Shown here: piece by piece, positions 1 to 64,000 of the stretch
How the letters are laid out: the number at the start of each line of letters is the position of its first letter
How positions within the stretch are numbered: position 1 is the first letter of the stretch
Assembly: GCF_000007345.1 (NCBI RefSeq)
Contig: NC_003552.1
Coordinates: forward strand, 1,550,001 to 1,614,000
Length of the DNA: 64,000 nucleotides
Direction: 5' to 3'
From: Methanosarcina acetivorans C2A
GTDB lineage: Archaea > Halobacteriota > Methanosarcinia > Methanosarcinales > Methanosarcinaceae
Notes under the pieces: generated by a model
The model's database searches: none
What the model was told of the DNA's origin: nothing
What the model saw: only the letters and a program-made list of their open reading frames with translations
Made by a program: the position numbers and the translations under genes

Positions 1-526
1 AACCACAACAATCGTCGAGCAGTTAAAAAACAGTTCTTCGCTTGTCTCCGAGTTGCCTGAAGGTGAAGTCTACAAGTCCTTTAATATCTGGGTCGGAAGC
101 GGTGAAACCTCAAGCTCAAAGAATATAGAAAACCCGGTCATCGGTTTCAAGGTTGAAAAGGCCTGGATACAGGATAAAGGGATAGATCAGGCTTCAATCT
201 CCCTGAACCGGTATAAAGATGAAAAATGGGAACAGTTTCCAGCCAGCCTTTCAGGGGAAGATGATAAATTCCTGTATTTCACGGCCGAAACTCCGGGCTT
301 CTCTTCATTTGCTATTACAGGGGAGAGTAAGAGTACTTTGGGAGGCTCTGAAACGGGAGCAAATCTCGGATCTGAGACTAGAGCGGTTGATGAAACCGAT
401 GAGGGTAATGAAGGACCTGAAGCTGAACAGGAAGCTGACCCGAAAGAAAGTGCAAGTTTGCCGGGCTTTGAGATGATTTATGGGATGGCCGGTTTGCTTG
501 CAGTATTCCTGTATAGAAGGAAGTAA
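1..526 (+). CDS. C-terminal part of a PGF-CTERM surface protein (5' end outside window)
   Basis: The reading frame is open from base 2, so the gene begins before the window and only about 174 C-terminal residues are seen. The visible part resembles the PGF-pre-PGF domain of Methanosarcina envelope proteins (beta-rich, with 'YKSFNIWVG' and 'TPGFSSFAITG'). It is followed by a Thr/Glu/Gly-rich linker and a C-terminal PGF-CTERM tripartite signal: Pro-Gly-Phe, a short hydrophobic stretch, then RRK. In this family the tail is cut and lipid-anchored by archaeosortase A, which places the protein on the cell surface. The N-terminal function cannot be known from here. Confidence 0.85.
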   Translation, partial: TTTIVEQLKNSSSLVSELPEGEVYKSFNIWVGSGETSSSKNIENPVIGFKVEKAWIQDKGIDQASISLNRYKDEKWEQFPASLSGEDDKFLYFTAETPGFSSFAITGESKSTLGGSETGANLGSETRAVDETDEGNEGPEAEQEADPKESASLPGFEMIYGMAGLLAVFLYRRK

Positions 527-782
527 AAAAGGTTGAATACCTGAATTTTATGTAAAAAACAGAGAGGGGAATTAATCCCCATCTTCTTCTCCTTCTTCTT
601 ATCTTTTTCATCTACTCTTATTTTCTGATATTTTCGGTTGCTTCCTGAATTTTCCAGTTTACAATTCTCACTTCTATGATTATGCTTTGAGTTAAGTTAA
701 TAATGGAAAACAAAAACTAATCGATTCAGAGATTACTATTTGTTCTCTAAGTCAATCATTTATTTACTATTGTGTAAATAAA

Positions 783-804
783 TAAAAATCTATATATATT
801 AATG
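783..804 (+). promoter_or_regulatory. Probable TATA-box promoter for the PKD surface protein
   Basis: The 384-base gap 527-910 is AT-rich and has no supported gene. Near 787-800 it carries an archaeal TATA-like stretch (ctatatatattaatg) after an A-rich BRE-like run. That would put transcription start near 825 and leave a leader of about 85 bases. A GGGGGGC-type Shine-Dalgarno sits just before the ATG at 911. Confidence 0.4.
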
Positions 805-910
805 AAAACAAATTAAAATCAGTAATTAATTATCATTATTCTATTAGGGTTCAAAACTGTTTGATCAACTGTTTGATCTTCATAGATGACTTACTTGGGG
901 GGCAAAATAA

Positions 911-2977
911 ATGAAAAGTAGATGTCTTTCTATTTCATTACCCTTTCTACTTTTGTTACTTGTCTCAAACACAGCATCAGCTGGACAGGAGATTCGGATT
1001 ACATCATATGACGAGAGTGGTTTCAATCCAGCTATTTATGATGATAAAGTTGTTTGGGCTACAGGCTACATATACATGCGAGATCTGTCTACAAGCAAAG
1101 AAGTACAGATTACAAATGAATCAGGTTCTTCACCCGATATCTACGGGGACAGAATTGTGTGGGTGCGTGGGGATAACATTTACATGTACAATATTTCTTC
1201 CAGCGCTGAAATTCAGATTACAAATGAAAGTTTGAATGAGGGACAAAAGGAGTTTCTAGGAATTTCTGGTGATAGAATAGTATGGGAAGATGATCGCGAC
1301 AGAAATGAAAGTAATAGAAACTGGAATATCTACGTTTACGATCTATCTACTTCCAGTGAGACCCGGATTACTTCTGTTCCGGCCACTACCGGCAGTTTTG
1401 CAACCACAGTTTCTATTTACGGGGACAGGATCGTTTGGGTGGGCCGAAACGACAGCGAAACCTGGAGAAATACTGATATCTACATGTATGATTTCTCCAG
1501 TTCTACTGAAACTCGAGTTACCACCAGTGGGTCAGCAGGCGGTCCTAAAATTTACGGTGACAGGATAGTGTATATGGACCGGCGCAGTGGAAAATCTGAG
1601 ATTTATCTGTATAATATCTCTACTTCTGCAGAAACTCAGGTTACTACCGATGGCTTATCTCATTCGATTTCCGCAATCTACGGGGACCGGATAGTTTGGG
1701 AGGATAATCGCAACGGAAACTGGGACATCTACATGTATGATCTTTCCACTTCCATGGAAACTCAGATAACAACTGATAAATCAGATCAGAGGGAGCCTGA
1801 TATCTACGGGGACAGGATAGTGTGGCAGGATTATCGTAACACTGATCCAAACGAATACTATTGCGAGATTTATATGTATGATTTTTCGGATAAATCTGTA
1901 GTCCCATTTGCTTCTTTTACTAACAATGTAACATCCGGGTCTGGAAACGTACCATTAACAGTGTTATTTACTGATACCAGCACTGGAGGAGAGCCAGCAT
2001 CTTGGTACTGGGATTTCGGAGACGGCATTACTTCAAAACATTCTCAAACGGCTACACACACATTCGCGAGAACAGGAACTTATAACGTCATTATGACGGT
2101 AACCAATTCCGCTGGCAGCAGTACGGTGAAAAAATCAAATTGTATTACCGTTACTGTCCCGCAAGCGCCTGTAGCAGACTTTTTTTCTCCGCAGGTAAAG
2201 CCGTTTAGAGGAATTTCTGTAAATGAAACTTTATTGTTTATGGACAACAGTACAGGATCACCCACATCATGGTTCTGGGACTTTGGTGACGGAGCCACCT
2301 CAACAGTCCAGAATCCAGCGCATACGTACAATGCTAGGGGTGGATACACCGTCAATTTAACTGTAAGTAATTCTATTGGCAGCAATACTACAAGCACATA
2401 TGGTTATGTACTCGTTGAGGGCACGGACGGACCTGTAACCCCTGCATATTTCTCGTCCGACATAACATCCGGAAATGCCCCGCTAACTGTGACATTCGTC
2501 GACGACCTGGATGCTAAGTTTCCAAATTATCCTATCTATCGCGAATGGGATTTCGGCGATGGAGTCGTTCAAACTTATATGGTGGATGCTAATGAGTCTG
2601 CAACACCATATGCAACACATGTCTATGAAAAGCCCGGTAAGTACACTGTAACACTATCCATGGATGACCGCTGCGCGATATCCACCATAACAAAATACAA
2701 TTATATTACGGTCACAGACCCAAATGTGCCACTGGCAGATTTCTCTTCAAACGTTACCTCAGGTAGGGCGCCTTTAGTTGTATTATTCACTGATACCAGT
2801 ACTGGTCCGGCCCCTACTTCCTGGCTCTGGGATTTTGGTGACGGTATAAATTCAAAACATATGAATGCAACACATACGTTTACTGATCCTGGTGTGTACG
2901 ACGTTGCTTTAACAGTGGCAAATAAAGAAGGGAATAATAAGATGAAAAAATCAAGCTATATCACCGTCACCGCTTGA
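911..2977 (+). CDS. Secreted beta-propeller / PKD-domain surface protein
   Basis: Residues 1-25 form a signal peptide ending near 'ASAGQ'. Residues 25-320 hold seven repeats of the form 'IYGDRIVW...IYMYDLST...ETQIT', consistent with a seven-bladed TolB-like propeller. Four PKD domains follow, each marked by a 'W-x-W/E-W-D-F-G-D-G' core, near residues 345-420, 420-500, 510-600 and 605-688. The family is typical of Methanosarcina cell-surface proteins, with likely roles in adhesion or the S-layer. No PGF-CTERM or transmembrane tail is visible, so anchoring is not explained. It appears monocistronic, behind its own TATA-like promoter. Confidence 0.85.
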   Translation: MKSRCLSISLPFLLLLLVSNTASAGQEIRITSYDESGFNPAIYDDKVVWATGYIYMRDLSTSKEVQITNESGSSPDIYGDRIVWVRGDNIYMYNISSSAEIQITNESLNEGQKEFLGISGDRIVWEDDRDRNESNRNWNIYVYDLSTSSETRITSVPATTGSFATTVSIYGDRIVWVGRNDSETWRNTDIYMYDFSSSTETRVTTSGSAGGPKIYGDRIVYMDRRSGKSEIYLYNISTSAETQVTTDGLSHSISAIYGDRIVWEDNRNGNWDIYMYDLSTSMETQITTDKSDQREPDIYGDRIVWQDYRNTDPNEYYCEIYMYDFSDKSVVPFASFTNNVTSGSGNVPLTVLFTDTSTGGEPASWYWDFGDGITSKHSQTATHTFARTGTYNVIMTVTNSAGSSTVKKSNCITVTVPQAPVADFFSPQVKPFRGISVNETLLFMDNSTGSPTSWFWDFGDGATSTVQNPAHTYNARGGYTVNLTVSNSIGSNTTSTYGYVLVEGTDGPVTPAYFSSDITSGNAPLTVTFVDDLDAKFPNYPIYREWDFGDGVVQTYMVDANESATPYATHVYEKPGKYTVTLSMDDRCAISTITKYNYITVTDPNVPLADFSSNVTSGRAPLVVLFTDTSTGPAPTSWLWDFGDGINSKHMNATHTFTDPGVYDVALTVANKEGNNKMKKSSYITVTA

Positions 2978-2989
2978 AATCTCAGGGAT

Positions 2990-3250
2990 TACCTGTTGGA
3001 AACTTAACTCTCCCTTGCACCAGCCCGCTGAAAACAACCCTTGAAGCAGCCGCTGAAATCGCAAAGACAAGTACTGTAATCGGGAGCATGCAGGCGAGGT
3101 CGTATTTCAGCTGCGTCCGGCCTCCTCCGTATTCTATGCCTCCCGCAAAGCGGGTAAGAATTTCACTGATAATTACAACGTAAGCCCCTATTGCAAGCAG
3201 GAACTGGTCTGGAGGGACAGATTAGGAAAAACTGTCGGGATTAATCTCTG
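2990..3250 (-). pseudogene. Relic of the 3' end of the TadC-like gene
   Basis: Read on the minus strand, this segment matches the last ~75 codons of the intact TadC-like gene (4701-4930 region) almost continuously. Shared landmarks are 'aatcgggagcatgcaggcgaggtcgt', cut here to its core, and 'aacgtaagcccctat'. Substitutions and the lack of an upstream reading frame show it is a decayed partial copy. It begins right after the stop of the PKD protein. The 69-codon plus-strand frame across it is only its shadow. Confidence 0.75.
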
Positions 3251-3630
3251 TTTTATCCAATAATTATTTCGCTTTTTAGTTTCTTTTATTGCAGCAAAAT
3301 ATCGTATACAAGTGATCCGTTATTTTACTAACTTTGAATTTGTTTCATTTTACATGGTCATCCCACAGTACCAAAATGAAATTGGAATTTACTCAACGTT
3401 AAATCTTTAGAGTCATCTGTATTGTATCGTGTATTGAACTCTTGAATGGTTTTAAATCTGCGAAATCTTTATGGGATAAAAAACGGTTATATTAATTTTA
3501 AACCTTTTATAAACGGACTGCAGGCTATTGCGATTGCATCGTAACTTCCAGGAAATCTCCAATTTCCTTTTATCTCGAATCGCAATTCGGGCGGGATAGA
3601 TTTAAATTGAAAAAAACGAGATATATCAAC
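3251..3630. other. Gene-free AT-rich spacer with MntA leader
   Basis: No credible gene is present. The last ~90 bases (3540-3630) are closely similar to 13930-14026, upstream of the second MNT gene. They include 'ccaggaaatctcc' and 'attcgggcgggatag', so leader and gene were duplicated together. Confidence 0.6.
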
Positions 3631-3927
3631 ATGCACACTGTGGAAGAAAGGGAAGATTTGTTTCGCAAAATTTCTTCCTTTCTGAAAAAATATGGGGCAA
3701 CTAAAGTATCTGTTTTTGGATCTTACGTTAGGGGTGAAGAAAAACCGGAAAGCGACATTGATGTCCTGGTTGAGTTTGCCGAACGGAAAAGCCTGCTCAC
3801 TCTGGTGAATATAGAACTGGAGCTTTCTGACTACCTGGGCATAAAAGTCGATTTGCTTACTGAGAAGTCGATAAGTCCTTACCTGATTGATGGAATTAAA
3901 AAAGAAGCCAGAGTGATCTCTGAATGA
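3631..3927 (+). CDS. MntA-type nucleotidyltransferase antitoxin
   Basis: This is a minimal nucleotidyltransferase of about 98 residues. The MNT signature is intact: '[20 protein letters not shown]' carries the GS motif and both catalytic aspartates (D-I-D). In the MntA/HepT family this enzyme neutralises the HEPN partner, in studied cases by AMPylating a Tyr near the HEPN active site. The ATG at 3631 is preferred over a TTG at 3607 because the paralogue at 14027 starts at the same residue (MHTV). The stop overlaps the start of the HEPN gene (ATGA), so translation is probably coupled. A near-identical orphan copy lies 10 kb away. Confidence 0.85.
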
Positions 3928-4274
3928 AAAAGGACGACAGAGTATATCTCAACCACATCCTCCAGTCAGTCTCCTTGATTGAAAAATATACAGAAGATCT
4001 TACCGAAGAAGAGTTCCTATCAAATAGCCTTTTTCAGGATGCGACTATCAGGCAAATCCAGATAATAGGCGAAGCTACTAAAAACCTATCAAAGTCTCTG
4101 AGAGATAAGTATCCACAGGTCCACTGGAGAGGAATAGCGGGTATGAGGGATAAATTGATCCACGATTATTTCGGTGTGGATATCAATGCTGTCTGGGATA
4201 CCATAAAGGAGGATATTCCTGCTCTCAAAAAAATAGTCTTGGAAATTATCCAGGATCTTAATGGAAACCCTTAA
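3924..4274 (+). CDS. HepT-like HEPN-domain toxin (DUF86)
   Basis: A 116-residue all-helical HEPN protein of the DUF86/HepT family, the predicted ribonuclease toxin of the pair. The catalytic motif R-x4-H-x-Y is visible as '[11 protein letters not shown]' near residue 72-80. An upstream '[14 protein letters not shown]' helix typical of HepT is also present. It overlaps mntA by four bases. The length fits the family and all expected residues are present, so the pair is probably functional. A partial DUF2117 relic follows directly. Confidence 0.85.
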
Positions 4275-4294
4275 TCTTTTGCTCCCGAGTCCAT

Positions 4295-4690
4295 TTGAGT
4301 GCAGGAAATATTTTTGTCTCGCAGGTAACGTTATCGCAGTCTCCGTCTGTAATTCCAATGATAGGAATTCCGAGCCGGTAGAGGATATTGCCGCTATGGT
4401 CTTGGTGTCGCTGTGGTGCCGTCTCCGACAGTGATCACAAGTTCGGCTCCGGAAGCCAGTTCGTAGGAATTTTCGGCAACGTTGTCTATAAGCATAACTT
4501 CTCCTGTCCCGAGCCTGCAATGAGAAATCGATTTCCGGGCGCTGGTATTTTCTTTTCGGGCAGCCGGGAATGAAGAATTGCTTCTTCGGATCTCACCGCT
4601 TTTTATACAGGCTCCGGCAAGGTCAACAGGGTCCATTTTTTCGTAATTGAGGGGCTTTTCGCGTCCATGTTCCTTTATAGCTCATAGGAA
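4295..4690 (-). pseudogene. Relic of the C-terminal region of the DUF2117 gene
   Basis: The minus strand encodes 'MDPVDLAGACIKSGEIRRS', 'NSYELASGAELVITVGDGTTA' in pieces, and a frameshifted tail. These match residues around 270-400 of the intact DUF2117 protein at 15627-16793. Indels near 4395 and the absence of both ends show it is a decayed partial copy. It lies between the HEPN toxin and the TadC-like gene, with no promoter of its own. Confidence 0.75.
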
Positions 4691-4700
4691 TCATTCAACC

Positions 4701-6638
4701 TCACACCATCCCGCTGAAGATAACCCTTGAAGCCGCAGCCGAGACTGCAAAGATAATCACCGTAATCGGGAGCATGCAGGCGAGGTCGTATTTCAACTGT
4801 GCTCTATCCCCTCCGTATTCTATGGCTCCTGCAAAGCGGGTGAGGATTGCACTGATTATTATAACGTAAGCCCCTATCGCAAGCAGAAACTGGTCCGGAG
4901 GAATGGACTGCGAAAAACTTTCGGGACTGATTTCTACAGGCATTCCGGAAAGGTCTGCAGGGACCCTGCTTACCCTTTCTGCTACCTGGTTCAGGATTTT
5001 TGTGATAACTTCGGAAAGGGCAAGGGTAATTCCTGCAATAAGGGGGGCAAAGATTGCAGCAGTTGAACGCATTGTTGAAGTGACGTCATAGAGGGAACGC
5101 CTGATCCTCTCTTCAACGGCACTGAGTTCTTTTAAGTGGTCTGCAAGCTTGATTATCGAAGCTCCTGCAGCTTCGTGGTTTTTATGGACACTTTCCGTAA
5201 AGAGGAGCATTGTGTTTCTTATCCTCTCGGAATATATGTGTCTGAAAGCTCCGAACTCTTCGTCAAAAATCGCATCCCTGAGATTTGTCCTCATGCTGAA
5301 CAGGTTCATGGAAATCTCCTCAAAGGCTTCCCCGATTTTTGAGCCTTCCATGGTTCTGGAGGTATGGGCAAAGGCTTCTTCCGGGGCTTTTCCTTCCGAA
5401 ATCCTTCTTCCTAGCACAAAGAGGGAATCTGCAAATTCCAGCTCCATCTGTTTTATCCGGTCTCTTATTTTCTTATATGGAATAGACGAGAAGTACAGGT
5501 AAATCGAGATTCCTGCGGCTCCTCCCACAACAAGGGGAAGAGTAGGGGGAAGATACCCTCTGAGGGGTTCGGTTGAGACCATTTCTCCCGGGTTTCCTAT
5601 CATCAGCAGGAGGTATCCTGAAGGGGCTATCAGCAAGAAGGCCAGGACTGAAAGCGTTATGGCAAACCGCTTTTTTTGCACGATGTCCGAAAGGTCAGGG
5701 TGGGAATCCGGGATCTGTTTGGGGATAAAGGCAACAGGCCTCTGCATCAGGATATACTCCGAATATACCGCTGCAAGGACGGGAAAGACAAAGTCGTAGA
5801 GGAGGATCAGGTCCGTAATCTCGGGTTTCATCCCCACAACCGTGACCGCAGGCAGGAGAGCGACAAGGGCAAGGGGGATCAGGATAAAAATCGAGTAGAG
5901 GATGTAACTTGGGGTCTTCAGCTTTTCGGCAAAAGCCTCCATCAGGCTTTCAGTCCCTTCAAGGCTGACGTCAAGGGCGCGGTTCAGGGTGATGACCCTC
6001 TGGGCTTCGTCGGGCTCGGCTGTGGAACTCTTGATCAGGTGGAGAGAACGTTTGAAATATTCGCTGTTCCTGCCCCACAGGTCGGCAAAAGAAAGGAGAG
6101 CATCATCCATGCTGCTGTAGAGCCTCAAATTCAGGTCCCAGGTCAGTTTTTTCAAGTCCATGGCAAGAGGTCTCTCCGAGTTCCGGGCTGCAAAAAGAAC
6201 AGCATGTTCCAGATTGGGGACCAGCTTCATTGACATGATGATATAGCTCAGGATTTCAGGGATGTCCCCGAGGGAGGAGATTTTCATAAAGCTGGCCTTT
6301 ATCTTCACATACTCGCTCAGATAGCAGAGAACTATCAGCGGAAGGATAAAGGTCAGGGTTCCCATTATGAAAAGAGTCCTGGGTTCAAAACTCCGGGAAA
6401 GAAGAAGGAAAAGGTCTGTCCCTAGCAGCAAAATTAAGGTTATAAATGTCCCCACGTAAGAAAATAAAACTGTCTCAAACGCGTCCAGGTCAAAACCCGT
6501 GAACCTGAGGGCATCTCTGTATTCAGGGCTCACGCTTTTTTCGCATTTCCGGCTGAAAGCCTCAGGGTCAGGAACAGCCCATATCCACTGCTTCGCCGTG
6601 GTCTTGCAGGCTCTAACGTACCAGCTGCTTACTTCCAT
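4701..6638 (-). CDS. TadC/GspF-like membrane protein of an archaeal type IV pilus-like system
   Basis: A 645-residue polytopic protein with two T2SSF-type regions (roughly residues 120-300 and 400-560). Hydrophobic segments lie near 55-110, 255-310, 330-390 and 525-640. The arrangement is that of archaeal FlaJ/TadC platform proteins, which anchor the assembly ATPase at the membrane. An SD (GAGAGGAG) sits six bases before the ATG at 6638. It lies 20 bases downstream of the TadA-like ATPase gene and is clearly in one operon with it. No pilin or prepilin peptidase is nearby. A decayed copy of its 3' end lies at 2990-3250. Confidence 0.8.
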   Translation of the reverse strand: MEVSSWYVRACKTTAKQWIWAVPDPEAFSRKCEKSVSPEYRDALRFTGFDLDAFETVLFSYVGTFITLILLLGTDLFLLLSRSFEPRTLFIMGTLTFILPLIVLCYLSEYVKIKASFMKISSLGDIPEILSYIIMSMKLVPNLEHAVLFAARNSERPLAMDLKKLTWDLNLRLYSSMDDALLSFADLWGRNSEYFKRSLHLIKSSTAEPDEAQRVITLNRALDVSLEGTESLMEAFAEKLKTPSYILYSIFILIPLALVALLPAVTVVGMKPEITDLILLYDFVFPVLAAVYSEYILMQRPVAFIPKQIPDSHPDLSDIVQKKRFAITLSVLAFLLIAPSGYLLLMIGNPGEMVSTEPLRGYLPPTLPLVVGGAAGISIYLYFSSIPYKKIRDRIKQMELEFADSLFVLGRRISEGKAPEEAFAHTSRTMEGSKIGEAFEEISMNLFSMRTNLRDAIFDEEFGAFRHIYSERIRNTMLLFTESVHKNHEAAGASIIKLADHLKELSAVEERIRRSLYDVTSTMRSTAAIFAPLIAGITLALSEVITKILNQVAERVSRVPADLSGMPVEISPESFSQSIPPDQFLLAIGAYVIIISAILTRFAGAIEYGGDRAQLKYDLACMLPITVIIFAVSAAASRVIFSGMV

Positions 6639-6658
6639 TCTCTGCTCCTCTCAGGCAG

Positions 6659-9493
6659 TTATTTTGTTTCTTGTAACTGTTTTTCCTTTTCCAGTAGTTT
6701 TTCCTTTTCCAGTAGTTTTTCCTGTGTCAGTTGTTTTATTTCTGCTGTTTGTTTTTCTTCTATCGGCCGTTTTTCCGGTACCGTTCGTCTTTCTTTAGCT
6801 AGTTGTTTCCCTGTTCCTTTTTTTCCGGTCCCTTTTTTCTCTGCTCCTGTGCATACCCTGGAAAAGTTTTCAAACCAGGTTTCCCACTGTCTGTAAAGCT
6901 CTTCAGTTTCATCCCTTGAAGCCGGTTCGTTGTCAGTTTCAAATCTTCCACTACCTGCTTTTATGGAATCCGAAAGCAGCCAGAACATATTGTTTGCCTC
7001 GCTTACGGCTTCGGCTTCAAGCAGGAATGGCCTGTGAATCCCTTCAGCTGCAATCCTTTCTTTTATCCTTGTCCGGAGTTCGATATTTTTCAGGGCGCTG
7101 TCAATGGAAATCCCCCATTTTCGGGCAATCTTCCCTATAAGTTCGGACTGCCCCTGCTCGAGCACCTCTCCTGCAAACAGACAGTCCTGAGCAGCACCAT
7201 AATACATGATATCTCTGAAGAGTTCCGATGGTTCGGGGTCTTCTATCGACTTGCCGGTTACTTCCGAAATCCGGCTCACCCGCTTCAACTTTTTCATACT
7301 CCCCCCGGGCCTGATTCCTGAACAGATTATCACTGCATCGGTCGCTTTGAAAGAAGCCGGAGGAACCCCAAGGGTGTGCACAACTCTCTCGTATATGTTT
7401 TCAACGGAAGAACCGTGGATGGTTCCTATAACGGAGTTTCCGGCATTTCCTACCTGCATGGCTTCGTAGAGCACTTTAACTTCCGGCCCCCTGACCTCCC
7501 CAAGCACCAGAGAAGAACTCCCGAGCCGTAGGGCAGCCCGGAGCGCGGTTTCAGGGCTCATTTCCGCCCCTGACTTCAGAACCGAAGAATGGGAACTCAT
7601 CCCCTGTACCTTCCAGCCCAGTTCTTGAAGCTGTTCTGTCGGGAGTTCGTGTGTGTCTTCAATTGTAAGGATTCTGTACTTCTGAGGGATCTCAAGCAGC
7701 ATTGCTGACATAAGCGAGGTCTTTCCGGCACCCACTTCTCCGGCAACAAGGACCGAAGCCTGCCCGTCCATAAGAAAACTCAAAAACCCGGCGGCAAAAG
7801 GAGAAATCGAACCTGTATTGATCAGTTTCGGCAGGGTCCAGGGTGTTAGGGAATGTTTTCGGAAAGCGTAAGCAAGCCCGTTTGCACTTAGCGGGTCTCC
7901 TATTACGGATACCCTTACCCCGAAAGCCTCAAGGTTGAGTTCAAGCACGGGGACAGCTTCTCCAAATGGCCTGCCGCTAATTGTCCTGAACCTTGAGACC
8001 AGGGCGTCAAGGTCGTCCTGCGAAAGAAAGACGTTGCTCGTACATTCCTCCCCTTCCATCACAACGTGCACGGGGTTTGTATCCGCAGGGGCATTGATGT
8101 ACACGTCCGTTATCCTCGCATCGGAAAGGAGGTCTTCTACGATCCCTAGCCCGTTCGTATACCTTGCAAGGAGGTCGGCATAGCTTTCAAGCTCATCCGG
8201 GCTGCAGGCTTTCCCGCTTTCGAGAAGTTCTTCCCCCAGCAAGTCTTTTGCTAGGCGTTTGAAGTACTCCCTGGCTCCGGTCGGGTCTGCAAAGGCGAGG
8301 TCCTTTGGTCTGTGCCGGATCATTTTTCTCCTTATTTTCTCAAGGAGCCTGAGTTCCTCCTGCCTGAGATTATACTCGGGAGGCCGGATCATGTAAAGTC
8401 TTTCAGGCCTGTCTGTGTAGCGGTAAATGGTGACCTCAAGGTTTCTTCCTTCTCTGCCGTTTATGTCATAACATTCGAGAAATTCGGTATTTTCAGGAGC
8501 TTCGGTGTAAATTCGCGAACTGGAAAAAGGCGGCCTGACATGAGATTTGATCCTGCTTTCGTAGGCGAAAAAATTATCATCTGGCTTTTTGTTCTCCTTT
8601 CTTTCGTTCTCTTGTCTCTGATTCTCTTTTTTTTCGTTCTCTTGTCTCTGATTCTCTTTTCTTTCGTTCTCTTGTCTCTGATTCTCTTTTCTTTCGTTCT
8701 CTTGTCTCTGATTCTCTTTTCTTTCGTTTTCCTGTCTATTGTTCTCCTGTTTTTTTCCAGCCCCGGAAAGTGAGAGCGAAACATTTCTGGATAAGGAAGC
8801 AGGAGTTATTTCTCCCGGAGTATTTTTTATAAGGGTCTCGATTTTCTTTCCTGATTTTCTGGTAACCTGGACTTCAGGAAAACAGGATATTTTTTCTTCA
8901 ATTTCATTCAGGATGCTATAGAAACACTCCGAGCATTCAAGACAAATAGAAGTTGTTTCCGGAACTCTGCCAGCCTTTTTTTTGTGAATAAGCTCTCCTA
9001 GCTCCAGCCGGGCTTTTAAGGGATCGGTTCCCACGGTTTCGGAGAGAGAAGCAATTATCTCTTTTCGCTCAAGGCTGCACGCCTTTTTTTCGGGACAGGC
9101 ACATGCTTCAGGCACAACTTCAATGCTCCTGTAAGCAGCAACGGTTCCTTTGAAACCTGCCAAATCATAAAGCAAGGAGAGGGATTTTCCTTCGTAGTCC
9201 CGTTCATAGAGCCTTGAGAGTACAAGACAATTGGCATGAACCTCCCTCCGGAGGATGCCGAAGATATTTTCCCTGCACTGCGGATCATTAAGGGAAGACC
9301 CGGCTTCGCATTCCCTGCAGTTGATTACAATTGTTTTCCGGTTTTTCGTCTGCTTTATCCTGTGCGGGCAGTTTTTTTCTTCCTCTTTATCTTTTACTTG
9401 AAGCAGGCACGGAATTAAACTCTTAACAGTATCCTGCAGGCTGCAGGCAGCGTCCTGAAGTTTTAGCATTATATTCAGAATAGAAACCCCCAT
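6659..9493 (-). CDS. TadA/VirB11-like secretion ATPase with Cys-rich N-terminal extension
   Basis: A 944-residue protein. The C-terminal half (about 400-800) is a GspE/TadA-type ATPase, with Walker A 'GEVGAGKTS', an Asp box 'ILTIEDTHELP' and 'SLVLGEVRGPE'. The N-terminal ~220 residues hold many paired cysteines (for example 'CPHRIKQ...NCRECEAGS' and 'CLECSECFYS'), suggesting a metal or Fe-S site. A charged repeat linker (KENQRQENER units) lies near 250-310. The C-terminus is a Lys/Glu-rich tail. It should power assembly of a surface filament with the TadC-like protein encoded next. Start at 9493 (AGGGGA just upstream) is uncertain; a Met eight codons in is possible. Confidence 0.82.
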   Translation of the reverse strand: MGVSILNIMLKLQDAACSLQDTVKSLIPCLLQVKDKEEEKNCPHRIKQTKNRKTIVINCRECEAGSSLNDPQCRENIFGILRREVHANCLVLSRLYERDYEGKSLSLLYDLAGFKGTVAAYRSIEVVPEACACPEKKACSLERKEIIASLSETVGTDPLKARLELGELIHKKKAGRVPETTSICLECSECFYSILNEIEEKISCFPEVQVTRKSGKKIETLIKNTPGEITPASLSRNVSLSLSGAGKKQENNRQENERKENQRQENERKENQRQENERKENQRQENEKKENQRQENERKENKKPDDNFFAYESRIKSHVRPPFSSSRIYTEAPENTEFLECYDINGREGRNLEVTIYRYTDRPERLYMIRPPEYNLRQEELRLLEKIRRKMIRHRPKDLAFADPTGAREYFKRLAKDLLGEELLESGKACSPDELESYADLLARYTNGLGIVEDLLSDARITDVYINAPADTNPVHVVMEGEECTSNVFLSQDDLDALVSRFRTISGRPFGEAVPVLELNLEAFGVRVSVIGDPLSANGLAYAFRKHSLTPWTLPKLINTGSISPFAAGFLSFLMDGQASVLVAGEVGAGKTSLMSAMLLEIPQKYRILTIEDTHELPTEQLQELGWKVQGMSSHSSVLKSGAEMSPETALRAALRLGSSSLVLGEVRGPEVKVLYEAMQVGNAGNSVIGTIHGSSVENIYERVVHTLGVPPASFKATDAVIICSGIRPGGSMKKLKRVSRISEVTGKSIEDPEPSELFRDIMYYGAAQDCLFAGEVLEQGQSELIGKIARKWGISIDSALKNIELRTRIKERIAAEGIHRPFLLEAEAVSEANNMFWLLSDSIKAGSGRFETDNEPASRDETEELYRQWETWFENFSRVCTGAEKKGTGKKGTGKQLAKERRTVPEKRPIEEKQTAEIKQLTQEKLLEKEKLLEKEKQLQETK
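8588..8755 (-). repeat. 33-bp coding repeats in the ATPase linker
   Basis: About five units of 33 bases (tctttcgttctcttgtctctgattct pattern on the plus strand) encode an 11-residue charged repeat, KENQRQENERK. The period is a multiple of three, so unit gain or loss keeps the reading frame. The plus-strand and alternate minus frames through it are shadows. Confidence 0.85.
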
Positions 9494-9874
9494 TTCCCCT
9501 GGCTACTTTGAAATTTAACTTCAAATGTAATAAGAGTTTCTATCTATCTTAATATTGGACTATCAAAATTTAAGTATAAATCTCAATCTTCATATGCGCC
9601 TGTATTTTTTATATTGTTCATGAGCCTTTCCCAAAACTCAAAATTTGCTTCTCTGTATATCGTATTTTAAGCGACCAATTGAACTTATGACTATGAGACA
9701 ATTCTGAATATTTATGTATTGAAAATAAAAATGGGTTTTGGGATGAGCTCCATAATTAACTACTTTTTTAGAATTAATTTTATATGTTTTGTAAAGAATG
9801 TGTTTCTAATTCTTCAATTGAATAAATATCAGCAAAATTAATTAATTATATGTATTACAATTAAGCTATTATGA
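9494..9874. other. AT-rich spacer, no gene seen
   Basis: This 381-base spacer lies between the divergent ATPase gene and the small membrane protein gene. It is very AT-rich with TATA-like stretches on both strands, so promoters for both genes are likely here. No single site stands out, and no gene or RNA was recognised. Confidence 0.5.
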
Positions 9875-10264
9875 ATGATGTTTAAAAGAAAGACTGAATT
9901 CTGGAATAAAGAATCTTTATATTCGCTTGATGGTAAAAATTCCTACAGTTCTTCTGATTCTTTAAGTTCCTCAGATAGTATAAACATACGTACAGTATTA
10001 GAGAAAGGTGCTGGTTCTGACCCATGTGAAGATAAAATATATAATTTTAATTATTTCAACTATCAAATAAAAATATATGCAGGTTTGGGAATTTTGTTAC
10101 TATCTTTATTTTTCTTTATGGGCACTGTTTTTTTATTGTTTACGTATTCCATTGGTCCCATTAATTTACTCATGTTGATTGCTTTTTTTTCATGGGCCTC
10201 GGTTATTTCTGTATACTACATACGTAAGCAGCAATGGATCTTCGCTAAAAAATTTTTAAAATAA
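9875..10264 (+). CDS. Small hypothetical membrane protein
   Basis: This 129-residue protein is not assigned to a family. The N-terminus (1-65) is soluble and Ser-rich ('SSSDSLSSSDS'). Two transmembrane helices follow, at about 70-92 and 96-113, with a short basic C-terminus (RKQQ...KKFLK). Low GC matches the surrounding accessory DNA. There is no clear SD; the two adjacent ATGs (9875, 9878) are equally possible. It stands alone, with long gene-free flanks. Confidence 0.5.
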   Translation: MMFKRKTEFWNKESLYSLDGKNSYSSSDSLSSSDSINIRTVLEKGAGSDPCEDKIYNFNYFNYQIKIYAGLGILLLSLFFFMGTVFLLFTYSIGPINLLMLIAFFSWASVISVYYIRKQQWIFAKKFLK

Positions 10265-10500
10265 CTGAGTATAGATCTATATGAAAAAAGCAAATTTTTG
10301 TTCGGGATCTTGAACTTTTTAATTAATTTTTAGTTTGTCTGGTTTTGTGGATTATCCCGTTAGTTCTTGTATTTTCTATCTACTGTTAGGGGACCCGGCT
10401 AAAACTGTTCAGATCTGCCTGCACCTAACCCGACGAATTAGACAGGATTTATGCGGGACCAGGGCAATCGATCAGTATTGCTGACTGATCTCAAATGAGC

Positions 10501-10990
10501 CCTTTTTTTCGCGGGAAAGATCGCTCTCCTGCGTCGAGCGGGACAAGAATAGTTTGGTTCAGTGAATGATGTTGCACGGGTAAGAGAAATCCATGCGTCT
10601 TCGGTTAAGTGAGGAATCGTGATAAATTGCCTCCATTCTCACAACAATTGTCAATAATTTTAATGTGTTGTGGACTGGAACTGGGTATCGATTTCATGTA
10701 ATAAGGCCAAAATTTAGGGCAGCCTTTTGGTGCAAAATCGATAGCTTTCAGGCAAGAAAACTCCTTAACCGATGACCAATGAAGAGAAATCTAATTATTC
10801 CTCTTGATCAAAGTTCCAGACTCTAAGCATCAAGTATCCGCTTGAGCAAAGCTCACTTCTCAACCCACAAATAGTCTGCTTGAGCAAAGCGAAACAGACA
10901 GCGCACTGCAGAGCCGCAACTCTGCCGAAACAGACAGCACACTGCAGAGCCGCAACTCTGTCGAAACAGACTGCAAGCTTCCGAATCGCA
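10501..10990 (+). repeat. Composite dispersed repeat, copy 1 (A and B modules)
   Basis: The gap 10265-11215 has no supported gene. Module A (10501-10586) contains 'gctctcctgcgtcgagcggg'. Module B (about 10800-10990) contains 'cttgagcaaagcgaaacaga' and two perfect-period 36-bp units at 10891-10926 and 10927-10962. The same A-then-B order recurs inverted at 26384-26760 and, shorter, at 13795-14010. It looks like a Methanosarcina non-coding repeat family and not a gene; the 74-codon minus frame across it is an artefact. Confidence 0.65.
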
Positions 10991-11215
10991 ATTAGGATGC
11001 CGAAGCTTTTGAGTATCAATCAGTACCTTCCGAAAATGAAGTCTAAAGTGTGATAAGCAGTTTTAACCATAAGCAGTTTATCAACTTCATTATCGGATCT
11101 CTTTATCCTATCACTATTCGTTGAATAATATATCGAGTATATATCGAGTATGGTTTGTTTATAGAAATCTGTTCTCAAGTCACGACAGGATATCGAGAAA
11201 TTAATAAGTCCGAGA

Positions 11216-12556
11216 TTACGTCATTATTGGAGTTATATTAATGTTGAACATTTTACTCCAATACTCATTTGCAAGACACCCTCCGGCACATATATCCGTA
11301 TATGGGCAATCGCAAGCGGGCTTTTTCCGTAATGAAATCATCGTATCGCTATGCCATAGGTCCATGATTTTCATATCGCGGATATTACCGATTGTGTGGT
11401 CCAGGTTACCGCAAGCTCGCACGTCTCCATCTGCACTGATATACATCAGAGATCTTCCTGCTGGACAGCCGTATATTGCTGCGTTATTCCCTATTTTGTA
11501 GTAGGGAGGAAAACCCCCGCTTTCAACTTTTAAGTTATTTATATTTTTATCGCTTAAGGTTTTAAGATTATTTGCCATTTCCGTTTTTTCCTCTTTTTTC
11601 CATTGACTGAGTTGGCTACCCCTTCCTTTAGAGAATAAAACGAGAAAACGAATTGATTCTACCTGCAAATCTCTTGCAAGCTGGATCATTGCCTCCATCT
11701 GGTGGGCATTTTCATTCATAACCGTACATGAAATGTTTAATGAAGAAACATTATGTTTCTTGAGCAATTCTATTGCTTTACATGCTTGGGAAAATGCTCC
11801 TGGACGGCCAACAATAGCGTCATGGGTTTCACTATCGGCTCCATGTATACTTACCTGCACCGAATCAAATAAAATCGCAATTTTTTTTGCCAATTCTTCA
11901 TTTATTAGCCAACCATTTGTACTTGTGGACAGAGTACGAATTCCTGACATTCTTGCAATAGTAGCTAATTCAATAAACGATGGATTACAGGTTGGCTCTC
12001 CTCCCATGAATGAGAATTCAGGAATTCCTATTTTACCAGCCTGCTGGATGACATCAACATAATTCTGAAGAGACATTTCACCTTCAGTTGTTGTCGGAGA
12101 AGCTTCCCTTGAGCAGTGTTTACAATGAAAATTGCATTTTTTTGTTATGTCAAGTTCAATTTTTAAAGGGATATGGCAAAACCATGTAGTCTGTGAACTC
12201 TCATAAAAATCAAAATATTTTTGACTTACTTCCGGGATCACTAATTTAGCAGTTGTGTTTTTTTCGTATCCTATTAAACCATAGCGATAATATTGTTCAA
12301 TCTCTTCTAAATCTTTCTCATTATGGCAGAGATCATTCACACTTTTTCCACGAATTAGCTGTAGAAGACCAATGGAATCCGTCAGGAATTGACCATTATT
12401 ATTCTCAACAATAAACCCTGCATTCATAGGATAAACGAATAAATCTTCTCTTAAATAGAGCGGGGCTTCTTTATCAGATATTACTTTTCTTTCATACGTG
12501 TATGAAATTTCAGGTATCGAACAGGGAAGATATTGTTCATTTTTGAATATAATCAT
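11216..12556 (-). CDS. Radical SAM/SPASM peptide-modifying enzyme
   Basis: A 446-residue protein. Residues 1-100 resemble a PqqD-like peptide-recognition region. The radical SAM core starts near 135 with the C-x3-C-x2-C cluster motif (CNFHCKHC), followed by 'FMGGEPTCNP'. A C-terminal SPASM region holds further cysteines ('CPAGRS', 'RACGNLD', 'CDCPYTDICAGGCLA') for auxiliary Fe-S clusters. This layout (PqqE, AlbA and anSME relatives) is used to modify ribosomal peptides or proteins. Upstream on the same strand, 288 bases away, is a Cys-rich 114-residue protein that is the obvious candidate substrate or partner. No exporter or protease is nearby. Confidence 0.82.
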   Translation of the reverse strand: MIIFKNEQYLPCSIPEISYTYERKVISDKEAPLYLREDLFVYPMNAGFIVENNNGQFLTDSIGLLQLIRGKSVNDLCHNEKDLEEIEQYYRYGLIGYEKNTTAKLVIPEVSQKYFDFYESSQTTWFCHIPLKIELDITKKCNFHCKHCSREASPTTTEGEMSLQNYVDVIQQAGKIGIPEFSFMGGEPTCNPSFIELATIARMSGIRTLSTSTNGWLINEELAKKIAILFDSVQVSIHGADSETHDAIVGRPGAFSQACKAIELLKKHNVSSLNISCTVMNENAHQMEAMIQLARDLQVESIRFLVLFSKGRGSQLSQWKKEEKTEMANNLKTLSDKNINNLKVESGGFPPYYKIGNNAAIYGCPAGRSLMYISADGDVRACGNLDHTIGNIRDMKIMDLWHSDTMISLRKKPACDCPYTDICAGGCLANEYWSKMFNINITPIMT

Positions 12557-12844
12557 GATTTATCCCACTTCGCATAGCTATGTTTTTATCGAAAAGAAAA
12601 TTAACAAATCTGGCTCTTTGCTGTTTTGAGTGGGATGAAAATAATTCCCCGGTTGAAAAGTGACCATCCAGAATAGACAAACATCCATCTTGGATGTCAT
12701 TTTCCAAACAAATGCATTTAATTATTAAATGTACTCAAACATTCTAAGTATTGCACTCATATTTAGAAAATAATTATAATTTTAGAAAACGATTGCAATT
12801 ACCCCACTTAGAGAGCCAAAAAGTTATATCGCGAACAACACCAT
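12557..12844. other. Spacer upstream of the radical SAM gene
   Basis: The spacer holds a small inverted repeat (acatcca-tct-tggatgt, 12681-12697) and a possible 40-codon minus-strand ORF (12578-12700). That ORF has no convincing SD and one cysteine. I do not call it as a gene, but it is the only other short peptide candidate next to the enzyme. Confidence 0.35.
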
Positions 12845-13189
12845 TCACTGTTCTAAATTCACGCCTTTTTCTTTAAAGTATTTTACAACAGACTTTTTAT
12901 TTTCTACTATATATTCTTTGATGAGTTCCTGATGATCTCTAATATTTATTGAGAAGCTATCACCAGCGCATCCCCATAATTCAGGCATTTCTAGTCCAGG
13001 CATTTCGGCCGGGCATTTTCCTTCTCTGCAACACCCTTTATCCTGGCAGCATCCCTGGTCCTTAACGCATCCGCAGTCATTGCCTGTCTCAATCAATATA
13101 TCCAAGGCATCGTCGATTTGTTTTCTGGCCTTTACTTTTGTAGACGATGATACGCCCTCAACAACTTTTCCAACAACTTTTCCCGGCAT
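12845..13189 (-). CDS. Cys-rich small protein, candidate radical-SAM substrate
   Basis: A 114-residue protein of unrecognised family. A leader-like N-terminus (1-38) is Lys/Val-rich. A central cluster holds eight cysteines in 'CGC...CC...CC...C' spacing between 39 and 76, ending with 'ELWGCAGDS'. A helical Lys/Glu-rich C-terminus follows. It is co-directional with and upstream of the radical SAM/SPASM gene. The Cys knot-like core could be modified (thioether crosslinks) or bind metal; both are inference. A TATA-like stretch lies directly before the ATG and no SD is seen, so the start is uncertain. No downstream Met allows the Cys core to be kept. Confidence 0.6.
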   Translation of the reverse strand: MPGKVVGKVVEGVSSSTKVKARKQIDDALDILIETGNDCGCVKDQGCCQDKGCCREGKCPAEMPGLEMPELWGCAGDSFSINIRDHQELIKEYIVENKKSVVKYFKEKGVNLEQ

Positions 13190-13239
13190 ATATAAATATA
13201 GGTATTATTGATACTTAAAATTTTGTTTCATGTTCGTAA

Positions 13240-13750
13240 GTGATTGACATTTTATATGTCTGTGAATTCGGTTTAGGAAATTTCTGTATATGCGGTTGGC
13301 ATGAAAATGACTATGAATCTGCAGCAATGTGGAAACTATATTCGGATCTTGAAAACGGAATTGCCATCCAATCAACTTTCAAGAATTTAAAAGAATGCTT
13401 TTTTGAAGATGAGCCTGATGTTGTGATCGGGAAGGTAGAGTATCTTAATTATAACGAGGATTCAATACCTTGGGGAAATAAATTATACATATACAAGCCT
13501 TTCGTGTACAAAAGACGAAGTTTTGAATACGAACATGAAATTCGGGCCATCGTTTTTGTTCGTAATGAAGAAAAACGAAATAACAAATGGAATTTACGTT
13601 CCGGTTTCTCTAGATATATTAATTGAAAAAATATTTGTTTCTCCTAAGGCACCTAAATGGTTTTTAGACTTGGTGAGATCAATCTCAATAAAATACGGAC
13701 TGGATAAAGAAGTAATTCAATCGGATCTATATAATGGACCATTATATTGA
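13240..13750 (+). pseudogene. DUF2971-like gene, truncated and frameshifted
   Basis: Frame 1 (13240-~13590) reads 'GWHENDYESAAMWKLYSD' and 'RRSFEYEHEIRAIVF', features of DUF2971 proteins. The sequence then continues in another frame ('GIYVPVSLDILIEKIFVSP') to 13750. One frameshift near 13565-13590, in the A-rich 'gaagaaaaacgaaa', joins the two. The N-terminus is short for the family and starts at a GTG, so 5' truncation is likely too. It is probably a dead gene. Confidence 0.65.
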
Positions 13751-13794
13751 TAATTTCTAATTCTGTGTCTCTTTGATTTTTTCTTGGTTTAGGG

Positions 13795-14010
13795 ATATTT
13801 GTTGTCAGACCTCTCTCCTTCGTCGAGCGTGGCAAGAACGACATAAAACAGCGAATGACGTTTTATGGGTCAGAAATATCTAGAATTTAGTCCTCTTGAG
13901 CGCAGTGAAAAGGACCTCGTGCTGTTGCACTTGCAGTGCAACTCCCAGGAAATCTCCGATTTCCTGTGATCCCGAAGCGAAACTCGGGCGGGATAGATTT
14001 TAATTGAAAA
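13795..14010 (+). repeat. Composite dispersed repeat, copy 3
   Basis: The stretch contains the A-module core 'cctctctccttcgtcgagcg' and a following B-like module ('cttgagcgcagtgaaaagga'). It then runs into the leader shared with the first MNT gene. Confidence 0.55.
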
Positions 14011-14026
14011 AAACGAGATATATCAC

Positions 14027-14323
14027 ATGCACACTGTGGGAGAAAGGGAAGATCTGTTTCGCAAAATTTCTTCCTTTTTAAAACAATATGGGGCAAGTAA
14101 AGTATCTGTTTTTGGGTCTTACGTTAGGGGAGAAGAGAAACCAAAAAGCGACATTGCCATCCTGGTTGAGTTTGCCGAACGGAAAAGCCTGCTCACTCTG
14201 GTGAATATAGAACTGGAGCTTTCTGACTACCTGGGTATAAAAGTCGACTTACTTACTGAGAAATCGATAAGTCCTTACCTGATTGATGAAATTAAAAAAG
14301 AAGCCAGAGTGATCTCTGAATGA
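14027..14323 (+). CDS. Orphan MNT antitoxin paralogue with altered active site
   Basis: A 98-residue near-identical copy of the MntA-type protein at 3631, with its leader also duplicated. The catalytic motif reads 'SDIAILVEF' where the first copy has 'SDIDVLVEF', so the second aspartate of D-x-D is Ala. That residue holds the catalytic metal in nucleotidyltransferases, so activity is probably lost. The HEPN gene that should follow is missing: identity stops just after the shared 'TGAATGA', leaving a 14-codon remnant. It may be a decaying antitoxin or may still bind the HEPN toxin. Confidence 0.75.
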   Translation: MHTVGEREDLFRKISSFLKQYGASKVSVFGSYVRGEEKPKSDIAILVEFAERKSLLTLVNIELELSDYLGIKVDLLTEKSISPYLIDEIKKEARVISE

Positions 14324-14351
14324 ACAAATATAAAAATTGCTCACATGCTAC

Positions 14352-14410
14352 ATATAATCAATAGCTTTTGAATAGCTTTTGAATAGCTTTTGAATAGCTT
14401 CTGAATGGCC
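14352..14410 (+). repeat. 11-bp tandem repeat (aatagcttttg)
   Basis: Four to five units of 11 bases lie 30 bases after the orphan MNT stop. The last unit is degenerate (cttctgaatgg). No function is visible. Confidence 0.8.
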
Positions 14411-14460
14411 CCCAATCAGAAATTGAGCACGTAAATTACCTGCTGACCGATTTTCCCATT

Positions 14461-15479
14461 TTATTTCAGGAGTTTTTTGTCAAGCATATCCTGGATGTCA
14501 CGATTTGCAGTGGACTGACTGACATCACATATTTCCTGATACTCATTGCTTGTGATCTTACCATTTTCTTTTAAATATTCAATCGCCTTTACCTGCCGGC
14601 TGCTCAACCCTATCTGTCCGAATTTTTCTTTCATCGAACGGTCGCTGCTCAGCTTCAGGACCGTTTTTTCGACTCTTGAGATTTCCACGGCAATGCCGAA
14701 AAGGAAATATTCGAACCATTCGGTCAAATCTCTGTCCCCGGCATCCGCACTTGAAAGGGCGGAGTAATAAGAGGGCCGGTCTTTGTTGTAGTGCTCCTCA
14801 AGAGCGAAAAACCGCTTGGTATCAAAGCCTCTCTTTGTCAGGATCAGGCTGGCAAGAGCCCTCGCGGTTCTCCCGTTTCCGTCAACGAAGGGGTGGATTC
14901 TGGCAAGTTCCTGATGAGCAACTCCTGCCTACACGGCGGGCATGAGGTCAAGGGCATCTTCGCTGTTAAGCCACTCGACAAGGGCTTTTGCCAGGGCAGG
15001 GACTTCAGCAGGTCCCGGAGGGTATAGGTGACTTTCCAGGTTTTCGGGTCTCCGACAACGACCTGCACTTTCCGGTAGTTGCCGGCAGAATCATCAGGAA
15101 GGATATTTTTTGCCGTGAGCCTGTGGATTTCCAGGAGAAACTCTTCGGTTATGAGTCCGTTTTCAGGTAAGGAATCGATATATTTCAGTACATCCACATA
15201 ATTCTGGACTTCCTTTTTGTTCTTTTCGTGGGCAAGGACCTCTTTTCCCTCTATAATAAGCTCAACTTCCTCAAGAGTCAGGGGGTTTCCCTCGATACTT
15301 GTCGTGTGGTGGGTCTGCTTTATAAGGGCTTCTCGCTGGAGCTGTTTTTCCCATGCCGGAATCAGAGGGCTGTTTATGATGACTTCCCTGGCAGCCTGGA
15401 TCCTTGCAAGCAGGCGCATGATTTTGTTTGTGTACTTGAAATTTGGCTGAAACATCCGTTTATCCGCCTTTCCATCCAT
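14461..15479 (-). pseudogene. Fic-family protein gene, frameshift plus in-frame TAG
   Basis: The 5' part (15479 down to ~15030) encodes a Fic N-terminal region with the autoinhibitory 'TTSIEGNP' motif. A single-base change near 15028 shifts frame, after which the expected 'PPGPAEVPALAKALVEWLN' continues. The same frame carries a TAG at 14931-14929 inside 'MPAV*AGVAHQ', then the intact Fic core 'IHPFVDGNGRT' and a C-terminal winged-helix region ending at 14461. Fic proteins transfer AMP to target hydroxyls and are often toxins or regulators. With a frameshift and a stop it is probably dead. The start at 15479 (ATG) is preferred to a GTG at 15533. Confidence 0.75.
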
Positions 15480-15626
15480 TATTAAAAGAGTTACTCCTTT
15501 TGTTATTAACTTAGCAGGAATTTGTTTCCGCACTCATTGCGGACATTTCCATAAAATTGCTGCAAAAGACGAAACTGCATTCAGTACCCGGGAATCATAA
15601 GTTCCATTTCAAGGGAGTCTGCTATG

Positions 15627-16793
15627 CTAGTATTCAAAAACATCTTCTATCGACAGCTCTGCCAGTTTCAGCACATCTTCTTTAAAGGCGAAAAGGTTCT
15701 CAAAAACAGCTGAATTTTGACCTCTCAGGAGTTCCTGCTTTACTCTTTTGCCCACGATATCATCGCTCCCTCGTATCAGCCTGAGGACAACCGAGCCGGG
15801 AAAGATTTTTGTCTCGCAGGTGACGTTATCGCAGTCCCCGTCAGTGATCCCAATGATCGGGATTCCGAGCCGGCAGAGGATATCGCCCGCTATGGCTGTG
15901 GTATCGTCTCCGACGGTGACTGCAAGTTCCGCTCCGGAGGCCAGTTCATAGGAATTTTCGGCGGCGTGGTCTATCAGCACGACTTTTCCTGTCCCGGGCC
16001 CGGAATGAGAACTCGCTTTTCGGGCGCTGGCATTTTCCTTTCGGGCAGCCGGGTGGAAGGAACTGCTTCTTCGGATCTCCCCGCTTTTTACCCAGGCTCC
16101 GGCAAGGTCAACTGGATCCATTTTTTCGTAATTATGGAGTTTTTCGAGGCCGTGCTCCTTTATTTCTCCGCCTTCGATTGCGGTAACGAAGCCGTTTTCA
16201 GTAACTATTCTGACCCCGGAAGAGAGGGCTTTTCCGATCACGATTCCATTCACAAGGATGTTTTCTCCGGGAAAAACTCCAGAGATTTCGCGGATAGTTC
16301 GGGTTTTGCCGGTTTGGGGGCAGGTTTCCAGGCAAACCGAATCTTGAAAGGGGAGAGGGGTTTCGGCAGGCAGCCCGAAGATTTCGGAGATTTTTTCCAG
16401 ATGAGATACGGCTTTTTTATTGAGGGGGATCAATTTCCCGCCTGCACAGTCTGGGCTTTCGATCTGGATAAGGGATTTCTTTTCAGGCTCTTTGAGGTGC
16501 GAGGTGACCATTGCTCCGAACACTTTGCCCGTTTCGACTGTTTTTCCTCTGTTCAGGAGGCAGACAAGGTCTGAGCTTTCAAAAAAGGATTCGATGCAGG
16601 CGCTCGGCTTCAGGTGCCGGCTTATGTCTATAACATGTTCAAGTCCTGCGTCAAGGACGGCTGTCTTTCCCATGGCTCCGCCAAGTTCTGCTTTTACTTC
16701 ACCAAGGCAAGAAAGTTTTTGCAGGACTATTTCCGCTTCTTTCGAATCAATTACTTCGGGGCCGTGGATTACGAGGCCGATCTTCATTTTCAT
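15627..16793 (-). CDS. DUF2117 domain protein
   Basis: A 388-residue protein if started at 'MKMKIGLVIHGPEVID'. Further upstream codons are open (to 16973) but look non-coding. DUF2117 proteins are found in methanogens; their function is not known to me. The N-terminal ~110 residues resemble a Rossmann-like domain. The C-terminal part carries the conserved 'GAELAVTVGDDTTAIAGDIL' and 'GITDGDCDNVTCE' segments, suggesting a ligand-binding fold. It sits 190 bases from, and divergent to, the UPF0173 hydrolase. A decayed copy of its C-terminal third is at 4295-4690. Confidence 0.7.
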   Translation of the reverse strand: MKMKIGLVIHGPEVIDSKEAEIVLQKLSCLGEVKAELGGAMGKTAVLDAGLEHVIDISRHLKPSACIESFFESSDLVCLLNRGKTVETGKVFGAMVTSHLKEPEKKSLIQIESPDCAGGKLIPLNKKAVSHLEKISEIFGLPAETPLPFQDSVCLETCPQTGKTRTIREISGVFPGENILVNGIVIGKALSSGVRIVTENGFVTAIEGGEIKEHGLEKLHNYEKMDPVDLAGAWVKSGEIRRSSSFHPAARKENASARKASSHSGPGTGKVVLIDHAAENSYELASGAELAVTVGDDTTAIAGDILCRLGIPIIGITDGDCDNVTCETKIFPGSVVLRLIRGSDDIVGKRVKQELLRGQNSAVFENLFAFKEDVLKLAELSIEDVFEY

Positions 16794-16984
16794 CCGGTTA
16801 CACTCAAGCATTCTCACTTGATTACACTTAAGGGCACATATTAATGTTACCCTGTATTCATCTCCAGGTGTGCTTCTGATATCAGTCGGAACAGTGTGTT
16901 GTGTAATAATTATCCGTTTATTATAGAAAATTACATTACGCATTGTTACGTTCTGACAAAAAGATAAGGACAAGAGGCAAATAG

Positions 16985-17677
16985 ATGGCTGACTTAAAAA
17001 TAACCTGGCTTGGGCATGCTGCTTTTTTGCTCGAAGCCGAAAAAAAATTGCTGATCGACCCGTTTATTTCCGAAAACCCGAAAGCTCCCTGTACCCCCGA
17101 GGAGCTGAATCCCGATATCATAGCTGTGACTCACGGGCACCGCGACCATCTGGGAGATACCATCGAGATCGGAGCCCGGACAGGCTGCCGGATCATCTCG
17201 ATCCATGAGGTTGCAAATTATATCAAGTCAAAAGGAGTCTTTGCCGAAGGCATGAACAAAGGCGGGACCGTTGACCTCGAAGGCGTCACTTTGACAATGA
17301 CTCAGGCGCTTCATTCCTCTTCGATTGATGCTTCTGGCTTCAGTTTCGACGGAGGCAGCCCGGCAGGGTTTGTGATAGGCATTGGTGGGCATTCAATTTA
17401 TCATGCCGGAGATACGGGGATTTTCGGGGACATGCAGCTTATCGGAGAACTCTACGAACCCGAAATCGCCCTGCTGCCCATAGGAAGTCGGTTTACTATG
17501 GGGATAAAGGAGGCCGTAAAGGCCGTGGAACTCATTGAGCCTCAGATTGTTGTGCCGATGCATTATAACACCTTTGATGTCATCAAACAGGACCCTGAAG
17601 TTTTCAGAAAAGCCGTTGAAGCGAAAGTTGATACGAAAGTAATTATTCTGGACCCTGGAGAATCTATAGAGCTTTGA
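16985..17677 (+). CDS. UPF0173 metallo-beta-lactamase-fold hydrolase
   Basis: A 230-residue protein with the full MBL metal motif: '[10 protein letters not shown]' (residues ~50-59), '[10 protein letters not shown]' (~135) and 'MHYNTFD' (~193). Length and motifs match UPF0173 (YtkL-like) hydrolases. The substrate is unknown; the fold suggests a small phospho- or thioester. An AGAGG SD lies before the ATG. It is a single gene between the divergent DUF2117 gene and the convergent cooS gene. Confidence 0.88.
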
Positions 17678-17777
17678 TTTTTCAGATTCCGGTTTGTTTA
17701 GTTAAAAAAATAGAAAGTAAATTAGATCGGATACATCTGAATTTTTAGCCCTCTTTTTTCAGGGCTTCAATTCTTAA

Positions 17778-17846
17778 TATCCTGTTCTCAAATCCTGTTC
17801 TCAAATCCTGTTCTCAAATCCCGCTCTCAAATTGCTCTCAGATTCC
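17778..17846 (-). repeat. 13-bp tandem repeat abutting the cooS stop
   Basis: Read on the cooS strand, units 'gatttgagaacag' repeat three times, after two diverged units. The first of these, 'aatctgagagc', contains the TGA stop of cooS (17840-17838). The array therefore grew from the last codons of the gene. Confidence 0.75.
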
Positions 17847-19739
17847 CAGCTTCTTTCTCTTTTCCATGATGTGCTGCTCTATCCCATCAACTGCCTTTAC
17901 TGCATCTTTTTCCACATTCAGGACCCCGCCCGTAACTTCCCGGCAGTCTTCCGTAAGCAGTTTGACCAGGTCAGGGGCTCCGGTGACGGTCGGGACAGGG
18001 TTCACATAAGTGTAGAGCCCCAGGGCCAGGGCAAAGATGGCGTCGATCGTAGCTTTTTGCTCCATGTATTCGGGAGCCGCGGCAGCAATCGGGAGATCAG
18101 GGATAGGGACTCCCATGACTGCGGAGATGGCTCCGAGAAAGTCTGCAAGCCTTCCGGTATCGGTACAGGTCCCGTAGCTGAGTACGGGCGGGACTCCAAG
18201 GGCTTCACATACGGCTTTCAAGCTGTCTCCTGCAAACTCTCTGGTTTCGGGGGAGCAGAGGCCTGCCACCTGCATAGCTCCGTTCCCGCAGCCCAGGGAG
18301 AGGACAAGGATATTCCTTTTGATCAGTTCTTTTACCACGGCAACGCTGTGCACATCCTGCCCGTAGTCTCTTAATGTAGTGCAGGAGACCATCCCGACCA
18401 CTCCCTTAATCGCACCGCTTTTTATAGCATCAAGGAGCGGGTCAAGGGTCCCTCCAAGGGCATCAAGTATGCTCTCTGTTGAAAAACCGACGACTGCTTC
18501 TTTTACCGGAAGATTTAATACGGGTTCTCCCGAGTTTTTTCGGTTTTTGAAGTTTTCGACTGCCATATTCAGGAGTTTTGCTGCCTGTCTTCCAGCCTCC
18601 ACAGGGTTATAGTTCAGACGCTCGGTGATGTCTTCAAATGCTATGAGTTCGCTTACGGGCATGAGTTTGAACCCGTATTTTTCGGCATAGAGAGGGGCTA
18701 CCGGAAGCGAGCAGTTCATATCTGCGGCAAAAAGGTCCACACTCCCGCTTGCAAGCACCGCCTCCTGGGAAATCCAGTTGCCGGTAAAACCGTAGAAAGC
18801 GTCATCTTCTTCCCACCTCTGAATCATCTCCTGCCCGGTTTCTATGCTGGCAATGACCCTCAGGCCTTTTGCTCCGGCTGCTTTTGCTTTTTCCTGCCAT
18901 TCGGGCTTTCTTGCAAGCTGGACCATGGCAAAGCCCAGGAAAGGTTCGTGCCCGTTCGGAAGCACGTTTACATATTCGGGGTCAAGCACCCCGAGGTCGA
19001 CCCTCATCGTATGAGGTTTTGGGATTCCGAAAAGGATATCCTGACAGTATTCGTTTACGATCTGGCTCTGGTATGCCATTGCAATCCCGAGGCGCATAGC
19101 TTTCAGGGCCAGGCTGGCATAGTATCCGTCAACGTTTGTCAGGCAGGAGCTTGTTGAAAGCATCATCTCCCCGTAAATCCCGCCTGGGAATATATCCAGC
19201 TCTTCCCACCTTTTCTTCCTTTCAGGAGGGGCAAGGATCTCAACAATCCTGCTTGGTTCGTATGCAGGCCTGTTAAAATCCTTTTCCACAAATTCGCATA
19301 GGTAAAGGGCAATTTCGGAATCACTTCCGAGGGTTTCTATCCCGAGTCTGCCTGCAAATGTCCTCAGTTTCTCAGGTTCTCTGATGCTGTAAGGGGTTTT
19401 TCCCTTTGCGGTTTCTCTTAAAGTCCGGATGGTCTGGTCGGTATGGTAGTGGTAGGTCGAAGCCCCCATTACATTTCTGAGAAGCATCATCCGCATTGCC
19501 ATCCCGTCTGCGGTGATTCCGCATACTCCTCTTTTGTCCTTTGCAGCATCCGAACGGCAGGGGCCATTGGAACAGAGGTCGCAGCGGGCTCCTGCCATAC
19601 AGAAAGTACATCTCCTGTCCGGAACTCCGCCTATTCCCTGAGCTTCATAACGATCCCATACATTTGTCATATTATCTTTCTTTATCCGCTCATACATTTT
19701 TTGAACGGACTCGTGATAGGAAATTCTTTCTTTATCCAT
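17838..19739 (-). CDS. cooS: Anaerobic Ni-Fe carbon monoxide dehydrogenase catalytic subunit CooS
   Basis: A 633-residue protein of the CooS family, which oxidises CO to CO2 at a Ni-Fe-S C-cluster. The N-terminal cluster-binding region is intact: 'CTFCMAGARCDLCSNGPC' (residues 40-57). Further cysteines are in 'SLGCGNGAMQVAGLC' and 'SYGTCTDTGR' of the C-terminal domain, as expected for C-cluster ligands. The length fits the monofunctional enzyme and not the CODH/ACS alpha subunit. SD GGGGAG precedes the ATG at 19739. No CooF ferredoxin, hydrogenase or ACS genes are adjacent; a CooC-like Ni-insertion ATPase lies at 54273. Confidence 0.93.
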   Translation of the reverse strand: MDKERISYHESVQKMYERIKKDNMTNVWDRYEAQGIGGVPDRRCTFCMAGARCDLCSNGPCRSDAAKDKRGVCGITADGMAMRMMLLRNVMGASTYHYHTDQTIRTLRETAKGKTPYSIREPEKLRTFAGRLGIETLGSDSEIALYLCEFVEKDFNRPAYEPSRIVEILAPPERKKRWEELDIFPGGIYGEMMLSTSSCLTNVDGYYASLALKAMRLGIAMAYQSQIVNEYCQDILFGIPKPHTMRVDLGVLDPEYVNVLPNGHEPFLGFAMVQLARKPEWQEKAKAAGAKGLRVIASIETGQEMIQRWEEDDAFYGFTGNWISQEAVLASGSVDLFAADMNCSLPVAPLYAEKYGFKLMPVSELIAFEDITERLNYNPVEAGRQAAKLLNMAVENFKNRKNSGEPVLNLPVKEAVVGFSTESILDALGGTLDPLLDAIKSGAIKGVVGMVSCTTLRDYGQDVHSVAVVKELIKRNILVLSLGCGNGAMQVAGLCSPETREFAGDSLKAVCEALGVPPVLSYGTCTDTGRLADFLGAISAVMGVPIPDLPIAAAAPEYMEQKATIDAIFALALGLYTYVNPVPTVTGAPDLVKLLTEDCREVTGGVLNVEKDAVKAVDGIEQHIMEKRKKLGI

Positions 19740-20205
19740 GGTTGTTACTCCCCGATTAACTGCTACTCCTTTCTCCTTCTTTTCCCCGTGTCAGGAGATC
19801 CCTTCCAGGCTGTACCGTATGAATAGTTTTTTACGAAGCAGATCTCCATCAGTAAGCCTGTTTGCGGGTATCAATAATATCGGTGCAGGAATTATTTACA
19901 ATTAATTCAAGGCACAGTAGCTGGCAGAAAATTACTCTGACTGTTGGAATATAGAGTGTGTTGACTCTATGATGCATTACTGCATTTGAGAAAAGAGAAT
20001 GGAAAAAAGACTAACCTAAAAGGGCACAATAATAACAGAAATACATGGAAGGTACGGTAATAAGAAAAAAGATAACGTAGAGGCACAGTGATAAAAGAAA
20101 AGCTAACATGGAAGGCACAAACAGACACAAAGAAGTACCTGCCTTCTTTTTTGTGCCTCTGCGGTTAGACTTCTGGTTGGAATTCTATACTTCACTCAAC
20201 TCTGT
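19740..20205. other. Spacer upstream of cooS, no gene
   Basis: This 466-base spacer between cooS and the 3' end of the secreted protein gene includes imperfect repeats of 'aaggcacaataataa' / 'gaggcacagtgataa' type at 20010-20160. The stretch 'aggcacaaacagacacaaag' can fold back on 'tttttgtgcctctg'. The cooS promoter must lie near 19800-19950, but no clear box was fixed. Confidence 0.4.
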
Positions 20206-21996
20206 TTACTCAACCCCGTTTATATATACCTTATAATTGTGGCTGTCTTCAACCCAAAAATTAATTGACCTGTCCTGTTCGGTTTCATAGTCAAGATACT
20301 TTTCGAGTGTAGTGTCATAGACCTGTGTGTCGTTTCCTGCAGGAATGTTTATGTTTACAAGAGCCTTGAAACCATTTGTATGTGCGTCGAACGAAAGCAG
20401 GTTCTCGTCGTACTGCAGGTTTTCAAAGCTTGCATAGTATGTATTGCGGCTTATCTGGTTATATTCATAAAATGGCACTATGGTCATGTTGTTTGCGTAG
20501 TAGTTATCCACCCATTCCCGGAACTTCGAGCGACTGATTGAGTATTTTATTGCAGGTTCCACATCGAGCTGATGGGAGAACACCGGATAGGACATGCCTG
20601 CTTTTGACGCTGGCTCCCACCATTCCCATGTATCATCGTACAGGTTTCCTACTTCCTTTTCTGCGTGAATTGCTGCATCTCCGTTTCTCCAGGTCATCTT
20701 CAGGTTTTCATATGCATAGATCGCATGCGTAAGGTTATCCCGGTTTCTCAGGCAGCAGCAGCTTGTAGGTGGCTGGCCTATTTTTTCATACACATATGAG
20801 TATTCTTCATCCATAACTCTGTATGCTTCTTCAAGTGGAAGGCTGTTTAACTCCTTTGTATAATGTATGCCAACTTCCCAGGAATCGTTAACAACCAGAT
20901 CGCGCAGATAAGCTATGTATGTATCATTTGCCTTCTCACACATTCCCTCATCAAACCACATCGTACCTCTATATCCTTTACTGCTCAGGTACTCAATTCC
21001 TTCTCCGGTCGTGTTCAATGGCAAAGGTCCGTCAAGCCCGAATGGGATTAGCTTCTTGTCCCCGATTGCGGTTATAAGTTTTCTCTCTGCGGTCTGGTTG
21101 ATGCTGTAAATGTCAACGTCAAAATAGGTTCCTTCTCCAAGGATAAACGCAGTGAACTTGATATACCCGTTTGAAAAATCGATATAGGGCAGCTGTTGCC
21201 TGCCAAGGTTATAGAACGGGGTAACTATGGAACTGCCGTCCTTTGTGTAAATGGTGTTTGTTTTATTGATGCCGTCAAAGATTACTTTGAAATTTGCTTT
21301 TTCTGATGCATCGCCAAGAATAATTTTTTGGTATTTGAGCTTTCCTGAAGAGCCTCTATAATAGCTTTTAAGTAAAGTCTGTCCCTCTCTTTCCTGAATT
21401 ATCAGTCTTGAACCGGGGCTATTCAGTTCAATAAAGCTCTGTGGATCATCCGCATATACATCCATCGAGATCTCATAGGCACATTTTACCATTGGTGCGA
21501 GCTTGCATATGTACAGGGCTCCGGCCTGTCTTGGCTCCTCAAGATAGTGAATTATGGGGACAGAGGTACATTGACAAAAAGTGAAAATATCCAGGTTACT
21601 TCTGTAATGCCTCAGGTATTCGTTGATTCCAAAACAAGAGATAAGGTCCATATCTGGAAGCAAACTGCATGGAATTAGAGGAGAGTCTCTTATATTCGTA
21701 TACCTCAATCCTTTTGAAGTGTTATTGAAACACACTTCCGATTCCTGGGTTGCATATATTGTGGAGTATATTTTATCGTAAGGTTTTTCTTTCTGAACCC
21801 TTGCGATGAAAACATTAGCTGGAAGATTATTTGTTTCGGAGTAGTTCTGTGAAAACAGGATTATACTGCCCTGATTAATATTCTCAACTGTTTTTGAATT
21901 CTCCGTAGCCGGGGTTGCGTATGCACCTCCTATCCACAGGTAACTTGATATCAGCAGCACGAATATAACCATTTTTAGACGACTTAAATTTTTCAC
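20206..21996 (-). CDS. Secreted polysaccharide deacetylase-like protein
   Basis: A 596-residue protein with an N-terminal signal peptide (basic start, hydrophobic core, cleavage near 'GAYA'). Residues ~300-500 look like a NodB/polysaccharide-deacetylase-type barrel: 'GYRGTMWFDEGMC', 'SWEVGIHYTKEL' and 'YSYVYEKIGQPPTSCCCLRN', followed by 'TWRNGDAAIH'. The N-terminal 250 residues look beta-rich and probably extracellular. The C-terminus is a beta domain without a membrane anchor. Assignment to the deacetylase superfamily is by pattern only; the canonical metal triad is not certain. It is a single gene. Confidence 0.55.
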   Translation of the reverse strand: MKNLSRLKMVIFVLLISSYLWIGGAYATPATENSKTVENINQGSIILFSQNYSETNNLPANVFIARVQKEKPYDKIYSTIYATQESEVCFNNTSKGLRYTNIRDSPLIPCSLLPDMDLISCFGINEYLRHYRSNLDIFTFCQCTSVPIIHYLEEPRQAGALYICKLAPMVKCAYEISMDVYADDPQSFIELNSPGSRLIIQEREGQTLLKSYYRGSSGKLKYQKIILGDASEKANFKVIFDGINKTNTIYTKDGSSIVTPFYNLGRQQLPYIDFSNGYIKFTAFILGEGTYFDVDIYSINQTAERKLITAIGDKKLIPFGLDGPLPLNTTGEGIEYLSSKGYRGTMWFDEGMCEKANDTYIAYLRDLVVNDSWEVGIHYTKELNSLPLEEAYRVMDEEYSYVYEKIGQPPTSCCCLRNRDNLTHAIYAYENLKMTWRNGDAAIHAEKEVGNLYDDTWEWWEPASKAGMSYPVFSHQLDVEPAIKYSISRSKFREWVDNYYANNMTIVPFYEYNQISRNTYYASFENLQYDENLLSFDAHTNGFKALVNINIPAGNDTQVYDTTLEKYLDYETEQDRSINFWVEDSHNYKVYINGVE

Positions 21997-22523
21997 TAAA
22001 TCACCAAAATTAATTTACATTTATCCCTACACTCATCTGTAACTTTTATAGCTTTGATTAACAGGCTTTTGAAATATCTTCTACAAGCTCTTTGCATATC
22101 TTTTTTTGAAGACTTGTTAGGGATTTTCCAGGTCCTGTTGATGCATATGAATTCTTTCATTTTCCGAAATTTCTATATTCCGGGAAAAATTCCAACCTAT
22201 CTACTACCACCTGTAAATTAATGTTTTGTTTTCGTGTTATATTCTTAAAAAGGTCCGATTTTATTGCCTGGATTTATAACGATTATTTATATACTGAAAA
22301 ATACTCAAAAAGGTATTAAAGGGAGTTAAGTTTGAACCTGCAGAATATTTCTGCCTTTTATATTTTACATAATTTTATTACCTGAAAGTGTCCCTAATGT
22401 TGCGGAATTTTACGAGTTCCATCCTTTTTGAGCAATAATATGGCTCCCCGCATCTGGACAAAAAAATCTGGTCGAACATCAGGGCTATTGGAACAGCCAC
22501 TAAAAATCTGGATCATGTTTCAT

Positions 22524-22735
22524 GAACATTCTTTTAACTTTTTTGAACATTTTTTGAACATTTTTTGAACATTTTTTGAACATTTTTTGAACATTTTTTG
22601 AACATTTTTTGAACATTTTTTGAACATCTTTTAAACATTTTTTGAACATTTTTTAAACATTTTTTAAACATTTTTTGAACATTTTTTGAATATTTTTTGA
22701 ACATTTTTTGAACATTTTTTGAACATTTTTTTGAA
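22524..22735 (+). repeat. Long 11-bp tandem array (aacattttttg)
   Basis: The spacer 21997-22850 contains about 19 copies of an 11-base unit, with occasional g-to-a or length changes. Because 11 is not a multiple of three, the minus frame through it gives a false 69-codon 'KNVQKMFKK' protein. The array is very AT-rich, matches about one helical turn and sits ~110 bases upstream of the LarA-like genes. The rest of the spacer shows no gene. Confidence 0.85.
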
Positions 22736-22850
22736 TTTCCCAATAACGGTCCGAAATTGGAATTTTAAGCGCAGATTTAAAAGTGCTTAAAACATAGTTT
22801 CACTATTGTTTACCTATACGGTTTTATATCATCAATACGAACTCACCGGC

Positions 22851-24119
22851 ATGAACATGATGACAAATATAAAAAAGATCCCACTTGCTTTCGGAAGTGG
22901 AGTTTTCGAGCTGAATATCCCGGAGAAAAACATTTCCACCCTTATTTTGCCTTCGGAACCTGAAAAACAGGAAAATGGGGCCCTTTTAATTCGGAAAACT
23001 CTTGAAAATCCCATAAACAGCAAGAGACTTTCCGAGATTGTAAACCCGGAATCCCGGATTGCTATTATCGTAAGCGATGTTACGAGGCCCACTCCTACGG
23101 CAAAAATTCTTCCTCTTCTCTTTGAAGAGCTGTATCTGGGAGGGGCGAAAGATGAGAACATCACGATTATCTTTGCTCTCGGGCTTCACCGCCAGCAGAC
23201 TGAGGAGGAGTGCAGAAAGCTTCTGGGGAACGAAATTTCCAAAAATATCCGTTTTGTCCAGCACGACAGGGAAAGATGCGCGCATATAGGAGAGACAAGT
23301 TTTGGGACTCCGGTTGAAGTTTTTGAAGAGGTTTTGGACGCAGACCTGATTATTAGCACAGGGACTGTTGAATTTCATTATTACGCAGGATATGGTGGGG
23401 GAGGAAAGTCTATCCTTCCGGGGGTCAGTTCGGAAAAAGCCGTACTTTCATTTCACAGCCATTATAGCAAACTCTTCGAAGGTGAACCCCTTTCGGGTAG
23501 GATCGACAGCCCTGCGAGGAAGGATATCGAAGAAGCCGCAGGACTTGCAGGGCTTCAATTTATCCTGAACGTGGTAATCAATAGCAGAAAAGAAATCGTT
23601 GCTGCCGTTGCCGGAGATTTCATCCAGGCTCACAGGGAAGGGGCAAAATATGTAGATTCCATATACAAAATAAAGGTTGAACCTGCAGATGCAGTCATCG
23701 TTTCCTGCGGCGGCTTCCCTAAAGACATCAACCTCTACCAGGCAACAAAGGCTCTGGAAAATGCCATCCCTGCTGTAAAAGCAGGAGGCTCAATCGTACT
23801 CGTGGCCGAATGTGCGGAAGGAATCGGAAACCAGGTCTATGAGTGCTGGAATAAGGAGTGCAGGAGCCCTGATGATGCTATAGAACGCTTCAAGCAATTC
23901 TTCGAGTTTGGGGGGCATAAAAGTGCAATAGTTGCAAAGGCTGCAAAACAGTTCAAGCTCTATATCGTTTCAAAACTTTCCGAGGAGGAAAGCAGAAGAG
24001 CTTTTTTCATTCCTGCAAAAAGCGTACAGGAAGCCCTTGAAGCTATTCTTGCCGAAAATCCTGATGCAAAAATTCACGTGATGCCTGATGGAGGATGGAC
24101 CCTGCCTGTCCGGAAATAA
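22851..24119 (+). CDS. LarA-like nickel-pincer lactate racemase family protein, copy 1
   Basis: This 422-residue DUF2088/LarA family protein has landmarks around the Ni-pincer nucleotide site: 'SDVTRPTPT', 'ALGLHRQQT', 'EFHYYAGYGGGGKSILPGV' (the Lys that would hold the cofactor) and 'FHSHYSK', where the usual 'NH' is 'FH'. Family members racemise 2-hydroxy acids; the true substrate here is unknown. I start at ATG 22851, where homology to copy 2 begins to be in phase, instead of a TTG at 22806. No larB, larC or larE is in the window, so cofactor synthesis must be encoded elsewhere. Confidence 0.8.
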   Translation: MNMMTNIKKIPLAFGSGVFELNIPEKNISTLILPSEPEKQENGALLIRKTLENPINSKRLSEIVNPESRIAIIVSDVTRPTPTAKILPLLFEELYLGGAKDENITIIFALGLHRQQTEEECRKLLGNEISKNIRFVQHDRERCAHIGETSFGTPVEVFEEVLDADLIISTGTVEFHYYAGYGGGGKSILPGVSSEKAVLSFHSHYSKLFEGEPLSGRIDSPARKDIEEAAGLAGLQFILNVVINSRKEIVAAVAGDFIQAHREGAKYVDSIYKIKVEPADAVIVSCGGFPKDINLYQATKALENAIPAVKAGGSIVLVAECAEGIGNQVYECWNKECRSPDDAIERFKQFFEFGGHKSAIVAKAAKQFKLYIVSKLSEEESRRAFFIPAKSVQEALEAILAENPDAKIHVMPDGGWTLPVRK

Positions 24120-24235
24120 GCGAGATGGTAAGTAAGCCCGTTAACGGAAATGAAAATAGTAAAAGAGAATTTCGGACATCTATTTATCCATTGTTTACCT
24201 ATACGGTTTTATACCATCAATACGAACTCACCGGC

Positions 24236-25501
24236 ATGAACATGACGACAAATATAAAAAAGATTCCACTTGCTTTCGGAAGTGGGGTTTTTGAGCTGAA
24301 TATCCCGGAGAAAAACATCTCCAGCCTTATCCTGCCTTCGGAACCTGAAAAAAAAGAGGATGGGGCTCTTTTAATCCGGAAAGCTCTTGAAAACCCCATA
24401 AACAGCAAGAGACTTTCCGAGATTGTAAACCCGGAATCCCGGATTGCTATTATCGTAAGCGATGTTACGAGGCCCACTCCTACGGCAAAAATTCTTCCTC
24501 CTCTCCTTGACGAGCTTTATCTGGGGGGAGCAAGGGATAAGAACATCATGATTATCTTTGCTCTCGGGCTTCACCGCCAGCAGACTGAAGAAGAGTCAAA
24601 GAAACTTGTCGGGGAGGACATCTACAAAAAAATACGGTGCATCCAGCACGACACTTCCAGATGCAGGCGTATCGGGGTAACCAGCAGGGGCACACCTGTT
24701 GATATCTTCGAAGAAGTGCTTGATTCCGATTTTGTTATCGGGACCGGGGGAATTGAGTTCCATTACTATGCAGGGTACAGCGGGGGAGCAAAGTCTATCC
24801 TTCCCGGCGTAAGCTCTGAGGAAGCTGTGCTCACCAACCACAAAATGATGATAGAAGAAAATGCGGTTTCCGGAAGAGTGGACAGCCCTGTCCGGCAGGA
24901 TATGGAAGAAGCCGCAAAGATCTTTGGCCTTAAATTTATTCTTAATGTTGTGCTTGACAGCAAAAAAGGGATAGTTGCTGCCGTTGCCGGAGATTTTACC
25001 GAAGCCCACAGGAAAGGGGTCGAGGTTGTGGACGCTATGTATAAGGTTCCCGTAGAGCCTGCGGATGCCGTTGTCGTTTCCTGTGGTGGCTATCCCAAGG
25101 ATATCAACCTCTACCAGGCAAATAAAGCCCTTGACAATGCAACCCAGGCCGTAAAAGATGGCGGCTCAATCATCCTCGTAGCCGAATGCTCCGAAGGAAT
25201 AGGTAACCAGGTCTATGAGTGCTGGAACAGGGAATGTAAATCTCCGGACGATGCAATAGAGCGCTTTAAACACTGCTTCGAGTTCGGAGGGCACAAGAGT
25301 GCAATTGTTGCAATAGCCGCAAAGAAGTTCAAACTTTACCTTGTCTCGGAGCTCCCGGAAGATAAAGCCAGAACCGCCTTCTTCACTCCTATGGCAAGTG
25401 TGCAGGAAGCCCTTTCTGCAGTCCTCTCGGAAAACCCTGATTCAAAGATCCACCTTATGCCTCACGGTGGGCAGACTCTACCTGTCAGAAAAGAAAATTA
25501 A
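24236..25501 (+). CDS. LarA-like nickel-pincer lactate racemase family protein, copy 2
   Basis: This 421-residue tandem paralogue of the preceding gene has the same motifs. It keeps the canonical 'NHKMM' and 'YSGGAKSILPG' forms, so it may be closer to the ancestral activity. The 46 bases before each ATG (22805-22850 and 24190-24235) are nearly identical, so promoter or leader and gene were duplicated together. The reading frame is open upstream to 24095 into the 3' end of copy 1, but that extension is not homologous. The stop is followed 80 bases later by an IS1-type element. Confidence 0.8.
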   Translation: MNMTTNIKKIPLAFGSGVFELNIPEKNISSLILPSEPEKKEDGALLIRKALENPINSKRLSEIVNPESRIAIIVSDVTRPTPTAKILPPLLDELYLGGARDKNIMIIFALGLHRQQTEEESKKLVGEDIYKKIRCIQHDTSRCRRIGVTSRGTPVDIFEEVLDSDFVIGTGGIEFHYYAGYSGGAKSILPGVSSEEAVLTNHKMMIEENAVSGRVDSPVRQDMEEAAKIFGLKFILNVVLDSKKGIVAAVAGDFTEAHRKGVEVVDAMYKVPVEPADAVVVSCGGYPKDINLYQANKALDNATQAVKDGGSIILVAECSEGIGNQVYECWNRECKSPDDAIERFKHCFEFGGHKSAIVAIAAKKFKLYLVSELPEDKARTAFFTPMASVQEALSAVLSENPDSKIHLMPHGGQTLPVRKEN

Positions 25502-25581
25502 AAGCCTCTACAAAACCTGTATCTCTGTATCAACAAGATCTCTCGAAACAGGGCCTTTTTCCTTTTATTCTTTTTATTTTC

Positions 25582-26321
25582 GGTATTGTTAATTAAATAT
25601 AGATAACTCTTTATTTCTGTTTTTCATCAATAGAAGAGCAGAGTACTTTAGCATTTCAAGACTCTTCGTATAACACTTTGTCTTTCGTCTCAACCTTGCC
25701 AGAAAGTGCCTTAGTATGCCGTTATATCCTTCAACTGTATACGTTTCTGCTTTGGATTGAGTATGAATATTTTCAGGAATAAACTCTGCATATGCCCTCC
25801 AGTGATCAGTCATCACCTCTCCAATCTCTTTCTTCTTTAATTTTTCCCAGAGTAGTTGTCCAGTTTTCGTTCCTCTGCTACCAAAAGAGCAGTTGATGAA
25901 CTTTTTCCCAACTCTATCAACAGCAATCCAGATCCAGCAATATTTTTTTTGTTACTGATGTAAGTGTGCATCTCATCCAGTTCAACAATAGATATCTCAT
26001 TTTCGCTTTTTAGCTCCTCTATCTCCTGACCAAATTTCTTTATCCATTTTTGGACAGAAACATGACTTACCCCTAAAAATCGTCCTATTGAGCGAAATCC
26101 TAATCCTTCAAGATAAAGTTGCAAAGCCTGTCTCTTAACTAAAGGAGAACTAGCAGTTGATTTTAGCTCGACTGAATAGTTATATCCACAATCGTGGCAT
26201 TTGTAGCGTTGACGTCCACAAACTATACCGTTTTTTGTGTGATTGGAACTTTTGCATCTTGGGCAGTTCATGCAGAAATATAGGTTTTCATAATATATAA
26301 CTATAATTAACTACCAATACC
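25582..26321 (-). mobile_element. Complete IS1-family insertion sequence with 8-bp target duplication
   Basis: The 740-bp element is bounded by imperfect inverted repeats: left 'ggtattgttaattaaatata', right (reverse complement) 'ggtattggtagttaattata'. Both ends are flanked by the same 8 bases, ttattttc (25574-25581 and 26322-26329). It carries one transposase gene in two frames. Size, target-duplication length and transposase type fit IS1. Confidence 0.85.
25589..26271 (-). CDS. IS1-family transposase, two frames joined at an A8 run
   Basis: Frame one (26271 to ~25945) carries an N-terminal zinc-ribbon (CPRCKSS...CHDCGY), an HTH ('GFRSIGRFLGVSHVSVQKW') and the first catalytic Asp ('VELDEMHTY'). 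The frame then must move by -1 at 'aac aaaaaaaa tat' (about 25950-25942). It continues as 'YCWIWIAVDRVGKKFINCSFG', a 'DHWRAY' second Asp motif and a C-terminal 'EGYNGILRHFLARL' Glu region ending at 25589. The A8 run is where IS1 relatives use programmed -1 slippage, so the gene may be functional and not dead. The start Met at 26271 begins at the zinc ribbon. Confidence 0.8.
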
Positions 26322-26383
26322 TTATTTTCTTTATCTTCGTCCTTCTTTTTTCTCAATTGATTACTACTTTTCATCCCCGAATT

Positions 26384-26760
26384 GCGTCTCGGCAGAGTTG
26401 CGGCTCTGCAGTGCGCTGTCCGTTTCGCTCCACTTCGTTTCGCTCAAGTGGACTAATTGATGGGCTTTTACAGGTAGTTTCGCTCAAGTAGACCAATTAT
26501 GGTTTAAGAAGTGAGCTGAGCTCAAGCAGACTCATTTTTGGCAAAAATCGGGAGTTGAGCTCAAGCGGGCTACTTAGTGAGTTTTTACAGTTAGTTTCAT
26601 TAAAGAGGACTATTTTATGATTAGAAACAGGCGCTTCACTCAGCCGAACTAAATTAATATTTCTTCCCCATACAATGTTACTCGCTGTATTTTATCGGTC
26701 TTGTCCCGCTCGACGCAGGAGAGCGGTCTTTCCCGCAAAAAAGAAAAGAAAAAGATGAAA
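26384..26760 (-). repeat. Composite dispersed repeat, copy 2 (inverted)
   Basis: The region holds modules B (26384-26625) and A (26640-26750) of the repeat at 10501-10990 in inverse orientation. Shared cores are 'agttgcggctctgcagtgcg' and 'cccgctcgacgcaggagagc'. The B part has extra degenerate units of 'gctcaag(t/c)(a/g)gac'. The remaining spacer to 27214 shows no gene; the 68-codon plus frame at 26931 is unsupported. Confidence 0.65.
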
Positions 26761-27214
26761 GGAAATTAAAAGCTATTGCGGACGCTTGTAAACAGGGAAG
26801 AGGCCAAACAGATAAAGCCGGTATAATTTTCGGTCTTTATTTCTCTTTCATATCCTTTTTCCTTTTGGGAAGGGCCGCCAGACAGGCTGGTGGAGGTGCT
26901 TATATTTACCCGTGAATTTAAAAATGATTTTTGGGCTCAAGAAAAGTATTCTCTCATTCTAGGAGGCATTTCTTTAATTTAGTCAGAGGTCATTTCTTTA
27001 ATTTTATTGTATCTCTTAATTGCGGCGCTGACTTTCAAATTGTTATTTCTCTAACCGGCAGGCGGGACCAGGTATCGTGGGGCGAGAAGGGGGTACTGAA
27101 AAATCTACTTTGGGATTCCGGAATATCAATCAGTTGATCAGGGACAACCAAAACGAGAAGAAATAGAAAAGAGGTGGCGCAGAAGAATGCGCCTGATTTT
27201 CAAAAGGAGCAGGC

Positions 27215-28882
27215 TTAAACGCCTGTGGAATCAATTGTCTTGTGTGATGCAGGTTCCGGGACCTCCTCTTCTTCGTCTTCAAATCTGAGCCTGAAAGCTT
27301 TATTCAGGAAGGCGGGTGAAAATTGGGGTGTCATAAGGCTTACCGCGACCAGGGTAAGGATAGAGAGGGGAGTTGCGATAAGAATCGGGTCCACAACAGT
27401 CCAGGTGCCTGAAAGTAGAGTTGCTTTCCCGAAAGTTGCCTGGCAGATCCCGAGAGGCACTGCTTCTGATGCATGGACAAAAGTCAGCCAGAAGAGGCTG
27501 CTTAAAGAGCCGATTACAAGGCTTGCAGTTGCTCCGGCTTTTGTCGTGCGCTTCCAGAAAAGGGCTCCGACAAACATGGGCAGGAAAGCAGAGGTACAGA
27601 GGCCCATAAACATTGCCGTAGCTCTGGCAATAATACTTCCGGGCAGGATGTACGCCAGAACGACCGCGACCAGGATGGTGAAGGCAATTCCAAGTCTTGT
27701 GACATGGACGGTCGCTGAGGACTTGCCTTTCATGAGGCTCTGCTGGTAGACGTCGTATCCTATGGCTGTACCCATTGTATGGAACTGGGCAGCTGCGGTG
27801 GACATTGCCGCCGCGAGCAGGCTAAGCATGAAGAGCGCTACAAACATTTCAGGCATTGCCTGGTTCAGGAAGGTAGGCATTATAAGGTCGGTGTTTCCAT
27901 CCGGGACGACCTGAAGGGAAATCATGCCCGTAGTCCTGTAGAAATACACATTGGAAAGAGCCCCTACAACATACGCGACTCCTGCCATCATCAGGATAAA
28001 CGGGCCTCCGACAGCGACTGCTCTTTTCAGGGAGCGGTCATCTTTTACAGTCATGAACCTGACCGCGAGCTGAGGCTGCGCAAGCACACCTATTCCAACT
28101 CCCAATATGATTGTGGAAATCATTGTCCACCATAAAGGAGATCCGGATGCAGGCATTGAAGTCCAGCCCTGATGTCCCCGGTCTATAAGGGCCTGGGGCA
28201 CAAGGTTTGCCATACTGGTAAGGGCCTGGTGAGCTTCAACAACTCCTCCAAGCTTGACATAAGTAAAGACCATCAGAAAACCCATTCCCAGTAACATCAG
28301 GACAGCCTGCATGGCATCCACATACATTACTGAGAGAAGGCCTCCTTTAATCACATAGGAAGCAATTATGATAGTAAAGATTATAAGGGCAATATTGTAG
28401 TTGACTCCCAGAGTTGTCTCAAGGAATCTCCCGGCCCCTATGATAACGCTTGCAGCGTAAAGAGGCATAAAAACGCCGATCAGAAGCCCGGAAAAAGCCT
28501 GAATAAACTTTGACTGGAAGCGTTTTCCTATAAATTCAGGATAAGTTATAGCTCCCAGATTCAGCCCCATACGCCGTGTACGAGGGCCAAAAATAACGAA
28601 GGCAATGAATATCCCAAAAAAGATATTCATGAAAACAAGCCACAGAAGCCCCATTCCTAATGAGGCGGCTACTCCTCCGAAGCCTATTATTGCAGAGGTG
28701 CTGATAAACGCAGCTCCGTAGGAAAGGGCCATGACTGCAGGGTGCACTCCTCTACCGGCGAGCATATATCCTTCGGTCTGGGAATTCTTCCTGTATCCAA
28801 GGTAGGCAACGTAGAAAGTAGCTGTAAGATAAATGATAACAAACAGGATAAGAGTTGAAGTACTGATTGCCATAAAAATCAT
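27215..28882 (-). CDS. Sodium:solute symporter (SSS family)
   Basis: A 555-residue integral membrane protein with about 13 transmembrane helices. SSS-family features are a polar start 'TATFYVAYLGYRKNSQTEGYML', 'GAAFISTSAIIGFGG', and the TM5-region 'YVIKGGLLSVMYVDAMQ'. Substrate is likely a small organic anion or amino acid coupled to Na+; it cannot be fixed further. A short cytoplasmic acidic tail ends the protein. A 52-residue single-helix gene lies just upstream on the same strand and is probably its small partner subunit. Confidence 0.88.
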   Translation of the reverse strand: MIFMAISTSTLILFVIIYLTATFYVAYLGYRKNSQTEGYMLAGRGVHPAVMALSYGAAFISTSAIIGFGGVAASLGMGLLWLVFMNIFFGIFIAFVIFGPRTRRMGLNLGAITYPEFIGKRFQSKFIQAFSGLLIGVFMPLYAASVIIGAGRFLETTLGVNYNIALIIFTIIIASYVIKGGLLSVMYVDAMQAVLMLLGMGFLMVFTYVKLGGVVEAHQALTSMANLVPQALIDRGHQGWTSMPASGSPLWWTMISTIILGVGIGVLAQPQLAVRFMTVKDDRSLKRAVAVGGPFILMMAGVAYVVGALSNVYFYRTTGMISLQVVPDGNTDLIMPTFLNQAMPEMFVALFMLSLLAAAMSTAAAQFHTMGTAIGYDVYQQSLMKGKSSATVHVTRLGIAFTILVAVVLAYILPGSIIARATAMFMGLCTSAFLPMFVGALFWKRTTKAGATASLVIGSLSSLFWLTFVHASEAVPLGICQATFGKATLLSGTWTVVDPILIATPLSILTLVAVSLMTPQFSPAFLNKAFRLRFEDEEEEVPEPASHKTIDSTGV

Positions 28883-28989
28883 TCCGGATAGTGTTAATGC
28901 TGTTAGTTCCCTTTCTTACGACATTATCAAAAAAGTCGGTTGAAGCGAGATATAATGCGTGAGAGGGAAAACGTGATCCTGGACCTCTT

Positions 28990-29148
28990 TTACTGGTCCT
29001 GAACTGCTGTCCTCGGAGTCCCGCCCTTGACTACCTGTTCTTCTTCCCCGCCCCTCCAGTTCAATGCTCCATAAACCATGCATCCGAGTGCGCTTAATAC
29101 GCAAAATACATATGCAAGCCAGATCTGTGGATCCTCAATTCCTAACAT
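28990..29148 (-). CDS. Small single-helix symporter accessory protein
   Basis: A 52-residue protein too short for most gene finders: 'MLGIEDPQIWLAYVFCVLSA' then 'LGCMVYGALNWRGGEEE' and an acidic/basic tail. One transmembrane helix with an N-out 'EDPQIW' entry is typical of the small partners seen upstream of SSS symporters in methanogenic archaea (MetS-like). It is 107 bases upstream of the symporter gene and on the same strand. Its coding sequence is clean from ATG to TAA. Confidence 0.72.
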   Translation of the reverse strand: MLGIEDPQIWLAYVFCVLSALGCMVYGALNWRGGEEEQVVKGGTPRTAVQDQ

Positions 29149-29635
29149 CTACACACCTACCAATAATTTCCTGCTATTAGCTAACATGACACTTGTTAAC
29201 ACAGTACATTATAGCTTTTTGTTATTTAAATATGTTGAGCGGGGTAAATTTCGCATTAAAGTTAACTTTGGAAGATATACTTTTTGTTCAGGCAGTTCCT
29301 GATTCCTTTTTCCTCCCACAGCCGGGTTTACCCATGCCTTTTCCCCCATTCACCGCATCTACGGTCAGCCTTCCGGCTGGATAAATACCGATTGTCAGGT
29401 TGCCCCCGGGTCCGAGAGAAGCTGACCGACAAAAAAGAATTTGCTCGGCAAAAAAGTGCTTCCTTAGATCCGAAAAATCGTTTTCCAATCAAAAGGTTGT
29501 GAAAGCGCCCCAGACAGTTTATCTGGAGGCTTCTTAAAAAAAGAAAGAATATATATCAGAAAGATCTGTAGAGAGTGATGTTCAGTTAGTATTTTTGGTT
29601 ACGGTCTATTTTAAGAACGTATTTTTCAGAATTTC
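29149..29635. other. Spacer between symporter and gatD
   Basis: No supported gene. A 66-codon minus frame (29288-29488) has Gly-rich coding-like composition in its second half but no family match, so I leave it out. A short hairpin (ccagaca-gttta-tctgg type) lies near 29508-29527. Confidence 0.4.
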
Positions 29636-30910
29636 TTATCTCTGCGTGCACTCGGTAATTTCCCCGCTGAGGTCTTCCCTGAGCATGCCGGCGGCTTTTT
29701 CGAAATCATCGGTCTGGCCAAGTACCCACATTAGCTTGACAAGGGCAGTTTCGGGAAGAGTATCTTCTCCTTCGATTGCCCCGGCCTTCAGCATATCTCT
29801 GCCGGTATCATAGACGCGGTCGCAGATCCTGCCGTTAAGGCACTGGGAGGTAACTATTACGGGCATTTTTGCGTCCGTAGCTTTCCGGAGCAGGGGAATC
29901 CATTTTGTGGAAATGTGGCCGAGGCCTGTTCCTTCGACAACAAGCCCTTTGTAGCCGTTACTTATATAGTAGTCAAGGACTGTGGGGTCCGCTCCCGGAG
30001 TGAACTTCACAAGGGCACACTTAGGTTCCATTCCCGGCTTGAATTTCAGGGCCTTTTCTCCGCGTCGGGTGTAGTCAATAAATGTCTTTATTTCTCCTGT
30101 ACCGTAGTCTACGGTCCCTACCGGGAGGGAATTTACGGACTTAAAAGCGTCCCTACGGGAGGTATGCAGCTTCCTGACCTTCGTTCCGCGGTGGATTTCA
30201 CAGAAATCATCAGAGGTTGTGCCATGCATAACCACCACGACTTCGGCAATGTCGCTTATGGCGACCCGGGCTGCACAGATTGCGTTCATGGCGTTGTCGC
30301 TGCTCGGGCGGTCCGCACTCCTCTGGGAACCAACAAAAACGATGGGTACGGGAGTTTTGATCATGAAGGAAAGGGCTGCAGCCGAATACATCATTGTGTC
30401 TGTCCCGTGAGTGACGATTACTCCATCAGCTCCGGCTTCGATCTCTTCCACAACGGCTTTTGAAAGGTTTTGCCAGGAGTCAGAGTCCATGTTTTCTGAG
30501 AGGATGCTTGAGATTACCCTGCCTTTGAAGTCCGCAATTTCCTTCAGTTCCGGGATTGCGGCAAGGATATCGTCAGCAGTAAACTGGGATGTGACTGCAC
30601 CTGTACGGTAGTCGATCTTGCTGGCAATCGTTCCGCCCGTAGAAAGGATTGCGATTTTCGGGAGCTTTTTTCCGGGTTCGGGAAGTTCTTCTTCGTTAGT
30701 TTTACAGCCTTTTCCGCCGTTTCTGCTTCCGTTTGCAGTTTCCCCGTTATTTTCCAGAAGGGTTATCCTGACCTTATCAATGGAAAAACCGGCGTTATAC
30801 CCGCTTTTCATTTTTATTGTGATATATCCTTCCATGGAAGGCATTACTTTGCCTTCATAGACAGTACCGTTCCTTTCAATGCGTACCCAATCGCCCTGTT
30901 TGAATTCCAT
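29636..30910 (-). CDS. gatD: Glu-tRNA(Gln) amidotransferase subunit D
   Basis: A 424-residue archaeal GatD. It has an N-terminal ~60-residue barrel ('[19 protein letters not shown]'), a linker, and a type-I asparaginase-like domain from ~90. Catalytic threonines are in '[11 protein letters not shown]' and '[12 protein letters not shown]', with '[14 protein letters not shown]' following. GatD frees ammonia from glutamine or asparagine for GatE, which converts Glu-tRNA(Gln) to Gln-tRNA(Gln). SD AAGGGA precedes the ATG. gatE is not in this window, so the heterodimer is encoded at separate sites or just not linked here. Confidence 0.92.
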
Positions 30911-31065
30911 GAATAATCCCTTTTCTGCTGGTTTTTGAGGTGCCGTATAATTTGCGTGATACTAAGAGGTCTAAATAATATTAAAGTTCGATGCGTTATT
31001 GAAACTAAATGGGTTTTCGAAATTAAATGTGTTCTTAAATTAAATGTGTTATTGAATTTGCCTGT

Positions 31066-31195
31066 ATTCTCATGCTTTCCTGTATTCTTGAGCTTCCCTG
31101 TATTCTCATACTTTCCTGTATTCCTGGGCTTCCCTGTATTCTCATACTTTCCTGTATTCCTGGGCTTCCCTGTATTCTCATACTTTCCTGTATTC
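31066..31195 (-). repeat. 36-bp tandem repeat spanning the argH stop codon
   Basis: On the argH strand each unit contains 'gaatacaggaaagtatga', the coding sequence for the last residues EYRKV and stop, followed by 'gaatacagggaagcccag'. About three full and several degenerate units extend from the end of argH into the spacer before gatD (30911-31177). Confidence 0.85.
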
Positions 31196-32653
31196 GTCGA
31201 CGACTTCAAGCAGGGCTTCAAAAGCGGAGTCAATCGAATCTTTGATGGTTGCAATCTCCTGCTCGTTCAGTTCAAGTTCGGTCTGCTGCCTTCCGATATA
31301 ATGCTGCATTTCTTCCGGGGCAGGTCCTCCCTCAATCTTTCTTCTCTTTATGTTGGAGACCGGGTTAAGAGCTTCCTTTATCATCTTTTCCGTCAGGCCC
31401 CTGCTTGAAAGTGATTCTCCGAGCACTATTTCGGCTACAGAGTCAATTTTTTCGATTGTAGGTTTTTCCCCTTCCCGTGCAAGCATCCCGACAATCTGGT
31501 GGGCAGTCCTGAAGGGAATCCCTGCCTCCCGGACAAAGGTATCCGCAAGCTCGGTTGCTGTTGTAAAGCCTGTTACGGACTGGGCTGAAAGCACTTCCGG
31601 ATGGATTTTCATGGTCCTTACCATTCCTTCCATTACCCTGACCGATGCCCTTACGGTCTCTACTGAACGCCAGATGTTGGGCGTTGCTTCCTGCAGGTCG
31701 CGGTTATAACTCAGGGGCAGGCCTTTACAGATCGTAAGGAGGGACATAAGGGCTCCCACGGCAACTCCTGTTTTTCCGCGCATTAATTCGGCAGTATCCG
31801 GGTTTTTCTTCTGGGGCATAATCGAGGAGGTGGAGGCGTATGTATCGTCCAGCTCGATGAAATTGAACTCGGACGAAGACCAGATTACAAGTTCTTCAGC
31901 CATCCGGCTCAGGTTTATCATGAGGTTTGAAAAGACCGAGGCACATTCGATAAGGAAATCCCGGCTGCTGACCGCGTCCATCGAATTTTCCAGCAAGCCT
32001 TCGAAGCCCAGAAGTTCCTGAGTCCGTTTCCTGTTGAGGTTAAAACCGGTAGAGGCAAATGCAGCAGCTCCGAGCGGGCAGAGGTTTACCCTGGAAAAGG
32101 CGTCCTGCACCCTGTCAAAGTCCCTGCCTAGTGCCGCTTCGTGGGCACAGAGGTGGTGGGCGAGGGTGGTCGGCTGGGCGTGCTGAAGGTGGGTGAAACC
32201 GGGCATGAGGGTTTCTGTATGTTTTTCTGCCAAAGAAACAAGGGTTTTTCTGAGGGCAAAGATCTCTTCGAGCAGGCCGAGAAGTTCTTCTCTCAGGGTC
32301 AGCCTGATGCAGGTTGCAACCTCATCGTTTCTTGAGCGCCCGGAGTGCATCCTGCCTCCCACATCTTCTCCAACCATGTCGATGAGCCTGGATTCAAGGG
32401 ATATATGGATGTCTTCATAGCTGAAGTCGAGCTTTTCCATTCCTTCTTCCCGGATTTTCAAAAGCCCTGCGAGGATTTTACTGCAGTCCTCCGCACTTAT
32501 AATACCCTGTTCTTTTAACATTACTGTGTGAGCAAGGTCCACTGCTATGTCAGCACTAAAAATCCACCTGTCGGTCTCCATTGAAGAGGCGTAACGTAAA
32601 ATTTCCTCGTCCGGGGCTGCTTCCAGCCTTCCTCTGCGTAAAATGTTGCTCAT
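31178..32653 (-). CDS. argH: Argininosuccinate lyase
   Basis: This 491-residue enzyme cleaves argininosuccinate to arginine and fumarate, the last step of arginine synthesis. Signatures are 'GRSRNDEVATC' near 107, 'FTHLQHAQPTT' near 157, and the fumarase-superfamily loop 'SSIMPQKKNPD' near 280. The length is slightly above the usual ~460 through a C-terminal extension ('RQQTELELNEQEIATIKD...'). Its last codons are repeated in tandem downstream. The start 'MSNILRRGRL' is the standard family N-terminus. Confidence 0.95.
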   Translation of the reverse strand: MSNILRRGRLEAAPDEEILRYASSMETDRWIFSADIAVDLAHTVMLKEQGIISAEDCSKILAGLLKIREEGMEKLDFSYEDIHISLESRLIDMVGEDVGGRMHSGRSRNDEVATCIRLTLREELLGLLEEIFALRKTLVSLAEKHTETLMPGFTHLQHAQPTTLAHHLCAHEAALGRDFDRVQDAFSRVNLCPLGAAAFASTGFNLNRKRTQELLGFEGLLENSMDAVSSRDFLIECASVFSNLMINLSRMAEELVIWSSSEFNFIELDDTYASTSSIMPQKKNPDTAELMRGKTGVAVGALMSLLTICKGLPLSYNRDLQEATPNIWRSVETVRASVRVMEGMVRTMKIHPEVLSAQSVTGFTTATELADTFVREAGIPFRTAHQIVGMLAREGEKPTIEKIDSVAEIVLGESLSSRGLTEKMIKEALNPVSNIKRRKIEGGPAPEEMQHYIGRQQTELELNEQEIATIKDSIDSAFEALLEVVDEYRKV

Positions 32654-32721
32654 CGGTTTTCCTCAGTATAATTGTGAAGTAAGTCTATATTGTGAGAGTC
32701 TTTATGTAATAAAGGATTCCG

Positions 32722-32811
32722 TAAGATAAATGATACTGTGAGACAAATGATACCTGTAAGATAAATGATACCTGTAAGATAAATGATACTGCGAGATAAA
32801 TGATACTGTTA
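32722..32811 (+). repeat. 18-bp tandem repeat upstream of argH
   Basis: Five units of 'agataaatgatacctgta' with small changes lie 70-160 bases upstream of the argH ATG, in the 436-base spacer 32654-33089. The argH promoter is expected here; no other gene is seen. Confidence 0.75.
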
Positions 32812-33089
32812 GCTTGCCCGGAGCCTCTATCAGTATCTATTTTATCTTAATTTTCCAGGTATGCAAAATATGGATTACCCGCAGCGTGGTATTATTCCGA
32901 ACACTTAAATATGAATTGGTTTTCAGGGAGTTTTCCCCCAGGGTAAGAATGTCAGAGTGATATCAGGTGATTTCTGTTTTTCCCATGGAAGGTTTGAACT
33001 TTGGAATGGTTGGGAATTCTTTCTGACCGATTCAGTTTCCCAGGCTCTCCTGAAAAAACTAATCCTCTATGAAAGCATAAATTCATTTA

Positions 33090-33689
33090 ATGTCCGTAAT
33101 CTCAAAGTACAACAGAATCGCAGCCATTTATGACCTGATGGAATTACCTATGGAGTTTTTCTTATACGGGAGGTGGAGAGAGGAAACGCTTTCAGACCTG
33201 CAAGGCAGAGTTCTGGAAGTCGGAGTGGGAACCGGAAGGAATCTGAAATACTACTCTTCGGGCTCTTCGGTAACAGGAATCGATGTCAGTGAAGGTATGC
33301 TTGAAAAGGCACGAAAAAAAGCGGAAGGCATGAAAAATGTAAATCTTCTCCTTATGGATGCGGAGCACCTGGAGTTTTCGGATAAGACCTTTGATTATGT
33401 CATTACAACCTTTGTCCTCTGTTCAATCCCCGATCCCGTGAAGGCTCTAAAAGAAATGAGGCGCGTTCTGAAACCCTCAGGGGAGTTGATCGCCATTGAA
33501 CACATGCGCAGCAGTAACAATCTTATTTCCATATTTGAAACTTTAATCAATCCGATTATGTTTTCCATTATCGGAGATGAGGTGACCAGGGATACTGTGG
33601 GAAACATAAGAAAGGCTGGATTCATTATCAAAGAAGAAAAGAATCTGGCTTTTAAAGATGTTTTCAAAAAAATCCGGGTAAGCCCATAA
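33090..33689 (+). CDS. SAM-dependent methyltransferase (type 11)
   Basis: This 199-residue class I methyltransferase has motif I 'VLEVGVGTGRNLKYY' with the SAM glycines, acidic 'GIDVSEGMLEKA', 'LLMDAEHLEF' and 'FDYVITTFVLCSIPD'. It resembles the small UbiE/Methyltransf_11 enzymes of unknown substrate common in methanogens. There is no SD and the transcript may be leaderless. A broken tandem paralogue follows at 33735. Confidence 0.85.
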   Translation: MSVISKYNRIAAIYDLMELPMEFFLYGRWREETLSDLQGRVLEVGVGTGRNLKYYSSGSSVTGIDVSEGMLEKARKKAEGMKNVNLLLMDAEHLEFSDKTFDYVITTFVLCSIPDPVKALKEMRRVLKPSGELIAIEHMRSSNNLISIFETLINPIMFSIIGDEVTRDTVGNIRKAGFIIKEEKNLAFKDVFKKIRVSP

Positions 33690-33734
33690 TATTTTTGAGC
33701 CAGAGTACTTGATTACAATGTCTACAATCTTACA

Positions 33735-34355
33735 ATGTCTACAAACCCAAAGATGTCCGCAGCCTCAAAGTACGATCGGATATCTCCAATTTATGAGCTG
33801 ATAGACTTACCTCTGGAACTCCCCTTTTTCCGGAAGTGGAGAAAAGAAGCACTTTCAGGCCTGAGCGGAAAAGTTCTGGAAGTCGGAATGGGGGGTGGAA
33901 GGAATCTGAAATACTACTCTTCGACAGCTCAGATTACAGGAATTGACAACAGTGAAGGTATGCTCGAAAAAGCCCGCAAGAAAGCCAGGGAAATGAAAAA
34001 CGTCAATCTTCTCATTATGGACGCAGAGCACCTTGAATTTCCGGACCGGAGTTTCGATTATGTGATTACGACTTTTGTCCTCTGTACAATCCCTGATCCT
34101 GTAAAAGCTCTCAAGGAAATGAGGCGTGTCCTGAAACCTTCCGATGAAGCTGATAGCCCTTGAACACTTGCGTAGCAGTAACCCGATTATTGATCTTTTT
34201 GAGCACCTGATTGATCCCTATTTATTCTGCTTGGGGATCATACGACCCGGAATACCCTGAAGAATATTGAAGAAGCCGGCTTCACCGTACTGGAAGCAAA
34301 AAAACTGGCATTTAACGACGTTTTCAGGAAGATAAGAGCGAAGACGTGGTCTTAA
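33735..34355 (+). pseudogene. Tandem methyltransferase paralogue, frameshifted
   Basis: The first 138 codons are a close copy of the preceding methyltransferase (motif I 'VLEVGMGGGRNLKYY'). At 'ctgaaaccttccgatgaag' one base change shifts the frame, and the product ends at 34163. Homology continues in a second frame ('KLIALEHLRSSNPIIDLF') and a third ('NTLKNIEEAGFTVLEAKK') to a stop at 34355. At least two indels have occurred, so it is a recent pseudogene. The truncated product would keep the SAM-binding half. Confidence 0.8.
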
Positions 34356-34522
34356 ATTCTACACATTAATAAATTTTCAACATTTTGTCCGTGCAAACTA
34401 ATACCTTGAGATATTTACCGGAAGAAGGTATTGCGATATCGGAAGGGTTGTTAATGATCTCTACCTATTGGTAACGGCTTCCGGAGTTGTCAATACCTTA
34501 GCTGGTGACGTACTCAATTTCC

Positions 34523-35299
34523 TTAAACTTTAGCCTTCCATTCATTAGCTTGGACCTGCTTCATAATATCCGCAGTCGTCTCCGGTTTTACAGTGCGGTA
34601 AAGATGATCGTCAGATGGAATTACCTCAACCATAACGTCGATCATCTCTTGCGGATCATATTGTTGGGATAAAGCGTCTCTGTAGTCCGGAAGTTTGATC
34701 AAACCTTTTTCAGGATCATACCACTGATACGCACTTTCTGCTCCTGTATCGTTGAAACCCGTCCTGTAGGCTCCCGGGTTAATTGTTGCAACCTTCACGC
34801 CATAAGGTGCAAGCTCCTCTTTCATTATCCAGGCGATGGCTTCGATAGCATGCTTGGTAGCGCAATAAGCTCCCAGAAATGGAACCTTTAAGATTCCACC
34901 CATCGACGAAATCCACACAACTTTACCATGGCCCTGCTTAATCATTTTGCGCACAAATCCCTGTGTCAACTCCAGATGACCGAATACGTTTGTCTCAAAG
35001 GACTCACGTACCCTCTCCATAGGTATCTCAGCCATCGCACCGCTTTCCATAATGCCTGCGTTATTGACCAGAATGTCAATATCGTAGGTCAAAGCATGCT
35101 GCCTGTCGATCTCATCCCGGATGTCGAGTTTGATTACTTCAAGCTCAAGAGCCTGTTCTTTTGCTTCGGTTCGTAAATCCCAGACCTGAGGCCAGATCTG
35201 TGCAGCCGCAATAACTTTGTGACCTGCCCGGGCCAAACCAAATGCTGTTCCTTTGCCAAAACCGTGCCCGGCACCAGTAATAAGTATTGTCTTACTCAT
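34523..35299 (-). CDS. Short-chain dehydrogenase/reductase
   Basis: This 258-residue classical SDR has a nucleotide-binding 'TGAGHGFGKGTA' at the N-terminus, 'NNAGIMESG', catalytic Ser region 'WISSMGG', and Y-x3-K as 'YCATKHAIEA'. The substrate is unknown. Start at 35299 is chosen because GGGGGA lies five bases upstream; the longer frame to 35332 has no SD. It stands alone, with a TATA-like stretch and small palindrome upstream. Confidence 0.87.
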   Translation of the reverse strand: MSKTILITGAGHGFGKGTAFGLARAGHKVIAAAQIWPQVWDLRTEAKEQALELEVIKLDIRDEIDRQHALTYDIDILVNNAGIMESGAMAEIPMERVRESFETNVFGHLELTQGFVRKMIKQGHGKVVWISSMGGILKVPFLGAYCATKHAIEAIAWIMKEELAPYGVKVATINPGAYRTGFNDTGAESAYQWYDPEKGLIKLPDYRDALSQQYDPQEMIDVMVEVIPSDDHLYRTVKPETTADIMKQVQANEWKAKV

Positions 35300-35340
35300 A
35301 ATTTCCCCCAACTGTGAAAATTTTGACCTCACATTTAGTT

Positions 35341-35382
35341 GTTAGACTAACCTGTAGTATTAATGTAAATTATAAATCTAAA
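35341..35382 (-). promoter_or_regulatory. Likely SDR promoter with palindrome
   Basis: On the minus strand a TATA-like 'tttagatttataattt' (35382-35367) is followed about 25 bases downstream by gttag-a-ctaac (35341-35351). The palindrome falls near the expected transcription start and could be an operator. Confidence 0.35.
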
Positions 35383-35712
35383 TTATAATAACCATTCGAT
35401 ATATCTTTTGACAAAAGATAGCGCGATATGAAACAATAAAGAGTATTTAAAAAAAATCATCTTTACTGTTACAAGCTTACTGTTACAAGCTAAAAACTTC
35501 TTTTTAACGATATTACAGGAAGCTTCGGGCAAAACCGTAAGATTTTTGTTATTATCTTATTTGCTATCTAGTTGTATAACTTATTTCATTAGACACTGAC
35601 ACAGCATTTTCACTTGGGTTGTGGCAAAAATATCTATTCTTGGTTTTACCCTGGCCTCGTATTTGAGCCAGCTTCAACAATAAGTGGCTTCTGCATCATA
35701 CTAAACTGGTTG

Positions 35713-35808
35713 ATCAAGTTCCAAGCATTATCAAATTAATTGTTTAGGGCTGACGCTTAATCAAGTTCTAAGCATTATCAAAATTAATTGTTGTAGAGAT
35801 GACGCTTA
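35713..35808 (-). repeat. Two ~48-bp direct repeats spanning the kinase stop codon
   Basis: Two copies of a unit containing 'caagttc(c/t)aagcattatca' and 'gacgctta' lie at 35713-35759 and 35760-35808. The second ends on the TAA stop of the sensor kinase (35808-35806). The remaining spacer 35333-35712 also holds a 14-bp direct repeat (actgttacaagct) near 35465-35490 and no gene. Confidence 0.7.
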
Positions 35809-38800
35809 CACTTGATTATATTCTGTTACAGTGAATCTTATAGTGAATTCGATCCCATTTTCTCTCTTCAGTTCAAGTTCCCCGTCTAACTGGTCTACGA
35901 GGGAAGTTACCAGCTGAAGCCCAAGGCTGCCAAGATCTTCAATATCAAGGTTTTCAGGAATGCCTGCACCATTGTCTGAAACGGTCAGAACAAAATCGGT
36001 ACTCTTATTTCTCTCCTTTTTGTGTTCTCCATTTTCTTCTCTATGGAGTTTTATTCGAATTTCCCCTTCTTCGTCTTCAGTAAATGCATGTTTGAAAGAA
36101 TTGGAAACGAGTTCGTTGATGATTATCCCCAAAGGGACTGCAGTATCCATATTAAGGAAAATGTTTTCTTCCAGATCCATATTTAAGCAGATATTTGAAT
36201 TTCCAAGCCTGTATGTCTGGAAAAGATTTTCAGCGAGTTCCTCAATGTACGGCGAAAAGTTAAGTGTGTCGAGCCCTTCACTTTTGTGCAGTTCCTCATG
36301 GATAAGAGCCATGGATATTACTCTGTCCTGACTTTCCCTGAAAGCGTCCATAACTTCTGAATTCATTATATATTTTTTGTTACCGAACTTTTCCGCCTGA
36401 AGGTCAAGAAGGGAGGAAATAACCTGCAGGTTATTTTTGATCCGATGGTGGATTTCCTTTTTACGGGCAATCTCGATAGTTGCCAGAGATTTTTCTGCCT
36501 CTTTCCTCTCGGTAATGTCGAGAACAAAGGCTATGCCTTCATTGCTCTCCTTATCGAAGGTAGCTATCCCGACGATGACAGGTACACGCGAGCCATCTTT
36601 GCGTGTGTACTCCTTCTCGTAGGGCGTATTCATGTCTGAGGCTTTCAGTTCCGCGGTGGCGTGCTCATCCAGGTGACGGTACTCCGGTGGAGTTATCTTG
36701 TCCCATTTAACCCTTCCAGCCTGCAGGTCCTCGCGCGTGTAACCGACTATCTCCAGTAACTTATCGTTGGCGTCGATTATCGAACCGTCCAGATTATAGT
36801 AAAACACACCGAGTAGATTCGATTCGTAAAACCGGCGCAGGCGCGCTTCGCTCTCCCTCAGCGCCTCCTCTGCATGTTTCCTCTCTGTAGTGTCTCTGGT
36901 AATAGCTGAGATAGCCACAAGCTTTCCATAAGAATCAAAAACCGGAGAAATAGTCAATGAAACATTTATTGTTGCACCATCTTTTTTTAACCGTAACGTT
37001 TCGTAGTTCTTGATCTTTTCTCCCTGTTTGATCTCTCCAATAAATTGGCTTATTTCTCCTTTAAGATTATCCGGTTCGAGTATTGATACATTTTTTCCCA
37101 GTATTTCTTCAGCTGAATAGCCATAAATCTGCTCTGCACCCTTATTCCAACTGGTAATAATACCTTTAAGAGATTCAGTTATAATAGCATCGTTCGATGA
37201 TTCTACAACATCCGCCAGTATCCGAATTTTCTCTTCAGCTTCTTTACGTTCAGTAATATCCTGAACTATTCCCTTCAGTCTACCAGGTATATTTTTCTCA
37301 TTGAAGATAACTCTGGACTGCATATTGACTGTGCGTTCTTCCTCGTTAGCCAGGACAATCCTGAATTCAATGTTGAAAGATTTACCATTCAGAATATTCT
37401 TATAGGCATTGTCCATATCTTCTCTATCGGTGGGGTGGACATAACTTAAGAATTCATTGTAAGGTGGGGCTGATTCTTGAGGATTGAGTCCGAAAATACG
37501 ATACATTTCCTCAGACCAGTATGCTTTATCGGTCTCAATGTCCCACTCCCAATTTCCAATGTGAGCTATTTTTTGAGCTTCGGAGAGCCTTCTCTCTTCT
37601 TCCATTAATGATTTATAAGCTTCTTCAAGTTCAGCTGTACGTTCCTTAACTTTTTCCTCCAGATTTTCATGTGCTTTTTTTAGAGCTTCCTCCGCCTTTT
37701 TGCGCTCTGTAATGTCTACGAATGCAGAAACAGATCCTCGTGGGTTGCCCTGCTCGTCAAGCAGGGATCTGGCGTTGCCCAGTACATGTCTTATCTCACC
37801 GTCAGCAGATACAATATCCAGCTCGCAGTTGTTTACCTCTCTACCTGCAGCGGCCATCTGCGACGGCATATTTTCAGGCGGGATCTCTCTCCCGTCCTTG
37901 AATAGCTCAAACATTTCGGGCCTCTCTCCTTCAGGAGCGGATTTGGAAAAGTTTGTACCCACGGGAACCCGCAGCCATTCATAGGAGAGGCGGTTACCGG
38001 TTAGCTGACCCGCCTGGGGGTCGTGTGTTATAAACACAGCAACAGGCACGGCATCTAATACTGCTTCCAGTTCATCAGAGTGAGCTTGCTCACGTTTTTC
38101 GCTTTCCCGCAGCGCGTCCACCAGTGCATCACGTTCCGCAAGCGACCGGGCCAGCTTGACATTGCTGTAGCTTAGCTTTGAGAACATGCTAGCAAGCTTC
38201 ATGAAAAAAGCCATACCTGTGTCCAAAGCTTCCCTGCTCAGCCGGGGAACTTTTTCAAGCGCTGCTATATATTCCTCTTCATTGAAACCGTATTTTCTGG
38301 CCTGGGATCGAAAGAGTTCGTAGTCTGGAGTTTCGTCTTCAAAAAAGAACTGCCCTGAGAAGATATTGCCGACGTGCTGGCCGCCCACCATGATGGGAGT
38401 TGCAATGTCCCACATGTTGTTCTTGCATCTGTACAGCTTAAACTCTCCCGGGGAAACACCCCCGGATAGCTTCGTGTCGCTTTCTACACAGTGCTTGCAG
38501 GTTTCGAGGTTAACCCTGTGGAATTCGGTGCAGATATCCTGCCATCCTACACCCGCCAGAACATTGCCTTTGAGATCGATCAGGCTCATGGGAATGTGAG
38601 CAAGCGTATAGAAATCATCCATAAGGGATTGGATCGCCTGGGAATCAATGATATCTGCCAGCTCCAGGTTCCCAATTTCCCGAGAGGGGGAGAGAATGCT
38701 CTCCAACTTCAGCCTGACGCGCTGTTCACTCTGGCGCAGAGCCTCCTCTGCCCGCTTGCGATCGGTAATGTCAGTGAGCATACCCAGGGAACCTGTAAAC

Positions 38801-40092
38801 TCGCCTCCCTTATTAAAAAGGGCTTTAGCACTTATAAGCGTCCATACGGGAGAGCTATCCTTACATATTAATTTAAGTTCGTAGATCTCATTGATACCCT
38901 GCCGTCTATTGTCCATATTCCGGTTGAGGATATCCCTACTTTCTTCATCGACAAAGTCCCATAAAGATCTGCCAATCATTTCTTCCAGACTGTATCCTAA
39001 AATCTCCGACATTTTCTTATTTGAATAGGTAATCCTGATCCCAGAGTTAATTATAAATATACCTTCATTGGCGGTTTCCACGATATTGCGGTATTTTTCT
39101 TCGCTTTCTTTAAGCCTCTCTTCAACTTTTTTGCGTTCATTGATATCACGGGCAACATAAATACTCCCAATGAGTTTTCCTTCAGAATCATGTAGTGGCG
39201 AGGCGCTTACCACGAAATAACCCCCAAGACGGTTCTCGCAAACCTCTGCGGTATGCTCAACTCCGTCATTAAGAAACTGCCGGTGCGGGCAAAAAGAGGG
39301 AGGACTATCTGTCCCGTGGATAACGTGATAGCAGGTTAACTCTGTGCATTCTTCCGGTGTCACCCCCAATTTTGCCTTCATGGCTCTGTTTGCACGAATA
39401 ACTCTATACTTATCGTCGACTATGGCTATCAGGTCCGGCACAGCATCAAAGGTATATTCCCAATTTTTTGCAGCCTGAATAGCTTCTTTTTCCGCCCTTT
39501 TCCTTCCGGAATTTTCTATCCTCTCCCATTTTTCTTCCCTTTTGATCAAAGCAAATTGATGGTTTGAGACCACATCAATAACCTCAGTTGTGCTGCACAT
39601 ATCGAGATAATATGGGCACAGAGCTATCACGTGGCTTTTGCCGATAATAGCATCCACTTTATTTTCATAATCAATAAAGCCACTCCAGCCTTCTTTTTCC
39701 AGCCAGCGATTGTCTCCTGCAGCTCTGAGCCCGTCATAGCCTCTTGCCAGAGCCTTATCGATTTTTTCAACCCAACTATTTACGACTCCATCCGGGTCGA
39801 AAATACCACCCTTCAGATATCCATGAGTGTAAGGGACGATTTCGATTTGCCCTTTCTCCAGATAAACATCGATATCAGGAATAGCTCTTTTCATTGCTGC
39901 TTTTGCCTCTTCTACTTCCAGAGGTTGTGAAATAATCCACACGCAAAGCTCGTTATTTTCCAGCCCTGCTTTGAAATAAGGAACCAGTATGTCTATCAGG
40001 TCTTCTTCTGTGTGGTAAAACTGACAGAAATGTGTTCCCCACGGCACATCTCCAACAATATCAATACCGGAATTTCTCAGTTTTTTTCTCAT
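35806..40092 (-). CDS. Soluble multi-PAS sensor histidine kinase with MEDS and PocR domains
   Basis: A ~1428-residue protein without transmembrane segments, so a cytoplasmic sensor. In order: a MEDS/DcmR-type domain (about 5-190), two PAS domains (~215-455), a PocR ligand-binding domain (~480-655; 'ETCKHCVESDTKLSGG' and 'YRCKNNMWDIATPI'), then four PAS domains (~690-1210). A HisKA_2 dimerisation region follows ('EIHHRIKNNLQVISSLLDLQAEK', phospho-His in HHRIKNN), then a C-terminal HATPase ('DNGAGIPENL', 'SLGLQLV'). PocR and MEDS domains are tied to C1 or organic-carbon sensing. No response regulator is adjacent. Start 40092 has GGAG upstream; the longer TTG frame (40128) is less likely. Confidence 0.88.
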   Translation of the reverse strand: MRKKLRNSGIDIVGDVPWGTHFCQFYHTEEDLIDILVPYFKAGLENNELCVWIISQPLEVEEAKAAMKRAIPDIDVYLEKGQIEIVPYTHGYLKGGIFDPDGVVNSWVEKIDKALARGYDGLRAAGDNRWLEKEGWSGFIDYENKVDAIIGKSHVIALCPYYLDMCSTTEVIDVVSNHQFALIKREEKWERIENSGRKRAEKEAIQAAKNWEYTFDAVPDLIAIVDDKYRVIRANRAMKAKLGVTPEECTELTCYHVIHGTDSPPSFCPHRQFLNDGVEHTAEVCENRLGGYFVVSASPLHDSEGKLIGSIYVARDINERKKVEERLKESEEKYRNIVETANEGIFIINSGIRITYSNKKMSEILGYSLEEMIGRSLWDFVDEESRDILNRNMDNRRQGINEIYELKLICKDSSPVWTLISAKALFNKGGEFTGSLGMLTDITDRKRAEEALRQSEQRVRLKLESILSPSREIGNLELADIIDSQAIQSLMDDFYTLAHIPMSLIDLKGNVLAGVGWQDICTEFHRVNLETCKHCVESDTKLSGGVSPGEFKLYRCKNNMWDIATPIMVGGQHVGNIFSGQFFFEDETPDYELFRSQARKYGFNEEEYIAALEKVPRLSREALDTGMAFFMKLASMFSKLSYSNVKLARSLAERDALVDALRESEKREQAHSDELEAVLDAVPVAVFITHDPQAGQLTGNRLSYEWLRVPVGTNFSKSAPEGERPEMFELFKDGREIPPENMPSQMAAAGREVNNCELDIVSADGEIRHVLGNARSLLDEQGNPRGSVSAFVDITERKKAEEALKKAHENLEEKVKERTAELEEAYKSLMEEERRLSEAQKIAHIGNWEWDIETDKAYWSEEMYRIFGLNPQESAPPYNEFLSYVHPTDREDMDNAYKNILNGKSFNIEFRIVLANEEERTVNMQSRVIFNEKNIPGRLKGIVQDITERKEAEEKIRILADVVESSNDAIITESLKGIITSWNKGAEQIYGYSAEEILGKNVSILEPDNLKGEISQFIGEIKQGEKIKNYETLRLKKDGATINVSLTISPVFDSYGKLVAISAITRDTTERKHAEEALRESEARLRRFYESNLLGVFYYNLDGSIIDANDKLLEIVGYTREDLQAGRVKWDKITPPEYRHLDEHATAELKASDMNTPYEKEYTRKDGSRVPVIVGIATFDKESNEGIAFVLDITERKEAEKSLATIEIARKKEIHHRIKNNLQVISSLLDLQAEKFGNKKYIMNSEVMDAFRESQDRVISMALIHEELHKSEGLDTLNFSPYIEELAENLFQTYRLGNSNICLNMDLEENIFLNMDTAVPLGIIINELVSNSFKHAFTEDEEGEIRIKLHREENGEHKKERNKSTDFVLTVSDNGAGIPENLDIEDLGSLGLQLVTSLVDQLDGELELKRENGIEFTIRFTVTEYNQV

Positions 40093-40128
40093 TCCATATT
40101 TTCTCCAGGTTTGAGGATATAATGGCAA

Positions 40129-40594
40129 AAGATGGCAAAACTCATTGCTTCCAGGATGTTCGGTTCTATCTTTTCCACACTTCCTAATTTATATTGGCAG
40201 GATCCCACTCTTTACAGGTTACCAGAAGACTTTTACAGCAATATTCAATCGCCTTAAAGAAAGTAAATTCTATAATCTCTTTTCCACCAGACTTTGAGTT
40301 TTGGGATCGTCTCTCTAAGTATCGGATTATATTACCAAAGTATTTGCAACTACTTATTATATAAGTATTATATATAATTATAATTATTAAAAATATTAAA
40401 CTATGTTTCTCGCATATCAGAACTTCCACCAAAAGAATCAGTGATGGAAGGAATGAATCAGTGACTGAAGGAACGGTTGAATTATCTTTCCTGACTCATA
40501 AAAACTGTATATATACTGTTGAAACTTGCTCTTGGCAGGTGCGAATTACTCCGAAAAGTGTATCTGTTACTTGGAAATATTGAAGTGAAAAAGG
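40129..40594. other. Spacer upstream of the sensor kinase
   Basis: A 466-base AT-rich spacer with many TATA-like runs near 40350-40390. No gene; the 82-codon minus frame at 40184 is not credible. Confidence 0.45.
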
Positions 40595-41013
40595 ATGGGT
40601 AGTGGGGGCGAGTCATTGATCAAATCTGAAAAAACGAGCACATATCCCATGTTTGAAATAAATATGGAGATATTTGGAGGCTTCTGGTTTTCAGTAACTC
40701 ACCCCTACGACCAAAGGATGATAAATACGAATACTACCTCAAGTCTCTGGAAACTGCAGAGTTTAATCCTAAAATTTACGTCCGAAATTGTTACCATTTG
40801 ATACTCCGCATGCAGAAAATGGATCAAAAAGAATTAATGAAGCTCATACCATTGTCGAAAGGACAAAATGAAGAAAAGTACTTTGATCTTTTCCTTGAAG
40901 CATTGAACAACAAAATTAATGGTAATAAGTATGAAAAGGGTGAGCTTCCAAGTAGCTTGGCAAATGAACTTGAAAAATTTCAGGCTATATCTGCTCAGCT
41001 ATCCTGGCCTTGA
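40595..41013 (+). pseudogene. Possible broken hypothetical gene
   Basis: An open stretch from 40657 to 41013 encodes a charged, coding-like sequence ('KDDKYEYYLKSLETAEFNPK', 'GQNEEKYFDLFLEALNN'). It has no start codon before a TTG at 40798. A different frame just upstream (40595) gives 'EIFGGFWFSVTHP', which may be the lost N-terminus joined by a frameshift near 40705. I do not recognise the family. It could also be a short gene starting at 40816 (MDQKELMKL). Confidence 0.35.
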
Positions 41014-41054
41014 CTCCAATTTCTCTTTTTTAAAATGAATAAAGGAGGATTTAC

Positions 41055-41345
41055 TCAACTTTTACTGATTCCATACAGTGCAGCCCCAATTGCTTCCGTG
41101 ATCTGCGGCTCAGGAGGTACGTAGAGCGAAATACCAAGTTCTTTTTCCAGAAATACCTTGATCCCGCGTTTTTTGCGACACCACCCACGAAAACAACGTT
41201 TTGTTTTAATCCTATCTGGCGGACCATAACCGCAACCTTTCTGGCGATATTTTCAATGAGCCTACTGCTATATCTTCTTCTTTAAATCCTCTAGCCCGGA
41301 GAGATATAACATCGGACTTGGCAAACACAAACGAAGGAATTTTTT
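41055..41345 (-). pseudogene. Relic of a BadF/BadG-type activase ATPase
   Basis: The minus strand shows three frames in series: 'SFVFAKSDVISLRARGFKEE', 'VFVGGVAKNAG' after 'ARKVAVMVRQIGLKQN', and 'GISLYVPPEPQITEAIGAAL' ending in a stop at 41055. These are the C-terminal motifs of BadF/BadG/HgdC-like activator ATPases (2-hydroxyacyl-CoA dehydratase activases, or the methanogenesis-marker relatives). Two frameshifts and no N-terminal half show it is dead. Confidence 0.6.
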
Positions 41346-41407
41346 GATATGAAATGGAAAGGAGCGATTACACTTGCAGTTATCTCCTTCGTCAACTTAT
41401 TCTCATT

Positions 41408-42343
41408 TTAAAACACTATCAAAATTACTCCCGTAATCCCCAGCATAACAAAGATTCTGAGAGTCTGAGAAATCAGAATAGTTTTCATTCCTATTTTGGG
41501 ACCGAAGATCCCAACGTAATGCGGGATGTAAATTCTCAGTGTCCCGAGGCTTGTAACGATATTGCCTACCAGGAGGACGATTATGACTTCGATTCCGCTT
41601 AAGATTCCCTGCTCCATGAGGTTTGATGCAAGCGTGTAGGCTGCAAGGTGGCTTGCAAAAAGGGCAGCAATTACCGGGAGTCCTTCGACAGGTACAGGCA
41701 GATAAGCCGAGACAGGTTCCAGATATGAGCCAAGGGTGTCAAAGACTCCCAGGTCTGTCAGAACAAAAACCAGAATGGTTACCGGGATCATTACCTTGAA
41801 AATCCTGATTATGGTTTTCTTCGAAGTCCCGAGGCTTTCTTTAAAAGCCGTCTTTAATGCCGGAGGTTCTTTTTTTTCAAAGTCTTCAAAACGCACTTCT
41901 TTTTCTTCAAGCAGGAAATGCCCAACAATAAGGACTATCAGGGTTTTTACAAACCCCACAAAGGTTATCAGGCCCACATAAATGATCCCTGTCGTCCCGA
42001 GCAGGGGGACAAGTATCGGGAGCAGGGTCCTCCAGTGCATGACAATTGCAGGAAAAGAGTTCAAAACCGAAGCTATGATCAGTTCATCTTCTTTTATGAT
42101 TCCTCCATCGTACATGCTTTTAAGTGAAGCATTGGCTGAGGATGTGGATGCAAAAGCCGTAAGGAAACTTACCCCGCATTCTTTTTTGAGGTGGGCGTAG
42201 TTTGTAATCGGCTTTACCAGGAAATCAAATTTATAGAACCAGCCGAGGCTTACCAGAAGTTCGGCAAGGACAACTCCAAGGATTATTGAGGGACCTGTTT
42301 TTAAAAGGTACTCAGCTGAGTGTATGAGGGAGGCAGGTAACAT
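41408..42343 (-). CDS. Nucleoside-recognition (Gate) domain membrane protein
   Basis: A 311-residue polytopic protein with about eight helices. It has two Gate-like repeats, the first with 'FLTAFASTSSANASLKSMYDGG' and 'LNSFPAIVMHW', the second with 'ASHLAAYTLASNLMEQGIL'. Such proteins resemble the SpmA/YjiH group; transport of an unknown solute is likely. It is a single gene without visible SD and may be leaderless. Confidence 0.7.
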   Translation of the reverse strand: MLPASLIHSAEYLLKTGPSIILGVVLAELLVSLGWFYKFDFLVKPITNYAHLKKECGVSFLTAFASTSSANASLKSMYDGGIIKEDELIIASVLNSFPAIVMHWRTLLPILVPLLGTTGIIYVGLITFVGFVKTLIVLIVGHFLLEEKEVRFEDFEKKEPPALKTAFKESLGTSKKTIIRIFKVMIPVTILVFVLTDLGVFDTLGSYLEPVSAYLPVPVEGLPVIAALFASHLAAYTLASNLMEQGILSGIEVIIVLLVGNIVTSLGTLRIYIPHYVGIFGPKIGMKTILISQTLRIFVMLGITGVILIVF

Positions 42344-42548
42344 TCAATGGTATTGAAGTATCAGAGTTTATCAATTTATCTAATAACTCATAACAATTTT
42401 TTCAATGACAAAACAGGATAGTTAATTTATCCAGCTTTTCAAAAGCAGGGAATGGTATGTTCTTAAATCTGCTCAACTATGTTCTTAAATATGTCCCAGA
42501 GTATATTCCAAGAAACTATATTAAACAATAGTAGCTAATTCCTGATGA

Positions 42549-44204
42549 ATGCTGGGGAAAACAAAGCGCTATCTCGAGGTCATAAAGGTTCTTTTGAAGT
42601 ACAACCTTATCCCGGAACTCTACCGGGAACTGCGTACAGATTATATTTCAAATACGGATTGTACCTGTGCTTTTGATGTTGAGAACCGGAAGACGGCGGT
42701 AAAACTCAGGCAGGCTTTCGAAGAACTCGGACCAACTTTTATTAAGATGGGGCAGACCATGAGCAAGCGGCCTGACCTCGTGCCCCAGCCTTATGTTATA
42801 GAGATGGCAAACCTTCAGGACAGGGTTAAACCCCTGCTTTTTGAGGAAATGGCTGAATCTCTTGACCTTGCCTGCATCTGCGAGTATATCTCTCCCGAGG
42901 ACAGGAACAGGAAAAAAACTGAAGAGGAACTGAAGGCTTCAAAGGAGAGAAGAGCTAAAGCTTTCATTGAAATTTTCGATAGTTTTGATACAAATCCTAT
43001 AGCCTCCGGTTCGATTGCACAGGTTTACAGGGGCGTCATCGAAGGCAAGCCGGTGGCTGTCAAGATTCTTCGCCCGAACCTCATTGATACTATAAATATC
43101 GACCTTTCTATCCTGGACGATTTTAAGCCTGTGATAAAAAAAGTACTCGGGGTAGGAAAGAAATTCGATTTCGATGCTTTTTTACGAGAAATCCGGGAGA
43201 TGCTTACCCGGGAAGTTGATCTTCGAATCGAAGCAGTCAGTATGAGGCGTTTTGAGGACAATTTTAAGAATGTGAAAAATGTCGCCGTGCCGAAAATCTG
43301 TCCCGAATACTGTTCAGTCAATGTCCTTACAATGGAATTCATTCAGGGGACCCAGATCAAGGACATTATCGACATGCCTGTACCCCAGAGCAAAAAATCG
43401 GAATATACGCGTACGATTACCAAAAGTTACCTGAAACAGGTCTACATCGACGGTTTTTATCATGCAGACCCTCACGGTGGCAATATGCTGGTCGAGGAGG
43501 ATGACACCATTGCCTTCATCGATTTCGGGGCTGTCGACAGTATCGATGACGAGCTCAAAAAGAACATGCTTGAATTCTACTATGCTATCAATAACAGGGA
43601 CGTGGAAGGCGCAACTCAGGGCTTCCTCAGGATAGGGGGCGCAGATCCCAGAGATGTGGATGTCTGCAGACTCAGGAAAGATATGGACGACCTTATTGCA
43701 AACCAGAACTACGGGCTTGAAGGTAGGCAGAGTGACAACTACGCTAAACTCGGCCTTAAATATGATATCCGGCTTCCCGGAGAATTTTCAACCCTTCAGA
43801 GGGCAATCCTGCTTATCGAAGGGGTCTGTCTTGAACTTGACCCCCGGTACAACATTAAGACCATTGCAATCCCTGTCCTTATGGATGCCTACAAGAAACT
43901 CGATTCCTCCAGGGGAACTGCCCTTCATATCGAATTTTCCACCGAGCCCGTGGACGAGAAAGCCGAACTAAGAGCTACAATCAGGGAGCTTGCCGATAAA
44001 ATGGAAGACATGGGGGACAGGTTCCTCGAAGGAAAGCAAAAAGAAAGCAAGCGCAGTGTTTTCTCAAGAGAGTTTTTCCTTTCTGTCCTTCTCGTTGTCT
44101 CGGCTTATATCCTGTTATACGGAGACACCTTTTCCTGGATCGGGCTTCTCGGGTTTGGGGTAACGGTTCTGATAGCCCTCATTACTTCATTGCACAGGGA
44201 ATGA
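42549..44204 (+). CDS. UbiB/ABC1-family atypical kinase
   Basis: A 551-residue protein of the AarF/UbiB family. Kinase-like motifs: A-rich loop 'ASGSIAQVYRG', 'PVAVKILRP', the catalytic loop 'GFYHADPHGGNM' and 'AFIDFGAVD'. The KxGQ signature appears as 'FIKMGQTMSKRPD'. Two C-terminal transmembrane helices (~510-550) anchor it. The family supports isoprenoid-lipid metabolism (quinones in bacteria; methanophenazine or other lipids are possible here, by inference). A decayed copy of its N-terminal ~100 codons lies 4.4 kb downstream. Confidence 0.88.
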   Translation: MLGKTKRYLEVIKVLLKYNLIPELYRELRTDYISNTDCTCAFDVENRKTAVKLRQAFEELGPTFIKMGQTMSKRPDLVPQPYVIEMANLQDRVKPLLFEEMAESLDLACICEYISPEDRNRKKTEEELKASKERRAKAFIEIFDSFDTNPIASGSIAQVYRGVIEGKPVAVKILRPNLIDTINIDLSILDDFKPVIKKVLGVGKKFDFDAFLREIREMLTREVDLRIEAVSMRRFEDNFKNVKNVAVPKICPEYCSVNVLTMEFIQGTQIKDIIDMPVPQSKKSEYTRTITKSYLKQVYIDGFYHADPHGGNMLVEEDDTIAFIDFGAVDSIDDELKKNMLEFYYAINNRDVEGATQGFLRIGGADPRDVDVCRLRKDMDDLIANQNYGLEGRQSDNYAKLGLKYDIRLPGEFSTLQRAILLIEGVCLELDPRYNIKTIAIPVLMDAYKKLDSSRGTALHIEFSTEPVDEKAELRATIRELADKMEDMGDRFLEGKQKESKRSVFSREFFLSVLLVVSAYILLYGDTFSWIGLLGFGVTVLIALITSLHRE

Positions 44205-44326
44205 AAGAAAGTTAACTCTTCAATACAAAAGTTCTAATAAACTGGAATTAAAATAATACTGTACAGAATAATAGTTGCCATATCGGTTCTGCTTTATAAG
44301 TATCGACAAAACCGGGTGAGTCAAAA

Positions 44327-44566
44327 TTGGGATCTATAACAGGGAAGGGGGTGTTTTCTCTGGTACAGGAAACCATAAAAATTGAAGGTATGGAATGCGA
44401 TCATTGTGTAATGAGAGTGGGGAGAGCTATTGCTTCCGTGGAAGGGGTAGTGGAAGTTGATGTGAGTCTGGAAAAAAAGGAAGCAGTTGTGGACTTTGAG
44501 GACAACAGGACAGACTCCGGAAAAATAAGGGATGCAATCCGGGAAGCCGGGTACGAGCCCTTATAA
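44327..44566 (+). CDS. HMA-domain copper chaperone
   Basis: An Atx1/CopZ-like single HMA domain with M-x-C-x2-C as 'GMECDHCVMRVGRAI', two-strand/two-helix ferredoxin-like pattern and a 'GYEPL' end. It probably delivers Cu(I) to the CopA ATPase at 56602. Three starts are possible: TTG 44327 (GGTGAG upstream), GTG 44351, or CTG 44360 with GGGGGTG six bases before it. The last aligns exactly with the start of the paralogue at 52916. It is the first gene of the metal island. Confidence 0.8.
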   Translation: MGSITGKGVFSLVQETIKIEGMECDHCVMRVGRAIASVEGVVEVDVSLEKKEAVVDFEDNRTDSGKIRDAIREAGYEPL

Positions 44567-44805
44567 TCCGGTTTTTATGTTGATCTATATTTTTCTGTTT
44601 GGCTTGGTAGTAGTAAAAAACTTCCGGCAAACTTAAGTCCTGAGGTCGGTTACTGAAAATCAGGTTAAAGAGAAGATCTGTTCTCATATCTGGATTAATT
44701 TAAGGAATGGGATCCTCTGTCGTATTGAGAATTAAGCGGTAAGTCTTTGCACCTGGAATTATATATAAAAATACGTGAATATTATTCCCAAGGACTATTC
44801 GGGGA

Positions 44806-45054
44806 GTGGTTAAAATAGACGGATTTATGGACAATTACGGTTACGGTATGATGGGATACGGAGGTATGTTTTTCGGGCTCCTTTTCTGGATTCTTTTAAT
44901 TGTGGTAGCTTATTTGCTAATCAAATGGCTTGTCGAGCAGAACAAAACCCGTGGTGGTGAAGAGAAGTCTGCGCTGGATATTGCGAAGGAAAGGTATGCT
45001 AAAGGCGAAATTACCGAAGAAGAATTTGAAGAAATGAAAAAGCGCCTGGTATGA
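44806..45054 (+). CDS. Small membrane protein with SHOCT domain
   Basis: About 75-82 residues. An N-terminal Gly/Tyr/Met-rich segment ('[14 protein letters not shown]') is followed by one transmembrane helix and a C-terminal SHOCT domain ('[26 protein letters not shown]'). Proteins of this form are common next to heavy-metal ATPases. The start is unclear: GTG 44806, ATG 44827, or ATA 44815, which has the best SD spacing (GGGGAG). Confidence 0.75.
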
Positions 45055-45199
45055 GACGGAAACGTGGGTATCGAATCGATTCCCCAATTTCACAAGCAGC
45101 GTTGAAACCTGTTTAACCAAAAATATGTGGGGATATCGGAGATATTTGCCAGGGGAAAACATAAAATATGCCTGATCCCTTGACGTTAAAGGGTTGAGG

Positions 45200-45481
45200 A
45201 GATCGGCAGATGGTTAAACGATTGAAACTTTGGACCCTCCGGAAGTTGCACTTTTCAAATTCCCGGTGCAACTGTTAGCAGGCATAAGAATGTGATCCGT
45301 CTATGTGTCAGGATGGAGGATATTGCCGGACCTTAATGGACCTGCACCTGGTAACGGGCTTCAGTCTAATTGTGCTCTTGCTTGCGCATATTTCTATGAA
45401 TTCATGGTGGACGAAGTTCGGTTCCGATTCTCAAAAGTTTGCGAAAAGAGTAGTATTCGGGGTTAAACAGATTCGGCTTTG
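45200..45481 (+). pseudogene. Decayed copy of the DUF4405-like membrane gene
   Basis: The segment parallels 52100-52348: 'gcagatggttaaacgattga' against 'gcagatggccaaacagctca', and 'atggacctgcacctggtaac' against 'atgagcctgcacctggtaac'. Several indels break the frame and the middle is scrambled, so it is a relic. The 130-base flanks on each side to 45055 and 45611 hold no gene. Confidence 0.7.
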
Positions 45482-45635
45482 AAGATGGATTAAAAAATTT
45501 CAGGTATGAATTGTTACGTGCTGAAAGAGAAAAAGTTAGTTCGGTAAAATCTTCTATAGGAACCGGTAGATTTTCTGTTCATGCATCCCATTTGAATATT
45601 TACAAAAATACATGAGAATTTGGACGGAGCCAGAA

Positions 45636-46931
45636 ATGAATAGATATGAATCAAATAGTCTAACACTTACTGGTGCCGTATCTTTGGGCACCGGTGTTAT
45701 GATTGGTGCAGGTATTTTTGCACTACTGGGACAGATCGCCGAACTGGCTGGAATGTTATTTCCAATAATATTTCTTATAGGTGCGGTTGTAACCGCTTTT
45801 AGCGCATATTCTTATGTTAAATTTTCCAACACTTATCCTTCAGCCGGAGGAATTGCCATGTACCTGGAAAAAGCATACGGAAAAGGGGTAATGACCGGTT
45901 TTGGTGCGTTACTGATGGCTTTTTCCATGGTGATCAATGAAAGTCTTGTTGCGCGTACTTTTGGGACTTATACAATACAACTCTTTAATATGGATGAGGG
46001 CAGTTTCCTTGTACCGCTTTTAGGTGTTGGGTTACTGGTCTTTGCTTTTGCAGTTAATATCTCTGGCAACCGTGTGATTGAAAAATTTTCTTTCTTTATG
46101 GCTTTAATAAAAATAACCGGTATTGCTATCTTTGGAATTGTTGGCTTATGGCTTGCAGACTTTTCTTTTACTTACACGTCTACGGATGCGATGGCAACTA
46201 CAACGGAAGAATATTTAGCAGCCGTAGCACTGGCCGTACTTGCTTACAAGGGTTTTACAACAATCACTAACAGTGGCTCGGAGATTGTTGATCCTCATCA
46301 AAATGTGAGTAAAGCAATAGTTATTTCCATAGCAATCTGTACAATTATTTATTTTTTAGTATCTCTGGCAGTGGCAGGCAGTCTTACTCTACCTGAAATC
46401 ATTGAGGCAAAGAATTTCGCACTGGCAGAGGCAGCAAGACCGGTTTTTGGGAATTACGGTTTGTGGTTTACCGTAGCATTAGCGATTATTGCAACAATTT
46501 CCGGTATAATTGCCAGTGTCTTTGCAGTGTCCCGCATGCTTGCCATGTTAACGGACATGGATTTAATACCCCACAGGCATTTTGGCATGCCGGGTGATAT
46601 CCAGAAGCATACCCTTGTTTACACGATTGTCGTCGCTATATTGTTAACAATCTTTTTTGATCTGAGCAGGATTGCCTCTCTTGGAGCAATTTTTTATTTA
46701 GTTATGGATATTATGATACACTGGGGGCTTTTACGTAATATGCGTGAAAAAATTAAAATAAGATCTTATATAGTCATTACGGCAATCATTCTTGATGCTG
46801 CTGTGCTCAGCGCTCTTCTGTTGACAAAAGCATCTACCGATACTTTATTGGTAGTCATATCCCTGATAATGATGTTACTTATTTTTGCTGGAGAAAAACT
46901 GTTTTTACGTTCACACCCGAATCAGGAATGA
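45636..46931 (+). CDS. APC-family amino acid permease
   Basis: A ~431-residue permease with 12 helices. The TM1 signature is 'LGTGVMIGAGIFALLGQIAE'; other features are 'SAGGIAMYLEKAYGKG' and 'LAYKGFTTITNSGSEIVDP'. Start at 45636 is preferred (CGGAG six bases upstream) over ATG 45612. Substrate is probably an amino acid or polyamine. It lies inside the metal island without an obvious link to it. Confidence 0.87.
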   Translation: MNRYESNSLTLTGAVSLGTGVMIGAGIFALLGQIAELAGMLFPIIFLIGAVVTAFSAYSYVKFSNTYPSAGGIAMYLEKAYGKGVMTGFGALLMAFSMVINESLVARTFGTYTIQLFNMDEGSFLVPLLGVGLLVFAFAVNISGNRVIEKFSFFMALIKITGIAIFGIVGLWLADFSFTYTSTDAMATTTEEYLAAVALAVLAYKGFTTITNSGSEIVDPHQNVSKAIVISIAICTIIYFLVSLAVAGSLTLPEIIEAKNFALAEAARPVFGNYGLWFTVALAIIATISGIIASVFAVSRMLAMLTDMDLIPHRHFGMPGDIQKHTLVYTIVVAILLTIFFDLSRIASLGAIFYLVMDIMIHWGLLRNMREKIKIRSYIVITAIILDAAVLSALLLTKASTDTLLVVISLIMMLLIFAGEKLFLRSHPNQE

Positions 46932-47029
46932 CAACAAGATTTAATATCGAACCTAACTTTAATGTTTTAAAAAGCAGAAAGATATCTTACCATTGCAAGG
47001 GTATTCTTAAAATATAGTTTTTTTTCCAT

Positions 47030-47300
47030 TCCTGTACAAAGATATTCGATGGGATTACATCTCAAACAAAAATGTACATGTTCTTTTGATTTAATAAACC
47101 GTAGTAATGCTATAGAGCCCCGGCTTGCTTTTGAGGAATCCGGTCCAATTTTTATAAGATCTGGCCAGATGTTATGCAAACATTCCGATCTGCTTACTTC
47201 TACCTATATCCAGTAACTGGAATAATTGCAGGATAAGGTTAAACCTCTCGAGTTTGAAAAGATGCGAGAATCCTTTGAAACCGAATGCATTTGCGGAATC
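47030..47300 (+). pseudogene. Relic of the UbiB kinase N-terminal region
   Basis: The segment matches 42600-42900 of the intact UbiB-type gene in order: 'tgcttttgaggaatccggtc', 'caatttttataagatctggc', 'gataaggttaaacctctcga' and 'gaaaccgaatgcatttgcgg' line up with the regions encoding 'AFEELGPTFIKMGQ' and 'DRVKPLLFEEMAESLDLACIC'. Frame is lost and no kinase core remains. Confidence 0.75.
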
Positions 47301-47309
47301 ACATCCGGG

Positions 47310-47555
47310 TCAAACAAATTTATTATAGAATATCCCGAACAAGTATGCGAAAATAAAAGAAATGATTGCAGCTTCGATCATTCCAGCAATTATACCGGTT
47401 AGAGTTAACGAGAAGAACATATGCCATTGTCTCATCATCTCAACAGCACCAGTGTAAATCCCTAAATTTCCAAGTATCCCGAGCAGACCCATGATAATTG
47501 CAGAGACTATTGCTGCAGCCAAGCCAAGTGCTAATGGTTTTAATTGTTGTTCCAT
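47310..47555 (-). CDS. Small two-helix membrane protein (DUF5676-like)
   Basis: This 81-residue protein has two hydrophobic helices (about 8-30 and 47-75) and a conserved-looking 'AALALGLAAAI'-type start and 'FAYLFGIFYNKF' end. It resembles small DUF5676 membrane proteins found near copper and heavy-metal genes; the family call is tentative. SD GGGGGG precedes the ATG. It is a single gene, antisense to its neighbours. Confidence 0.6.
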   Translation of the reverse strand: MEQQLKPLALGLAAAIVSAIIMGLLGILGNLGIYTGAVEMMRQWHMFFSLTLTGIIAGMIEAAIISFIFAYLFGIFYNKFV

Positions 47556-47711
47556 TTATTTCCCCCCACTTTTAACTATTATAGTCCTCTGGATTAATGA
47601 AACATAAAGTTTCTCAGAGTCAGGTATTTTCAATGGGCTTTTACGTTAGTGTTTTTAATAAGCCGAAGACTATACTGCTAACGATGAAACGGGTTCTGGG
47701 ATGAACTCATT

Positions 47712-47981
47712 ATGGGTGAGCTCATTATTAATCAACATATGATCCAGATTGACCCCATTTGTGGAATGCCTGTAGACACCGAAAAAGCTCAGTTCAAGGC
47801 GGAAATCAGGGGTGGCACATATTATTTTTGCAACGAGGAGCATAAACGCAGCTTTCTGGAGAACCCAAGAATCGCCTATTTCTCCATGGAAGTGGGCCTG
47901 AAGAATGAAATGCCCACCTGCATCTACCATCGTTTCTCTTCTCCATGTACCGGACTAAGTATTGTAGATTCTCGATATTAA
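47712..47981 (+). pseudogene. YHS domain fused to the start of an alpha-glucan phosphorylase, truncated
   Basis: Residues 12-52 form a YHS metal-binding domain ('IDPICGMPVDTEKAQF', 'GTYYFCNEEHKRSF'). The next residues, 'RIAYFSMEVGLKNEMPT', are the conserved N-terminus of alpha-glucan phosphorylases. Homology then breaks into unrelated 'CIYHRFSSPC...' and the frame ends. The 800-residue catalytic domain is absent. Either the gene is a truncated pseudogene, or the 89-residue product survives as a YHS peptide. Start ATG 47712 or in-frame ATG 47739. Confidence 0.6.
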
Positions 47982-48186
47982 TAACATGTAAAATAAGGCA
48001 ATTATCTGATTAGAGGAATTAAAAAAATGCTCTAATGCCTTTGAAAAGGATGACTATATACAGGGGATTCCTTGCAGGCATGTGTTTTTATCGCCTAATT
48101 TATATTGTCAGTTTATTATAAGTCCAACCAGAAGCATAACATCACGAAAAATGCACAGAAACTATAGAGCAAAAGATACCATCAGA

Positions 48187-48918
48187 CTAGGGAAACAACA
48201 CCAGTTTCAGGCCCAATAAAAGTATAAATACTGCTACAAAGTTTCTGAATTTTCCCTGGGGTATTTTTTCAACCCATCTTTTCCCAATCATTGCCCCAAT
48301 CAAAGACGCTGGTATGAAGATCAAAAAGCCCGATAAAATGACAGGATCTAACCAGGCACCGCCTTTGATATACGTTGCTATCCTTGTAGAGTCGATCATA
48401 AAAGATATTGCACCTGCGGTTGCGATATAAACGGCTTTCTCCAGGTTGAAAGCGTTCAAAGCTACCGCATTTATCTCTCCTCCGATGCCGAAGATGCCTG
48501 CAAAAAATCCGGTAATGGCTCCACCGGACATTGCTACCGACAACCTCCGGCTAAGCTTGAAGGTCTGGTTGAAGGTGATGAAAAGGACATAAGCCAGGAG
48601 GAACAACCCTAAAGCTCTTGAAAGGACCTCCTGGGAGATTCTCAAGGATAAAGATGATCCTATGAAGCTTGTGACGATACCGGGAAGGCCGAAGGCGAGG
48701 AAAAGCTTCCATCTTATGCCTTTCCGGAATAAGAGTATTTTCCAGATATCGTTAAACCAGTGAATTATGCCCACCAGAAGCAGGGTCTGAGACAGAGGAA
48801 ATACCATCAGAAGAATGGGCACCATAATTGTGGATATCCCGAATCCGGCCAGAGTCCCGATCACGCTTGCCAGCAGCGTGAGCAGAGCTATGAAAATAGT
48901 TTCCTCATACGCAAGCAT
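48187..48918 (-). CDS. TauE/SafE-family sulfite/anion exporter
   Basis: A 243-residue protein with about eight helices and the TauE/SafE two-repeat pattern: 'ASVIGTLAGFGISTIMVPIL' in the first half and 'SGGAITGFFAGIFGIGGEIN' in the second. Family members export sulfite or organosulfur anions, or act near metal-resistance genes. There is no SD, so the transcript may be leaderless. It diverges from the b561-like gene. Confidence 0.82.
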   Translation of the reverse strand: MLAYEETIFIALLTLLASVIGTLAGFGISTIMVPILLMVFPLSQTLLLVGIIHWFNDIWKILLFRKGIRWKLFLAFGLPGIVTSFIGSSLSLRISQEVLSRALGLFLLAYVLFITFNQTFKLSRRLSVAMSGGAITGFFAGIFGIGGEINAVALNAFNLEKAVYIATAGAISFMIDSTRIATYIKGGAWLDPVILSGFLIFIPASLIGAMIGKRWVEKIPQGKFRNFVAVFILLLGLKLVLFP

Positions 48919-49316
48919 ACTTTTGTTATATTGACTGCGTTAATGCATTATGTTTTCGGGATCAGATCCAGATCTAAAAGAAGTGCCCATTGGGGTTTAG
49001 GCTTTTTAAAGGATATAATAAAGTATTATACCAATCATAACAATTATTATTATCATATTTTATTATTATCGCGATATCTTACTGACGTGAACATATTTTG
49101 CCGTGCCTATATTTTTGTTAGAAAAGGACGTCCATGAAGGTGTTCTTTGGGGCAGCTCGTGCTATAAGGCACTATTGAATGGGAGTTTGTATGTCGAACA
49201 GTTTTGCAGATAAAAAGGGTTCTGAACATACATTCATAGGTAGAAAAAGACATTTTTGGTGCCGGGATATGGAATATTTGAGAAGCTTTGAAAACAGGCA
49301 GTACTGGGGGTTCTAA

Positions 49317-50294
49317 ATTCCTGAGGAATCAAAGCGAAGGCAAAAGGCATCGGATAAAAAGACCTCGGACATATACATAGGTCTGGTTTTGCTTCTGGTC
49401 ATAAGCGGCATTGCTATGATGTATGAAAGCTGGATAGGCCATGCTCTGATAGCTCTCATCAGCCTTTTACTGATTATCTACGCTCTTGCAACCGGAGCTA
49501 TGCTCAAAGGAAGAATAAAAAGAAAGCCGGGGAATATTTTCAGGTTTCATGGAAGAAGTGGTATTTACTTTGGAGCCTTTATCCTGGGCTCGTTTACCTA
49601 TGGTTTATTGATGAGATTGCAGCACGGAGAGCCTATATTAGCATCCATTCACGGAAAACTGGGTCTGATTATAGTTCTTATTGTAATTCCGCAGGTAATT
49701 CCAAGTCTGGTTTTAAAGAACCGAGCCAGCTACAGAGGATTGCACAAAATAATGGGATACTCCCTGGCTCCAATCCTGGGCATTGATGCCAGCTGGGGCC
49801 TGTACAATGGTGTTGCCGCCGGGACAAAAAGTAGTCTGGTCCTCTTTCATTCGATATCAGGTGGCCTGGCTGCCCTTGCTCTGGTCAGGATCTTTCTGGA
49901 AATGTTATATGCGACAGATAAGTCACTTGCAAGAGCCAGGATAGCAAGCTATTTTGCGGCACTTCTGGTAACCGCGGGGTGCTGGATCGCCGGAGGCTAC
50001 AACTATCTAACGGCCTATGGTTCTCAGGTAAAACCTGTGATCCTTGCAGGGCCGAACTCCTGGGTGCATGAGATAGTGATGGAGGCAAAAGAGCACATCT
50101 TTGTTTTCCTTCCAGTAATCGTTTTTGCTCTGTCCATTACCCTCCACATCTTCGATAGAGATGCTTTCCTGGGTGATGTGAAATTTAGGCGCGCTCTGAC
50201 GATGGTTGCCTCCCTGTCACTCTTTATGGTATTACTCATATTCCTGATGGGAGCGATTATATCAAATGCTGAAAAAACGGGAACGGGGGTTTGA
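49317..50294 (+). CDS. b561-like polytopic membrane protein (apparent AUU start)
   Basis: A ~325-residue protein with eight or so helices. His pairs lie at helix edges ('RFHGRSG', 'SIHGKLGL', 'GLHKIMGY', 'LFHSISGG'), suggesting haem ligation and membrane electron transfer; this is inference. The basic N-terminus 'IPEESKRRQKASDKKTSD' leads into TM1. No AUG is available: the ATT at 49317 has GGGGG six bases upstream, and TTG 49389 would start inside TM1. Directly before the ATT is an in-frame TAA that ends a 45-codon ORF (49179-49316), so a nonsense-split single gene is the alternative. It heads an operon running to 52348. Confidence 0.7.
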   Translation: MPEESKRRQKASDKKTSDIYIGLVLLLVISGIAMMYESWIGHALIALISLLLIIYALATGAMLKGRIKRKPGNIFRFHGRSGIYFGAFILGSFTYGLLMRLQHGEPILASIHGKLGLIIVLIVIPQVIPSLVLKNRASYRGLHKIMGYSLAPILGIDASWGLYNGVAAGTKSSLVLFHSISGGLAALALVRIFLEMLYATDKSLARARIASYFAALLVTAGCWIAGGYNYLTAYGSQVKPVILAGPNSWVHEIVMEAKEHIFVFLPVIVFALSITLHIFDRDAFLGDVKFRRALTMVASLSLFMVLLIFLMGAIISNAEKTGTGV

Positions 50295-50295
50295 A

Positions 50296-50613
50296 ATGAA
50301 GGAATCGGCAACATTCATCACATCAGCTTCAATTACCGTATTTTTAATCGGCTGTACCATCATCATCCATGATTTGTCAGCCGGTTTTAGACAATCGCTG
50401 GCAGAACTTACGGGTCATCACTGGATATCCGTGAGCATAATAACGATAATATTATTCATGCTCTCTTCCGGGCTTCTGCTGGGCTCGAAGAGTGTGAGAA
50501 AGTCCCTGAAGGCTTATGACGTAGGTTTATGGCCGAATGCCCTGACAGCCGTGACCTTGATCCTGATTATTGGAATCCTCGCAGAGATAATCGCTCGCTT
50601 TTTAATGGAGTGA
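50296..50613 (+). CDS. Small three-helix membrane protein
   Basis: This 105-residue protein has hydrophobic segments at about 8-26, 43-63 and 80-103. It is not assigned to a family. Start at 50296 is chosen for GGGGGT seven bases upstream, in the end of the preceding gene. The first ORF Met at 50266 overlaps that gene. It belongs to the b561-like/YHS operon. Confidence 0.65.
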   Translation: MKESATFITSASITVFLIGCTIIIHDLSAGFRQSLAELTGHHWISVSIITIILFMLSSGLLLGSKSVRKSLKAYDVGLWPNALTAVTLILIIGILAEIIARFLME

Positions 50614-50619
50614 TATCTG

Positions 50620-50751
50620 ATGTTTTCAATGTTGGGCTGGAATTATGTCTTTCTGGCAAAAAGTGAGGAAAAAGAAGGTCTGGCGGAGTTTGGAGAAGTA
50701 TATCTCAGCTACACTGCAGGAACTTCAGAATTTATCCCGTGCTCTGGATGA
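50620..50751 (+). pseudogene. C-terminal fragment of an isoprenylcysteine-type methyltransferase
   Basis: A 43-codon ORF with 'VFLAKSEEKEGLAEFGEVYL' and 'SYTAGTSEFIP', the E-E...F-G-x2-Y-x2-Y...F-I-P pattern that ends ICMT/PEMT-like membrane methyltransferases. The catalytic transmembrane region is missing, so it is a relic. Confidence 0.45.
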
Positions 50752-50833
50752 TTTGAGAATTCCGACTTTATGGTTAAGCATCGGGTGATAAAATAAAAAT
50801 AACTTGACGCATCTTTAATCATTGGGGGTTATT

Positions 50834-50983
50834 ATGACGGTAGTTGATCCTGTTTGTAAGATGAAGCTGGACGAGAAAGAGGCGAGGTTCAAGAGTGAGT
50901 ACAATGGAAAAACGTACTACTTCTGTGCCCTTTCGGATAAAAAGAAGTTTGATGAACATCCAGAGAAGTATATCGAGTCCTGA
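50834..50983 (+). CDS. YHS-domain metal-binding peptide
   Basis: A complete 49-residue YHS domain: 'VDPVCKMKLDEKEARFKSEY' then 'GKTYYFCALSDKKKFDEHP'. The two cysteines and 'FDEHPEKYI' end are canonical. YHS domains occur with Cu/heavy-metal transport and may bind the metal. The ATG at 50834 follows a GGGGGTT SD. It is followed after 11 bases by a second, divergent YHS peptide. Confidence 0.8.
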   Translation: MTVVDPVCKMKLDEKEARFKSEYNGKTYYFCALSDKKKFDEHPEKYIES

Positions 50984-50994
50984 GGGTGGCAGGT

Positions 50995-51150
50995 ATGAGG
51001 AACCTGGACCCGGGCAAGATGGGATGTGAAAGCAAGTTAGCTATCTTCAGGTCAAAGCACGAAGGCAAAACGTACTGTTTTTTCAACTTTTCCTGCAGGA
51101 AGTTTGACGAGAATCCCGTGCAGTATTTTAATTCCCGGGGTGGCGTATGA
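50995..51150 (+). CDS. Divergent YHS-like peptide
   Basis: A 51-residue protein with YHS layout ('FRSKHEGKTYCFFNFSCRKF', then 'DENPVQYF'). The first motif is altered: 'LDPGKMGCESKLA' in place of D-P-V-C-x-M, with the Cys moved four residues. A third Cys precedes the usual second site. It overlaps the following dehydrogenase start by ATGA, so the two are translationally coupled. It may bind a different metal or form a heterodimer with the first YHS peptide (inference). Confidence 0.7.
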   Translation: MRNLDPGKMGCESKLAIFRSKHEGKTYCFFNFSCRKFDENPVQYFNSRGGV

Positions 51151-52106
51151 AGATAGTAGTAGCAGACTCTATATTTCTGACGGATGAGTACAGAAAGAGG
51201 CTCGAAGCGTTGGGTGAACTCGAAATTTATGACAGTGTTCCTGTCTCGCTTGACGAGTTCATTGATAGGATTAAGGACGCAGATATTGTAGTGGTGGGAA
51301 GGTACGGGGTCAGTGCCGAAGCTTTGCGTTCTGCACCCAGGTTGAAGATGATCTCCCTGTGGCAGACAGGCTTTGACAATGTAGATCTGGAGGAGGCCAC
51401 TGATCACGGAGTGATTGTTTCGAACGTCCCCAGTTATGCCTTCGAGTCGGTGGCAGAGTTTGTCTTTGCTTTAACCCTTAATTTGCTCAGAAGAGTCCAT
51501 CTGGCAGATATGAACCTGCGAGAGGGGTTGTTCGACTGGAAGTACTATGTGGGCAACCAGCTCATGAGTAAGACCATAGGTGTTCTGGGAACGGGCGAAA
51601 TAGGCAAGAGGGTGATACAGATCGCGCATGGATTCAATATGAATGTGCTCTCTGTAACGGCTCACCCCAGTCCGGAGAGGGCAAAGGCTCTGGGGGTAAA
51701 GTTCGTCGATCTGGACACTCTGCTCTCTGAGAGCGATATAGTCACATTGCATGTGCCTCTTACACCCGAAACAGAGCATATGATAGGTGCCCGGGAGCTG
51801 GCAAAGATGAAGCCCACTGCTATATTGATTAACACTGCCAGGGGGAAAGTTGTTGAGGAAGCTGCACTTATGGAAGCTCTTAAGGAAAAAAAGATTGCCG
51901 GAGCAGGGCTGGATGTCTTTGAGAGGGAGCCGCTATCCATGGACAGCCCTCTGTTGGAGATGCATAATGTGGTACTGACTCCACACATTGCCTTTCTATC
52001 TGAGGAATCTTTGGATGAGTGCACGTACATAAGTATTGAGAACGTGGAGATGTTTGCGAAGGGAAAGCCCCAGAATGTGGTGAATCCCTCGGTGTTAAAA
52101 GGTTAA
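51147..52106 (+). CDS. D-isomer-specific 2-hydroxyacid dehydrogenase
   Basis: A 319-residue NAD-dependent dehydrogenase of the SerA/GyaR type. Rossmann motif 'VLGTGEIGKRVIQIAHG' (~150), catalytic Arg in 'INTARGKVVEE', Glu in 'VFEREPL' and His in 'LTPHIAFLSEES'. It lacks the ACT domain of biosynthetic SerA, so a glyoxylate, hydroxypyruvate or related reductase is likely. It overlaps the divergent YHS gene by four bases and is followed 12 bases later by a small membrane gene, so it belongs to the metal-island operon. Confidence 0.88.
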   Translation: MKIVVADSIFLTDEYRKRLEALGELEIYDSVPVSLDEFIDRIKDADIVVVGRYGVSAEALRSAPRLKMISLWQTGFDNVDLEEATDHGVIVSNVPSYAFESVAEFVFALTLNLLRRVHLADMNLREGLFDWKYYVGNQLMSKTIGVLGTGEIGKRVIQIAHGFNMNVLSVTAHPSPERAKALGVKFVDLDTLLSESDIVTLHVPLTPETEHMIGARELAKMKPTAILINTARGKVVEEAALMEALKEKKIAGAGLDVFEREPLSMDSPLLEMHNVVLTPHIAFLSEESLDECTYISIENVEMFAKGKPQNVVNPSVLKG

Positions 52107-52117
52107 GGAGTCTGCAG

Positions 52118-52348
52118 ATGGCCAAACAGCTCAAGCTCCAGATTCTTAATGTTTCACTTTTTATCCTGCTTCTGTTGCAGCTGTTAATGGGCATAAGGCT
52201 GTGGTTCGTCGATTTGTTGGGATGGGAGGATTCCCAGATCTTAATGAGCCTGCACCTGGTAACGGGTTTCAGTCTGGCCGTGCTCGTACTCGCGCATATC
52301 CATACGAACTGGTGGTGGGTAAAGTCTCAGTTCGGATTCTCAAAATGA
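52118..52348 (+). CDS. Small DUF4405-like two-helix membrane protein
   Basis: A 76-residue protein with two transmembrane helices and His residues at both ends of the second ('LHLVTGFSLAVLVLAHIHTN'), resembling half of a cytochrome b-type DUF4405 domain. It is probably a haem-binding membrane subunit for the operon. SD AAGGAG precedes the ATG. A decayed copy lies at 45200-45481. Confidence 0.7.
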   Translation: MAKQLKLQILNVSLFILLLLQLLMGIRLWFVDLLGWEDSQILMSLHLVTGFSLAVLVLAHIHTNWWWVKSQFGFSK

Positions 52349-52513
52349 GACAGAAAAACTTAGTTGTGGATTCTTCCGTGATCAAGAATTGAGGTTTTTG
52401 GAACAATCTCGATGTAGCATCACTGTTAAGCCAGGATTCCCTGCACATTATTATTCTAGCATTCAGTAAATTTATTCGATAAAATAATCTGGATAAGTAT
52501 TGGGGTTTAAACA

Positions 52514-52722
52514 ATTACTCAGTAAACTATAAAAGTCGAAGGTATGCCCTCGGGCATTGTGTAATGAGAGTCAAGAAGGCAATTGAAAGTATGCAGGGCG
52601 TACAGAAAGTAGATGTGAGCCTTGAGAACAAACAGGCTGTTGTTGAGTTCGACGAAGGAAAGACCAACGTCGAGAATGTCAAAGTTGCGGTAAAGGAAAC
52701 CGGATACGAACCCCCTTTAAAA
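52514..52722 (+). pseudogene. Broken HMA chaperone copy
   Basis: A close copy of the gene at 52916, with the same 'aATTACTCA' start region. TAA interrupts codon 4. A one-base loss in 'ggtatgccctcgggcattgt' removes the M-x-C-x2-C site. Downstream codons (VQKVDVSLENKQAVVEFDE) remain clean, and the frame runs past the lost stop to 52869. Confidence 0.8.
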
Positions 52723-52915
52723 ACAGGCTTTTGCTTTTTTCAATTCCTACTTTTTTACTCTCTCAGGCTTAATGAGAGGGCCACTTTTCCCTGCCTATCC
52801 GGCCTGGGGACGCAAAGAATTATGCAGAAGACCGGACATATATCTGTTCAATCATGCAGTAGTCCATAAAATTATTATGTTAAATCAGTCAATAAAATCA
52901 GTGGAGGTCTAAGCA

Positions 52916-53122
52916 ATTACTCAAGAAACCATAAAAGTCGAAGGCATGTCCTGCGGGCACTGTGTAATGAGAGTTAAAAAGGCAATTGAAGGTGTACAGG
53001 GCGTACAGAAAGTAGATGTGAGCCTTGAGAACAAACAGGCTGTTGTTGAGTTCGACGAAGGAAAGACCGATGTCGAGAAAATCAAAGCTGCGATAAAGGA
53101 ATCCGGGTATGAACCCGTCTGA
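52916..53122 (+). CDS. HMA-domain copper chaperone (apparent AUU start)
   Basis: A 68-residue single HMA domain with 'EGMSCGHCVMRVKKAIEG' and a C-terminal 'GYEPV'. It is CopZ/Atx1-like and a likely Cu(I) donor to CopA. A TAA lies two codons upstream and the only Met (52946) would delete the first beta strand. ATT 52916 has GGAGGT at 52903-52908, seven bases away, and is the best start. The broken neighbour copy has the same ATT, so this start predates the duplication. Confidence 0.82.
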   Translation: MTQETIKVEGMSCGHCVMRVKKAIEGVQGVQKVDVSLENKQAVVEFDEGKTDVEKIKAAIKESGYEPV

Positions 53123-53274
53123 TCTTGAATAAGGCGTTTAACCCTCAAAATAATGAGTCTTGAAAGACTCAATTTTTTGGGTTCGAGGAATTCATTATAT
53201 AGTAAAAGGTACAGACTTTTATAACATGGGTAAAGCGTCTATTTTAAAGCAGCTGATGTTCTGGGGGTGAATTC

Positions 53275-53502
53275 ATCGGGGAAACAACGCTTGTAGTAGA
53301 TGATATGATTTGCAAGTATTGCAGAGACACGGTTACCAGGCTCATTACCTCTATTAACGGGGTGTCTCGCGTAAGCGTAAACGTCCCTGAAAGGACGGTA
53401 AATGTAACCTATGACAGCCGGATAACCGATTCGCATGTCATAAGGATGACCCTGCTTGAAGCAGGTTATAAAAATATCTGGGAAACTGTAAAAGCTTTTT
53501 AA
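53275..53502 (+). CDS. Divergent HMA-like chaperone (apparent AUC start)
   Basis: About 75 residues with 'MICKYCRDTVTRLITSINGV' (C-x2-C site) and the beta-alpha-beta-beta-alpha-beta pattern of HMA domains. The conserved 'C-G-H-C' is 'C-K-Y-C'. The first strand 'TTLVVDD' lies before the first Met (53305). ATC 53275 with GGGGGTG six bases upstream is the most likely start. It is probably a metallochaperone with a different partner or metal preference. Confidence 0.7.
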   Translation: MGETTLVVDDMICKYCRDTVTRLITSINGVSRVSVNVPERTVNVTYDSRITDSHVIRMTLLEAGYKNIWETVKAF

Positions 53503-53524
53503 ACGGACAGGCAGTCCGAAAACT

Positions 53525-53622
53525 CTGGATAGGCGGCATATCCGATGAAATAACGCTAGGAGTTTTCAGCATGACCCGTGGTCACTGCCAGAAAAGGGTA
53601 GCAGAGGCTATTTTTTCATGAA
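53525..53622 (+). pseudogene. Partial copy of the copA 5' end
   Basis: The sequence 'taggcggcatatccgatg' and the following codons match 56586-56680, the leader and first HMA domain of copA. The metal motif is broken (M-T-R-G-H-C). A stop falls after 'AEAIFS'. It carries copA leader sequence as well as coding sequence. Confidence 0.75.
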
Positions 53623-53782
53623 GATGTATTTTTGAGGATAAATAAGAGTTAGAAGGTGTAATTGTTAATTGACCCTCAAAAAGTCAGTCTGAAGATATAA
53701 CTATGGCTATTGAGAAAACTATTTGAAAGGCTGATGTTTGCGCGATATTGAAGAAAATGCCCGGGATAATACATCGGGATGA

Positions 53783-54124
53783 CTATGTGTTTTTCTGATG
53801 TATATCATCCCGATTTTCGACCCATTGTATCAAAGGAATAACTGCCTCACAAAGCTTTTTTCCATCTTCTGTCAAATAGTATTCAACCCGCGGAGGTATC
53901 TCGGCAAATGCTTCCCGTTGGATCAAGCCCTCTTTCTGAAGTTCTTTTAGCATATCCGTAAGCGTCTTGGGGCTGATCCCTTCAAGAACACCCATGAGGT
54001 CGTGGAATCGTAATCTTTCATGATGTCCGAGGGCACTGATAATGAGGATAGCCCACTTTTTGGATATTGTGGTGATAATTCCTTCGAGAGGGCACAGGCA
54101 AATCCCATTACTATTCTTTTTCAT
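53783..54124 (-). CDS. HxlR-family winged-helix regulator
   Basis: A 113-residue protein with the HxlR pattern 'CPLEGIITTISKKWAILIIS', 'LRFHDLMGVLEGISPKTLTD' and wing 'PPRVEYYLTEDGKKL'. The Cys pair near the N-terminus (CLC) is of the type used for redox or electrophile sensing. It is divergent from the CooC-like gene across 148 bases that contain an 11-bp inverted repeat, its likely operator. Confidence 0.85.
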   Translation of the reverse strand: MKKNSNGICLCPLEGIITTISKKWAILIISALGHHERLRFHDLMGVLEGISPKTLTDMLKELQKEGLIQREAFAEIPPRVEYYLTEDGKKLCEAVIPLIQWVENRDDIHQKNT

Positions 54125-54149
54125 AGTTACTTTATCACTATAAACTTGA

Positions 54150-54190
54150 TATTATTAATACTATCAAAATTATTATGATTATTAATAATA
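54150..54190. promoter_or_regulatory. 11-bp inverted repeat, likely HxlR operator
   Basis: tattattaata (54150-54160) and tattaataata (54180-54190) form a perfect inverted repeat with a 19-base spacer. It lies in the spacer between divergent hxlR and cooC-like genes and overlaps TATA-like sequence. Confidence 0.5.
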
Positions 54191-54272
54191 AGTGCTATTA
54201 TTTAAAGTTTTTTTATTATTGTTTGTTCTTTTGAAAAAGCAAATAAGTAAAGTTTTTTGTAGAGGTGACTGA

Positions 54273-55037
54273 ATGAAAGTTCTTATATGTGGTAAAGGGG
54301 GCAGTGGCAAGAGTACGATCACTGCCATGCTTGCAAAATCTATGGCTAAAAGAGGGTACAATGTGCTTGTAGTGGACAGTGACGAATCAAATTTCGGGCT
54401 TCACAGGCAGCTTGGGGTTGGATTGCCCGAAGATTTCATGAATTATCTGGGGGGAAAGAGAAACCTGGGAGAAAAATTGATGGGGGCATATCAGAGAGGT
54501 GATACTTTAAGTCTTTTTGAAAATAAATGGCAAATATCCGACATTCCTGAGGCTTACACTGTAAAAAAAGAGAACATAAAAGTGATGGCTATCGGCAAAA
54601 TTCACGATTTCGGGGAAGGTTGCGCCTGTCCTATGGGTGCACTTGCAAGAAATTTACTGACTAATATTGAAACTACATCCGAAGACCTGATACTTGTGGA
54701 TACGGAAGCAGGGATAGAGCATTTCGGAAGAGGGGTTGAAGAGGGGTGCGACATCGTATTAATGGTACTTGATCCGTCTTATGAATCTATTCGGCTCTCC
54801 GAAAAAATAAGAGAACTTACGGAAAAAGCCGGGAAACCATTCTATTTTATTCTTAATCGTGCGGATGAAATAGGAATTCAGTTAATGATGGAAGCTTTGG
54901 GCAAAACTAATATCCTGGCTTCAATTCCATCGAGCCCGGAAGTTTTTCAGGCGGGATTTGCTGGCGAGGAGCTAAACGTTGAACTTCCGGAAATCGAATC
55001 GATTTCAGATTTTTTAGTTTCGGGATCTCATTCCTGA
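54273..55037 (+). CDS. CooC-like nickel-insertion ATPase
   Basis: This 254-residue MinD/CooC-family ATPase has a deviant P-loop 'GKGGSGKST' with signature Lys, switch 'VVDSDESNFGLHR', and the C-x-C metal site 'GEGCACPMGAL' that bridges the CooC dimer around a metal ion. 'LVDTEAGIEHFGRGVEEG' is typical of CooC. It would load Ni into carbon monoxide dehydrogenase, and cooS lies at 17838-19739. AGAGGTGA precedes the ATG. Divergence from an HxlR regulator suggests local control. Confidence 0.88.
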   Translation: MKVLICGKGGSGKSTITAMLAKSMAKRGYNVLVVDSDESNFGLHRQLGVGLPEDFMNYLGGKRNLGEKLMGAYQRGDTLSLFENKWQISDIPEAYTVKKENIKVMAIGKIHDFGEGCACPMGALARNLLTNIETTSEDLILVDTEAGIEHFGRGVEEGCDIVLMVLDPSYESIRLSEKIRELTEKAGKPFYFILNRADEIGIQLMMEALGKTNILASIPSSPEVFQAGFAGEELNVELPEIESISDFLVSGSHS

Positions 55038-55090
55038 AAGAAAGAATACAATTTCAATAAGTGAATATGATTAACTGATTTCTTAAAAAT

Positions 55091-55211
55091 ATAGGACTTA
55101 CGAAATTGAACTGAAAATTATTGAGGGCTTTAAACCATTAAATGCTTAAATGCAGTGTTTTAAATTGCAGCGTGTACTTATGTGTTTTTCTGCCCTGTGC
55201 GTAAGTCCTAT
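55091..55211. mobile_element. MITE-like element with 12-bp terminal inverted repeats
   Basis: ataggacttacg at 55091-55102 is the reverse complement of cgtaagtcctat at 55200-55211. The ~120-bp interior is AT-rich and non-coding. TA at each outer edge would suit an IS630/Tc1-type target. It lies in the 308-base spacer 55038-55345, which has no gene. Confidence 0.55.
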
Positions 55212-55363
55212 TTTAAAACTTTCAATAGCTTTATTTCAACGATTTAAAAGCTATTCTTTCATGGTTTGGGATTGAATTTTCGATTCATTTTATTGGATTA
55301 ATAATACTGTTTGGAAAAAATATTAATTTTGTTAACTAAAGTTCGATGGAAACTGGTGGTAAT

Positions 55364-55999
55364 ATGATATTAGAAAATTTTAAGAGAGAATCGCTGATAC
55401 CCTTGCCGGTAGTATTTATATCCACTATCAGTGAAGATGGTATTCGAAATATAGCCCCATATTCTTGCGTTATGCCTGTTTTACGACCACTGGATTTAGT
55501 TTGTGTTGCTTCAGCGAAAATGAGAGACACATATGCCAATATCAAAAGTACGCAAGAGTTTGTTCTTAATATGCCTGGTGTTGACATGGCGGATAAAGTG
55601 ATTCCAACAGCCATGCATGTTCCTTTCAATGTTGATGAATTCGAATTGGCCGGTTTAAAGGAAAGACCTTCAAAGAAGGTAAAAGCACCGGGAATTGACG
55701 GCTGCTATGCATGGATGGAATGCAAACTGCATAGTATACATGAAGAAGTATACGGTGGCTTCCCTTATCTGCTGATTCTCGGTAAAGTAGTACATCTTGA
55801 GGTGGAAGATAATATATATAACAAGGAAGACGGTTCGTGGGATATAGAAAAGGCTAAACCCTTGATGATGACAGGATCGGACCGTGGGATGCATTTCAGT
55901 ACTGCCAGCGATATAGGCAAATTTGAGACTTTTGGAGCTATGTTTGAAGACGGTAAAGATCCATTATCATGGATGCATAAAGAAAAGGAAGTGCAATAA
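55364..55999 (+). CDS. Flavin reductase / flavoredoxin-like protein
   Basis: A ~211-residue split-barrel FMN protein. Flavin-site features include '[20 protein letters not shown]', '[20 protein letters not shown]' and a late 'GKFETFG'. It is related to flavoredoxins and other F420/FMN-dependent reductases of anaerobes. Start at 55364 follows 'ctggtggt'; an in-frame ATG 18 bases upstream is also possible. It is a single gene. Confidence 0.82.
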
Positions 56000-56179
56000 T
56001 ACAGGTGAGAGGTTGTTGTGTAATTATTGGGAATTAGAGTCTTTTGCACCCCGGTTGAAGCTCCATACCTGTAAATCCCCGCTGAATATACAGAATCTAC
56101 TTGTATCATTTTCATATAATTTTTATGAATTTAGTAGGTATTGTTTCGAGCGTATTATAGTAGATTGAAACTTTGAATC

Positions 56180-56375
56180 AATAAACCATAAGGGGTGAAG
56201 GAATATCCTGTAAGGATTGCGTTATTAGAGTCAAAAAACAATTTAAGTCTTTGAAGGCGTACGGAAAGCGGGCGTGAACTTTCGGAAAAAATAGATAATT
56301 GTTGAGTATGATGAAAAGAAAGCAGAGCTGAAGAAAGTTAGGGCCGCTTTTCGAGAAGCCGGATACGAACTATTG
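56180..56375 (+). pseudogene. Decayed HMA chaperone
   Basis: Homology to the HMA genes is visible as 'GEGISCKDCVIRVKKQF' with an intact C-x2-C. Then a TGA (56273) and frame changes interrupt the reading before 'FREAGYEL' at the end. The start region has also lost its SD. Confidence 0.7.
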
Positions 56376-56475
56376 AAATTATCATGTAAATTATATATAT
56401 CATCTGTTTCAAAGACTAATTGTATTAAAAGGCACAAATTCTAATTATATGGGTGAAGCCCCTGTTTGAAAAAGT

Positions 56476-56565
56476 TGGTTATAAATTAGCTGGTTATAAA
56501 TTAGCTGGTTATAAATTAGTTGGTTATAAATAAATATTGGAGCCCGGAGAAGTTATATAACTCCG
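56476..56565 (+). promoter_or_regulatory. TATA-bearing 15-bp repeats and palindrome upstream of copA
   Basis: Units of 'tggttataaattagc' at 56476, 56491, 56506 and a variant at 56521 each hold a TATA-like ttataaat. Immediately downstream, cggag-aagttatataa-ctccg (56545-56565) encloses the palindrome gttatataac. The palindrome is 36 bases before the copA ATG and may be a metalloregulator site. Confidence 0.5.
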
Positions 56566-56601
56566 AGAGTTTCTAAAAAAACAGAATAGGCGGCATATCC
56601 G

Positions 56602-59550
56602 ATGGAAGTTACGATAGGAGTTTACGGCATGACCTGTGGTCACTGCCAGAAAAGAGTAGCGGATGCTATTTCTTCTCTTGAGGGCGTGGAGTCTGTAGAT
56701 GTCAATCTCGAAGCCGAGAGTGCAACTGTTATTTTTGATCCTGGGAAGGTAAGCCCTGACGATATTAAAGGGACTGTCCTGAAGGCCGGGTATTCTACAG
56801 AACCCGAAGTAGAAACTGAAGAGGAGACCCGGATAGAAACCCCAGAACCTGCCCGGGGAGAAGCACCTGCAGGGCCGGTTTTAGAATCTTCTGAGGGGGC
56901 TTTAGAAGGATCGGAAACGGGTGTGGGAGAGGGAGAGGACGAGAGGACCGAAAAGGGAGCGGAAGAAGAAGTCGAAGGAGCTCCTCAGACGTGCCCCCTG
57001 ACCGAAGCATGCCCCCTGGTTCCCCTCGCAGAGGAAGCAGAAAAAGAAGAATCCTATCTCGCAGGTCAGAATAAAGGCTTAAAAGAAATCACCCTCGGAG
57101 TTTCCGGGATGACCTGCTCGGCCTGTGCCCTGAATATCGAGAAGGTCCTGAAGAAAAAGGAGGGTGTTGCCTCCGTAGCTGTTAATCTGGAACTCGGGAG
57201 GGCAAAGGTCAGCTTTGAGCCTTCCCTTATCTCTCCTCAGGAAATTGGAGAGGCAATCGAATCCATAGGATATAAAGTCGAGAAAGATAAAGTAACCCTG
57301 AACCTCCAGGGCATGAGCTGCGCCTCATGTGCTGCAAACATTGAGAAGATCCTCAATAAAACCGATGGCGTAATCTCGGTTTCCGTAAACTTCCCGCTTG
57401 AAAAAGCCTTTGTGGAATTTGACTCCTCCCGTATCTCTGTCAGGGAAATTATTTCTGCAGTTAAGGGAATCGGGTACGGAGCCTCGGTCCAGGCTGAAAC
57501 TGTGGAGTATGAAGACAGAGAACAGGTTTCAAGGGAAGCTGAGATCCGCAGGCAGAAAAACAACCTGATAATTGCTCTTTTGCTGGGGATTCCCATCTCT
57601 CTGGGAAACATGAGCATGATGCTTCCTTTCCTCTCGTTTGTACCCCCAATCTTTTCCAACCCGATGGTACTGTTTGTACTGTCTACTCTTGTCCTGCTTT
57701 TTCCGGGCAGGCAGTTTTTTGTGGGGACTTTCAAGGGTTTCAAGCATGGCGTAACTGATATGAACCTGCTGATTGCTGCCGGGACTGGATCGGCTTATCT
57801 TATCAGTGTAGCGTCAACTTTCCTTGACCTGGGGCCGGGATATAACTCTCTTTACTATGACACCGTTGCTTTCCTGATTATTTTCATAGTCTTTGGCAGA
57901 TACCTTGAAGCAAGAGCAAGGGGTCGGACCTCGGAAGCCATCCGAAAACTGATGGGGTTAAGGGCTAAAACCTCCAGGATACTTGTAGACGGGGAGGAAA
58001 AAGAGGTCCCTGTAGAAGAGGTTGTTGTCGGTGACATTGTTGTGGTCCGCCCCGGAGAAAAGATACCAGTTGACGGGGTTATAGTTGAAGGCAGCTCTGC
58101 AATAGACGAGTCCATGATTACCGGGGAGAGTATTCCGGTCGAAAAAGGTACAGGGGACACGGTTATTGGTGCTACTCTTAACAAAACAGGGTCTTTCAGG
58201 TTCAGGGCTACAAAGGTCGGAGCCGATACAGCCCTTGCCCAGATAATCAGGCTTGTAGAAGCAGCCCAGACCAACAAGGCTCCAATCCAGAGGATCGCAG
58301 ATGTTTTTGCCGGCAACTTCATCGTAGCCGTCCATATAATTGCCCTTCTGGCTTTCTTCTTCTGGTTTTTCATCGGTTACTGGCGTTACGGGGTAGGAGA
58401 GTCCGCAGAGCTCGGAGGGATAAGCCCTTTCCTTTTCTCCCTGCTTATAGCTATCACTGTCCTTGTAATCTCCTGTCCCTGTGCAGTTGGGCTCGCAACC
58501 CCTGCAGCCATTATGGTCGGGACCGGCAAAGGTGCAGAAAACGGGATTCTGATCAAAGGCGGGGAAGCCCTTGAGAGGGCCCATAAACTCAACACTATCG
58601 TGTTTGACAAAACCGGGACCCTGACCGAAGGCACTCCGAAACTTACGGACGTATTTGCAGTTCCCGGCCGCGAAGAAAACGAAGTACTTTTCATTGCCGC
58701 AACGGCTGAAAAAGGATCCGAGCACCCACTGGGAGAGGCCATCGTAAAAGGCGCGGAGGACAGGAAAATCAGCCTTGCCGAGGCAAAAAAATTCCGTTCG
58801 ATTCCCGGAAAAGGAATCGAAGCCTACATTGAAGACCAGAAGATTCTGCTCGGGACCCGCAAGCTTATGGAAGAAAGCTCGATTCCTTTTGAGGGCCTGG
58901 AAACTGAGATGCGCACATTTGAAGAACATGGGAAAACTGCAATGCTTGTAGCTTCAGGGGACGAAGCCATAGGGCTTGTTGCGGTTGCCGATACTCTGAA
59001 GGAGAACTCTAAAGATGCAGTCGAGACTCTGAATAAAATGGGCATCGAAGTAGTTATGATAACCGGAGATAACGCAATCACAGCCGGAGCAATTGCAGCT
59101 GAGGTCGGGATCCCGAGAGTGCTTGCCGAGGTGCTGCCCGAAGACAAAGCAAACGAAATCAAAAAGCTCCAGATGGAAGGCAAACTTGTCGGTATGGTAG
59201 GCGACGGCATTAATGATGCCCCCGCCCTCATTCAGTCCGACGTGGGAATCGCTATGGGGGCAGGTACGGATGTGGCAATGGAATCGGCAAAAATAGTGCT
59301 TATAAAAAACGACCCTAAAGATGTGGTCGCAGCGCTTAAACTGAGCCGGCTTACCATTAATAAGATCAAGCAAAATCTGACCTGGGCCTTCGGATACAAT
59401 ACGATAGGTATCCCTATTGCAGCAGGAATCCTGTACCCCATTTTCTATCAGATTTTGATTACACCGGCATTGGCTGCCGCTTTCATGGCATTGAGTTCGG
59501 TTTCCGTAACAACCAATTCCCTGCTGATGAAAAGAAGCAGGATTAAATAA
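56602..59550 (+). CDS. copA: Copper-exporting P1B-type ATPase with three HMA domains
   Basis: A 982-residue Cu(I)-ATPase. HMA domains at about 1-68 (MTCGHC), 160-228 (MTCSAC) and 232-300 (MSCASC). An acidic linker (~70-155) separates the first two and contains 'CPLTEACPL'. Eight helices follow, with actuator 'TGES', ion-binding '[10 protein letters not shown]', phosphorylation 'DKTGTLTEG', 'SEHPLGEA' and hinge 'GDGINDAP'. It exports Cu(I), supplied by the small HMA chaperones encoded at 44327, 52916 and possibly 53275. A partial copy of its 5' end lies at 53525. Confidence 0.95.
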
Positions 59551-59738
59551 GTTCAGGGCAGATATTTTCGAAGCTGAATAATTTAGAGCAGATTTGAAAA
59601 AAGAAAAGCCAAAAAACGCATGCATGAAGGATATCTTGCTAACTTTTCTGCATGCGTACTTTCAAAACTCCTCCGATGAACCTGTTAAAGGTTAAGTTTT
59701 CGGGAATTCCGAACATGTATTTATTGATGGTGAATTCT

Positions 59739-59993
59739 ATGGTAAAATTCGGATCCAAAGACAAAAGGGCCAGACTCGTGTTAATCTCAAGTATTGCTAC
59801 CTCGCTGGTGCTGATGAACCTCTTTCTGCTTGGGACTTTGTTAGTCAACATGTACCGGGGGGAAGTATCCTACACTATGGTAGATATCGCTGCGGGTTCT
59901 ATCTTTGTTCTTGTGATCACCATGATAATCTCCCTGTCCCTCTGGCCCAGGATAATTGACAGGCTTGAAAGCAGAGAAAAAAAGAAGCAGTGA
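59739..59993 (+). CDS. Small two-helix membrane protein
   Basis: This 84-residue protein has hydrophobic helices at about 16-40 and 50-72 and a basic C-terminal 'ESREKKKQ'. It is not assigned to a family. Start at 59739 is chosen for GGTGA five bases upstream; the longer frame to 59652 has unlikely N-terminal sequence. It is downstream of copA by 190 bases and possibly co-transcribed. Confidence 0.55.
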   Translation: MVKFGSKDKRARLVLISSIATSLVLMNLFLLGTLLVNMYRGEVSYTMVDIAAGSIFVLVITMIISLSLWPRIIDRLESREKKKQ

Positions 59994-60055
59994 CAATTTT
60001 TTAAACCTTATTGAAGAATACCTCCTGAGCCGGACGAATACTTTACTTAAGCCTG

Positions 60056-60123
60056 GAAAGTTACCCACGGATTGAAAGTTACCCATGGATTGAAAGTTAC
60101 CCATGATTGAAAGTTACCCACGG
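60056..60123 (+). repeat. 18-bp tandem repeat (ggattgaaagttacccat)
   Basis: Four units, the third missing two bases, lie 30-100 bases upstream of the ywbE start. The repeated minus frame (MGNFQS) is an artefact. Confidence 0.75.
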
Positions 60124-60153
60124 ATTTATATAATAACGAATTTACCTACTGCC

Positions 60154-60348
60154 ATGAGCAAAGGGAGTATCAGAGCAAATATTAAAGAAGGATTAAAAGT
60201 AGGAATTGTCTTAAAGCAGGACCAGAAAACCGGGAAAATCACCCAGGGCGTTGTAAAGAGAATTTTGACCAATTCTTCGACCCATCCGCATGGGATAAAA
60301 GTTCAATTAGCGGATGGGCAGGTTGGACGGGTTAAGGAAATTTATTAA
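60154..60348 (+). CDS. YwbE family protein (DUF2196)
   Basis: A 64-residue protein matching the YwbE pattern: 'GSIRANIKEGLKVGIVLKQD', 'TGKITQGVVKRILTNSSTHP' and 'GIKVQLADGQVGRV'. It is a small KOW-like barrel of unknown function found in bacteria and methanogens. Start ATG 60154 gives the standard N-terminus (MSKGSIR). Confidence 0.88.
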   Translation: MSKGSIRANIKEGLKVGIVLKQDQKTGKITQGVVKRILTNSSTHPHGIKVQLADGQVGRVKEIY

Positions 60349-60694
60349 AAAGTTGTGATTCATTCTTTTCTAAATAGTGGCTACTGATGCCATATTGATA
60401 AAAAAGCTATTCTAAGCAGGCGAAAAATGCAAAAAAAGATAATTGCAGAAGCAAACACACCAATTGTAAAATATAATAAATTTTTTATTTTTCTGGGCAG
60501 ATTTTCAGTGTTGAAATTATCTATTATGAATTCCAGAAGGGACGGGCCAGCAGGATACATCCTTACTTTGAAAGGTTCTTAAAGAATTTAAGATTTTTGT
60601 TTTTAATATGACTTTTCGATTCCAGACCAGGTTCTATCTCATCCGGCGTTATTTTCCTGAAGGTTAGCAGCTTGAACAAGAATAGAGCGAACCG
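60349..60694. other. Gene-free spacer
   Basis: No gene, RNA or strong repeat was recognised in these 346 bases. The 3' end may include further decayed IS200 sequence. Confidence 0.4.
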
Positions 60695-60907
60695 AAAGTC
60701 AGTGTTCTATCTATTGTCCGAAAACTGAAACAGGAATCTACGAATAGGATATGGAAAATACAAAAAGAAGATCCGGAAAAGTATTATTGAGGTGAGAAGA
60801 CGTTATGGAGCGATGGATATTTCGCTTGGAGCGATGGATATTTTGCTTCTACTATCGGAAATGTGAGTAAAGAAGCCGCCGAATATTATACACGGAATCA
60901 GGGTTGA
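60695..60907 (+). pseudogene. IS200/IS605 TnpA relic
   Basis: The frame from 60695 reads 'SIVRKLKQESTNRIWKIQK', an in-frame TGA, then 'GEKTLWSDGYFAWSDGYFAS' and 'TIGNVSKEAAEYYTRNQG' before the stop at 60907. This is the C-terminal third of a Y1 transposase TnpA. A 21-bp tandem duplication repeats 'WSDGYFA'. The catalytic HUH half is absent. Confidence 0.7.
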
Positions 60908-60922
60908 AGTTGACGCTTATAT

Positions 60923-60949
60923 CCCCTGAGCTAAAGACTCAGGGGTTTT
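60923..60949 (+). terminator. Strong hairpin after the IS200 relic
   Basis: cccctgag-ctaaaga-ctcagggg followed by TTTTA. It could be an intrinsic terminator or, more likely given its position, the subterminal hairpin of an IS200/IS605 end recognised by TnpA. Confidence 0.6.
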
Positions 60950-61036
60950 ACGCTTCGTCATATAAACCGGTTTTCTACTTTCGATTGCTTCCCAGAATTT
61001 ATTCTCCAGGTTCTAGTTGAAAAATAGTTTCTTTTT

Positions 61037-61189
61037 TTATTTTATTAATTTGAATATTTTCTTAAAGCAAAGTTTGAGAACATATTTTGGATCTGCAGGT
61101 TTCTCAACTTTAATACTCAGGAAATTTCCGAGTACTTCTCCTCCTGACAGTGCACGTAACTCAAGAATTCGATCAATTCTCATAGGCAT
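61037..61189 (-). CDS. Possible 50-residue basic peptide
   Basis: A clean short ORF (starts MPMRIDRILELRAL, ends with Lys-rich KKIFKLIK) starts 10 bases after the stop of the serine hydrolase gene on the same strand. It may be a real small gene or the tail of a lost one. No family is recognised and no SD is seen. Confidence 0.25.
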   Translation of the reverse strand: MPMRIDRILELRALSGGEVLGNFLSIKVEKPADPKYVLKLCFKKIFKLIK

Positions 61190-61198
61190 AAGATCAAA

Positions 61199-63214
61199 TT
61201 AGAATCTGAACCCAAGCAGGTTCCAGTTATTGAGCCACCAGACAAACACCAGCAGAGCCAGGACCACCAGACTGTAATGAATTCTTTCGGGATAGCTCCA
61301 GTAGTTATCTTTCCACGCAAGGACTACGAATACGGAAGATCCCAGCGCCAAAATCGCAGCTATCAGGGCAATTGCTAACAGGAGTATCAGGAAGGTAGAG
61401 ACAGAGTATATAAATTCTACATTTGCAGTTTTATCCCGGAAAAGAAATATTAACCCTATCAGGAACAGAAGGTTAATCACGCTGGCTCCGCCTGCAAACA
61501 ATCTGGCAGCTCTGACAGGTTTTTTGGGTTCTCGAGGAGAGTGCTTGATAATCAGGCTTATCGGCCAGATGAGCGTCGATAAGAAAAGGAGAATGCAAGT
61601 TCCCAGCAGGAAAAGATTAATGCTGAGATCATCGTGCCAGGGCACTTTCTCATAGGCTGCCGTGGGATCCAGTTTTATGAAGAGATAATTTATGTGGCCC
61701 TGGCTATCTTTGCCAAAGACCAGGCCGTCCTGGGAAGGCAGACCATCAGCCGGGATGAAAGTAAGCGGTTTTACTTCTATCCATTTTTTTGACCCTCCGG
61801 TGAGCTGAGAAATTATGAGGGTGCTGTTCGAGCCCGGAGATATCCGTATCCTCTGGGAGATAGAGGTTAATTTTTCAAAATTAGTGTAGGCACTCCTTGT
61901 TGGGCGATAGTTGCCAGCAAAAAGACTTGCATTCTTTCCAAATCCGGGGATGGGTTCCGGGACCGGGGGAGGCGGCGTGGGATAGTAATGATCCATAAAA
62001 GCCTGCAGTAACTCAAAGGCTGCCGATTCGCTATCCTCTTCGTTCAAGGAGATAAAAAGGCCAAGTTGACTTTCTGGTATCAGCGCCAGCTGGGTGTGGA
62101 ACAGGATAGTGTCGCCTTCATGCCCTATAACTCTCGGATTTTCCGGATTTATCTCCAGAAATCCATAAGTTACACCGTTAACCCCTGGAGCGTTCGTAAA
62201 GAGGCGGCTATGCATTTGCTGTGCTGTAGCCTCCTGCAGTATACGCTTATCGCCATACCTTCCGTTTTGAAGATGAGCAATCATGAATTTCGCCATATCC
62301 TCAGAGGTGGAACTCATAGAACTTGCCGGCCAGACCTGCACGTATTCAAATGGTTTGGCTGTGTAAGCGTTATTCGAATAGACATATCCGTTGGACATAT
62401 TCGAAGCCAGTCTGGCTGGTAAGGGCTGGTCGAATGTCGTATTGTTCATATCCAGCGGAAGCAGGATATTCTCTTCCACATACCTATCAAAAGGCATTCC
62501 AGATACCTGCTCAACAATATATGCAGCCAGGGCAGAGCCGTAGTTCGAATAGGCGGTTAGTTCTCCAGGAGGGCGCACTCGAGCAGGCATTCCCTTTTTC
62601 AGGTACTCCTCGAGCGGCATAATGTCAGTTGAGTTGTGCACAAAAAAGCGTCCACTGATAGCTAAATCTTCGAAGCCCGATGTATGGGACATAAGGTTCT
62701 TGAGGGTAATAGGCTTGGAATAGGTAGCAGGGACCTGGAAGTCCTTGAGATAAGTGTTAACATCGGCATCGAGGTCCAGCTTTCCCTGTTCAGCAAGCTG
62801 CATCACTGCTGTCCATACGAAGAGTTTGCTGACAGAGCCCACACGGAAAAGAGTTTGATTTCCAACGACCGGTTGGCGTTTATCAATGTCGGCATAACCA
62901 TAGCCTTTGGCAAAAATGATCTGGCCGTCTTTGACCACAGCTACAGTTGCTCCGGGAATATGATTAGCTTTGAGCTGCGCATTTACAGCTCCATCCATGA
63001 AAGCTTCCAGCTCTGCTGAATTTGTTGGCCCGCTGGCGTTTGAGGTAACATTCGACTTTATAGGAGAAGCAGATGCTGCACTAAAAGTCAGGAAAATAAC
63101 TGCCAGACCAAGGGCAAAAATGAACGCTTTTCTTCCTGGCCTGTTTGCTGAGTGTCCTGATGAACGAGTAACCGAACTTATGCTGCGGCTGTGGGAATTC
63201 CGATGCTTCGTCAT
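61199..63214 (-). CDS. Membrane-anchored serine hydrolase (class C beta-lactamase fold)
   Basis: A 671-residue protein. After an N-terminal membrane/signal segment (~29-50) comes a beta-lactamase/D-aminopeptidase-type domain (~65-420). It has the catalytic S-x2-K 'VGSVSKLF', Tyr motif 'YSNYGSAL' and late 'HEGDTILFH'. A beta region (~430-540) and five C-terminal helices (~545-665) follow. It is related to 'serine hydrolase domain' proteins (PBP4*/EstB-like) that act on peptides or esters outside the cell. The lack of murein suggests a different substrate. Confidence 0.85.
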   Translation of the reverse strand: MTKHRNSHSRSISSVTRSSGHSANRPGRKAFIFALGLAVIFLTFSAASASPIKSNVTSNASGPTNSAELEAFMDGAVNAQLKANHIPGATVAVVKDGQIIFAKGYGYADIDKRQPVVGNQTLFRVGSVSKLFVWTAVMQLAEQGKLDLDADVNTYLKDFQVPATYSKPITLKNLMSHTSGFEDLAISGRFFVHNSTDIMPLEEYLKKGMPARVRPPGELTAYSNYGSALAAYIVEQVSGMPFDRYVEENILLPLDMNNTTFDQPLPARLASNMSNGYVYSNNAYTAKPFEYVQVWPASSMSSTSEDMAKFMIAHLQNGRYGDKRILQEATAQQMHSRLFTNAPGVNGVTYGFLEINPENPRVIGHEGDTILFHTQLALIPESQLGLFISLNEEDSESAAFELLQAFMDHYYPTPPPPVPEPIPGFGKNASLFAGNYRPTRSAYTNFEKLTSISQRIRISPGSNSTLIISQLTGGSKKWIEVKPLTFIPADGLPSQDGLVFGKDSQGHINYLFIKLDPTAAYEKVPWHDDLSINLFLLGTCILLFLSTLIWPISLIIKHSPREPKKPVRAARLFAGGASVINLLFLIGLIFLFRDKTANVEFIYSVSTFLILLLAIALIAAILALGSSVFVVLAWKDNYWSYPERIHYSLVVLALLVFVWWLNNWNLLGFRF

Positions 63215-63274
63215 CCTGCACCATCTGGTAATTTATAAGCTCAATTGTTTCTGGAAGTATCAGCTGAAATTTTA

Positions 63275-64000
63275 TTAACTATTATTTCCTTCGATTTCGG
63301 CTTTTTCAATTTTAACGAGCCTGAATGAGAGGAAGAAGACAAGATATATGATTGTAGCTGCGATCAGAAAGGCTATCACTCCCAGCTGCGTATAAAGCAG
63401 ACCTCCTGCAAGAAGGCCGATTATGCTTGCGAGGCTGCTTGCACTCATCGCAAAGCCCTGTACCGAGCCCTGATATTTTTTCCCTGCGAATTTCGAGAGG
63501 ATTGAAAGGATAGAAGGCCACATAATCCCGTTTCCGAATGCAAAGCAGACCGCTGCCAGATATAAGAGAACGAGGTTCCCGGGGATTATCAGAATGAACT
63601 GCAGTCCCAGAATAAAGCTGCCGGCAACAACCAGAATTGACTCAGGGTATCTTTTTGCAAGTTTTGCGAGGACCGGGCCCTGCACAAAAGCCATGAATAT
63701 GCTGATTAAGGAAAAATAAACCCCCAGTTCGGCAGGGTTCCATTCAAGGGCAACAACCGCAAAGATCGGGAATGCAGTATAATAGATATTAAAGCCCAGA
63801 AAGATAAGGAAGTAAACAAGCAGCATAAAGGGGATGTATTCGAGCCTGAAAATCTCACGAAAACTTACTTTGTTTCCTGCCTCAACCTGATAGCACTCTT
63901 TTTGTTCCTGTCCGAGGACTTTTCTTATACCCGTGGGTTCCGGGTATTCTTCAAGGGTGCAGGGCCGGGATTCCGGGAGCAGAAAAAGCACGATAAGAGT
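63275..64000 (-). CDS. MFS transporter, C-terminal half (continues beyond window)
   Basis: The frame is open to base 64000, so the 5' part lies outside. About 240 residues are visible, with a central cytoplasmic loop followed by six helices ('FMLLVYFLIFLGFNIYYTAF', 'GNGIMWPSILSILSKFAG', 'GSVQGFAMSASSLASIIGLL'). It is typical of drug/multidrug MFS exporters. It ends 60 bases from the serine hydrolase gene on the same strand. Confidence 0.85.
   Translation of the reverse strand, partial: TLIVLFLLPESRPCTLEEYPEPTGIRKVLGQEQKECYQVEAGNKVSFREIFRLEYIPFMLLVYFLIFLGFNIYYTAFPIFAVVALEWNPAELGVYFSLISIFMAFVQGPVLAKLAKRYPESILVVAGSFILGLQFILIIPGNLVLLYLAAVCFAFGNGIMWPSILSILSKFAGKKYQGSVQGFAMSASSLASIIGLLAGGLLYTQLGVIAFLIAATIIYLVFFLSFRLVKIEKAEIEGNNS

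Follow-up and report, generated by a model that had tools for sequence, protein, structure and literature searches.

A putative radical SAM/SPASM modification system for a cysteine-rich protein on a two-gene cassette of Methanosarcina

Introduction

The sporulation killing factor sactisynthase SkfB (Twitch type, PDB 6EFN) carries its auxiliary cysteines in the arrangement C333-x17-C351-x33-C385-x-C387, where the CXC pair ligates the Aux I cluster and one site is left open (PMC6231123). The full SPASM motif reads CX9-15GX4C-gap-CX2CX5CX3C-gap-C (PMC6231123), and its terminal cysteine is expected in enzymes of this type (PMC5682303, PMC6231123). Protein-sized substrates are also known. QhpD, from the maturation of quinohemoprotein amine dehydrogenase, acts in the cytoplasm on QhpC, a mostly coil, Cys-containing polypeptide of protein size (PMC7876137), and the bufferins are large Cys-rich proteins that undergo MNIO modification (PMC12452194). 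Here we describe a locus of Methanosarcina in which a radical SAM/SPASM enzyme adjoins a Cys-rich protein that may be its substrate.

Results

The locus

The window, by which we mean the whole 64,000-nucleotide stretch of DNA that was analysed, covers bases 1,550,001-1,614,000 of a single-contig Methanosarcina genome of 5,751,492 bases. The original prediction had placed in it a SPASM enzyme beside a 114-residue protein with eight cysteines; both ORFs lie where it had put them, and the eight cysteines and the nature of the enzyme are confirmed. On the minus strand, the Cys-protein ORF is upstream and the 446-aa enzyme ORF follows. The features, in window coordinates, are:

11160..13255, minus strand: two-gene cassette, all DNA in common with two other carriers (blastn limits)
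12845..13189, minus strand: Cys-rich 114-aa protein, putative substrate (ORF, homologue alignment, dN/dS)
13160..13183, minus strand: 12-bp tandem duplication in the N-terminus (GKVVGKVV), in this copy only (DNA comparison of copies)
12968..13075, minus strand: Cys core, residues 39-74 (three-copy alignment)
12848..12946, minus strand: C-terminal residues 82-114, conserved and predicted to be helical (alignment and low-confidence model)
12612..12817, minus strand: degraded dispersed inverted-repeat (MITE-like) element between the genes (ends judged visually by comparison with other copies)
12557..12611, minus strand: rest of the enzyme-gene leader (comparison of copies)
11216..12556, minus strand: 446-aa radical SAM/SPASM enzyme (ORF, PF04055 and PF13186)
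12269..12451, minus strand: residues 36-96 of the enzyme, an N-terminal domain that may fold like an RRE (low-confidence model; not seen by sequence)
12113..12136, minus strand: CX3CX2C radical SAM cluster motif, C141-C148 (sequence)
11276..11467, minus strand: SPASM/Twitch cysteines, C364 to C427 (sequence, compared with PMC6231123)

Beside the cassette, positions 13240-15533 hold a short ORF of the DUF2971 family, a nucleotidyltransferase of MNT type and an ORF of Fic-like character with resemblance to candidate defence families, and parts of this stretch recur in three other genomes (G009, G010, G022). Positions 4304-4683 resemble part of a DUF2117 gene, with ~67-78% identity to the copies of other species, and are apparently a partial duplicate.

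The Cys-rich protein

The eight cysteines (residues 39, 41, 47, 48, 53, 54, 59 and 74) are invariant in an alignment of the window's copy with its two homologues, from UBA8098 (90% identical) and ERenArc_MAG2 (80% identical), the three proteins ranging in length from 112 to 114 aa. Residues 44-64 are invariant throughout (n = 3 copies), and Asp, Lys, Trp and Glu are likewise conserved in the core; a 3-residue insertion brings a ninth cysteine to the ERenArc_MAG2 protein. For the Cys gene, dN/dS is ~0.06/0.38 against UBA8098 and ~0.11/0.93 against ERenArc_MAG2, and both cassette genes are under purifying selection. Its two homologues, the invariance of all eight cysteines and these dN/dS values establish the 114-aa ORF as a genuine gene.

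The protein had been thought to fit no known family, and this is borne out by searches of Pfam, NCBIfam, PHROG and PADLOC, none of which gave a family match, and of the PDB, which gave no sequence match above chance. Three weak phylum-level matches (E 0.001-0.008) were considered as distant homologues and taken as chance, the two that were examined having no SPASM neighbour in the surrounding DNA available for them. On these searches the putative substrate family is new.

The Lys/Val-rich N-terminus, which the original prediction had read as leader-like, owes part of its sequence to a tandem duplication of 12 bp in frame (GGAAAAGTTGTT, twice) that neither homologue has, a detail in which that reading needs correcting. 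The structural model has a helix at residues 15-34 and helices at 87-107, with a Cys loop of no confident structure (pLDDT 52, three sequences).

The enzyme

The enzyme has the radical SAM motif CX3CX2C (C141/145/148) and matches PF04055 (1.3e-25; 90.9 bits against a cut-off of 29.5) as well as the SPASM family PF13186 (1.9e-10; 41.3 bits against 21.5); the SPASM domain is not confined to enzymes with peptide substrates. Its auxiliary cysteines are spaced C364-x17-C382-x32-C415-x-C417-x5-C423-x3-C427, with none later, and so depart from the full seven-Cys motif in having CXC for CX2C and in missing the terminal cysteine after C427. The second auxiliary cluster may therefore be incomplete or absent, the cluster content of the enzyme being what we infer from motifs.

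By sequence, SkfB is the closest solved relative (7e-16). The best NCBIfam bit scores are to AhbD (TIGR04545, 144.9) and NirJ2 (132), both far under their 500-bit cut-offs; the SkfB family, TIGR04403, gives 73.2 bits against a curated cut-off of 300, and every curated peptide-maturase cut-off lies far above the enzyme's scores. Judged by curated cut-offs, the pair is outside the SkfB, AhbD and methano_modCys families. A viperin-like defence gene was also considered and rejected, the PADLOC matches spanning the radical SAM core only.

The enzyme had further been credited with a PqqD-like N-terminus, a claim that the sequence comparisons do not uphold. The N-terminal domain has no match to PF05402 (PqqD) at E ≤ 10, nor is there one at this locus, and hhalign against Methanosarcina PqqD domains gave a probability of 1.8%, from a three-sequence profile that has little power. 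The AF2 model, of low confidence (mean pLDDT 53, residues 1-128 below 50), has in this region strands at 39-44 and 47-52, then helices at 61-69, 73-76 and 80-91, which is the order of an RRE. In Foldseek, SkfB, SuiB and CteB were among the first matches of this model, over 386-450 columns and with TM-scores of only about 0.5, the level to be expected when the model is weak. For SuiB and CteB the alignments extend over 404-450 columns, against 327-345 for the RRE-less PqqE and anSME, and must therefore include the N-terminus.

Other SPASM enzymes and their neighbours were noted elsewhere. In one genome (G005; L080, 793-2754) a 426-aa SPASM enzyme that matches PqqD weakly has immediately upstream of it another large Cys-rich protein, of 203 aa, which contains many C-P pairs and fits no family; the two make up a further pair built on the same plan, apparently unrelated to the one described here. 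In two others (G010, G025; L075, 489-2181, and L077, 96-3044) a 448-aa PqqD-rSAM-SPASM enzyme lies between an upstream subtilisin-like protein with a Cys-rich tail and a downstream protein of 105-106 aa without an NCBIfam family. A further genome (G026; L076, 363-3101) has two SPASM enzymes, of 449 and 372 aa, clustered with a stand-alone PqqD-like protein of 87 aa.

Distribution and co-occurrence

The Cys protein is present in three of 31 Methanosarcina genomes, and the same three carry, directly downstream of the Cys gene, closely related enzyme orthologues (86-100% identity), so that the pair is adjacent and in the same order in every carrier. Neither gene occurs in the remaining 28, where the best enzyme match is a ~30% AhbD/NirJ-like or other SPASM protein. 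Were the genomes independent, both genes would coincide in three of 31 with a probability of 1 in 4495; their independence is, however, incomplete. When 186 Methanosarcinales genomes were searched with a profile, the Cys protein turned up in the same three and in none of the other 183, and in a 393-genome sample of the phylum either gene was found only in the window's genome, barring the weak matches judged chance. The distribution, at three genomes, is far narrower than Methanosarcinales-wide, and the Cys protein is not widespread without the enzyme, which is the finding that the original prediction had said would refute it; in these genomes it was not refuted. As in a RiPP precursor/maturase pair, the candidate precursor gene is adjacent to the enzyme gene and co-inherited with it. 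Strict co-occurrence, conserved order and joint transfer thus support the original prediction in treating the two genes as a functional pair.

A search by guessed locus tags found no paper on these genes. The ERenArc_MAG2 enzyme gene (L005, about 7250-7295) has a run of seven A, against eight in the other two copies, and this 1-base deletion disrupts the reading frame; it may be a sequencing error, or may reflect decay or phase variation.

An apparently mobile two-gene unit

The DNA common to the carriers, as delimited by blastn, extends over 11192-13255 with UBA8098 (88.9%) and 11160-13232 with ERenArc_MAG2 (84.1%), which is to say the two genes and about 50 bp on each side only. In UBA8098 the pair lies at the same locus as in the window, in the order TadA-like ATPase, pair, DUF2117, UPF0173, CO dehydrogenase. 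In ERenArc_MAG2 it lies at a different one, ~0.5 Mb from UPF0173, where its neighbours on either side are a secreted protein rich in repeats and a PKD protein; the secreted-looking one (L066, 9142-9891) has many CEETTP(A/T)E(E/D)V repeats. Two genomes (G008, G029) have neither the pair nor its neighbours in the interval from TadA to DUF2117, and three (G009, G010, G022) have only the nucleotidyltransferase/Fic-type gene stretch in common with the window locus, and no pair.

Between the window and UBA8098, dS is 0.38 for the Cys gene and 0.26 for the enzyme, against 1.22 for DUF2117, 1.36 for UPF0173, 1.12 for CO dehydrogenase and 0.83 (partial) for TadA. The values for ERenArc_MAG2 are 0.95 (Cys gene), 0.44 (enzyme) and 1.73 (UPF0173), where the case is weaker because the dS of the Cys gene is nearer background. 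Cassette dS is thus ~2-5 times below that of neighbouring genes. Since the shared DNA is the pair only, the two loci are unrelated and dS is lower, the pair appears mobile as a cassette, and the simplest reading is that it spread horizontally as one two-gene unit. No third gene moves with it in the DNA shared by the three carriers, and the unit therefore has no dedicated protease, exporter or immunity gene, in keeping with the original prediction, which had seen no exporter or peptidase. Viral or plasmid carriage of the pair was searched for and gave no match.

The spacer

The ~104-nt leader before the enzyme start is 94-95% conserved, more than the genes themselves, which fits recent transfer. 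The upstream half of it has matches at numerous sites in every one of the 31 Methanosarcina genomes, up to 29 in one. Twelve of these copies were read (L047-L058), and GGCTCTTCGCTGTTTTGAGTGGGT and ACCCACTCAAAACAGCGAAGAGCC form the inverted ends of the element, with a spacing of roughly 150-200 bp; by this comparison the upstream half of the leader is the end of a dispersed MITE-like (miniature transposon-like) element of Methanosarcina. The degraded copy spans about 12612-12817, which implies an ancestral spacer of ~80-90 bp, and its insertion is, on the evidence of the three cassette copies, older than their spread. Two other candidates in the leader were rejected. A regulatory RNA, with a possible AUCCCAC/GUGGGAU pairing, folds no better than shuffles and has neither an Rfam match nor compensatory changes, and the frame of a small ORF is not kept among the three copies.

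Discussion

Our best reading is that the pair is a lineage-restricted addition to the RRE-SPASM kind of maturase and substrate. The original prediction of a RiPP-like pair thus stands in its functional pairing, the RiPP-maturase build and the new putative substrate family, and is not supported in the PqqD-like N-terminus, as judged by sequence. That the Cys protein is the substrate of the adjoining enzyme is, in our view, very probable, and RRE-type recognition between them is reasonably likely; thioether formation at cysteine, rather than another radical modification, is an even call. As a whole, a dedicated post-translational modification system on a small mobile cassette is the account that we consider fairly probable.

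In such a mechanism the Cys protein would be bound through one of its two helical ends, probably by the N-terminal domain of the enzyme. SAM would be cleaved at the CX3CX2C cluster and hydrogen abstracted from residues in the central Cys-rich loop, after which Cys thiolates could attack the resulting carbon centre while the auxiliary cluster takes the electron. The outcome would be at least one thioether cross-link of a sactionine-like or QhpD-like kind. Because the unit has no exporter or protease, the product would probably remain in the cytoplasm, where we would guess at a metal-binding or redox role.

The enzyme might instead act on the Cys protein by another radical reaction, such as a C-C or C-O cross-link, epimerisation or decarboxylation, leaving the cysteines as metal ligands or for disulfides. 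SPASM enzymes of this build vary in chemistry, SuiB, the second-ranked structure match, forming a carbon-carbon link (PMC6231123), and Asp, Lys, Trp and Glu are conserved in the core as well; the density and invariance of the cysteines, however, and an auxiliary motif resembling that of a thioether-forming enzyme make this unlikely. Less likely still is a metallothionein-like or Fe-S nature of the Cys protein, which would then travel with the enzyme by chance or in a shared pathway, the enzyme having another target. Its CC/CXC clusters would suit metal binding and the lack of a family match leaves its function open, but the shared DNA holds these two genes only, at two loci, and they never occur singly in 31 genomes. 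Finally, a diverged heme-pathway enzyme (AhbD/NirJ-like) rather than a peptide maturase, for which the top NCBIfam scores speak (145 and 132 bits), is very improbable in view of the distance from the 500-bit cut-offs, the separate AhbD/NirJ-like homologues in the Methanosarcina genomes searched, the extra 128-aa N-terminal region and the joint transfer with the Cys gene.

If the preferred account of a dedicated modification pair is true, it would add an example from archaea to a type of protein maturation described mostly in bacteria, one whose substrate is unusually large and Cys-dense, and the incomplete auxiliary-cluster motif would inform how such enzymes handle Cys substrates. A minimal two-gene cassette is directly testable, and M. 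acetivorans appears genetically tractable. Put more speculatively, and with considerable doubt, the pair could define a new archaeal class of modified protein, in which a dedicated SkfB-like SPASM enzyme cross-links the central CC-repeat loop of a 112-114-aa polypeptide between a helical leader and follower, inside the cell and without leader removal or export, and which was passed between methanogens on a mobile unit of just two genes.

Among known systems, the bufferins differ in their MNIO and DUF2063-RRE enzymes, Sec signal peptide and copper role. TIGR04165 (methano_modCys) is, by its NCBIfam name, a Cys-rich putative modification target of methanogens, but no match to it is listed at the locus in the three carriers (cut-off 60 bits) and none exceeds the cut-off in the 31 genomes. 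QhpD and QhpC share with the pair a dedicated radical SAM enzyme and a protein-sized substrate, a functional analogy only, with no sequence link shown, and the qhp operon has in addition a protease, an exporter, a flavoprotein and partner subunits. The RRE-rSAM-SPASM RiPP maturases CteB and SuiB match the three-domain build over 404-450 columns of the low-confidence model, but at 15-21% identity and with unrelated substrates, and the terminal SPASM cysteine is missing here. SkfB and SkfA differ in that SkfA is a 55-mer, against 112-114 aa here, in that the cassette is without export or immunity genes, and in the extra C423 and C427 of our enzyme; SkfB is nonetheless the top match both by sequence and in Foldseek, and the auxiliary spacing, C-x17-C-x32-C-x-C here and C-x17-C-x33-C-x-C in SkfB, is almost the same.
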